This document shows, in pieces, positions 1-37,406 of a DNA stretch of 37,406 bases. The notes under the pieces are model-generated. The model worked only from the letters and a program-made list of their open reading frames with translations, made no database searches and was not told the DNA's origin. Each line of letters begins with the position of its first letter. The first letter of the stretch is position 1. The stretch spans positions 1 through 37,406 of the forward strand of contig DAOVGR010000076.1 of the NCBI GenBank assembly GCA_030672305.1. Reading direction: 5' to 3'. The DNA comes from Thermoplasmatales archaeon. Its GTDB lineage: Archaea > Thermoplasmatota > E2 > DHVEG-1. Both the position numbers and the translations under genes were made by a program.

Positions 1-459
1 TAAAAGCTCTGTCTCCTCCAGCTGGTCGACCTCGTCCAGGCAAACCACGACCTTTGAGCCACTTTTTTCCAGCTCCTGCTTTAAAGAATCCAGAAGCTCA
101 TCATAGGCTATACCCCTCCTTGACGGCATCTTCCGGGTGGGCCTTTTCTGTTTGAAGAAATCCAAAACCATCGAATAAATTACTCCCATTTTCGTGGTTT
201 TGTTGAAACAGTTCACGTAGCAGAACAGCCCGTCATATTCCTGCTTCAATTCCCTGAAAATAAATTTTATGGATGCGGTCTTTCCGGTGCTCGGTTGGCC
301 TGTAATAAGAATGTTGGTAACGTTTCCCCTGAGCGACTCCGTTATGACCCGGATTATGTTTTCTATCTCCTTCATACGGTTTGGCAGTCTCTCAGGTATA
401 AAATCGGGTAGCAGAACCTTCTTGTTCCTGAAAATGGAATCAGAGCTATGACCGTCCAT
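1..459 (-). CDS. cdc6: Orc1/Cdc6-type replication initiator, N-terminal part (cut by window edge)
   Basis: The minus strand encodes 153 residues that run off the window at position 1. Archaeal Orc1/Cdc6 proteins are AAA+ ATPases that bind origin repeats and load the MCM helicase. Visible here are a Walker A motif GQPSTGKT at residues 54-61 and a Walker B motif CLDEVDQL at about residues 140-147, with D142 and E143. The N-terminal segment VLLPDFIPERLPNRMKEIE before the P-loop is typical of archaeal Cdc6. The start ATG is at 459. The sensor motifs and the C-terminal winged-helix DNA-binding domain lie outside the window. The upstream spacer of about 140 bp could hold origin repeats, since archaeal origins often sit beside this gene, but I see no clear origin-recognition-box set. 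Family confidence is high; whether it is the main initiator or a paralogue cannot be told. Confidence 0.93.
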   Translation of the reverse strand, partial: MDGHSSDSIFRNKKVLLPDFIPERLPNRMKEIENIIRVITESLRGNVTNILITGQPSTGKTASIKFIFRELKQEYDGLFCYVNCFNKTTKMGVIYSMVLDFFKQKRPTRKMPSRRGIAYDELLDSLKQELEKSGSKVVVCLDEVDQLEETELL

Positions 460-597
460 GAATTTTCACCTACCAGTTAAAAATGGCAGTTTCTTCCATA
501 TTTCATTAGGCTCGCGGAACGGTCATCGTCCCTTATCTATATCCCATTTTATTACCTTACAATAGTTAAAAAATCTTAAATTTAAATACTTAATCTT

Positions 598-729
598 TTA
601 ACGCTCCGCATTTGCCGTTTTTGCTCCTTTCTCCTTTGTAAAAGAGAGCACTTTCTTTAGCATCTTTGACGTATTGCCGTTCTTTCTAGCTGAACCATTT
701 ATGCCTAATACAACTATTTGTTTGTCCAT
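598..729 (-). pseudogene. Truncated NADPH-dependent FMN reductase / iron-sulfur flavoprotein fragment
   Basis: A 43-residue reading frame starts at an ATG (729) preceded by a strong Shine-Dalgarno AAGGAGGTATAGT. Its N-terminus, IVVLGINGSARKNGNTSKML, matches the first beta-strand and phosphate-binding loop (GxNGSxRKxGNT) of flavodoxin-fold FMN reductases and archaeal iron-sulfur flavoproteins. Those are about 180-240 residues long, so only the first fifth remains before the tail KGAKTANAER and a stop. The Cys motif and the rest of the flavodoxin fold are absent. A TATA-like TTTATATAG lies upstream near 805-815. I read this as a 5' remnant of a deleted gene whose promoter and RBS survive. A functional short peptide is possible but unlikely. 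Confidence 0.7.
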
Positions 730-961
730 ACTATACCTCCTTTTTGTTTAGATTTACTAAGTTTTTTTATTGGCCCAAGCATACAAATCATACTTATACC
801 AAACTCTATATAAATATTAAATGTTTCCATTGGTCATCACCATTTCCCACGGTAGGCAATTTATTTAACTTGGTTATATCCGAACTTAGTTCGTATATTA
901 GTCCAATATAATTGTATATCCAAACTCTGTCTATTACTTTAACTCTTATCTTGAAAAATAT

Positions 962-1054
962 TTAAACCAAAATCCACTGTGCCAAAAAAGGAACCGATGC
1001 CAGACCAATGATTATGTAAATCCACATCAGCAAATCGATTGTTTTCTGTTTCAT
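962..1054 (-). CDS. 30-residue single-pass membrane microprotein
   Basis: The start ATG overlaps the stop of the upstream 70-residue gene in an ATGA arrangement (1051-1054), a classical sign of translational coupling. The product begins MKQKTIDLLM and then forms one hydrophobic helix (WIYIIIGLASVPFLAQWILV) reaching nearly to its end, so it should be a single-span membrane peptide. I do not recognise the family. Coupling to another small membrane protein suggests the two act together, perhaps as a two-subunit membrane complex. The evidence is the overlap, the hydrophobic helix and a clean stop (TAA at 962-964). Confidence 0.5.
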   Translation of the reverse strand: MKQKTIDLLMWIYIIIGLASVPFLAQWILV

Positions 1055-1263
1055 TTCTTCCTACCGCCTTTGTTTTTAGAATGTTTCTTTACTTCGTCAT
1101 AACCAGCGTAAGCAGCAAAAGCAAGAATAAAAATGACCACTACGATGGTTATACTTTCCCCGTCTAAAAATAATGCACCTATCGGTAAGATGAAAACAAA
1201 CAATATGATGAAAAATATCGGGTATTTCCAATTAGATAGAATATTCTTTATTTTCTCATTCAT
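1051..1263 (-). CDS. Small two-TM membrane protein (70 aa)
   Basis: The product has an amphipathic N-terminus (MNEKIKNILSNWKYP), a first hydrophobic helix at about residues 14-32, a second at about 37-53, and a strongly basic tail (KKHSKNKGGRKK). By the positive-inside rule both ends would be cytoplasmic. It overlaps the downstream 30-residue membrane ORF by 4 bp, so the pair is probably co-translated. No family is recognised. No strong Shine-Dalgarno precedes the ATG at 1263, so it may be leaderless. Function unknown. Confidence 0.6.
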   Translation of the reverse strand: MNEKIKNILSNWKYPIFFIILFVFILPIGALFLDGESITIVVVIFILAFAAYAGYDEVKKHSKNKGGRKK

Positions 1264-1521
1264 ATTAATATTTAGGATCTATCCCTTAAAACTTGAATTT
1301 GACCCCGATCCACACTTCACACTCTCCCGCACATTCTAAAGGAGGTAAGAATCCAAAGATTGGATCGGTTTGACCTGATTATATTTCTCTTCGAAGATTA
1401 ATATAAATTTTATACTGAATCAATATATGTTGAATAATTAGTTATGCTCCTTAATCATCTATAAAAACCCTGATAAAATGAAATATCCTTAAAATAGAAT
1501 ATCAATAAAATTAGTAGATTA

Positions 1522-2220
1522 TTATTGATTCAGCAACCTATTCAAGATCGGAAAGAAAAAAGAACTAGATGAAAACTTTAGATTTATATTTTGACCGTTT
1601 AGATTTTGATTGAAAAGACTATTAATTGTGTCACTAGCACTATTTCCCGCTTTATCATAGACGGTAGCAATCACCCTTTCGTTTCTCCACCCTGTCCAAA
1701 TCCACTCATAAGGAAAATCATAGTCAGTATATTTCAATTTCATAGAATTATCAACGAAGAAATTTACTCTATCGACATCACTCGTCCCATCATGTACTTC
1801 TGCGATAAATTTGACTTTATCAATGGCTAATCTCTCTTTTCTCAGATTGATTTCTGGAGGTGTTATATCAATCTTGAAATCAAGAGAATCAGGTGAGGAT
1901 GTATTTCCTTCTGAATCAACAACATACCATGAAATATTATGTACTCCATCTTCTGAAATAATGACAGGTTCAGAATACAATGTCCAATCCCCCTCATCAA
2001 GTTTGTAATATATCTTTGATATTCCATCAGGGTCTGGAATAAAAGAAAAAGTGGTAGTATCAACACACCATTCATTAGTTCCCATTTTCCTATTAAATAT
2101 TACTATAATAAACGTGGGTTTGGACATTCCAATAAAAGAGGAATCATAAACAAATTTTTCTGAAGTATCTTTATTTGGTACATATAATGTCTGTGAACAA
2201 AGTTGAATAGGAGAAGACAA
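1522..2220 (-). pseudogene. 5'-truncated secreted protein with OmpL47-like Ig repeat
   Basis: The reading frame gives 232 residues from a TTG, and it stays open only to an in-frame TGA at 2263-2265, with no ATG and no signal peptide. Residues around 60-120 form an Ig-like repeat of the OmpL47 type: a YYKLDEGDW segment, then EDGVHNISWYVVDSEGN and DITPPEI. A second related module follows (HDGTSDVDRVNFFVDN and VYDKAGN). The C-terminus ends FFFPILNRLLNQ, which resembles the tail of the neighbouring 669-residue secreted protein (FLKMFPFLER). A mature secreted protein should have an N-terminal signal, so its 5' end was probably lost where the plus-strand PKD fragment begins near 2237. It may still be transcribed, but export is unlikely. 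Confidence 0.65.
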
Positions 2221-2236
2221 GGTGTTTTGAGCGTAA

Positions 2237-3847
2237 CCTATCTTAGATATTGAAGTTGGGGGTCATCGTCGTTGCTATTATATGTTGAATTTGCTTGGAG
2301 ATCCGACAGTTACCCTTAAACTCCCTGGTAAAAACAATACAGCTCCTAATCCTCCAAGCAAGCCATGGGGAAGTGCCAATCCTATATTTAAGAAATGGTG
2401 GACTTACCATACTGAAGTTTATGATCCAGATAATGATCAAGTAAAACTTCAATGGGAATGGGATGGGAATGAAGGTAAACATTGGTGGGGACCTTATAAC
2501 TCAAATGAAACTGTTACTATAATATATAGGTGGTCTACTGAGGGAAATCATACAGTTAGAGTAAGAGCAATGGATGAGTTTAATGCGACAGGTAATTGGT
2601 CTGATTATTTTAATGTCAGTGTAAGCTTCGATTGTAATATCGAACATGATTCATCTCCAGTGGTACTTGGGGATGAAGTCCAGTTCACTGGAATGGCTTC
2701 TGGTGGTAGTGAACCGTATACTTCGTGGTATTATGATTTTGGTGATGGAAATTATAGCCAGCAGCAGAATCCCTCACACACGTATGGTACTTTGGGCACT
2801 TATAATGTTACTTTGAATGTTACTGATTCTCAGAATATCTCTTCAAATTTCAGCAAAGTGATTGATGTTGTTCTTCCCAATACTGACTTTGAGAGTTCAC
2901 CTGGCATAGCTGTATCAGATCAACAGGAAACATTTAATTTCAATGATAAATCAAAGGGATATTATAATATTGTTAACTGGTCATGGGACCTTGGTGATGG
3001 GAACACATCATTTCAAAGAAATAGCAGTCATGTATATACATCTGAAGGTGCATATAATGTATCCCTAACTGTTACGGATAACAATTCTAATAATGATACT
3101 TGTTACCAGATAATATATATTGACTCGGTTTCACCAACAATTTCATCTATTTCCAATAATTTTGAAGTTGTTGGTTATGGTTCCAATGTTACCATATCTG
3201 TTAATACTTCTGATAATTCATGTGGTATAAAAACTGTGAAAGTCAATATCACATACCCTGATAATTCCTATATCAATTGTTCCATGAATAACACCATTGG
3301 TAGTATCTATGAGTATGTTTTCTCTGATTGCTGGCAGTTTGGTGAATATAGCTATGATGTTTGGGTGGCAGATCAAGCAGACAATAATAAAAGTGATTCA
3401 ACTGGTAGTTTCGTTGTATCTCGCACTTTTGGGTATAGCAAAATCGGAGACTCAAATCAGACGATTTGGGATACCATTACTGGATCTGTTTTCAGAGTAA
3501 ATGAGAAAGGTGTCGCAGATAACATCAGTGTTTATTTGGATCCTGGTAATGCTAGTTCTGATTATCATTATTCTTGTGTGATTATTAATCATAATAATTC
3601 AGAATTAGTTGGTATATCTGAGGAGAAAAACATTTCCGGTGTTAAGGGTTGGCAGACATTTAATTTTTCTGTTCCAAAGCCTGTTTTGTTGAATGATACC
3701 GATTATGTCATTGGTTGTTGGTCTGATAACCATACTGTCAGGATGTATTATGATAATGGAACAGGAGACGAAAAGAAACTTAATCTTGATGGATCAAGGC
3801 AAAAAACAAGTCATGTGGCATCTTTCAAGAAATGGAAACATTTTTAA
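2237..3847 (+). pseudogene. PKD-domain secreted-protein fragment, truncated at both ends
   Basis: The frame opens after a stop at 2234-2236 without a proper start or signal peptide; the first ATG is at 2282. The first residues, YYMLNLLGDPTVTL, look like the end of a gingipain-type (C25) peptidase domain. Next come an Ig-like module (WTYHTEVYDPDNDQVKLQW to NVSV), two PKD domains with DFGDGN and DLGDGN cores (about 2630-3120), and a beta-rich module homologous to residues around 1120-1350 of the 2077-residue protein encoded at 6022-12255. Shared strings include FGY, NQ, CWS and YYDN/FYDN. The 3' end is also broken: after LNLDGS the frame runs into antisense of the minus-strand neighbour and stops at 3847. 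I read it as a recombined gene piece without promoter or export signal. Confidence 0.75.
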
Positions 3848-5803
3848 AAACCAATTGAACATTGAAAAATACATTTGTTTATTTCTAGGAATTGTAATTT
3901 CAAACTCAGACCATTCACTCTCAGCATCATAAGGATCCTTTGCTTTACATTTGATAGTATACTTACCTGTCTCCATCCACTCATATTGTAACATAATTTG
4001 TTTTCCTGAAGGATAAGGACCAATCCACCCAGTATCTTGACCTTCTCTCCATTCAATAAAATACCAAATAGGGACTCCTTCAGGATCAGCAGAGACAAAA
4101 GTAAAATCATAGTATGTAGCAGTTTTACCTTCTTTTGGTCCATCAATACTTGGCTCATTGGGTGGTTCATTACCATCCTGAATCCAAGTATATGTTGAAT
4201 CCTCTGAGATATCGCCAAATTTATCTGTGACAATCAATGTAACAGTGTAATTCCCAGAACTACTGTAAACATGGGGGGGATTCTGCTCATCAGAGGTATC
4301 ACCATCTCCAAAATCCCAATGCCAACTATATGGCGGATAACCATAAAGAGCATATCCCAAGAAGTAAATAGGAGTATCTATAAATCCATAATAAGGTCCA
4401 TTTGCGTCTGACTCGACCATGCCACCAGTTCCAAAAGCATGAAGCCTACTATATCCATCATTTGAAGAAACAATATAGACTATACCCTCCTCACCAATAC
4501 AAGGGGAAGAATCAATCCAACGGTTAGACAAACGACTTCTCCACCGAAGTGTACCATCTGGATTAACAGCAACAATCTCCCCGCCATTCATGTTCCCTAT
4601 CATAATTCCTGTGTATATGATTCCATCTGCACATATAGCTGAAGAAGATTTCATCACACTCCCTCCAAGATTGAATTGCCACTTTATTGATCCATCTGGA
4701 TTAACAGCAAAGAGTTTATCTGATGAACATATGTATATTGTTCCGTCCACACCTATAGAAGGATTTGTTTCTGAACCATAGTAGATTTTTGTTTTCCAAC
4801 GCAAGGTTCCATTTGGATACAACGCGTATAAAAAATCATCATATGAACCAATGTAAATTGTTCCATCCTCTGCAATTGAAGGAGGACCTCTTACCCAATC
4901 CCCAGTCTTATAACGCCATTTAATGGTTCCATTGGGATTCATTGCATATAAGTAACCATCACCTGAGCCAATATAGATAGCTCCATCATCACCAATTGCA
5001 GGGTCAGAGGTAACATGATAATCTGTCTTGTAACACCATTTCTCAGTGCCATCAGGATTCACTGCATAAATCTCACCACCACCACCTGTCCCCCACATTG
5101 TCCCAAAATAAACTGTTTCATCCTCTCCTACGGTAGGATCTGAAATAATGTCGTCATTGGTTTTGAATCTCCATTTTCTTGTCCCATCTGGATTAACAGC
5201 ATGCAAATACCCATCCCAGGCACAAAAATAAATAGTACCATCCTCTGTAATTGATGAGCACATATTCCAAAGAAAATCATCTGCTTTGTACCGCCATTTC
5301 AGGGTTCCATTTGGATTGATTGCATATAAATAATCATTATAATCGTTATCTTCACCGCCGATGTATACTGTACCATCATTCCCTATTGAAGGATCTGTAT
5401 CAACACGGTTACCGAACTTGTAATTCCAAAGTTCAAAGTATGAATTGTTAGCAGTTCCATATGGGCTCCTGCTTGTATGGTGTGTATCGTGGCACTTCAT
5501 CGACCAAGCAGGATCAATAGGGCTACCAGATACCATGATTTTAGAGCTATTATAATTCCTCTTTTCTAAATGCAAAGTTGCAAACACTTCACTTGGAGCA
5601 ACTAACTTATGTGAATATTCATCATAAAAATATTTCTCATCCAGACGTTGGAAAACATACTCTTCGTTATCTTCATGTTTCTCCTCTGATATCTCAGTAG
5701 CAAGCCCCACTCCAAAATTCATGGGAATTACCGAAAAAACAATGATGAGAGTTACAATTCCAAATATAAAATCCTTCCTAATCAATTTACTTACTCCTTT
5801 CAT
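3794..5803 (-). CDS. Secreted PQQ-like beta-propeller protein with PKD domain
   Basis: The N-terminus is a signal peptide (basic MKGVSKLIRKD, then hydrophobic FIFGIVTLIIVFSVIPM). An AAGGAG lies inside the first codons, so the TTG at codon 7 could be the true start. A KCHDTHHTSRSPYG segment opens a WD40/PQQ-like propeller of about eight repeats (about residues 100-440), each with YAINPNGTLKWRYK and DGTIYIGS-type strands. Propellers of this kind act as extracellular binding scaffolds. One PKD domain follows (HWDFGDGDTSDEQNPPHVY), then an Ig-like module ending SEWSEFEITIPRNK. The last residues (FLKMFPFLER, then CHMTCFLP) should be a conserved tail, but the final eight come from antisense of the overlapping PKD fragment (54 bp overlap), so the gene has lost its original 3' end. 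It is probably still exported. Confidence 0.85.
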   Translation of the reverse strand: MKGVSKLIRKDFIFGIVTLIIVFSVIPMNFGVGLATEISEEKHEDNEEYVFQRLDEKYFYDEYSHKLVAPSEVFATLHLEKRNYNSSKIMVSGSPIDPAWSMKCHDTHHTSRSPYGTANNSYFELWNYKFGNRVDTDPSIGNDGTVYIGGEDNDYNDYLYAINPNGTLKWRYKADDFLWNMCSSITEDGTIYFCAWDGYLHAVNPDGTRKWRFKTNDDIISDPTVGEDETVYFGTMWGTGGGGEIYAVNPDGTEKWCYKTDYHVTSDPAIGDDGAIYIGSGDGYLYAMNPNGTIKWRYKTGDWVRGPPSIAEDGTIYIGSYDDFLYALYPNGTLRWKTKIYYGSETNPSIGVDGTIYICSSDKLFAVNPDGSIKWQFNLGGSVMKSSSAICADGIIYTGIMIGNMNGGEIVAVNPDGTLRWRSRLSNRWIDSSPCIGEEGIVYIVSSNDGYSRLHAFGTGGMVESDANGPYYGFIDTPIYFLGYALYGYPPYSWHWDFGDGDTSDEQNPPHVYSSSGNYTVTLIVTDKFGDISEDSTYTWIQDGNEPPNEPSIDGPKEGKTATYYDFTFVSADPEGVPIWYFIEWREGQDTGWIGPYPSGKQIMLQYEWMETGKYTIKCKAKDPYDAESEWSEFEITIPRNKQMYFSMFNWFLKMFPFLERCHMTCFLP

Positions 5804-6021
5804 TGATATTCAACAATAATTACTAATATATAATTTATAGTAAAAAAGCTTTGTGCAATGTATTATTACAAAAAAATAATAAAATGTAATAAAAGTAATA
5901 TTTCCTAATACAATTATGCTTGATTTACGAGATATAACACAATTCACATACACTGATTTTTTTCATAAAACTTATTAACATTTTTTTCATAACATTAGCA
6001 ATTAAAGGGAGTGAGAAAACT

Positions 6022-9000
6022 ATGAAAAAGAAAATATTGAGTATGTTAGTTTGTATGCTGGTTTGCCTGAGCACTGTATTGATTATACCAGATAATTTGA
6101 ACATCAAAGCCTCCGGAGGTGGCGGAGGCGGAGGAAGTATTGGCGGAGAAGCAGAACTTGATTACGAATATCTATGGGAACAAATAAATGCGACTGCAAG
6201 CGTTATTTATAATGCATATTCTGACAATGATATTCGTAAAGGTAGGTTCATGGGATCAAAAGGAGGAAAATATGCAGCTGAAAATATCATCCAAAAACAA
6301 ATGGGAAAAATGGGTCTCGATAATGTCCATAATGATACCATACAACCAATTAATGACATAATTTATAACCGATTAATAGAAGTCACAGGATTCAACCTAT
6401 CTGTTAACATAAATGGTAATGAAAAAGTAATTAATAAAAGAGAGGCTTTCCCGGAACCAACAACTTTTGAAGGTTACGGCCAAGATAAAAACTATAATTT
6501 TACAGATTTAAAAGTTGATTATCAAGATTTCAAAAATGGTTTCCCTGAATACCTTTTTAATTTCAACCATGAAATTACACAATTTGGTACGTATAATACT
6601 GAAAATAGTATACTTTTGGGTAATTTGACATATATAACAGATGAACAACAAATACATGATCCAGAAGAACAGGAGGGAAGAGTTTATCTATTTGACCGTG
6701 ATAGCGATAGTCCGGAGATTTTTAATAATATAACAAATGCATCAGGTATTGTAATTGTTAAAAGTGATAAAATCATTCCATTATCTCTCTCAAATAGTCC
6801 TTCACCTGTAAGAGAAATAAATAAATCCGATGGTGATTTTCTTAAGGACATATGTAACAATAATTCTGATGTAATTATTGAAAATATATTTTCCGAAAAT
6901 GTTACTATACATTATGATTTAAACGAAACATGTATTCCTGATACTGATTTTTTTAAGATTGATAGGATACCAGATCATATTGAATTAAAAAATTATTGGT
7001 CAATTTACTTTAATTTTATTATTAATAGAATTATTGATCAAAACATTATTCATCCGCCTGATCCTACCTTAATGACTTATACTAAGGCCGTTGGTGGTTG
7101 GAAAATAATCTGGTATTATATTTTAAATCCGTGGTTGGATGATAAAGGCCTCCCGACATGTAAAGGTTTTATACTCTATAGCTCTTTTGATCATCATCTT
7201 ATGTTACCTAAATGGCTTACTTGGGATGACAGTACTGATTCAAGTGGAAATAGTTATAATCTCCATACCAGTTTTTTTGGGGGAGGTATACTTGATAGCC
7301 AACCATTGCCAGTGTATTGTATAAACAAAACACTCGGAGAAAATCTACTTAATAGTGATCCACCGGCTAAGGTTTCTGGAGATATACAACAGAAATATTA
7401 TGAAGGAACACAGCAAAAACCTGGTATTGAAGCCGATAATGTGATTGGAGAATTAAACATAGATGAAAGCCCGGATGACAAATTTGTCTTTATCTCTAAT
7501 AGGTATGATGGGATGTGGGGGGAAACACCTGGCGATAGCGGGATTGGAACAGGTATTGTGCTGGCTATTGCTAAGCAAATGAAAGAGTTTCAACAGAACT
7601 ATAGCTTTGATCCCAAGTATAACATAACATATCTTTTTACAACTGGTGAAGAAATTGGTTTCAGAGGTGCATACTATCATAAGGATAATATGACAGAGGA
7701 TGAGCATAAAAAAGTCCATAAATGGATTGGTTTTGACCAGCTCGGTATGAATCAAAGCGATGTGGTATTTGAACCAGAACTAAGAGCTCCATATAATTTT
7801 AATAATGCAACCAAGTATAGAGACGTCCTCATCGAAATAGCAAAAATCAATGATTATAAAAATTACAGCTTTGAACCTAAAACAATAAAATCAGGTGTTG
7901 GCGCCTCTGAGGACTTTGTATGGGGAGAAAGTATTTGTGACACAGTTGTTTTCAGTAGAGATAATTGCAGGGCATGGGACCGCTGGCATTGTACAGGAGA
8001 TGACTATGGTAAAGGAGACTCTTTGAATTTTACTGATTCCGATGATGTAGATCGTACCTATAATATAGCTTGGGACTTTGTCAAGTATATCTGCTATGAT
8101 CCAGATACTGAGTTCGATAGTATCAGTCATGAACTCTGGGACTCCCCTAATGACAATAACACTATTCCAGATCATCTGAATGTGAGTTATACAATATCCT
8201 CAGTTATGCCCTTTGACCGAGTTAAGGTTAAAGCAATCCTACTCCAACCATTAGAATTACCGAAAATTGTAACAAGAATATACCAGATTAACAGCAGCAG
8301 TACAAGAACTGATTATATTAATTTCTCACTTGATAAAAATACTATTTTGGGAAGATATGGCCTTGGAGTGTATCTATATAATTCAACAGGTGAGATTAAT
8401 GACCTTGCTTTCTCAGGCTTACCCAGTAAATATGCTAATGATTCATATGAGCTGTTAGATGTATATAGTTTTGAAATGAGTCCTTCTAATGATGCACCAT
8501 ACACATCGAGTCAGCCCACTTCAAGTACGTCAAGCATGAAAGCAGGAACAACATACACATACCAAACGAGCACAACCGATTCCAACAGTGATCAAGTTTA
8601 CTACCAGTGGGACTATTACGACATCGCAACACAGGAACATGAATACAGCAACTGGATAGGACCATATAATTCCGGTGAAACATGCATAGTGACACACACA
8701 TGGCCAACCACAGGAAATAAAAAGGTCAGTGTGAGAGCCAGGGATGAATGGTTCAGCCCGAACCTCTGGAGCAACTGGTCAAATACATTGAATGTATCGG
8801 TAGACCCGGGTTGCAGCATCCCTGATGCACCATCGACACAGCTTATCGACCAGAATTTCAATGTTCACGGAGAACCATTTGGTTTTGCACCGGACACCTG
8901 GTCATGGGATTTCGGCGATGGAAATACATCCGACACTCAGTCGACATCAAACTCATATGCCTCTGTAAACACCTATACCATAAACCTGACAGTAACGGAT

Positions 9001-12000
9001 TTGGAAAGCAATGAGTATTACTTTGAAACCGATGTCCAAGCGGTACCCTTGAAGGCTGACTTTACCATATCACCATCTGTTTTCGGTCATCCAAATGAAA
9101 CATTCAACTTCACAGACACATCAGAAGCATTATACACCATAAACAATTGGACATGGGACTTCGGAGATGACAACACATCCTACACACAGAACACCAGCCA
9201 TAACTATTCCCAGGATGGTAAATATTCTGTAAAATTAACAGTACGTGATAATATGAATAATACATCAAACCGTACAAAAAAGTTGTATGTGGACACAAAA
9301 TCTCCGGATCTGATTTCAACCTACCAATGCCCTGACACGGCGCCTGGTGAAACAATACCATTTACATACCTGTCCGATCCGATTGGTATAGGATTTGACG
9401 TTTCAATCAATGCTGATTTCCAGGATAACATCAGCGGTGTGGAAACAGTGATAGTAAAAATCACAAGACCGGATGGAACCTGGCAGAACTATTCGATGCA
9501 GGTTGATCCGAATTGCCCAAGGGACTATGAATACACCTTTGAAGACACACTACAGATCGGTAATTATACTTACAAGATTTGGTCCGAGGATTATGCCGAT
9601 AACAGCAACTGGTCACAAAATTATAGTTTTTCTGTTGGTCACAGGTTTGGTTATACAACCAAAGGAAACCTGAACCAGAGCATAGAAGACAGAATATCCG
9701 GCACTGTTTATACCATCAGTAAGAATGGAACCGCTGACAGCATCACAGCATGTATAAAAACAGGTCCGACAACACCTAGTGTAAAATGTATGATATACAG
9801 GAACAATGATTCATCATTGATTGGAACAACAGAGGAAAAAACACTATCAGCAAATAGCAACGCTAGCTGGGTTGTATTCAACTTCACAGGATCCAAACTC
9901 CCCCTGGTGAAGAACACAGGGTATGTTCTAACCTGCTGGAGCAACAATCCCTGCTACCTATTTTATGATAACACATCCGGAACAGGTAAATACCGGAATC
10001 TGACTTACGGATCTCCACCGGATCCAGCTAACTGGACTGGTACTGAGACAAGGATGTACTCAATTTACTGCGATTATACGACAAAGCCTGAGATAACCGA
10101 TGTCTCTGACTCTCCTGATTCTGTTGGTTTCGGTTTTAACGTTACAATATCTGCTGATGTTGATGACAATGGATGCGCAATTGATTTCGTAAAAGTAAAT
10201 GTCTCCTACCCAAACAACACCACGAGTAGTTTCACGATGAACAATACAGCCGGTAACACATATAAGTATAACTTCAGTGACACATGGCTCGTGGGACAAT
10301 ACAACTACACCATATTTGCTCGTGATATCTACGGTGGAAGCAACACCAGCACCGGGCATAGCTTCAACGTTTCAGCACAAGCAACAATTTCTGTTTGTAC
10401 TATAAAGGACTCCTATGGTAGTAATGAATCTATTAATCTCACTGATCCACCAGGTAGCACGCCGTTGATCGGATACATGATGTTGGATGACGGCAAGGTA
10501 TTGCGTATCTGGAACAAGTATGATAACTATTATTTTGACACTGACAGCGGAATGCAGATAACCAATCATTATGATGAGTACTGGTCACAAAATGTTCTGA
10601 TGCTCGGTTATTATAATAATGATGAGTGGAATCTCATCTACAGGACTGATGAACTAAGTGGTTTCAACAAAAATATTGACACAGATGGTGAAACCTATGT
10701 GAATGTTACCCTTTGGAAGGATCTCAGTTATGGTGGTTATGATTTCCGCTTGGCGATCAGGTATTATCTCGGTGTTGATGACAATGAACTAACTGTTGTC
10801 CCATATATCAAGAACCTTGACACTGATGATATTCCATATGTTCTTGGTTTCGGATGGGAGATGAAAGACATACAGATCGACATGACTGAGACCGGTGACT
10901 ATATCAATGTTGATGGAACCACATATTACCTTAACCAGACACTGGACAACACCTATACCGATCTACTGGAAACAGAATTCTACCTGATGGAAAATATCAC
11001 CGATACAGGTACCAAGTCTTTATATCTGAAATGGAACAGCTCACTAACCTATAAACTACAGGTGAAATCAAGGACTGGCCAGTACAATGCACCTGTTACA
11101 TTGTTCGTTAGAATAGGAACATTGAACTCTGGTCAGGAGAAGCAGACGAAGATGTACTGGTATGACGCTGATCAGGCTACATATTATTTCGATAGTTACG
11201 ATGATGCGCCATTTGGTGAAGCCTGGGCTACAAATCCAAGTTACATGGTCAATGGAAATGAAAACAATCATGCATCAACTGGTGTTGATGGTGATATTGA
11301 GCTATGCAACAGTAATAGCTGCACGGGAACTGATCTTGGTACGATATCTTTGGTTGAACTGAGGGTGAAATCCTATTATTCCAGTGGGCAGCGTGATACT
11401 ATTCTACGGCCTTCATTCGGCGGAACAACTGATGGATTGGATTATCCTTATCAGACTACTGTTATGGATACATGGTCTCAATGGTTTGATATCACCCGTG
11501 ATCCGTTTGCTCCCCCGTCCTGGGGTTGGTCTGATGTTGACAATCTTGATTGCGATGTTGAAGCAGAAAATGCTCCTATGGGTCCACCGTTTACGTTGTA
11601 TTGTTCCAAGGTTGAAATACGAGTAACTTATACCGGTAACAATCCACCTGTAATATCTGCTCCCTCCCCGGTTGACAACAGCGAGAATGTTTCGCTTACA
11701 CCGATGTTGAGCATCAATGTATCTGACCCTGAGGGTGACAGCATGACGATTTCATGGCTGAGTAACAGCAGCGGCAGCTGGCAGGTATTCGGAACAAACA
11801 GCAGCGTTGGTAATGGTACTTATTATCAGATTATGAGTAATGCCTCTGAGAATGGCCAGTGGTGGTACTGGAAGGTCAATGTAAGCGATGGTACGGATTA
11901 CGCTGTAAGTAGTGTGTACAAGTTCTACACCGGTGTTCAGTCGAAGATAAAGAACACAGGTTCAACCAATATCAAAGGATACCTGTTGATTGAGTTACAG

Positions 12001-12255
12001 TATTATGAGAACAACTCTTGGATTTTTGTTGATGATGCAGTCAATGAAACAACTCCAAGAACAATTAATTCGAGTGGTCAGTTTGGTCTTGATACCGTGT
12101 TCAATGGTCTGTTGAACACTTCGATGCTTACTTATTTTGGCAATGGCACCTACCGTGTTTATGCAGCGTTCAGGGATCCCGATGGTAACATTCTGAAGTG
12201 TAATGATGACACCGAGCTTTTTGCTACCCGTCAGTTCACGATAACCTACAGTTAG
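6022..12255 (+). CDS. Giant secreted M28-peptidase-like / PKD multidomain protein (2077 aa)
   Basis: AGGGAGTGAG precedes the ATG. A signal peptide covers about residues 1-31, followed by a Gly-rich linker (seven G). Residues about 40-720 resemble a family M28 zinc peptidase: D505 (GDSG), E543-E544 (TGEE), D572 (GFDQLG) and H656 (WHCTGDD) match metal ligands or the catalytic Glu, but the first His of HxD is Arg (R494-Y-D496). The protein may therefore be inactive or bind metal differently. Then follow an Ig-like module (~825-925), PKD domains (~928-1008 and ~1010-1092, WDFGDGN/WDFGDDN), two copies of a GF(D/N)VxIxAD beta module (~1115 and ~1365), a jelly-roll-like region (~1465-1870) and an Fn3-like tail. 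NxS/T sequons are dense, as expected for an S-layer-exposed glycoprotein. Synonymous base use becomes more GC-rich from about 8490, at the border between the peptidase and PKD parts. Confidence 0.8.
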   Translation: MKKKILSMLVCMLVCLSTVLIIPDNLNIKASGGGGGGGSIGGEAELDYEYLWEQINATASVIYNAYSDNDIRKGRFMGSKGGKYAAENIIQKQMGKMGLDNVHNDTIQPINDIIYNRLIEVTGFNLSVNINGNEKVINKREAFPEPTTFEGYGQDKNYNFTDLKVDYQDFKNGFPEYLFNFNHEITQFGTYNTENSILLGNLTYITDEQQIHDPEEQEGRVYLFDRDSDSPEIFNNITNASGIVIVKSDKIIPLSLSNSPSPVREINKSDGDFLKDICNNNSDVIIENIFSENVTIHYDLNETCIPDTDFFKIDRIPDHIELKNYWSIYFNFIINRIIDQNIIHPPDPTLMTYTKAVGGWKIIWYYILNPWLDDKGLPTCKGFILYSSFDHHLMLPKWLTWDDSTDSSGNSYNLHTSFFGGGILDSQPLPVYCINKTLGENLLNSDPPAKVSGDIQQKYYEGTQQKPGIEADNVIGELNIDESPDDKFVFISNRYDGMWGETPGDSGIGTGIVLAIAKQMKEFQQNYSFDPKYNITYLFTTGEEIGFRGAYYHKDNMTEDEHKKVHKWIGFDQLGMNQSDVVFEPELRAPYNFNNATKYRDVLIEIAKINDYKNYSFEPKTIKSGVGASEDFVWGESICDTVVFSRDNCRAWDRWHCTGDDYGKGDSLNFTDSDDVDRTYNIAWDFVKYICYDPDTEFDSISHELWDSPNDNNTIPDHLNVSYTISSVMPFDRVKVKAILLQPLELPKIVTRIYQINSSSTRTDYINFSLDKNTILGRYGLGVYLYNSTGEINDLAFSGLPSKYANDSYELLDVYSFEMSPSNDAPYTSSQPTSSTSSMKAGTTYTYQTSTTDSNSDQVYYQWDYYDIATQEHEYSNWIGPYNSGETCIVTHTWPTTGNKKVSVRARDEWFSPNLWSNWSNTLNVSVDPGCSIPDAPSTQLIDQNFNVHGEPFGFAPDTWSWDFGDGNTSDTQSTSNSYASVNTYTINLTVTDLESNEYYFETDVQAVPLKADFTISPSVFGHPNETFNFTDTSEALYTINNWTWDFGDDNTSYTQNTSHNYSQDGKYSVKLTVRDNMNNTSNRTKKLYVDTKSPDLISTYQCPDTAPGETIPFTYLSDPIGIGFDVSINADFQDNISGVETVIVKITRPDGTWQNYSMQVDPNCPRDYEYTFEDTLQIGNYTYKIWSEDYADNSNWSQNYSFSVGHRFGYTTKGNLNQSIEDRISGTVYTISKNGTADSITACIKTGPTTPSVKCMIYRNNDSSLIGTTEEKTLSANSNASWVVFNFTGSKLPLVKNTGYVLTCWSNNPCYLFYDNTSGTGKYRNLTYGSPPDPANWTGTETRMYSIYCDYTTKPEITDVSDSPDSVGFGFNVTISADVDDNGCAIDFVKVNVSYPNNTTSSFTMNNTAGNTYKYNFSDTWLVGQYNYTIFARDIYGGSNTSTGHSFNVSAQATISVCTIKDSYGSNESINLTDPPGSTPLIGYMMLDDGKVLRIWNKYDNYYFDTDSGMQITNHYDEYWSQNVLMLGYYNNDEWNLIYRTDELSGFNKNIDTDGETYVNVTLWKDLSYGGYDFRLAIRYYLGVDDNELTVVPYIKNLDTDDIPYVLGFGWEMKDIQIDMTETGDYINVDGTTYYLNQTLDNTYTDLLETEFYLMENITDTGTKSLYLKWNSSLTYKLQVKSRTGQYNAPVTLFVRIGTLNSGQEKQTKMYWYDADQATYYFDSYDDAPFGEAWATNPSYMVNGNENNHASTGVDGDIELCNSNSCTGTDLGTISLVELRVKSYYSSGQRDTILRPSFGGTTDGLDYPYQTTVMDTWSQWFDITRDPFAPPSWGWSDVDNLDCDVEAENAPMGPPFTLYCSKVEIRVTYTGNNPPVISAPSPVDNSENVSLTPMLSINVSDPEGDSMTISWLSNSSGSWQVFGTNSSVGNGTYYQIMSNASENGQWWYWKVNVSDGTDYAVSSVYKFYTGVQSKIKNTGSTNIKGYLLIELQYYENNSWIFVDDAVNETTPRTINSSGQFGLDTVFNGLLNTSMLTYFGNGTYRVYAAFRDPDGNILKCNDDTELFATRQFTITYS

Positions 12256-12288
12256 ACTGGAAAAACTACAACTCTTTAAATATCTATA

Positions 12289-12307
12289 TCAGGCATTTTT
12301 TGCCTGA
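12289..12307 (+). terminator. Hairpin terminator after the giant secreted-protein gene
   Basis: A perfect 7-bp inverted repeat TCAGGCA / TGCCTGA around a TTTTT loop begins 33 bp after the stop at 12255. It is followed by a T-rich run (TTCTTAATATTTTTTG). This looks like a transcription terminator for the plus-strand gene. Confidence 0.6.
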
Positions 12308-12490
12308 TTCTTAATATTTTTTGTTTTAGATACTATTTTATTCTGGTGTGGCCTAAATATAATGGTGAATATAATTGATTTCATCCATTATCTAAGACTT
12401 GAATTGATTGAAAAATCCAAATAATCAAAAGTAATTTTTGGCTTATTAATACCAAGTTTTTTCATTTAATGGATTGATTTGTATATCAAT

Positions 12491-12679
12491 TTAATTTACG
12501 TCATGATATTCTTTAAAAGATCGTAGGAGGATTCCTACGATCCCTAAAGCAAGTCCAGTTCCTGTAATGAATCCTTTGATATATTGTTGTAGAGATGTAA
12601 ATTCATTTAATATTTTTAGTTCAAGTATTTCAAGTTCGAGCTTTCTTTGCTCTATTTCTTTTAGACTGCTCACAGGCAT
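12491..12679 (-). CDS. Small coiled-coil plus one-TM protein (62 aa)
   Basis: The product has a charged heptad-like N-terminal helix (LKEIEQRKLELEILELKILNEF, about residues 6-27), a short linker and one membrane helix (FITGTGLALGIVGILL, about 37-52), then a polar tail. A short coiled coil tethered to a membrane span recalls holin-like or SLATT-like small proteins, but I cannot assign it. The frame is open upstream to a TAG at about 12767, and an AGGAGG at about 12758-12763 sits 8 nt before a CTG. Translation could therefore start earlier at a non-standard codon rather than at the ATG at 12679. Two strong hairpins flank or overlap the gene. Confidence 0.5.
   Translation of the reverse strand: MPVSSLKEIEQRKLELEILELKILNEFTSLQQYIKGFITGTGLALGIVGILLRSFKEYHDVN
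12519..12542. repeat. Perfect 10-bp inverted repeat inside the 3' end of the small TM gene
   Basis: GATCGTAGGA and TCCTACGATC flank a GGAT loop. The hairpin lies within the last codons of the 12491-12679 gene, so it may slow or terminate transcription or stabilise the mRNA end. Confidence 0.6.
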
Positions 12680-12723
12680 TTCTCTGATTACATCTCTTTC
12701 TGTTTTATTAGTTCTTTTTATCT

Positions 12724-12747
12724 CTCTGATCCCTGTAAGGATCAGAG
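12724..12747. repeat. Perfect 9-bp inverted repeat next to an AGGAGG ribosome binding site
   Basis: CTCTGATCC and GGATCAGAG surround a CTGTAA loop. On the minus strand the hairpin starts about 10 nt after AGGAGG (about 12758-12763) and upstream of the ATG at 12679. It would thus lie in the 5' part of that transcript, where it could mask or expose the translation start, or it could be an operator. Confidence 0.5.
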
Positions 12748-12938
12748 GGGTGTCCTCCTATTTGATCTCATTTTAATCGTTATATTATTTCTTTTTACCT
12801 CTTTAATATACTTTTTATGCATATTTTCCATTTTGACATTTTAGCACGGCTTTGCCTCAAAAATCACTTTTTTGCCAGAGTTTTAGGTCAACTTTCTACT
12901 TTTAAGTTAAAAAATATGATTAAAAAAGGAGGAATTTA

Positions 12939-13079
12939 ATGGAAAATAATAAATTTAGCAAGAACAATTCCAATATTGAGGAGATGTTAATGGTTACAAA
13001 AAGGAGGAAGAAACCATCAAAGGGAGTGAAAAAGGGGAGACCTCGATTAAAAAAACCAAAGAGAAGAAAAAAAGATTAA
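12939..13079 (+). CDS. Small basic protein with AT-hook-like motif (46 aa)
   Basis: A strong AAAGGAGG Shine-Dalgarno sits 8 nt before the ATG. The product starts with an acidic/polar segment (MENNKFSKNNSNIEEML) and becomes extremely basic. KKGRPRLKKPKRRKK contains the GRPR core of an AT-hook, a minor-groove DNA-binding element. It lies directly before a PIN-domain gene whose reading frame overlaps its 3' end. By position it could be the DNA-binding partner of a PIN toxin, but no known antitoxin fold is recognisable and it is short for one. A nucleoid or ribosome-associated peptide is the alternative. Confidence 0.45.
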   Translation: MENNKFSKNNSNIEEMLMVTKRRKKPSKGVKKGRPRLKKPKRRKKD

Positions 13080-13638
13080 GAAAAGCCAACTCTAAGGTTT
13101 GGACTACAAATCCACTTATTTATATTGATACAAATGTGGTTATTGATGTTATTGAGCGATCCCATATTGAGTCCATTAATTTAATGGAAATGATTAAGGA
13201 AAAAAATGGGAATGTGCAACTTCAATCTTTACTCTTTTGGAAGTTTTGGATGTTAAAAAAGAAGCAAAATTTATACTAAATAAATTAGGCGAAGGATATA
13301 CATTAAAATGGATATTGAGAAAAAGAAATGAAAAAGATTTGAGTAATTCTGAAATGGAAATAATCTATAAAAAGATGTATGATAATTTTTTCGAACGATA
13401 TAAATTTGTAGAATTTTATTGGTTAACAATGGAAGGATGGGAAAGAGCTATCGAGTTAAGCAGAAAAACAAATATTTCTGTTAATGATATGGTTCATTTG
13501 GCAACGGCTCTTGAAGCAAATTGTGATTTTTTAGTAACAAATGATAGGTTTTTTTGTAAACAAGCCTCAGAATTTTTACCCTCTTGTTCCTCTAATGATT
13601 ATAAAAAAAATTTCAAAGCTTTTACTTTACCGTTATAA
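13078..13638 (+). pseudogene. PIN-domain (VapC-like) ribonuclease gene with a frameshift
   Basis: The N-terminal part reads PLIYIDTNVVIDVIERSHIE (first PIN Asp, IDTN). After a run of seven A (13200-13206) the homology continues in another frame: CATSIFTLLEVLDVKKEAK (conserved Glu), later SVNDMVHLATALEANCDFLVTND (third and fourth acidic sites, then NDRFF). Adding one A to the run restores a single PIN protein of about 185 residues. PIN proteins are Mg2+-dependent RNases, often toxins paired with an upstream DNA-binding antitoxin. The N-terminal frame also has no ATG, GTG or TTG start; it runs back into the 46-residue basic gene. Either the gene is decayed or the assembly lost bases. An intact toxin is not supported as it stands. 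Confidence 0.7.
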
Positions 13639-13742
13639 AGAGGTTTTATATATCTTCCTTAATTATGTATGCTATAACAGAACCTAAAGAAAAAAAAGAA
13701 AAAACAAATTTAATATTTTAATAAGCAACATGAGAAGTACTT

Positions 13743-13768
13743 GTATTTTTACTGGTAAAAGTGTGTTC
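13743..13768. repeat. 26-bp direct repeat, copy 1, with TTTACTGGTAAA palindrome
   Basis: It matches copy 2 (13952-13977) at 22 of 26 positions: GTATTTTTACT, then GTAAA, then GTGTTC. The core is an inverted repeat TTTAC/GTAAA, which suggests a protein-binding site. Confidence 0.55.
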
Positions 13769-13951
13769 AAATCTCGTCCCCTGCATTATTAAGAAGTCAT
13801 TTTTATATATTCCTCGATAGCCCATGGAATATTTTTGATACTTACCAATAGACAGTAGTTATTTAATACACATATTCTTTTACTGGCGATTTAGAAATTT
13901 CTTGTTAGATTATAATAAATATTTTTTATTCCAGAAGTAAAAATAGTGTAA

Positions 13952-13977
13952 GTATTTTTACTAGTAAATTCGTGTTC
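13952..13977. repeat. 26-bp direct repeat, copy 2, with TTTACTAGTAAA palindrome
   Basis: This is the second copy, 209 bp after the first. Its core, TTTACTAGTAAA, is a perfect 12-bp palindrome, stronger than in copy 1. The change in copy 1 (TGG instead of TAG) keeps the half-sites. Confidence 0.55.
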
Positions 13978-14323
13978 CCTTCCCGAGGGGAATATACGAT
14001 TTATTACCAAATTTAGTGATTAGAAGAAAATCATTCGTTTTTTGGGTGTTTGAACAAGATGGTGTAAACTCTTTATATCTCCATATAATATAGGATTTTC
14101 AAGTTCCTAGCTTTGCTCCTAAACTCTGTTTTGCACCTAAAGTCATTGATTTTTACTACTTTAAGTACAAACCCCTGAGTGGTTGGTTTTTTAAATATAT
14201 CCCAAACAAATAAAAAAAAGAAAAAAGAGAGAGATTTAAGATCAAGGCATTGTGCTGTTTAGATACTCTCTATCGTATTTTCTCAACTGAACTAGCTAAG
14301 GGCATATCATAAATTGTATTCGC

Positions 14324-15037
14324 CTAAAGTGGTATAATATAGACACCATCATAATCAATATCGTTGTTACTATAATAGTCATGTTCTGCTTCGATATACA
14401 GCCAAGCCCTATGGAGCCCCGGGTTTGGTGAATTCCAAGTTTCCTCCCACTCTTCTCTACCAGTTCCTGTTTCTGATAGAGTTACTCCGTCATGAGGATC
14501 AAACCTTTTCACTAGTTCATCTCCTGGCCATGTCCTAATCTCACACCATGCGTACCAGTCAAAACCTGGAGCAATTCTATGTTCAATGGTGACTCGACAG
14601 GTGATATCAATTGGCACACCTTCAAACCAAATTCCAGCCTCCCACCTTACCAAGGCGTCCAAATCATATTCTTTGTACACCGTGGCAACTTTTTGACACC
14701 AGCTTTTATTTCCTTCATCATCCTGGATGCGGCTTTTTACATTATAATATGTTGGACTATTTATTAGTTCCGTGTATGTATGGTAAGCATAATTATTTTC
14801 TGACCAATCAGTGGATTGTCCATCTCCAAATTCCCATTTATATTGGTAAGGAGGTGTACCGCCTTGAGCCCAACATTGAAAGTAGATAGATTCATCTTCC
14901 CAACCTGTCCACGGTCCATTATTATCAGAGGGGAATTGAGGTGCAAGTTCACCTTTGGCTATATTAGGAAAACTAGTAAAAGCCATAATTGCAGCCATTA
15001 AACCAGCGATAATATATGCATGCATTCTCTTATTCAT
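14324..15037 (-). CDS. Small secreted protein with one PKD domain (237 aa)
   Basis: GGGAGG precedes the ATG by 8 nt. The N-terminus, MNKRMHAYIIAGLMAAIMAF, is a signal peptide with likely cleavage near residue 29 (AKG/E). Residues about 33-120 form a PKD-like Ig domain: APQFPSDNNGPWTGWEDESIYFQCWAQGG and the core YKWEFGDGQSTDWSENNYAYHTY. The remaining half is a beta-rich region with many Trp and acidic residues (TWPGDELVKRFDPHDG, WNSPNPGLHRAWLYIEAEHDYYSNNDIDYDG) and no recognised family. It stands alone, without an operon partner. It is probably an extracellular or cell-surface binding protein. Confidence 0.75.
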   Translation of the reverse strand: MNKRMHAYIIAGLMAAIMAFTSFPNIAKGELAPQFPSDNNGPWTGWEDESIYFQCWAQGGTPPYQYKWEFGDGQSTDWSENNYAYHTYTELINSPTYYNVKSRIQDDEGNKSWCQKVATVYKEYDLDALVRWEAGIWFEGVPIDITCRVTIEHRIAPGFDWYAWCEIRTWPGDELVKRFDPHDGVTLSETGTGREEWEETWNSPNPGLHRAWLYIEAEHDYYSNNDIDYDGVYIIPL

Positions 15038-15652
15038 AATTTAGTCCTCCCTTGAATTTTCTTTTGACCTTCCGAGAAAATAGGTTCCTTTTAGCATAAT
15101 TTTCCGTCTCGGTCGTCATACCAAACAATTTTATTAAAACAGAAAAACAATAAAAAAATGAGAGAGATTTTAACCTAAGTAAAAAAAACATTTTTTCCTT
15201 TTTACCTCCCACGAAATTTTTTTAGTAATAAAATCAATATTGATTTTGTTATTAAAAATAATGGAATAATAGACGTAAATTAATAGTTAAAATAGTGGTA
15301 AAATAGTAAAAAGATTATGATGAATAGAGATGTGTTAAATTGTGAGTATTAAAAAATGGTGGTAATTTTTTTTGAAAATTTTTATTGGATATTTACAGGT
15401 CCACCTTCTATTATCTTGACTGAGAAACCCTTAAATTCGGATGGAATCTTTTTTTCATATCTTCCTGCTTCCGTTTTCCCCTCAAAGGGGGATTAGAAAT
15501 TTCGATAAATTAAGTTTTAATAAATATACTCGAAAAATAGAGGTATTATATTTTAAAAATAGTGGTAAATCGTAGTAAATGATAAATGCTCAATAACTTG
15601 ATTTTATTATCTAAAAATCCTATTAAAACATTTTTTTTTAAATCATTTGATA
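15038..15652. other. 615-bp AT-rich intergenic stretch
   Basis: This lies between the 5' end of the small PKD gene and the 3' end of the response-regulator gene, both on minus. I see no coding frame. Repeated ATAGTGGTAAAxxGTA strings occur near 15290-15305 and 15560-15580, and long A/T runs dominate. It presumably holds the terminator of the regulator operon and the promoter of the PKD gene. Confidence 0.5.
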
Positions 15653-17632
15653 TTAAATTGTTGACCTTTTATTTAATAGAGTTTTTCCTTTTTCAGTTAA
15701 ATGTAATGATTTCATTCTACCTCGTTTTTTTATGAAAATTAATCCTTTATCTTCAAGTTTTTTTAGTCTTTTGCTGGTTGTTTTAGTTACTATTGAGAAC
15801 TTTCTACTGATCTTTTTGAAAGAAACCTCAGAATTATTCTGATTTTGATTATATATGTACAATAATATTGCAAACAATTCATCACTTAAAACTACGTTAT
15901 CTATTTTCTGACTTGGTAATAACTGTAATTCGTTTTCCATAACTGCTATCTGTCTTTCATCCAAGAGTGATGGGTCAAGTTGAAGTAATAATATCGAGTT
16001 GGTATCTGATATTACATCTCTAATTTGATATAAGGTTTCTGTAAATTTTTCAAATGAAGATCTTGTTAATAAATAATGAATTCCGTCTATTAAAATTACT
16101 GGGTTTGTTTTATTTTGTACAAATTCATTGATTTTAATTATTAATCCATCTGGGTCAGAGGTATTATCGTATTCTCCTATTTTTTTCTGGCTCAGTAATA
16201 TAACTTTACTGTCTTTTATTGAGGTCATGTTATTTAGTATTTCAGGATTTGAACGAGTGATATATAAACTTTCATGATCATATTTATTTAGTGTTATGAA
16301 AAGATCTAATGCAGATTTATTGTTTTTGTCGGTTATAAGATAGCTACTTCCCTTGAGAAGTCTACCATGAGTTTCTAAATCATTGGTGATGTCTGTTCCA
16401 ACGAGAAGAACTCCTCTATCTTGTCCATTATTTGACTTGACGAATGAACAAGATACATTAATTATTCTTTTATCACCATTCTTAGCTATTAGGATAATTT
16501 CGCTATAGATTGGTTTATTATTATATATACATTCGAGATTATCCATTAATTCGTCAGATTTATCAAATACAGGTAAATCACCAATAAATTTTCCAGCAAC
16601 TTCCTTTTTTTTATATCCTGTTAGCAGCTCTGCTTTTTTATTCCATAAGGTTACTTTTTTTAGTCTATCTAGTGAAATAATAATTTCAGAGGCGCTGTTA
16701 ATAATGTTTTGTAGATTGTCTTTTGTCTTAATAGCTTCCTCTTCTGCTCTCCGACGTTTAGAAATTTCCTTTAGAAGTTTTGTGTTGGTCGTTGAAAGTT
16801 CAGAAGTACGTTTTTCCACAAGATTTTCAAGATGATATCGATGCGTCTCTAGTTCTAATTCGGTCTGCTTTCGTTTGGTAATATCTCGAAATACAATAAT
16901 ACAACCAGTGATGTTTCCTTCATGATCTTTAATTGGTGCAGCGCTATCGTCGATAGGTTTATCCTCGCCATCTTTGGTAACAAGGAGGACATTTCTTTCA
17001 TCTAGATTAATAACAGCATTCTTCTCTATTGCAGCTTTTGCTAAGCTCTTTTCAGAAATATGGTTTTTCTCATTGACAATTTTAAAGATTGTCTTCAGTG
17101 GTTTACCCACGGCATCTTCCTGTTTCCAACCTGTCAGAGATTCAGCAACAGGATTCATAAATGTTACTAACTCTTCCTTATCAGAGGCAATCACAGCATC
17201 ACCTATACTCGCTAATACTGCAGTAAGCCATTCCTCATTATCTTTTAATTTTGTTTTAATGGAATGCCTAAAAAAAGCTATTTCAATGTTATTGTGTAAT
17301 TCTCTTACTTCAAATGGTTTGAGGATATAACCATAGGGATCTGTTATTTTTGCACGCTCAAAAGTCTCATTATCACCATAAGCAGTTAGATATATCACTG
17401 GAATATTGAGATTCTGTGAAATTTTATCTGCAGCTTCAATGCCATCCATATCACCCTCTAACATAATATCCATTAGCACTAAATCTGGAGAAATTTCATT
17501 TGCTTTAATAACAGCATCTTCTCCTGTTGAAACAATAGCAGGTACGGAATATCCCAGACTTTCCAATCTATTCTTTATGTTTTTCGCAACGATGATTTCA
17601 TCTTCAACAACCAAAATCTTCCTATTTTCCAT
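15653..17632 (-). CDS. Response regulator: REC-PAS-PAS-DUF835-wHTH
   Basis: Domains in order: REC receiver (about 1-120) with phospho-acceptor D55 in DLVLMDIML and the conserved Lys in YILKPF; PAS (about 130-255, ending CIIVFRDITKRKQ); a coiled-coil linker (about 255-305); a second PAS (about 305-420, ending VLLVGTDIT); a DUF835-like domain (about 425-570: GSSYLITD, LYITRSNPEI, PVILIDGIHYLLTRSSFEKF); and a C-terminal MarR-like winged helix (SFKKISRKFSIVTKTTSKRLKKLEDKGLIFI). REC plus wHTH indicates a phosphorylation-controlled transcription factor; the PAS and DUF835 parts suggest extra sensory input. It overlaps the upstream kinase gene by 11 bp and has a GGGAGGT RBS inside that gene, so the two form one cognate operon. 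Confidence 0.9.
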   Translation of the reverse strand: MENRKILVVEDEIIVAKNIKNRLESLGYSVPAIVSTGEDAVIKANEISPDLVLMDIMLEGDMDGIEAADKISQNLNIPVIYLTAYGDNETFERAKITDPYGYILKPFEVRELHNNIEIAFFRHSIKTKLKDNEEWLTAVLASIGDAVIASDKEELVTFMNPVAESLTGWKQEDAVGKPLKTIFKIVNEKNHISEKSLAKAAIEKNAVINLDERNVLLVTKDGEDKPIDDSAAPIKDHEGNITGCIIVFRDITKRKQTELELETHRYHLENLVEKRTSELSTTNTKLLKEISKRRRAEEEAIKTKDNLQNIINSASEIIISLDRLKKVTLWNKKAELLTGYKKKEVAGKFIGDLPVFDKSDELMDNLECIYNNKPIYSEIILIAKNGDKRIINVSCSFVKSNNGQDRGVLLVGTDITNDLETHGRLLKGSSYLITDKNNKSALDLFITLNKYDHESLYITRSNPEILNNMTSIKDSKVILLSQKKIGEYDNTSDPDGLIIKINEFVQNKTNPVILIDGIHYLLTRSSFEKFTETLYQIRDVISDTNSILLLQLDPSLLDERQIAVMENELQLLPSQKIDNVVLSDELFAILLYIYNQNQNNSEVSFKKISRKFSIVTKTTSKRLKKLEDKGLIFIKKRGRMKSLHLTEKGKTLLNKRSTI

Positions 17633-19352
17633 CTTTCCGACCTCCCTTCCCTTTTTCTATATATCTAAAGGTTATTATAAATTTTGTCCCATTACTTTTA
17701 TCAAGTTGTATACTACCTTTAAGTTGTTTGACAAACATATTTATCAATTGTAATCCCAAAGTATTTGTATTTCGAAAATCTAACCCTTTTGGCAAACCAA
17801 CACCATTATCACTGATAGTCCCTGTATACGAATTATCCTCCAATTTAATGTCGATAATTATTTCACCCTTTTCACCCGTTGGAAAAGCATGTTTTAAAGA
17901 ATTTGAAACAAGTTCACTGACAATCATACTTAAAAGTAGAGATTTTTTAAAGTCCATAGAAATATTATGAACATTAATTTTTAAGGAGATAGCATCTGGA
18001 CTTATCGTATATGAAGAAAACAAATTATCTAAAAGATTTTTAATATGATTACTTAAATCGATTTTATCTAAGTTTTTGGATTGGTATAATTGTTCATGGA
18101 GAGATGCCATTAATTTGATACGGTTCTGACTTTCTCTAAACATTTCAATTATCTTTTTATTTTCTGTTTGTTCAGATTGAAGGTCAAGCAAACTACTTAT
18201 AAGTTGCAAATTATTTTTAACTCGATGATGAATTTCTCTCAAAAGCGCATCTTTCTCTGTAAGCGATTTCTTTATCTCAGTTAAATCTCTTGCCACCAAA
18301 ACAATTCCCTCTAGATTTCGAATATTATCATACATGGCAGAAACTGAAACACTCATTGGAAGAATATTTCCAGCTTTATTTACAAAATCAGCTTCGATAT
18401 CTTTTAACTCCCTGTTCTTGTACAATCTATCAAAGGGTTTAGATTTAAAAATTTTTTTACTATCTATTTCTCCCCCTTCAGGTAATTTTAAAATCTGTTT
18501 TAAAGGAGAATTTATCAACTCTTCTTTATGATAACCCAGCAGGTTTATCGTCGATTTATTGAAATTAACAATTTTTTCATATTTATCAACTACAATCAAC
18601 GAGTCGGACATGGTGTCAATAATAGCATCTGCAGTTTCCGCAATTGTAAGTTTCATCAGTTTGTATCTTTTCATAGAAAAGGCAACCACAACAGAGAATA
18701 TTAAGAGAGAAAATGTAGTCATTGGAAATACAGAAATTCTATATAATGGAGGAACAAGGTTTGTTCCTAAACTTAATGCAACAACTAATAAAAAACCTAC
18801 AGTTACAAATTGAATTTGTTTTTTCTCATTATTGGAAATATGCTTTTTAAAATAAGTATGTGATAATGAGACGGTTGCAATAAAACTGCAAAATAAAAGC
18901 CAGTGAATTATGAATCCTGTTGAAGGATTCAATATAACTCTATAGCCCCATTCACTCATTTCTACATCTTTAGGAGAAACCAACAGGCTAAAAATAATAG
19001 CAATTATTATACCTACTACATATAAAACGAATAATAAATATTTGTATTTTGGAAAAATATTCTTATCATTTGGATATTCCTTTGGGAAAACTGTTGAAAA
19101 ATGAACTCCTAGACAAGAGATAAAAACTACTGCAATATAACAGATTCTGCCAAAAAATAAAGCTTCTTCTTTTGTTGTTGATATTCGAGTAATAAATTCA
19201 CCAATAGAAAAAATTGCTAGAAATAGAGCGAGTACCGAAAAAACCCTATTTGTCTTTTTTTTAGGATTCAACAAAAATACATAAAATCCAATTAATGAAG
19301 TTAGGATTGCAGAGAATAATGGTATGTATATAACTGGATTCATTGAGCTCAT
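17622..19352 (-). CDS. Membrane sensor histidine kinase (7TM-PAS-HisKA_2-HATPase)
   Basis: The N-terminal ~235 residues contain about seven to eight hydrophobic helices of the 7TM histidine-kinase input type. Then come a PAS domain (about 240-355, ending EGIVLVARDLTEI) and an HWE/HisKA_2-type dimerisation domain with the phospho-acceptor in EIHHRVKNNLQLISSLLDLQ (His at about 377). A HATPase domain follows with N-box LVSNSLKHAFP, G1 box SDNGVGLP and G2 TLGLQLI. The start is set at the ATG at 19352, because AGGAG (19367-19363) is 10 nt upstream; a TTG at 19358 is only 4 nt away. It probably senses a membrane or intramembrane signal and phosphorylates the downstream regulator. The gene is divergent from the isoprenoid operon. 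Confidence 0.9.
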   Translation of the reverse strand: MSSMNPVIYIPLFSAILTSLIGFYVFLLNPKKKTNRVFSVLALFLAIFSIGEFITRISTTKEEALFFGRICYIAVVFISCLGVHFSTVFPKEYPNDKNIFPKYKYLLFVLYVVGIIIAIIFSLLVSPKDVEMSEWGYRVILNPSTGFIIHWLLFCSFIATVSLSHTYFKKHISNNEKKQIQFVTVGFLLVVALSLGTNLVPPLYRISVFPMTTFSLLIFSVVVAFSMKRYKLMKLTIAETADAIIDTMSDSLIVVDKYEKIVNFNKSTINLLGYHKEELINSPLKQILKLPEGGEIDSKKIFKSKPFDRLYKNRELKDIEADFVNKAGNILPMSVSVSAMYDNIRNLEGIVLVARDLTEIKKSLTEKDALLREIHHRVKNNLQLISSLLDLQSEQTENKKIIEMFRESQNRIKLMASLHEQLYQSKNLDKIDLSNHIKNLLDNLFSSYTISPDAISLKINVHNISMDFKKSLLLSMIVSELVSNSLKHAFPTGEKGEIIIDIKLEDNSYTGTISDNGVGLPKGLDFRNTNTLGLQLINMFVKQLKGSIQLDKSNGTKFIITFRYIEKGKGGRKDGK

Positions 19353-19422
19353 TATCAAATTACTCCTATATAGTCGGTTCGATTTTGATTTTCATGGAAT
19401 AAAAGAAAATAACTTAGATCTT

Positions 19423-19521
19423 CAGGTATCGATAAATCGTATGGGTATAAGGGCAAAACACCGAAAGGTGTTTTCTTCGCATGACGAGAAAACCACGACA
19501 TATACAGCATCGATAGACCTG
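19423..19521. ncRNA. Candidate structured element in the divergent promoter region
   Basis: Three nested pairings can be drawn. The outer stem is CAGGT-ATCGAT (19423-19433) with ATCGAT-AG-ACCTG (19509-19521). The middle stem is TCGT-ATG (about 19437-19443) with CAT-G-ACGA (about 19480-19487). The inner hairpin is AAAACACC-GAAA-GGTGTTTT (19455-19474), a perfect 8-bp stem with a GNRA tetraloop. The element lies upstream of the TATA box of the plus operon, so it is not in that mRNA. It would lie in the 5' leader of the minus-strand kinase mRNA if transcription starts far upstream, or be a separate small RNA. It does not match a riboswitch class I can name. Confidence 0.4.
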
Positions 19522-19536
19522 CTCTAAAATTAAATC

Positions 19537-19545
19537 TTTATATAT
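19537..19545 (+). promoter_or_regulatory. TATA box of the isoprenoid operon
   Basis: TTTATATAT sits about 26 bp ahead of the expected start of transcription (~19567), just before GAGGTGAGG and the ATG at 19586. It implies a very short leader. Confidence 0.5.
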
Positions 19546-19585
19546 GGTTTTTTAATAACTAGCTGTTGAGGTGAGGCGGGCTAGT

Positions 19586-20524
19586 ATGAAATACTTATTA
19601 AATGGATACAAACAATTTATAGAATTAAATTATAACGAATTATTTGATAAAATATTCGCATCAGATTCTATTATCAAAAATAATTTCTGTAAAATTTGGA
19701 GTAAAATTGTTCAAAAAATTGATTTAGATATGGTCATATATGAAAATTACCAAGAAATTAAAAATTTAGTTATTTATGATATACTTGATGGCAACCGCTC
19801 AACCTTGACTTCGGAAACTATCGACTATTGTAATGTAGAAACTACTTTGTATACACTTAATCTTATTCATACGCTGAAATCGTTAGGTTCAAGAAGTTGT
19901 TATATTATGATTCATACTTCATATAATAGAGAAAGAGGTAAGAAGGAGTTTAATCAAATATTAAAAAAGATCGCAGTAGGTACAGCTTTGATTAAAAAAT
20001 ATGCAATTCAAAATAATATTCGTTGTTTTTGTATTGGCATGGGGAAAAATTACGAGCAGATACATTTATTAAATGATGTTATGAAATCCACAGAAAATGG
20101 AGATTTTCATGCATATTTTTTAATTGATTATAACGAAAAGTGGATATTTAGTAATGGGGCACAGAATGTACTAGATGCTATGCCCGATATAGATGTCCAC
20201 ATTAGACATACAAAATTTCAAGTCTCTGGTGGTTGGATTCCAGATCTAATGTCGCATTCGGTATTCCTCTATTCTCAAAATGGCTCTGTTTATAGTAATT
20301 GGAATCTTGATGAGATCTTAACGCTTTTAGCTCTTTCGCTTTTAGCAAAACTAATTCATAGGGGCGAAATCCTAAGTAAAACCTATGTCAGTGAAGAAGA
20401 AATTAATCAGCGTTATAGATTGCGGGAGTTGAAATTATTCAATAAAGTGATTAAGTTGCAAGCAAATCCTAAAAAGTTGATTGTGATAGGTTCTCCCCAA
20501 GGGGTATATCAGTTTTATTTCTGA
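19586..20524 (+). CDS. Divergent cis-prenyltransferase (undecaprenyl-diphosphate synthase-like)
   Basis: The start is ATG 19586; a GTG at 19571 lies within the GAGGTG ribosome site. Two blocks recall cis-prenyltransferases, which extend allylic diphosphates with isopentenyl diphosphate. The first is YDILDGNRSTLTSE at about residue 65-78, containing the DGNR signature that binds the substrate diphosphate. The second is a C-terminal block DVHIRHTKFQVSGGWIPDL followed by SVFLYS and NWNLDEIL, matching the IRTxGxxRxSxFLxWQ / LYFxxxxWPD region. The middle helix KKYAIQNNIRCFCIGM fits the family's second helix/strand. It is diverged (Lys-Phe-Gln replaces the usual Gly-Gly-Glu), so activity or partner use may differ, for example as an Nus1/NgBR-like non-catalytic subunit. 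First gene of a four-gene operon. Confidence 0.5.
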   Translation: MKYLLNGYKQFIELNYNELFDKIFASDSIIKNNFCKIWSKIVQKIDLDMVIYENYQEIKNLVIYDILDGNRSTLTSETIDYCNVETTLYTLNLIHTLKSLGSRSCYIMIHTSYNRERGKKEFNQILKKIAVGTALIKKYAIQNNIRCFCIGMGKNYEQIHLLNDVMKSTENGDFHAYFLIDYNEKWIFSNGAQNVLDAMPDIDVHIRHTKFQVSGGWIPDLMSHSVFLYSQNGSVYSNWNLDEILTLLALSLLAKLIHRGEILSKTYVSEEEINQRYRLRELKLFNKVIKLQANPKKLIVIGSPQGVYQFYF

Positions 20525-20554
20525 TTATTAAATATAAATAATAAAGGTAAGTAA

Positions 20555-21598
20555 ATGGAAAAAGACCAGGAGGAATCTGTAAAGATATTGGGTGCTGGAA
20601 TATCTGGACTTAGTGCTGCTATAACGCTAACTAATAATGAATATAAGTCAGCGGTTTTTGAGAAAAAATCGCATTCAGGTGGACGATTCAAGCGTGATTT
20701 TCAGGGTCTGCGTAATTTTGGGAATGGAAATATCGATCCTATTAGAGAGTTTAAAGAGCTTGGAATTTGTATTAAACCCTATAAAAAGTTAATGAGAATT
20801 GTTAGATACTCTCGATCTTATAACTTTGAAGTTATTAGCAATAGCAGGCCTATTTATTATCTTGTTTTAAGAGGAAAAAACAAAAATTCAATAGATACTC
20901 AATTAGCTAGCTCTGCCCTAGATTTAGGTGTAAACATTGTTTATAATACTAGATTAGATGTCAATGAGGCCGATATAGTTGCAACGGGTCCTTCAAGAAC
21001 AGATAGTCTTGCTTATGGTGGGTTGTATTATGATGTTGATATAAATTATACTGGATATGTTTTTCTAGATAAGAAATATTCACCAAATGGATATTTTTAT
21101 ATTTTACCTGGTGAAAAAAGAGGAGAGGCTGAAATTGTTAATGCAACATTTGGTCCTGCTGTAAGCATGCAGACATTAAAAGTGTTTTATGATAAGGCAA
21201 TACGAGAAAACAAGATATTAAAAGATATATTAGATGGTGCAACGAAAAAAACAGTCCGAAGAGGCATAGGATGTTGTTCCTTGTTAAAAAAACCATACCA
21301 AAATAATAAGTACTATGTAGGTGAGGCTGCTGGACTACAGGATGTTACTGCAGGATTTGGAATAAGGTACGCAGTTATTAGTGGTTATTTAGCAGCGAAA
21401 TCAATCTTAACTGGTGAAGATTATAACAAACAGATGGTTAAAACATTTAAATCACAATTAGATTTTGAGCGTAAAAGAAGTGAGAATTTTAAGAAGTTGA
21501 CTAATGATGATCTCGATAAAATATTTCAATCAATTAATCAAAAATTCGATCATGAATTAACCGTAGAAGAATATGAATCTCTCCGTGGTGTTATATAA
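20555..21598 (+). CDS. FAD-dependent geranylgeranyl reductase-family oxidoreductase
   Basis: The N-terminus has the dinucleotide-binding motif ILGAGISGLSAAITL (about residues 11-25), followed by FEKKSHSGGRF. Near the C-terminus YYVGEAAGLQDVTAGFGIRYAVISGYLAA (about 250-280) corresponds to the GDAAGxxxPxxGxGI motif that closes the FAD site in geranylgeranyl reductases. Such enzymes hydrogenate isoprenoid double bonds in archaeal lipids and dolichols. At 347 residues it is slightly shorter than typical (about 390-450). AAAGGTAAG precedes the ATG. Downstream of the cis-prenyltransferase-like gene by 30 bp and immediately abutting the HAD gene, it probably saturates the product of the former. Family confidence is fair; substrate is inferred. 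Confidence 0.65.
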   Translation: MEKDQEESVKILGAGISGLSAAITLTNNEYKSAVFEKKSHSGGRFKRDFQGLRNFGNGNIDPIREFKELGICIKPYKKLMRIVRYSRSYNFEVISNSRPIYYLVLRGKNKNSIDTQLASSALDLGVNIVYNTRLDVNEADIVATGPSRTDSLAYGGLYYDVDINYTGYVFLDKKYSPNGYFYILPGEKRGEAEIVNATFGPAVSMQTLKVFYDKAIRENKILKDILDGATKKTVRRGIGCCSLLKKPYQNNKYYVGEAAGLQDVTAGFGIRYAVISGYLAAKSILTGEDYNKQMVKTFKSQLDFERKRSENFKKLTNDDLDKIFQSINQKFDHELTVEEYESLRGVI

Positions 21599-22321
21599 TT
21601 GCAAAGAAATAATAACATAAAAGCAATTTTTTTTGATTTGGGACAAACCCTAGTTAACCTATCGTCGATATCTGTATGTATGTATAATTCCCTGAAAAAA
21701 CATCTAACACAATTAACAATAGATTTTAACAAACTAGTTTATGCTTGGGGATATGGAACTCAAAATCTATTCATGGAAATTCGTGAAAAGAAATTTATCA
21801 ATACTAAAGATATGCATTTTTTATGTCTTATAGAAATTTTGAAAACAAACAAAATAGGTATAACTAATGAGCTAGCACAAACCATGGTGGAAGATGTCTG
21901 GCAGGATTTTATAACAAATAACAAAATATATCCAGATACAATACCTGCACTAACTCAATTAAAACAATTAAAATATAAACTAGGATTAATCACAGATTGT
22001 GATCTAGATGTAGCTGAAGGTATTATACAAAAGCATAATCTCACAGATTTTTTTGATGTAAAAGTGATATCAAGTGTAGCAAAATCTTATAAGCCTAACA
22101 TCTTGCTCTTTAACGAAGCGATAAAATTAGCAAAATGCAACCCTCACGAGGGGGTTTATATAGGAGATTCTGAAATAGATATCAAAGGAGCAAAAGAAAT
22201 AGGATTGATAACAATAATTGTAAATCGAGGAGAAATAAAAAATCAAGAGATAGGCATCAAACCCGATTATAAGATTAATAATTTATCAGAATTACCTAAA
22301 ATCATATCTAGACTAAAGTAA
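21599..22321 (+). CDS. HAD-superfamily phosphatase
   Basis: All four HAD motifs are visible: motif I FFDLGQTL (nucleophile Asp; the usual second Asp is Gly), motif II LGLITD, motif III Lys in SVAKSYKPNILLF, and motif IV YIGDSEIDIKGAKEIG. It looks like a HAD-IA enzyme of phosphoglycolate-phosphatase type with an alpha-helical cap (about residues 18-95). The TTG start directly follows the TAA of the reductase gene with no gap, so translation is coupled. In this operon the obvious inference is removal of phosphate from a prenyl intermediate or a headgroup precursor, although HAD-IA enzymes usually act on small soluble phosphates. Confidence 0.75.
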   Translation: MQRNNNIKAIFFDLGQTLVNLSSISVCMYNSLKKHLTQLTIDFNKLVYAWGYGTQNLFMEIREKKFINTKDMHFLCLIEILKTNKIGITNELAQTMVEDVWQDFITNNKIYPDTIPALTQLKQLKYKLGLITDCDLDVAEGIIQKHNLTDFFDVKVISSVAKSYKPNILLFNEAIKLAKCNPHEGVYIGDSEIDIKGAKEIGLITIIVNRGEIKNQEIGIKPDYKINNLSELPKIISRLK

Positions 22322-22329
22322 GTAATTTA

Positions 22330-23835
22330 ATGAATATGAATCCAGTAAATATCAAGAAGATTGTATTAATATTCCCTCCACATTGGGATACCCCAATGCC
22401 TCCACTAGGCATAGCATATATTGCTGCATTTTTGAGATATAAAGGATTTGAAATACAACAAATAGACCTTAATCACAAATTTCGATATAACTACCAGTTA
22501 ACAGATGATGATCTTGATCAAGAGGTTAAAAAAATAGTATCTAAAGGTCCTGATGTCATAGGCATCTCTATGGGTCATACGACATTTAAGAACTCCATCA
22601 ATCTGATGAAACTAATAAAAAAACGAATACCTGATGTATTTATTATTGCAGGTGGACCTCATATATCTTACATTGGAGAAAAAATTATTGGAGATTTCCC
22701 AGAGCTTTTTGATATAGGCGTTTTCTCTGAAGGAGAAGAAACAATACATGAGATTTTACAGAAAAAAAAGAATGGTGAGAGATTAGATAACATTAAAGGA
22801 ACAATAGTTTGGAAGGATAATTTTGGAGCTGCTAGAAATCCACCTAGGGAGTTCCCCTGTGATTTAGATGGTCTTCCATTTCCAGATTTTGATGACTTCC
22901 CACTTAACGAGTATCCGCTTCCAATACTTCCAATGTTAACTGCACGTGGATGTATAAAGAATTGTTCTTTTTGTGGTTTCAATGGTAATCATGTCAGTAA
23001 CATTTACAGAGAAAGAAGTATTGAAAACGTAATAGACGAAATTAATCGGAATGTCGAGCATTACAAGCGTAAAATATTCCTCTTTGGAGATTCATTAGTT
23101 AATTCAAATACTAAGCGTTTAACACAACTATGTGACCGGATAATCGATGAAAATATGGACATCTACTGGCTTGCTGAATCATTTCCAGATTTAACGAAAG
23201 AGTTATGTAAAAAAATGTATAATGCTGGTTGCCGTTTTCTATGGGTCTCCCCTGAGACGGGCAGTCAGATAACTGTTAATAAAATGAATAAAGGCGTAGA
23301 TCTTAGTCTTGCTAAAACAGCTATTAAAAATGTAAAAAAGGCAGGTATATTTACCTCTGTATGGTTTATTTTAGGCTTTCCGACAGAGAGTAAAAGCGAC
23401 CTAGAAATGACAGTTAATTATGCTAGGAATCTTAAGAATTATATAGATGAATGTTCTTTTGTTCCGTTTCATTTAATGGTGGGAAGCCCTGTATTTCAAA
23501 ATCCTCAGAATTATAATATTAAAAAAATCGAAGACAATAGATACGAGATGTTTTCGAGTTTTCGAAAAAAAAGTAAAACGATAAGTAAATTTAAAATAAT
23601 TAAATACTCTGAAAGATTATGGGATGAATTCAATCGTGATTCAAGATTTAATTTTGAAATAGAAAAAAGAATATTTTTTAACAGATTGGGAGTAGGTAAA
23701 AGAACTCTTTTAAAGTTGATATCTCCTAATCATTTTAATAAAAAAAAGAACGAATATAAATACGAAAATCTTTTTAGGAAAGCTTTATCTCAGGATATAA
23801 ATCTTAAAGAATCACATAAAATTATTCTAAAATAA
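22330..23835 (+). CDS. B12-binding-domain radical SAM enzyme
   Basis: Residues about 10-150 form a cobalamin-binding Rossmann domain (IVLIFPPHWDTPMPPLGIAYIAAFL, DVIGISMGHTTF, IAGGPH), and about 190-430 a radical SAM barrel with the cluster motif CIKNCSFC (Cys at about 212, 216 and 219). The rest is a C-terminal extension of about 80 basic residues. B12-dependent radical SAM enzymes catalyse methylation of unactivated carbon, ring formation or C-C bond formation. The archaeal GDGT ring synthases GrsA/GrsB and hopanoid C-methylases (HpnP) belong to this broad class. Placement 9 bp after the HAD gene and in an operon with prenyl-chain enzymes supports an isoprenoid lipid substrate. The start may be ATG 22330 or ATG 22336. 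A terminator follows directly. Confidence 0.85.
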   Translation: MNMNPVNIKKIVLIFPPHWDTPMPPLGIAYIAAFLRYKGFEIQQIDLNHKFRYNYQLTDDDLDQEVKKIVSKGPDVIGISMGHTTFKNSINLMKLIKKRIPDVFIIAGGPHISYIGEKIIGDFPELFDIGVFSEGEETIHEILQKKKNGERLDNIKGTIVWKDNFGAARNPPREFPCDLDGLPFPDFDDFPLNEYPLPILPMLTARGCIKNCSFCGFNGNHVSNIYRERSIENVIDEINRNVEHYKRKIFLFGDSLVNSNTKRLTQLCDRIIDENMDIYWLAESFPDLTKELCKKMYNAGCRFLWVSPETGSQITVNKMNKGVDLSLAKTAIKNVKKAGIFTSVWFILGFPTESKSDLEMTVNYARNLKNYIDECSFVPFHLMVGSPVFQNPQNYNIKKIEDNRYEMFSSFRKKSKTISKFKIIKYSERLWDEFNRDSRFNFEIEKRIFFNRLGVGKRTLLKLISPNHFNKKKNEYKYENLFRKALSQDINLKESHKIILK

Positions 23836-23860
23836 AAACCCCCATTTTTGGTTTTTTTTT
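23834..23860 (+). terminator. Terminator of the isoprenoid operon
   Basis: AAAAACC (23834-23840) pairs with GGTTTTT (23850-23856) around CCCATTTTT, and the run of T continues to 23860. It overlaps the stop region of the radical SAM gene, closing the operon. Confidence 0.65.
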
Positions 23861-23896
23861 AATTTTATCAATAAATAGATATTCTATTAAAGTGAA

Positions 23897-23915
23897 ATAA
23901 GGGCAGAGCCCTTAT
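23897..23915. repeat. IS end hairpin (3' side of tnpA)
   Basis: ATAAGGGC and GCCCTTAT flank an AGA loop in a perfect 8-bp stem, 36 bp beyond the transposase stop. Confidence 0.6.
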
Positions 23916-23950
23916 AATCCCCTAGTCCGCCTTCGCTTCCTCGGCAAGCC

Positions 23951-24448
23951 CTAGTCGGTCATGCCGCATCCCCGCTCGGCGGATTCACAGTTGGGTAGTT
24001 GTTGCTGACCAACCGGTATCACCGTTACACCATGATGTCGTTGCTGATCCTGAAGATACTGACTGGATTCCTCCAGATTCATCAAACCCGTGGAAGCATG
24101 GTGTTCATATCCACTCCAGAAGCCACCACGTGGATATCGTTTCCGAAATCCTGGATGAATTTCAAACATTTTCTTCGCGCTTCTAGATTTAAGCATAATT
24201 TCTGCGGTCTCAACTGAGTAACGTTTTGGTATGTTTACTTGGAAGTGAACATGGTTCCAAGCGAAACCAAATTCGCCGAACTCAAAACCAAAACGTTCCA
24301 GCTCCTGGAATGCTTCTGTACAGGTGTCAATATGAGCTTGTTTCCGGAAACATTTATATCTTTGATGGGTGACAAACATCATTGTCACCCAGTTATTGCG
24401 GGTATCACCCGAAATCTTTTTAGAGCTACCGCTACATACAATATCCAT
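23951..24448 (-). CDS. tnpA: IS200-like Y1 (HUH) transposase TnpA
   Basis: It contains the HUH motif NHVHFQVNIP, the segment following it in IS200 transposases (KRYSVETAEIMLKSRSAKKMF), a GGFWSGYEHHAST strand, and a helix with the likely catalytic Tyr in SSQYLQDQQ. The protein cuts and joins single-stranded DNA at the hairpin ends. The start is set at the ATG at 24448, because AGGAG lies just upstream; a longer frame to 24502 would run through the end hairpin. It gives about 165 residues, near the usual 130-155. The region is GC-rich for this window. No frameshift is visible, so it may be active. Confidence 0.75.
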   Translation of the reverse strand: MDIVCSGSSKKISGDTRNNWVTMMFVTHQRYKCFRKQAHIDTCTEAFQELERFGFEFGEFGFAWNHVHFQVNIPKRYSVETAEIMLKSRSAKKMFEIHPGFRKRYPRGGFWSGYEHHASTGLMNLEESSQYLQDQQRHHGVTVIPVGQQQLPNCESAERGCGMTD

Positions 24449-24464
24449 ATTATTGAATTCTCCT

Positions 24465-24507
24465 GTCGCGTCCTTTATGGGCAGGCATACTGCCTGCCGC
24501 ACGCGAC
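24465..24507. repeat. IS end hairpin (5' side of tnpA)
   Basis: An outer stem GTCGCGT/ACGCGAC encloses an inner perfect stem GGCAGGCA-TAC-TGCCTGCC (24480-24498). It lies immediately upstream of the transposase RBS, so it may also repress tnpA translation. Confidence 0.65.
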
Positions 24508-24539
24508 AAAAAAACGTAGTATAACAGATTGAAAAAAAG

Positions 24540-24598
24540 ATAGCTTTTCATCTGCGGGTCTTACACATACGTTTCAGACCGCACAGTATTCAAGCTAT
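24540..24598. repeat. Second long hairpin beside the IS
   Basis: ATAGCTT/AAGCTAT forms an outer stem and TGCGGGTCT/AGACCGCA (one bulged G) an inner one, with a 14-nt loop. It could be the true left-end hairpin or a flanking structure. Confidence 0.5.
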
Positions 24599-24692
24599 TT
24601 CAATAAAATATTGATTAAATAATAGATAGTTAAATGGGATCCCTTGTCTACAAGAAAAGCTTTTGAATCTTGGTTATAAAAATGTTGAAAAA

Positions 24693-25205
24693 ATGAATGA
24701 TGAAAAAGAGTATAATACCAATATGCCCAAAAAGCTGCAAAAACGAATATTGAATACCATAGATCAAGTGGATAAGGGTTTTAGGAGGGTGATGATGATG
24801 TATACAATCGCATTCTACGCTGGTCTAATTCTAATCTTTCTATCACTTGTTTTGACACTGGTATTTGGCGAAAATATATTCTTTCTCATTTTTGGAGGAG
24901 TTGGATTAGTTGATGTTTTTACCTTTTTTGCTTTTAAACCCTCAGAAGCCCTTCAGATTAGCCGAGGGAATCTTGCACAGCTGATTGCAGCTATCATGAC
25001 ATGGTTAAATGATATGCATAATTGGGGAGCAGTAATTCAGATGGAAATAACAGATAGGGAATGCGATGAGGACGTTATTGAGAAGATTTCAAACATAATG
25101 CTATCACACACCATCACAATCATGTGGGCTATAGACATTTTTGTGGAAGGAAAAATTGCAGGAGATCAGGTAAAACTAATATGCATCCCTCATATCTTAG
25201 TTTAA
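24693..25205 (+). CDS. Two-TM membrane protein of unknown function
   Basis: The product has a polar coiled N-terminus (KKLQKRILNTIDQVDKGFRR), two adjacent membrane helices (MMMYTIAFYAGLILIFLSLVL and IFFLIFGGVGLVDVFTFFAF), and a soluble helical C-terminal half (LAQLIAAIMTWLNDMHNWGAVIQMEI, then an acidic stretch). I do not recognise the family. The ATG at 24693 is preferred to a TTG at 24663; neither has a strong Shine-Dalgarno. It sits between an insertion sequence and a sugar-epimerase scar, so it may itself be an accessory cargo gene. Confidence 0.6.
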   Translation: MNDEKEYNTNMPKKLQKRILNTIDQVDKGFRRVMMMYTIAFYAGLILIFLSLVLTLVFGENIFFLIFGGVGLVDVFTFFAFKPSEALQISRGNLAQLIAAIMTWLNDMHNWGAVIQMEITDRECDEDVIEKISNIMLSHTITIMWAIDIFVEGKIAGDQVKLICIPHILV

Positions 25206-25219
25206 TGGCACAAGATTAA

Positions 25220-25327
25220 TTTTTTGAGATTAGAAAGGCTAAAAATCTCTTAAAATGGAAACCTAAATATTCAGTTGAAGAATCTTTAGAAGACACATTC
25301 AAATTCATAAGAGGAAAATATCCATAA
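25220..25327 (+). pseudogene. C-terminal remnant of an NDP-sugar epimerase/dehydratase (SDR)
   Basis: In frame to a TAA at 25325 the sequence reads EIRKAKNLLKWKPKYSVEES, then a short helix ending GKYP. This is the characteristic last helix region of GalE/RfbB-type extended SDR proteins (xKAxxLLGWxPkyslEEGL). The ~270 residues before it, including the Rossmann fold and YxxxK catalytic site, are absent. No start codon is present. It is a scar of a deleted nucleotide-sugar gene. Confidence 0.7.
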
Positions 25328-25564
25328 ATTGTGCAAGATTTATATTTTACATTCTTCAACATATTATTTTACCAAATTCTTTTTATCAAATTTAATCAAT
25401 ATCATAAATGATAATTATATAGTTCATAGGAAAAATAAAAATATTTTTATCTACCTTTTTTTCCTCTATTTTACTCCTAATTTACCTCTAATTTTCTATA
25501 ATCTTTATAATACAAATTAATTCTTTAATTATAAAAATAAGATTTGGAGGAGGTAAAGAAAAAA

Positions 25565-26488
25565 ATGAATATTTTGTATAATAAAGTAGTAATTCCTGAA
25601 ACAGGTGAAATAGTTGGTACAGGTTGGTTACCGCCACTACCAGATTTACGTGATTATACAGAGAAACACCCTGAAATTGTTAAGATGACTAAGAAATTGG
25701 GTATTGCTCAAAATAAAAAACCAAAAGGTTTTCCATTTCCACCTAAGAAAGTTGATTTAAGGAAATGGTGTTCCCCAATTGAAAATCAGGGGAATTTAGG
25801 TTCGTGTAGTGCACACGCTGGTATGGGGATACTTGAGTACTTCGAAAATCGAGCATTCGGTAGACATATCGATGGTTCCCGACGGTTTCTATATAAAACC
25901 ACTCGAAATTTGATGGGAGTCACTGGTGATACAGGTGCATGGTTACGATCTGTTATGGGCGCTTTAGTTTTATGTGGTGTTCCTGCTGAAAAGTATTGGG
26001 ATTATGATATACCTAATTTTGATAAGGAACCTAATGCTTTTGTTTATGCTGTAGCTGATAACTATGAAGTATTGAATTATTTTTGCCATGATCCCTTAGG
26101 TAGTAATACACCTCCAGCAACAGTGCTCGGCCGTATTAAGTGGTATCTTTTTGTTGGTATACCTTCAATGTTTGGATTCTATGGATTTCCATCATTCGGT
26201 CAGTCGGACATCAAAGGAGGGATTCCTTTTCCTTGCCCAGGTGAAAGAGCTCAGTGGGCTCATGCTATTGCCGCAGTTGGTTATGATGATAATATTAAAA
26301 TCAAGAACCTCAAATGCAACAAGGTATCTACTGGAGCTCTGCTAATCCGTAATTCCTGGGGTACCGGTTGGGGAGATAAGGGATATGGATGGCTTCCATA
26401 TGATTATGTTCTCAATAGGCTAGCCGTGGATTTTTGGTCTATCCTAAAGATGGAATGGATTGATACAAAACAATTTGGCTTAGGGTAA
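25565..26488 (+). CDS. Papain-like (C1) cysteine peptidase
   Basis: The ATG at 25565 is preceded by TTGGAGGAGG; an upstream TTG lies within that site and is rejected. Catalytic residues are all present: oxyanion Gln75 and Cys81 in ENQGNLGSCSAHA, His233 in QWAHAIAAVGYDD, Asn263 in LIRNSWGTGWGDKGYGWLPY. Typical family context PPKKVDLRKWCSPIENQG opens the domain at about residue 60. The ~55 residues before it form a short propeptide-like segment with GWLPPLPDLRDY, common in archaeal and bacterial C1A enzymes. No signal peptide is visible, so it is either cytoplasmic or exported by another route. All sites being intact suggests an active peptidase. It is 115 bp upstream of a membrane-anchored surface protein, but with its own RBS. 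Confidence 0.9.
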   Translation: MNILYNKVVIPETGEIVGTGWLPPLPDLRDYTEKHPEIVKMTKKLGIAQNKKPKGFPFPPKKVDLRKWCSPIENQGNLGSCSAHAGMGILEYFENRAFGRHIDGSRRFLYKTTRNLMGVTGDTGAWLRSVMGALVLCGVPAEKYWDYDIPNFDKEPNAFVYAVADNYEVLNYFCHDPLGSNTPPATVLGRIKWYLFVGIPSMFGFYGFPSFGQSDIKGGIPFPCPGERAQWAHAIAAVGYDDNIKIKNLKCNKVSTGALLIRNSWGTGWGDKGYGWLPYDYVLNRLAVDFWSILKMEWIDTKQFGLG

Positions 26489-26602
26489 AATTAGTAATAA
26501 AAACTGTTGGAATGCAAAATATCAGCAATTTATGAATATTACCTATTAATAGGCAGTAATGCTTGAAACTACAATAGATAAAACGGGAGGGAGATAAAGG
26601 TT

Positions 26603-29332
26603 ATGAAAAAAATAAATATACTGTTAATTATTTTGATGGTACTAATTGTTGGACTTTTAAGTGGTTATAATAATTTTAAGGTACAAGATTATAGTAATGA
26701 TTGGATCTATTTTGGAGATAATGACTTGATAACAGTAGACGATTCTTTTCCAATTGATGTTAGCTTATCTGTTGTAGATTCTGGGATGATGATGCTAGAT
26801 GATCCTCCAATAACAACCCGTATTAAGAATCAGAGTTATCCAGCTATTGCCTACAGTAGCCAGGTAGACGAGTATATGGTTGTTTGGCAGGATGAATTTT
26901 CGGATAATGACTATGATATCTATGGACGACGTGTTGCCAGTGATGGGGCTCCACTAAGTAGTGAAATCAGTATTGCTATATCCTCTCTATATGAGCATGT
27001 TCCAGCTATAACTTACAATCCCTATGCTGAGGAGTATCTAGTTGTCTGGTCGACCTATATTTTATATAAAGACTCGAATATCTCTGGTAGACGGGTTACC
27101 TGTGATGGAACACTAATGGGTAGTGAAATAAATATTACAACGGAATCAGGAATTAAGAGTTCCCCCGATATTACCTACAATTCTGTTAACAACGAGTATC
27201 TTGTCGTATGGGAACAATCCAATGGTATCTCTTCTCCAAAACATATCTATGGTCAGCGATTAGACAATTTTGGATCTCCTATAGGTAATCCTATTATAAT
27301 CAGTTCCGGTACTAATAAACAATTGAATCCAGTAGTCGCTTACGATCCAGTTAATGGTCGGTATCTTGTAGTATTCGAAGATCAAGAATTTTCTGTCGAG
27401 TATCAGTCCTCCAATATTAGCGGCCAGCTTATTAGAAATAATGGAGTGTTATACGGTGATGAGATTGCTATTTCAACTTGGCAGTTTGACCAGATAAAAC
27501 CTCGTTTAGCGTACAATAATATTATGAATGAATTTTTCGTTATTTGGGAGGATCACCATTGGGGTTGGGGTGATGCACGCGACATATATGGTCAAAGGAT
27601 AAATGCAGATGGGACACTGATGAATAGTAATTTTGCAATTTCATGGGAGGGTGTAAATCCTCGAGAGAATCCTGATGTTGTTTATTCTTTTGGTGCTGAT
27701 GAGTATCTTGTCACGTGGGAATATGAGGACACTGTTAGTGACCATGATATTTATTGCCGTAGAATTAGGAGCGATGGTACATTAATTGAAGATGAGAAAA
27801 AGGTGTCAGCTTTGATTAATAATGAGAATCGTCCAGCTCTGGCTTCGGATAATAATTTGTCATTTTTAGTTGTTTGGGAGGATGATCGGGATACATTAAT
27901 CCAGGGTCTAAATATCTATGGTAATTTGGTGAGTTTAAACTTGCTTTCGGGGTATGTTTATGAGGGTAACATTGGAGATGAGACTACACCTATCAGTGGT
28001 GTAATTTTAGATCTCTATTGTTCAAATGATATTGGTATTTTGGGGAATCTGATTGATAGTACTGTTACTGATTCCGATGGATGGTTTGGATTTGTAGTTT
28101 CTGATACTTGTGAGTTCTATAATATATTGGAAATAGATCCTTTGGATTATACATCTGTCGGTGCTGCTACAGGGGGTGGAACATTGGTTACTAATAATCA
28201 TATTCAATTTGAATATCCTTTTGATAATAAGACGTTGTCTGGTAATAAGTTTTGGGATTATATAGAGGTTGAGACTAGTTTAGCAGATCTTGTGATTTCT
28301 GATTTTGGGAATGAGGATGATTTAATCTGGTATAATATTAGAAATATTGGTAATGAGACAGCTCTAAAGGGTTATTATATTGCGTTATTTGTAGATGATG
28401 CATTTATAATTAGTGATTTGGTTACTGTGGATTTGGAGCCTGGAGAACAATGGAACAGTAGTTTTGACTATAGTTGGGATTGTACTGCGCCTAATGATAA
28501 AGTTGAAATAGTTGTTGATTACGATGGTGATGTGGTTGAACAAGATGAGACAAATAATCAGATGAATAAAACGTTGGAATGTGATAACAATCCACCTTAT
28601 ACTCCTAGTAATCCTTTTCCATCTGATAAAGCCACAGGTGTAGATATCAATGTTAATTTAAATTGGATTGGTGGTGATCCAGATGGAGACTTGGTAACAT
28701 ATGATGTATTCTTTGGTTTTACAAATCCGCCGCCTAAGGTAGTTGATAATCAATCTGTAACATTTTATGATCCCGGAGCGATGAATAATCATACTACTTA
28801 TTATTGGAAAATTGTTGCTTGGGACTCCCACGGATTAAAAAGCGAAAGTAACCTTTGGATGTTTTCAACAGAAAAAAAACCACCGAGCCCATCGTCACCA
28901 CCTATTGATCCAATTGTTGGTATTGGTGGACTAGCAGGTAGTGCTGGTATTATTTATACTATCTATAGATTTCGGCCAAAAAAAGATGGTAAAAGGAAAA
29001 AGACCGATAATGAAGAAGAGGAGGAGGAAAAAAAGGAAGCAACTTATCGAATTTCAGCTGTAAAATACAATAAAAAACATACAAATATAATAAAGGTAAG
29101 AACTCATGAGTATAAAGATGATAAAATGGGAATTGGATATATAGAAGATAGAGGAACAGTAATAAAAAATCTCCTTAATAATAAAACCTACCATACAACT
29201 ATTAAGAATAATTTTGGAAAATGGATTGAAGGTGAAAAGATTAGAATAATAAAAATTAAAAACAAGGAATTTATCAAAACAGATAATAATAAAACTGAGG
29301 TAGACAATTTAAAAGAATTACCCGAGTTTTAA
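26603..29332 (+). CDS. Membrane-anchored surface protein: beta-propeller, CARDB and Fn3-like domains
   Basis: GGGAGGG precedes the ATG. A signal peptide or N-anchor (INILLIILMVLIVGLLSG) is followed by about seven repeats of the form PAIAYSSQVDEYMVVWQD...DIYGRRVASDG (about 65-445), a propeller-like fold. Next are a carboxypeptidase-regulatory-like Ig domain (about 450-555; SGVILDLYCS, DSDGWFGF), a CARDB-type domain (about 565-660; ADLVISDF, VEQDETNNQMN) and an Fn3-like domain (about 665-765; YYWKIVAWDSHG). A transmembrane helix (DPIVGIGGLAGSAGIIYTIY, about 778-797) is followed by a cytoplasmic tail of ~110 charged residues. Type I topology: large outside, small inside. A binding or adhesion role is inferred; the cytoplasmic tail may signal. 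Confidence 0.75.
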   Translation: MKKINILLIILMVLIVGLLSGYNNFKVQDYSNDWIYFGDNDLITVDDSFPIDVSLSVVDSGMMMLDDPPITTRIKNQSYPAIAYSSQVDEYMVVWQDEFSDNDYDIYGRRVASDGAPLSSEISIAISSLYEHVPAITYNPYAEEYLVVWSTYILYKDSNISGRRVTCDGTLMGSEINITTESGIKSSPDITYNSVNNEYLVVWEQSNGISSPKHIYGQRLDNFGSPIGNPIIISSGTNKQLNPVVAYDPVNGRYLVVFEDQEFSVEYQSSNISGQLIRNNGVLYGDEIAISTWQFDQIKPRLAYNNIMNEFFVIWEDHHWGWGDARDIYGQRINADGTLMNSNFAISWEGVNPRENPDVVYSFGADEYLVTWEYEDTVSDHDIYCRRIRSDGTLIEDEKKVSALINNENRPALASDNNLSFLVVWEDDRDTLIQGLNIYGNLVSLNLLSGYVYEGNIGDETTPISGVILDLYCSNDIGILGNLIDSTVTDSDGWFGFVVSDTCEFYNILEIDPLDYTSVGAATGGGTLVTNNHIQFEYPFDNKTLSGNKFWDYIEVETSLADLVISDFGNEDDLIWYNIRNIGNETALKGYYIALFVDDAFIISDLVTVDLEPGEQWNSSFDYSWDCTAPNDKVEIVVDYDGDVVEQDETNNQMNKTLECDNNPPYTPSNPFPSDKATGVDINVNLNWIGGDPDGDLVTYDVFFGFTNPPPKVVDNQSVTFYDPGAMNNHTTYYWKIVAWDSHGLKSESNLWMFSTEKKPPSPSSPPIDPIVGIGGLAGSAGIIYTIYRFRPKKDGKRKKTDNEEEEEEKKEATYRISAVKYNKKHTNIIKVRTHEYKDDKMGIGYIEDRGTVIKNLLNNKTYHTTIKNNFGKWIEGEKIRIIKIKNKEFIKTDNNKTEVDNLKELPEF

Positions 29333-29376
29333 ATCAATCATCACTTTTTTTGATATTCTTTATGTTAAAAGATTAA

Positions 29377-29847
29377 AAATTCTTTTCAGAATTGGGATTT
29401 GTTGAAAGGGTTGTGAAGAAGGAGGGAAAGGAACGGTCGAAGGTCCTTACTAAACTAACCGATAAAGGAATGAATGAAATAGGGATTGGAGTTTCTTCAG
29501 GAGGCAGTGCAAAGGCTGGCGGAGAGTTGCACAGGGCATTATTATTCAAAGCAAAGGAATGGTTGGATAACCAAGGATATAACACTGTTATACCTGAGCA
29601 GGGTGGGAGGATATAACAACCCGACATGATAGCGAAACCAGAAGACAGAGGTAGGGAGATAGCGGTTGAAGTGGAAACATCAACCAACCATCCAGAGCAA
29701 ATCGTCAAGAATTATAAGAAAAATGTCAAACAAGGCAGGTTTGTGGTTTTTGTTGTTCCAGATGAAGAAATTAAGGAAAAGATAAAATTTAACTTAAAGA
29801 ATATTGGAAATAAATTTAAAGTTTACAAATTAAATTTTAATTACTAA
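29377..29847 (+). pseudogene. C-terminal remnant of a HerA/TraG-type ATPase from a mobile element (stop-interrupted)
   Basis: The frame opens after a stop at 29374 with ELGFVERVVKKEGKERSKVLTK and LTDKG, a winged-helix segment. It continues through LHRALLFKAKEWLDNQGYNTVIPEQGGRI, a TAA at 29614-29616, then in the same frame QPDMIAKPEDRGREIAVEVE and STNHPEQIVKNYKKNVKQG. This wHTH plus nuclease-like tail resembles the C-terminus of archaeal HerA/TraG-type conjugation or integrative-element ATPases. Changing the one stop codon (for example to TAT or TAC) would restore continuity. The ATPase domain is absent. The fragment marks a former integrated plasmid or conjugative element. Confidence 0.55.
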
Positions 29848-29906
29848 TATGAGAAAATCATTAGAAGAGAAAAAGTTATTAGCATATCTATAATTTATTA
29901 TTACAT

Positions 29907-30679
29907 ATGTCAAAATTGGAGAATCTACTAGATTGGATTAGCAGAATTGTAAGTATTTTTGCTCTTCTAAGTATAATTATCACAACCATCTCATATTCCC
30001 AAGGGAATATTCCGTTTTTTGAGGGGGAGTTTATTTCTTTTCTAATTCTTATTATATTATTTATTTTAATTTTTGTTATTGCATTATGGTTTAAAAAAAA
30101 TATGTACTTCGTCCACGACCACACTCGGATTTTAAGCTTTTAAAAAAAGAACTTACCTACGAATATAAACCAGATGGCAAACATATGGAACATATAAAAG
30201 CAACTCGAATAAAAGCACTTAGAAGTGGATTAGACAAGTATTCAGATAGATATTCATGGACTGGATCAGGTAAAATAAATTTAATAGCACCTATAGATTG
30301 TCAGGAGGTTAAAGAGACTATCAGAAAAAATGTCTGGCAATTATATGATGTTTATTTTGGTCGGCCCCTAAAAAAGGGAGAAGAAATAGAAGTAAAAGTG
30401 GTAATGGATTTATATGACGAAAAAGGTAAGGCTCTCCCATTTCTATCTTGTACTGTTGAGGAACCTATTGATTTACTTAAAATGAAGGTAATCCTTCCTT
30501 CCAACTTAAGACCATCATATGCAAATTGTATAACTACTCTATCTATGGGTGGAGTTAAAACTCCTATCGATTCTTTTCAGAAATCTTTTAATGAAAAGGG
30601 TGAAGGAGAAGTAGAATGGATACTAGAGAAACCCAAAATATTAAACACTTATGAGATATCATGGAAACCAAAATCTTAA
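29907..30679 (+). pseudogene. Two-TM membrane protein with beta-rich cytoplasmic domain (frameshifted)
   Basis: Two frames join if one A is added to the run of eight A at 30093-30100. The first part gives MSKLENLLDWISRIVSIFAL and two membrane helices (about residues 13-30 and 43-62). The second part continues KKYVLRPRPHSDFKLLKKEL and a ~190-residue soluble, beta-rich domain (RSGLDKYSDRYSWTGSG, VWQLYDVYFGRPLKKGEEIE, MKVILPSNLRPSYANCI). A repaired protein would have 257 residues. The layout (2TM plus beta-strand-rich domain) resembles the membrane effector type called 2TM-beta in nucleotide-signalling defence systems, but I cannot claim homology. It precedes a TIR/deoxyribosyltransferase-like gene. 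Confidence 0.55.
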
Positions 30680-30874
30680 TTTTAGGATTTATAGGATTAA
30701 ACCATATATAATATCTGCAGAAGTTATGTCAAAAATTAGATTATAACCTGTAAAGGATTGTTTAGCCTTATTATTAAAAAAGAAGCCATTCTAAAAATTC
30801 TAAATATTAAAACGGGAATTTAAAGTATATAAACCAAGAAAATATTTTCAATTCAAAATAAAGGAGGTTAATAA

Positions 30875-31660
30875 ATATATCCAAAAATTTATACAGACCT
30901 ATTTAGGTCATTTGATAGAACGCCAGAAATATTTGTGGCAATGCCCTTTTCTAAACGGTTTGAACCTAGATGGAAATCAATTTTTAAACCAGCAATTCTA
31001 TCTTGCAGTTTAAAACCATATCGTATTAAAGAACGGTTAGTTAGTAATTCAATTTCCAGCGATATTTTAGATGCAATTGGTAGGTCAAAGTTTTTATTAT
31101 TTGATATTTCAAATGAAGAAATGGGCCAACCAAATTCAAATGTTATGTATGAGTTAGGTATCGCACATGCTATTCGATTGCCTGAGGAAGTTATTATTGT
31201 TAGAGACGAAAAATCAGAAAACACCCCCTTTGATATTAAACATATTCGATGGAACAATATTTTTTCCCAAAAACCAAAAGAATCAATAACAAAAATAAAA
31301 AAGCTTATCAGAACTGCTGAAAAGGAGCTTGATTTAACTAAAGATATAATGGTTAAAAATGTTTTAAGTTCAATGGATTCAGATATGATTTTATTTTTAG
31401 ATTGCGCAAGAGACAATTACAATGGAGGTTTCGACTTATCTATATTTGATCCAGATCGTAAAGGATTATATGGTCTTCCTACTAAAGATTGCAGTGAAGA
31501 ATATTTGAGAAAACTAGCAAGATATCTCATTAATCTTAAAGTAATAAGAAGTGCAGGCCCTGTTCCTATGGAGAAAAGGATATTTGGATGGGCCCCTGAA
31601 TATTATTTAACTGAATTTGGCAAAGTCATTCTGTCGAAGATACCTAGGTTTCCAAAATAA
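30875..31660 (+). CDS. TIR/nucleoside-2-deoxyribosyltransferase-like protein with C-terminal domain
   Basis: Residues about 15-135 show the pattern of the TIR-like/nucleoside deoxyribosyltransferase-like family: EIFVAMPFSKRFEPRWKSIF, SDILDAIGRSKFLLFDIS, PNSNVMYELGIAHAIRLPEEVIIV and PFDIKHIRWNNI. The Glu in MYELGIAHA is the likely catalytic residue. Such domains hydrolyse nucleotides or NAD-like molecules and are frequent in prokaryotic immunity. A C-terminal ~110-residue helical/wHTH-like domain follows. There is no ATG, GTG or TTG at the right place: an ideal AAGGAGG (30861-30867) is 7 nt before ATA at 30875, just after an in-frame TAA. The GTG at 30935 would cut the first strand and has no RBS. 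I therefore favour an ATA start or a lost base. Confidence 0.6.
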   Translation: MYPKIYTDLFRSFDRTPEIFVAMPFSKRFEPRWKSIFKPAILSCSLKPYRIKERLVSNSISSDILDAIGRSKFLLFDISNEEMGQPNSNVMYELGIAHAIRLPEEVIIVRDEKSENTPFDIKHIRWNNIFSQKPKESITKIKKLIRTAEKELDLTKDIMVKNVLSSMDSDMILFLDCARDNYNGGFDLSIFDPDRKGLYGLPTKDCSEEYLRKLARYLINLKVIRSAGPVPMEKRIFGWAPEYYLTEFGKVILSKIPRFPK

Positions 31661-31696
31661 TAATTCATATTTAAAATTCTATTTATTAATTACAGG

Positions 31697-31755
31697 GATT
31701 TGTGCTTCGTTCCTCCGTCACTCCGCACAAATCTGATATGAATGTCAACTTCATA
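31697..31755. repeat. Two-hairpin element, copy 1 (59 nt)
   Basis: Hairpin A: GATTTGTGC (31697-31705) pairs with GCACAAATC (31725-31733) around a 19-nt loop TTCGTTCCTCCGTCACTCC. Hairpin B: TATGAA (31737-31742) pairs with TTCATA (31750-31755) around TGTCAAC; the pairing extends one base on each side. A second copy exists at 35521-35579. This copy lies between the convergent genes ending at 31660 (+) and 31788 (-). It could be a bidirectional terminator, a 3'-end processing signal or a small structured RNA. Loops and spacers differ between copies while all stems pair. Confidence 0.7.
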
Positions 31756-31787
31756 TACCAAAAAGAAAGGGTTCTAAAAAGTTTATT

Positions 31788-33257
31788 TTAGATTGTGGTT
31801 TTCTTTCCATACTCTGGATAAATTATGTTTATTCCTGACAGCTCTTTGAAAACTGAGGGATTCACTGTATGAATCGGGAACAATGTTTTTGGATTGATTT
31901 TCTTTATCATATCAAATATTGCAGGTCCACAGGCATGTCCTGATGAATGTATCTTCCTTTCGGGGTACAAACCAAACAACCTCAGCCAATTGTCGATTCT
32001 CTTTTGATCCAGTTCCATCTCCTCGCTGAACGGCTCGCAAATGCTCCTTATATGAACGCTCCCTTCTACTGGTTTGACATCCATCAGGTTATTGAGCTGG
32101 AAATAATTCATGAACATGACATAATCCTTCTGGCGAGTGCTTATCTCTTTTGCATCTATTACATTTTCTCGAGCGAAATATGTTCGTTCCCATGTGTCAT
32201 AATCCTTTTCTATCTGGTCTTCAGGAAAATCCGTCCTGCCGACAAGGCCCCAGCTCTTCTTAGCATAAAATACTCTTATGTTTTTATCAGTCGATTTTGG
32301 CAATCCCTTTACTCCATGCTCCCTTAGCAAATCAAGTAGCAATGCTTGTCTATATTCAATCACAAGCTTCCTGCCGTTGCTTACTGCGGTATTGTAGAAA
32401 GTCAGCAACCTTTCAGTGTCTCTTATCGGGAAATTGGCTAGCGCTAGACCTTTCTTTCCCTTGATGTATTTGGTGCTTTCACTTTGAACGTAATCCTCTG
32501 TTCTCGCCTCTTTTTCTTTGATTCTTGTCCCTTCAGATAGCATTACAACTGGTTCGGCCTTAGCCGCCTTCTCAACGAATTCGTAGCTCCATTCTTTATG
32601 TCTGCCATGAAACCTCAGGTCGCCAGTATAGATCACTGCCCCTTCACTCGTGTATATGATATAACCGGTTGCTCCCGGGAGAGAATGGTCAACCCTGCAG
32701 GGCAGTATCTCCAGACTGCCTATCTTGAACTTCTTCCCAAACTCGAATGTTTTGACGTTTCTCTCCTCTTTTCCGTCTCTTGCATCTCTTCTTTTCAGGC
32801 CTTCTCCCGTTTTCTTTGGTATGAGCTGGAATGATGGTTTGAAATCGGTGAATTCCTCAAAACCTGCAGCACCAATCCTGCTGAACATCTCCATTATTGC
32901 CTTAGTCTCAGCGCTTACATGGATGGGGATATCCCTCCTCAGAAAATGCACATAGCCTACATGATCAATATGGGCATGAGAAATCAGGACACCATCTACT
33001 GCGTTTTCCTGCTTGCAGTCCAACCCCATATGCTTGCAATAATCTCTCCTATAGATGCCATTTAAATTTGGCAATAACCCCAGATAAATAAAATCCTTTA
33101 TGCAATTGCATTTTCTCGGTGGCATGTATTCAGTGAAATAGTCCTGATGCTCCTCAAAATTCATTCCAAAATCAAGGAAAATATTTGTTCCATTGTCTTC
33201 AAGGAGTATTTTGTTCCCACCGATCTTATTAATCCCGCCGAATATAGTTATTTGCAT
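31788..33257 (-). CDS. RNase J-like metallo-beta-lactamase/beta-CASP hydrolase
   Basis: GGTGGAGG precedes the ATG. The metal-binding motif LISHAHIDHVGY places H94, H96, D98 and H99; later ligands appear in RVDHSLPGATG and IYTGDLRFHG, and the C-terminal SSGHACGPAIFDMIKKINPKTLFPIHT matches the beta-CASP motifs. Archaeal RNase J-type enzymes act as 5'-3' exoribonucleases or endonucleases in RNA decay and processing. An insertion at about residues 40-85 carries CNC and YCKHMGLDC cysteines, unusual and perhaps a zinc-binding extra. It is 489 residues long, close to archaeal family members. Single-gene transcription unit, convergent with the TIR-like gene. Confidence 0.85.
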   Translation of the reverse strand: MQITIFGGINKIGGNKILLEDNGTNIFLDFGMNFEEHQDYFTEYMPPRKCNCIKDFIYLGLLPNLNGIYRRDYCKHMGLDCKQENAVDGVLISHAHIDHVGYVHFLRRDIPIHVSAETKAIMEMFSRIGAAGFEEFTDFKPSFQLIPKKTGEGLKRRDARDGKEERNVKTFEFGKKFKIGSLEILPCRVDHSLPGATGYIIYTSEGAVIYTGDLRFHGRHKEWSYEFVEKAAKAEPVVMLSEGTRIKEKEARTEDYVQSESTKYIKGKKGLALANFPIRDTERLLTFYNTAVSNGRKLVIEYRQALLLDLLREHGVKGLPKSTDKNIRVFYAKKSWGLVGRTDFPEDQIEKDYDTWERTYFARENVIDAKEISTRQKDYVMFMNYFQLNNLMDVKPVEGSVHIRSICEPFSEEMELDQKRIDNWLRLFGLYPERKIHSSGHACGPAIFDMIKKINPKTLFPIHTVNPSVFKELSGINIIYPEYGKKTTI

Positions 33258-33340
33258 AAATTTCCTCCACCCTTTTGAATAGTATTCATCTCTATAATGT
33301 TTGGGGTTTAATCTTTTAAACCTTAGGTATATTAGATATT

Positions 33341-33448
33341 ATGATTTGTAAAATATGTGGAGTTAATGAGACAGATAACCCTGACGGAATCTGTGATGAC
33401 TGTAAATTCTCAATAATAAGTTCAGATGATATTCCACCAAGCTTTTAA
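33341..33448 (+). CDS. 35-residue zinc-ribbon microprotein
   Basis: The frame reads MICKICGVNETDNPDGICDD, then CKFSIISSDDIPPSF and a stop. Two CxxC pairs (CKIC and CDDC) 15 residues apart are typical of a zinc ribbon. A/T-rich TCTTTTAAACC about 27 bp upstream could be the TATA/BRE site, giving leaderless translation from the ATG at 33341. It is divergent from the beta-CASP gene. Function unknown; small zinc fingers like this are common in archaea as adapter or nucleic-acid-binding peptides. Confidence 0.65.
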   Translation: MICKICGVNETDNPDGICDDCKFSIISSDDIPPSF

Positions 33449-33454
33449 TAAAAA

Positions 33455-34549
33455 TTATATCCTTGTAGACAAACCTGCTTTCTTCATCCTTTCTAAAACA
33501 CGTTCACGAGAAGGTTTTTTGTAATCCTCACCTGAGTTGAGAGCTTTTTCTATTTTTTCTTTGGTTGCTTTACAGCATGGGCAATCTTCCAGAACGGTGT
33601 AATTTTCTTTGGTGTATACGTTAGACCTTTTGTTTATTGAACTTCCTCTTGTTACTGTTTCTTTTTTGATTGCTGGCACATGGATGACTCTGACGGTGCC
33701 GTCATCACAAAACGGACAATACACAAGTTTTGTATCTTCCCAAACCACAGTTAAGACCTCTATGTACCCCCCCTTGGTCCAGTCTTTACAAATCACGTGG
33801 GCCGGTTCCAGGACAAGCTGGGTTGCTTTCTTTTGTTTGTCTGGCGGATAGCCATATTTTTTAAGAATTCTTTTTACCATCACTCTTAATCTGGCCTGTA
33901 CATTCTCTCTCAATGTCCAGTCTATTGTAACGTTTCTACGTATCGCTTCGGTCAGTTCAATTGCAATCATTCTTAAGGTTTTATCACCCAGAACTTTAAC
34001 CGCACTGTCATTGACTCCCAATACATCATAGAATGCAAGCTCGTCTTCGGTTAAGTTTAGTTCTTTTCCTCTCTTGTCTTCTTCCTTCATCTCTTTGGCA
34101 AGTTGGATTAACTCTTCTATTACCTGTGCCGCCTCTATATTTCGGTTAGTGTATCTAAGGACTGCTTTCTCCAGCATTTCCCTGAAAGACCTAGCCTGAA
34201 CGATGTTCTTTTTCATCTTTATTCTTATCTGGTCATTCAGGAGTTTCTTTAGCATTTCAAATGCAAGATTTTTCTGTGGTAGTTCTCTGACTTCTGCGAG
34301 GAATTCCTCTGAAAGGATTGAAATGTCGGGTTTTTCCAATCCTGCGGCCTCAAAAATACCAACATTGTTGAAAAATTCTGTGAGATAGAGAATGGTAGGG
34401 TTAAATTTTGATTCGTTTGACTTGGTCCCAAGTAACGCATTATAACCATCTCCTAATGATGTTTTTCCTTCGTAAGTATTGCTTATTAATTCCATTATGC
34501 CTTTTTGTGGAAGTAGAACCTTCAATGGTTTCATTGGTAACTTAGGCAA
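33455..34549 (-). CDS. Chimeric protein: gingipain-like propeptide start, HsdR C-terminal domain, zinc-ribbon tail
   Basis: Residues about 1-38 ([26 protein letters not shown]) resemble the propeptide of C25 gingipain-type peptidases. Residues about 50-255 are the C-terminal helical domain of type I restriction endonuclease HsdR (DUF3387-like): [58 protein letters not shown]-like [11 protein letters not shown], and [19 protein letters not shown]. No helicase or nuclease domain is present. A tail with CPFC and CPCC cysteine pairs and a [14 protein letters not shown] helix follows. The HsdR domain contacts the methyltransferase and DNA in complete enzymes. The start is a TTG at 34549; upstream the propeptide continues in another frame, so this is a fusion product, not a restriction enzyme. 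Confidence 0.75.
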
Positions 34550-34551
34550 TC

Positions 34552-34821
34552 CTAGACCATCGGTATGGTGTAATCCTTGTATAGTAACTGGTGGTAAGTG
34601 GTATTAGATATATTTACTTCTGTTATTTCTAGTTCTTTGAATGAAAAGCTCAATACAATTTCATCTTCATTGCTTTCTTCAGCGGATGCAGTGTTAATGA
34701 ATGCAACCGATAAAAGACCTGTGATAATTAGAATGACTGTACCAAAATTTACTCCTAAAAAATGATTATTTTTATGTTTTTTTAATTCAAATTTAGAAAA
34801 ATTTAATATAGCTAAAGCGTA
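34552..34821 (-). pseudogene. N-terminal remnant of a secreted gingipain-type (C25) protein
   Basis: The frame, with no start codon, encodes a signal-peptide-like segment (FLGVNFGTVILIITGLLSVA, then FINTASAEE) and then [32 protein letters not shown] and a stop at 34552. If one base is added in CCGATGG the frame continues as [18 protein letters not shown], the conserved propeptide line of C25 peptidases (GxPxLPxxxxxxLLPxG). That part is now the start of the HsdR fusion. The peptidase core with catalytic His and Cys is missing. It explains why the fusion begins with an odd N-terminus. Confidence 0.65.
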
Positions 34822-34832
34822 CTATTTTATGA

Positions 34833-34922
34833 AGAGATCACAATTATTATGTAAGTGATGTTGAAGTGACGTTAAATGCTACAAATAACGCATATGGAGT
34901 GAATATTAATGGGAATTTTTAA
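34833..34922 (+). pseudogene. OmpL47-type Ig-repeat fragment
   Basis: A short open stretch between stops at 34830 and 34920 reads NYYVSDVEVTLNATNNAYGV. This matches the first strand of OmpL47-like Ig repeats (VSDVTVTLxATDxxSGV). It has no start, and its end overlaps the next gene's ATG in another frame. It is likely a leftover of a secreted protein gene such as the one at 1522-2220. Confidence 0.4.
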
Positions 34923-35328
34923 CAAAAATAAAATAATAAGCTGTGGAAGGGAAGGAGAAAAATATTCTTGTGACATAATAGTAGAAGGAAAAGAAAAAAC
35001 TATAAGAGGGAACCCTATTGAAATAGCAAACCAAGTAGCCACATTCCATATAACAGATATTGGTAGAGAGATACCAAAGGATCTTAAGGGTTATCTCAGA
35101 TTAGCAACAGATCCTACCATGCAAGAGGAACTAGATGCGTTTGAGAAGTTGGCAATGAAACGTCAAATATTGGAAGAACGTGCCAAGGGTTTCCCAGAAG
35201 AAAGAGAATTTTTGGATAGAATAAAAAATGAGGTAACCGAACCTATTAATGTAAAAAGAATGAAAGAGATAGGATTAGAAAGAATTGCAAAATTCACTAC
35301 CGAAGAAAAAAGAAAAAAGATAAAATAG
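34909..35328 (+). CDS. Small charged protein of unknown function (139 aa)
   Basis: GGAGTGAATATTA precedes the ATG. The N-terminal ~40 residues look like a beta-sheet unit (NKIISCGREGEKYSCDIIVEG), followed by ITDIGREIPKDLKGYLRLAT and a long charged helix (MQEELDAFEKLAMKRQILEE and RMKEIGLERI). There are no membrane segments and no signal peptide. I do not recognise a family. The high Lys/Glu content and coiled helix suggest a cytoplasmic protein-binding or nucleic-acid-associated role. It sits alone in a region of recombined fragments. Confidence 0.55.
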   Translation: MGIFNKNKIISCGREGEKYSCDIIVEGKEKTIRGNPIEIANQVATFHITDIGREIPKDLKGYLRLATDPTMQEELDAFEKLAMKRQILEERAKGFPEEREFLDRIKNEVTEPINVKRMKEIGLERIAKFTTEEKRKKIK

Positions 35329-35520
35329 AAAAATCCTGATTTCTTGAATATCTTTTGGAAATTTTTATTATATATACTAGGGTCTCGGCTTTTAGGATAG
35401 CGCCATATATATAATATCCAAATGTTTTGTCAGTAAACAGATTTGGTTGAATAAAGGATTACAAGGTTGAGATAGATAAAAAGAAAGGCTTCCAAAAGTT
35501 CTTTAAAAGAAATTAAGAGT

Positions 35521-35579
35521 GATTTGTGCTTCGTTCCTTCGTCACTCAGCGCAAATCAGGTATGAAGATGAACTTCATA
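35521..35579. repeat. Two-hairpin element, copy 2 (59 nt)
   Basis: Hairpin A: GATTTGTGC (35521-35529) pairs with GCGCAAATC (35549-35557); the one stem difference from copy 1 turns a U-A pair into a G-U pair. The 19-nt loop TTCGTTCCTTCGTCACTCA differs at two positions. Hairpin B: TATGAA (35561-35566) pairs with TTCATA (35574-35579), with loop GATGAAC. It lies between the convergent genes ending at 35328 (+) and 35575 (-), and its last bases overlap the stop codon of the latter. Confidence 0.7.
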
Positions 35580-36564
35580 TAATGTAATAAAAGTCAAGTA
35601 GATGAAAAAGTTCAATTTTTACGAAGGAATCATCCTTTTCTCGGAGGGATGTGGCCTCAAAATTTTTACCAAAACCTCGTTTCTCTGACTTTTTATAGAT
35701 ATATTTCTTTTTTTCATCTTCACAAATGTTTACCCTAAATGCTTTGATGACTCTCTTTGATCTATGGTAATCTGTTATTCTCTTTTCAAGCGATTCAAGA
35801 TAAGCTCTTGAGGCAATATTGGATTTATCTTCTAAAAAGTAGATTGCTTTACCATGCATTTTTACTCTGCAAATTTTAGGAAACTTCTTTTTTAGTATTT
35901 GATACTCTTTTGACCCGTATTGTAAGCTTGGAAATGCATAACCTTTATTCATGAGCTCCTGTAACAATAGAAAAGAGTTATAGCTAATATCTGGTTTTTT
36001 CTTAATTTTATAAATATCTATAGTATATTTTGAAACTGTATTTATCGAAAGCTCCATATCTCTTGCAACTTGTGTTTTAGTCTTTCCTTTTTTCACTTCG
36101 TTTCGGATCTTCTCTTTCATCTCAGAAGAAAGCCTTCTATTCATTGGAATATCCTGGGTATACACTTTAACAGTGTGATAAGTTAATCCCATTTTTCTTG
36201 CCGTTTCTGTCTTTGAGTTATATTTTCTAACATTTGCTCTGATTTGTTTTATTAATTCAGTGTATCTTTTTCTTTTGATTTTAGGTTTTTTTGGAATGTC
36301 TCTTGAATATTTTATTATCGAGTCACGTGATACATTCAACTCTTTTGCAATCTGACGTATTGATTTACCTTTTTTTACCTCTTCTCGTATCTGCTGTTCG
36401 AGTTCCACAGGTATCCTTAAAATCGTTGGAATATCCTGAGTGTTTTTCTTTACCGTGTAATAGCTTACACCGAGTTCGTTTGCTACCTCTATTTTGGTTT
36501 TTCCACTCATCACTTTATCTCTTATCACTTTGGCGATTATCTCGGGTAATGTTGTTTGAGGCAT
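35575..36564 (-). CDS. DNA-binding protein with four tandem helix-turn-helix repeats
   Basis: Four repeats of about 45 residues: IRDKVMSGKTKIEVANELGV; IREEVKKGKSIRQIAKELNV; IRANVRKYNSKTETARKMGL; IRNEVKKGKTKTQVARDMEL. Each continues S/T-x-x-T/S-V/I-x-K/V-x-(S/T)xDI(P/Y). They are homeodomain-like/Hin-type HTH units. The remaining ~130 residues (YNSFLLLQELMNKGYAFPSLQYG, then a basic region) have no recognised fold. The start is set at the ATG at 36564, because a TATATAAATA box lies ~28 bp upstream, giving leaderless initiation; a TTG at 36579 is the alternative. Multiple HTH units suggest recognition of a repeated DNA site. It might be a regulator or the DNA-binding part of a selfish element. 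The stop lies in the 59-nt repeat. Confidence 0.75.
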   Translation of the reverse strand: MPQTTLPEIIAKVIRDKVMSGKTKIEVANELGVSYYTVKKNTQDIPTILRIPVELEQQIREEVKKGKSIRQIAKELNVSRDSIIKYSRDIPKKPKIKRKRYTELIKQIRANVRKYNSKTETARKMGLTYHTVKVYTQDIPMNRRLSSEMKEKIRNEVKKGKTKTQVARDMELSINTVSKYTIDIYKIKKKPDISYNSFLLLQELMNKGYAFPSLQYGSKEYQILKKKFPKICRVKMHGKAIYFLEDKSNIASRAYLESLEKRITDYHRSKRVIKAFRVNICEDEKKKYIYKKSEKRGFGKNFEATSLREKDDSFVKIELFHLLDFYYII

Positions 36565-36587
36565 CAATGAAAAAACCAAGAGTGATT

Positions 36588-36597
36588 ATATAAATAG
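36588..36597 (-). promoter_or_regulatory. TATA box of the four-HTH gene
   Basis: On the minus strand TATTTATATAAT covers this site, about 28 nt before the ATG at 36564. The spacing fits leaderless archaeal transcription. Confidence 0.45.
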
Positions 36598-36864
36598 GTA
36601 TCTGAAAGAGGCCATTATGCACGGTATTTTTACGAAGGAGTAGTTCCGATTTCCTTTTATTAACTTAATATTTTTCTCTCAAAATGAAAACTTTCGATTT
36701 TGTAAGGACTCTTTTCCATTGGAAACCATAACGGTTTTTCATGACCAATAAATTTACCTGATAAGAAGTAAATAAGATTAGAAATAAAAAATGAAAAGGA
36801 CAAGTTTTCTAATTTATATAACAAGTGGCTTACTCTTATGCAGAATGCTGTTAAATACCAAAAA

Positions 36865-37242
36865 TCAAAAGATGGAATGAAAGAAAAAAATTCCCCAAAT
36901 GAAAATAAAAATTAAAGGAATCATTAATGAAAGAAAAATGGTTATAGCACCTACAGGATTTTCTTTTAAGATGCCAATTTCTGGAAAATCTTCTTTTATT
37001 TTTTTTGATAATTTAGATATATACTTACTATGTTCAATAATCATTGTCCAAAAAACAGCTGTAATAAGAATGCCAAGAAAACATAATGTATAAGGCAACC
37101 AACTTTTTATAGATTCGTTAAGAGCTAAAGAACTAACATATGATACCAAAAGCATCGATTCTCCAACCAGAAGTAAATTTAGACGACTTGAAAATATTTC
37201 ATTTTCCTGATGTAATCTATCAGTTTGTAATTCAAAACCCAT
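36865..37242 (-). CDS. Three-TM membrane protein (125 aa) of unknown function
   Basis: GAGGTGGT precedes the ATG. The N-terminus is polar (MGFELQTDRLHQENEIFSSR), followed by helices at about 22-42 (LNLLLVGESMLLVSYVSSLA), 49-67 (WLPYTLCFLGILITAVFW) and 97-123 (AITIFLSLMIPLIFIFIWGI). The signature NEIFSSRLNLLLVGESMLL, with charged residues at the start of the first helix, is seen in small membrane proteins of archaea and bacteria with no assigned role. A basic/acidic linker (SKYISKLSKKIKEDFPEIG) joins helices two and three. It sits next to a transposase gene. Confidence 0.6.
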   Translation of the reverse strand: MGFELQTDRLHQENEIFSSRLNLLLVGESMLLVSYVSSLALNESIKSWLPYTLCFLGILITAVFWTMIIEHSKYISKLSKKIKEDFPEIGILKENPVGAITIFLSLMIPLIFIFIWGIFFFHSIF

Positions 37243-37268
37243 TATACCACCTCTACTATTTTATTATA

Positions 37269-37289
37269 GAGGGTTTTGAAAAACCCCTC
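37269..37289. repeat. Hairpin between the TM gene and the transposase
   Basis: GAGGGTTTT pairs with AAAACCCCTC (one extra C) around GA. It lies between divergent gene starts, so it is not an ordinary terminator for either. It may be part of an insertion-sequence end or a terminator for antisense transcription into the transposase. Confidence 0.4.
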
Positions 37290-37341
37290 ATAGAAACCTC
37301 TTTATGTTCTTAAATCATTCCTGTTGTATAAGGAGTGATGG

Positions 37342-37406
37342 ATGATGAGTTTTAACCGTTTTATTCTAGAAGAACAGTATAAAAAAGTGAAAGGTCTTGG
37401 AGATCG
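37342..37406 (+). CDS. Transposase N-terminus (cut by window edge)
   Basis: AGGAG lies 6 nt before the ATG at 37342 (a second ATG follows at once). The visible product MMSFNRFILEEQYKKVKGLG resembles the start of archaeal DDE transposases that open with a (S)FxxFxLEExYKxxxxLGD line. Only 21 codons are in the window, so the family assignment is tentative and completeness cannot be judged. Confidence 0.5.
   Translation, partial: MMSFNRFILEEQYKKVKGLGD

Follow-up and report, generated by a model that had tools for sequence, protein, structure and literature searches.

The window analysed here, a 37,406-nucleotide stretch that forms an entire contig (G000:C40) of a 2.8-Mb, 88% complete genome from an uncultured Thermoplasmatota archaeon, contains a four-gene operon that we read, with a probability of about 0.5, as a small and patchily distributed cluster for terpenoid or prenyl-lipid tailoring, in which the first protein, ORF1, would have kept the donor site of a cis-prenyltransferase (cis-PT) and remodelled its acceptor side. 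If this is true, ORF1 represents a new archaeal branch of the cis-PT fold that is unseen by sequence profiles, and the cluster joins prenyl chemistry to a reductase, a 7TM two-component sensor and sometimes a radical SAM enzyme. To our knowledge, little has been described of specialised terpenoid metabolism in archaea, and because the first enzyme has no profile, profile-based genome mining probably misses this locus. In agreement with the earlier note on this DNA, the literature searched, which consisted of open-licence papers, yielded no description of a system with the same set of genes.

Gene layout and conservation of the locus

The four packed plus-strand genes that the earlier note described are real, with a first frame at 19571-20524, the other three as in Table 1, and gaps of 30, 0 and 8 bp. 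The longest ORF1 frame opens with GTG 19571, and since this codon falls inside the Shine-Dalgarno sequence, the start is probably ATG 19586. The terminator said to close the operon is plausible but weak, as a T-run with an A/T stem lies directly 3′ of the stop and went unscored in a consensus scan, which found no plus-strand terminator just 3′ of ORF4. A perfect hairpin, AAAACACC-GAAA-GGTGTTTT, occurs as a single copy in the window between the kinase and ORF1 (19456-19473); it is absent at the other ORF1 loci and not conserved in relatives. An Rfam search of the window found no RNA. Further genes in the window include a papain-family cysteine protease near the operon (PF00112; 25544-26488, plus strand) and a probable secreted protein of 2077 aa (6022-12252, plus strand), part of which is 31% identical to a protein of L010.

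Table 1 Features of the operon and of the divergent genes beside it, in window coordinates
Feature	Position	Strand	Basis or remark
TATA-box-like element TTTATATATGG	about 19537..19547	+	archaeal type, 5′ of ORF1; motif recognised by eye
Shine-Dalgarno GAGGTGAG for ORF1	19568..19575	+	sequence
ORF1, divergent protein of probable cis-prenyltransferase fold, 312 aa	19586..20524	+	ORF, fold search, profile alignment
ORF2, FAD flavoprotein, distant GGR relative, 347 aa	20555..21598	+	Pfam, NCBIfam, PDB
ORF3, HAD hydrolase, 240 aa, motif I DLGQT	21599..22321	+	Pfam, ortholog alignment
ORF4, B12-binding radical SAM enzyme, 501 aa, CIKNCSFC cluster motif	22330..23835	+	Pfam
T-rich stretch with weak A/T stem, possible terminator	about 23836..23862	+	sequence
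7TM-PAS-HisKA_2 sensor histidine kinase, divergent to and adjoining ORF1	17622..19358	-	domain search
Response regulator-PAS-PAS-DUF835-winged-helix protein, kinase partner	15653..17632	-	domain search

Homologs of ORF1 were found four times among 390 genomes of the phylum, all within the same family (48-66% identity) and none outside it, in Thermoplasmatota MAG records CP070798.1, JALHTX010000097, JAUWBM010000020 and JAPKYG010000219. In all, 5 of 45 family genomes carry the gene and about 89% (40/45) lack it. Across these five genomes the conserved block consists of the 7TM sensor and ORF1 (5/5), the HAD protein (4/5) and a GGR-superfamily protein (4/5, comprising ORF2-like proteins in 3/5 and a non-orthologous true GGR in genome G199), where the gene counts at the G199 and G222 loci are limited by contig ends. 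All four enzyme classes stand together in G132 (CP070798.1), and G149 has ORF1, GGR and HAD. Other genera also carry this core and its divergent sensor kinase, so chance does not explain the grouping, and the cluster is truly conserved. The earlier grouping thus stands on both counts, as the genes co-occur in other genomes and nothing found shows ORF1 to be unrelated to cis-prenyltransferases.

The relationships of ORF1 conflict with genus membership. G132 and G149 belong to the same genus and their UPPS proteins are 89% identical, whereas their ORF1 proteins share only 52% identity, and G149 ORF1 is 66-68% identical to ORF1 of other genera, a pattern that points to horizontal exchange or to old duplication followed by loss. 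An IS200/Y1-type transposase-like ORF (PF01797; 23951-24502, minus strand) with locally higher GC lies just 3′ of the operon and may be linked to the cluster's patchy occurrence.

Fold and motifs of ORF1

The earlier view of ORF1 as cis-prenyltransferase-like is favoured by fold searches with two low-confidence models together with a profile alignment of the N-terminal half, and the fold assignment is probably right. Sequence searches gave no relevant match in Pfam, NCBIfam, PHROGs, PADLOC, PDB sequences, plasmids or viral contigs; PF01255 did not match any of the five family members at E values up to 10, and BLAST against the genomic UPPS returned a 6-residue word around DGNR and nothing more. 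An AlphaFold model of ORF1 (pLDDT 51, pTM 0.59, low confidence) was compared with PDB structures, and the top 50 matches listed were all cis-PT-fold enzymes, with Rv3378c first (E 5e-4 over 315 alignment columns, TM 0.35-0.37 from this low-confidence model) and UppS next. A second model with an ortholog as query was worse (pLDDT 36); cis-PTs stood in the first 7 ranks of its fold search, and Rv3378c was not within its top 50. Given the low TM-scores of about 0.35, this result is one of fold recognition, not of a reliable model. A viral fold library searched with the ORF1 model gave unrelated low-probability matches, also with E-values near 1e-3.

An unanchored profile alignment of ORF1 residues 62-195 with UPPS scored at a level reached by 5 of 400 column shuffles and placed DGNR with DGNRR, TSYNRERGKKEF with FSTENFxRxxxEV and IRCFCIG with VRVRVIG in the same register. 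The C-terminal half aligned at chance level (65/400 shuffles as high), the full-length comparison was weak (hhalign probability 1.9, 7/300 shuffles as high) and a forced global alignment by hhalign gave no information.

In UPPS, the allylic diphosphate, or donor, site includes the P-loop Asp and the S/T-N-R motif. In all five family members the P-loop residues D73-G74-x-R76 are invariant and aligned, unanchored, with UPPS MDGNxR, and an equally invariant H-T-S-Y-N-R-E-R is in register with F-S-x-E-N-x-x-R of UPPS for the S/T, N and R positions, the F and E not being kept. On the acceptor side, R-T-S-G-E-x-R-I-S-N-F is near-invariant in UPPS of the phylum and ORF1 has R-H-T-K-F-x-x-S-G-G-W instead; the ELYF Glu and the C-terminal RXG were sought and not found in the ORF1 family, whose C-terminus differs. 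A separate canonical, full UPPS with RXG is encoded elsewhere in the same genome. Since the donor motifs are kept, the acceptor side is remodelled and a separate UPPS is present, we infer that ORF1 transfers a prenyl group to something other than IPP. These features point to a probable prenyl-diphosphate-ionising transferase or terpene synthase, for which transfer to a non-IPP acceptor, or hydrolysis, is more likely than synthesis of a long cis-polyprenyl. This is consistent with past work in which the RXG-less cis-PT MM_0014 transfers prenyl groups to acceptors other than IPP (PMC8131916) and Rv3378c, with its cis-PT fold, carries out hydrolysis or prenylates a nucleoside (PMC8131916, PMC7321100).

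The earlier note had ORF1 building a long cis-polyprenyl diphosphate at the head of a pathway. With the IPP-side motifs remodelled or absent and a canonical UPPS in the genome, that step is not upheld and the polyprenyl-building pathway is probably wrong. A chain-elongating ORF1 that makes a dedicated polyprenyl diphosphate, such as a second glycosyl-carrier lipid that ORF2 saturates, ORF3 dephosphorylates and ORF4 modifies, is in our judgement unlikely, though worth entertaining. It would fit the cis-PT fold of both models and the retained catalytic Asp and donor-site motif, and R212 aligns in the profile alignment with the first acceptor-side Arg of UPPS, to which it may be equivalent, so that use of IPP by ORF1 is conceivable. 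Archaeal GGR paralogs also correlate with polyterpene saturation (PMC10821996), and certain cis-PT paralogs produce chains of shorter length (PMC8131916). Besides the missing acceptor-side residues and the separate UPPS, this reading has against it that no glycosyltransferase or oligosaccharide gene was recognised on inspection of the five loci and that most of the family does without ORF1.

Partner enzymes and the proposed pathway

ORF2 has the FAD-binding GxGxxG and homology to the GGR catalytic domain. Its Pfam matches are NAD_binding_8, above cut-off, and a weak GGR_cat; it scores 46.7 bits against TIGR02032, below the cut-off of 158.8, and its C-terminal half matches the archaeal GGR 3oz2 (E 3.8e-10). 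Relatives of ORF2 were present in 92 of 293 phylum genomes with no shared neighbours, and neither ORF1 nor a HAD partner occurred in the neighbourhoods of these phylum-wide relatives, indicating that the cluster is not ancestral to this flavoprotein family, of which the operon ORF2 looks like a specialised branch. The relatives (L099, L103, L104, L105, L110) are GGR/desaturase-like flavoproteins, mostly single-copy and spread through the Thermoplasmatota with variable neighbours. In G199, the ORF2 slot beside ORF1 is filled by a true GGR-family protein (TIGR02032 183.9 bits, cut-off 158.8), which has only short, weak similarity to ORF2 and is non-orthologous. As the slot can be taken by a superfamily member that is not an ortholog of ORF2, isoprenoid reduction appears to be a conserved step, and this swap is the best evidence that argues for it.

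The swap also bears on the possibility that ORF1 is no prenyl enzyme at all, in which case its fold match would be spurious and the kinase would have an unrelated operon for signalling or a cofactor next to it. We consider this quite improbable: the low confidence of the ORF1 models, the failure of Pfam, NCBIfam and PDB sequence searches to detect the protein and the phylum-wide occurrence of the ORF2 family without such neighbours would all suit it, but two models from different queries agree, the unanchored N-half alignment puts the catalytic motifs in register, and a bona fide GGR adjoins ORF1 in G199.

ORF3 matches Pfam HAD_2 (83 bits) and keeps motifs II-IV, with T132, K165, D190 and D194 invariant. 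Typical HAD phosphatases carry a second Asp in motif I (DxD); in all four orthologs this motif reads DLG[QGN]T, with Gly at D+2 and no DxD. Of the earlier claim that the HAD protein removes phosphate, the fold and motifs II-IV stand and the activity itself is not assured, the second Asp being missing; hydrolysis can still be envisaged since the Mg-binding and Lys motifs are retained. The G222 HAD ortholog (L011:17062-17781) has no ATG, GTG or TTG before motif I, its frame reading ACG-GTA-ATA after a GGGAGGT Shine-Dalgarno, which reflects either a non-canonical start or a sequence error.

ORF4 has B12-binding and Radical_SAM domains, both above Pfam cut-offs, and a CxxxCxxC motif. It scores far below the NCBIfam cut-offs of the lipid-acting equivalogs (HpnJ, HpnR, ladderane type), and because it falls short of every equivalog cut-off it cannot be placed in a subfamily. 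Only 2 of the 5 ORF1 loci have B12 radical SAM enzymes, in different positions: ORF4 groups with the G132 enzyme on the other side of ORF1 (tree support 93/96, long branches), G132 has a second, distant radical SAM enzyme after the HAD gene, and G149 has an SDR (HpnA / 3-beta-HSD-like) in place of radical SAM. As the radical SAM gene is not constant among loci, ORF4 is best regarded as an optional tailoring gene. The suggested action of a B12 radical SAM enzyme on an isoprenoid lipid is accordingly weakened, both by the count of loci and because no lipid-specific equivalog scored above cut-off.

GGPP (C20) is the staple prenyl diphosphate of archaea. In the tailoring pathway that we favour, ORF1 would ionise an allylic prenyl diphosphate, probably GGPP, and would hand the chain to a nucleophile such as water instead of to IPP, like Rv3378c or other atypical cis-PTs. 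The GGR-superfamily flavoprotein would next saturate double bonds, the HAD protein might have as its target a phosphate, or a group resembling one, on the substrate or the product, and the B12 radical SAM enzyme, in lineages having one, would add a methyl or make another C-C change. The divergent 7TM kinase and its regulator are proposed to govern the product or to react to it, and what is observed is the association of the genes.

Each of the five ORF1 genomes has one or two HisKA_7TM proteins, one of which adjoins ORF1 or lies one gene away, with a radical SAM gene between them in G132 and a second kinase in G222. Such proteins occur in 15 of 45 family genomes, and the five that carry ORF1 are all among these (Fisher p = 0.0025, a value that overstates independence, as the genomes are related); 10 of 40 ORF1-negative genomes have them too, so that such sensors also exist apart from the cluster. 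The kinase and regulator (15653-19358) also have a paralogous pair in their own genome (G000:C14, L136:4333-7578), and G178 (L135) has a similar pair without a visible ORF1. It is very unlikely, in our estimate, that the product is a terpenoid signal, diffusible or in the membrane, which the adjacent 7TM kinase senses, so that the locus would form a self-contained archaeal cassette for terpenoid signalling with a synthase from a new cis-PT-fold family.

Partners of the NgBR/Nus1 type lose the P-loop Asp and retain RXG. We give little credence to ORF1 as a non-catalytic partner of this type, one that would act on the genomic UPPS to change product length or location: its divergent cis-PT fold without a Pfam match and the heteromeric cis-PTs known in Methanosarcina (PMC8131916) would allow this, but ORF1 has the opposite residue pattern, with D-G-x-R kept and RXG missing, the genomic UPPS has its own RXG, and ORF1 is lacking from 40 of the 45 family genomes.

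Comparison with known systems

Among B12 radical SAM enzymes, the HpnJ, BchE, ApyD and PhpK types and the OxsB structure have both domains and CxxxCxxC in common with ORF4, which lies far below the equivalog cut-offs of the named types. The HAD-TCbeta drimenol synthases (PMC9128629) combine a HAD protein with prenyl diphosphate chemistry, as the cluster may, but ORF3 is a stand-alone HAD protein without a terpene cyclase domain and its motif I is DLGQT, not DxD. ORF2 matches the GGR family (TIGR02032; 3oz2) in its C-terminal half and differs from it at the N-terminus, which is of the NAD_binding_8 type.

With the UPPS family (PF01255), ORF1 appears to share the fold, the D-G-x-R loop and the T-S-x-N-x-x-R motif in register; it differs in having no Pfam match, acceptor motif, ELYF Glu or RXG and in its longer N- and C-termini. 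Methanosarcina MM_0014 and MA1831 are, like ORF1, archaeal and atypical in having no RXG, and they are loose in their use of acceptors (PMC8131916), but MM_0014 is found by a UPPS profile (7caq, E 1.5e-22), whereas ORF1 is not, and no shared gene cluster was shown. A search for a class II cyclase partner of ORF1 gave short, partial SQHop-repeat matches only, none full-length and none beside ORF1 in the window, and no other substrate clue was found. Rv3378c, the tuberculosinol / tuberculosinyl-adenosine synthase (4cmx, 3wqk), comes from a different domain of life and has no sequence similarity to ORF1 by profile search; it is nevertheless the best match of the first, low-confidence model, nearly full length and similar in size, and it puts the cis-PT fold to a use other than chain elongation, as we propose for ORF1.
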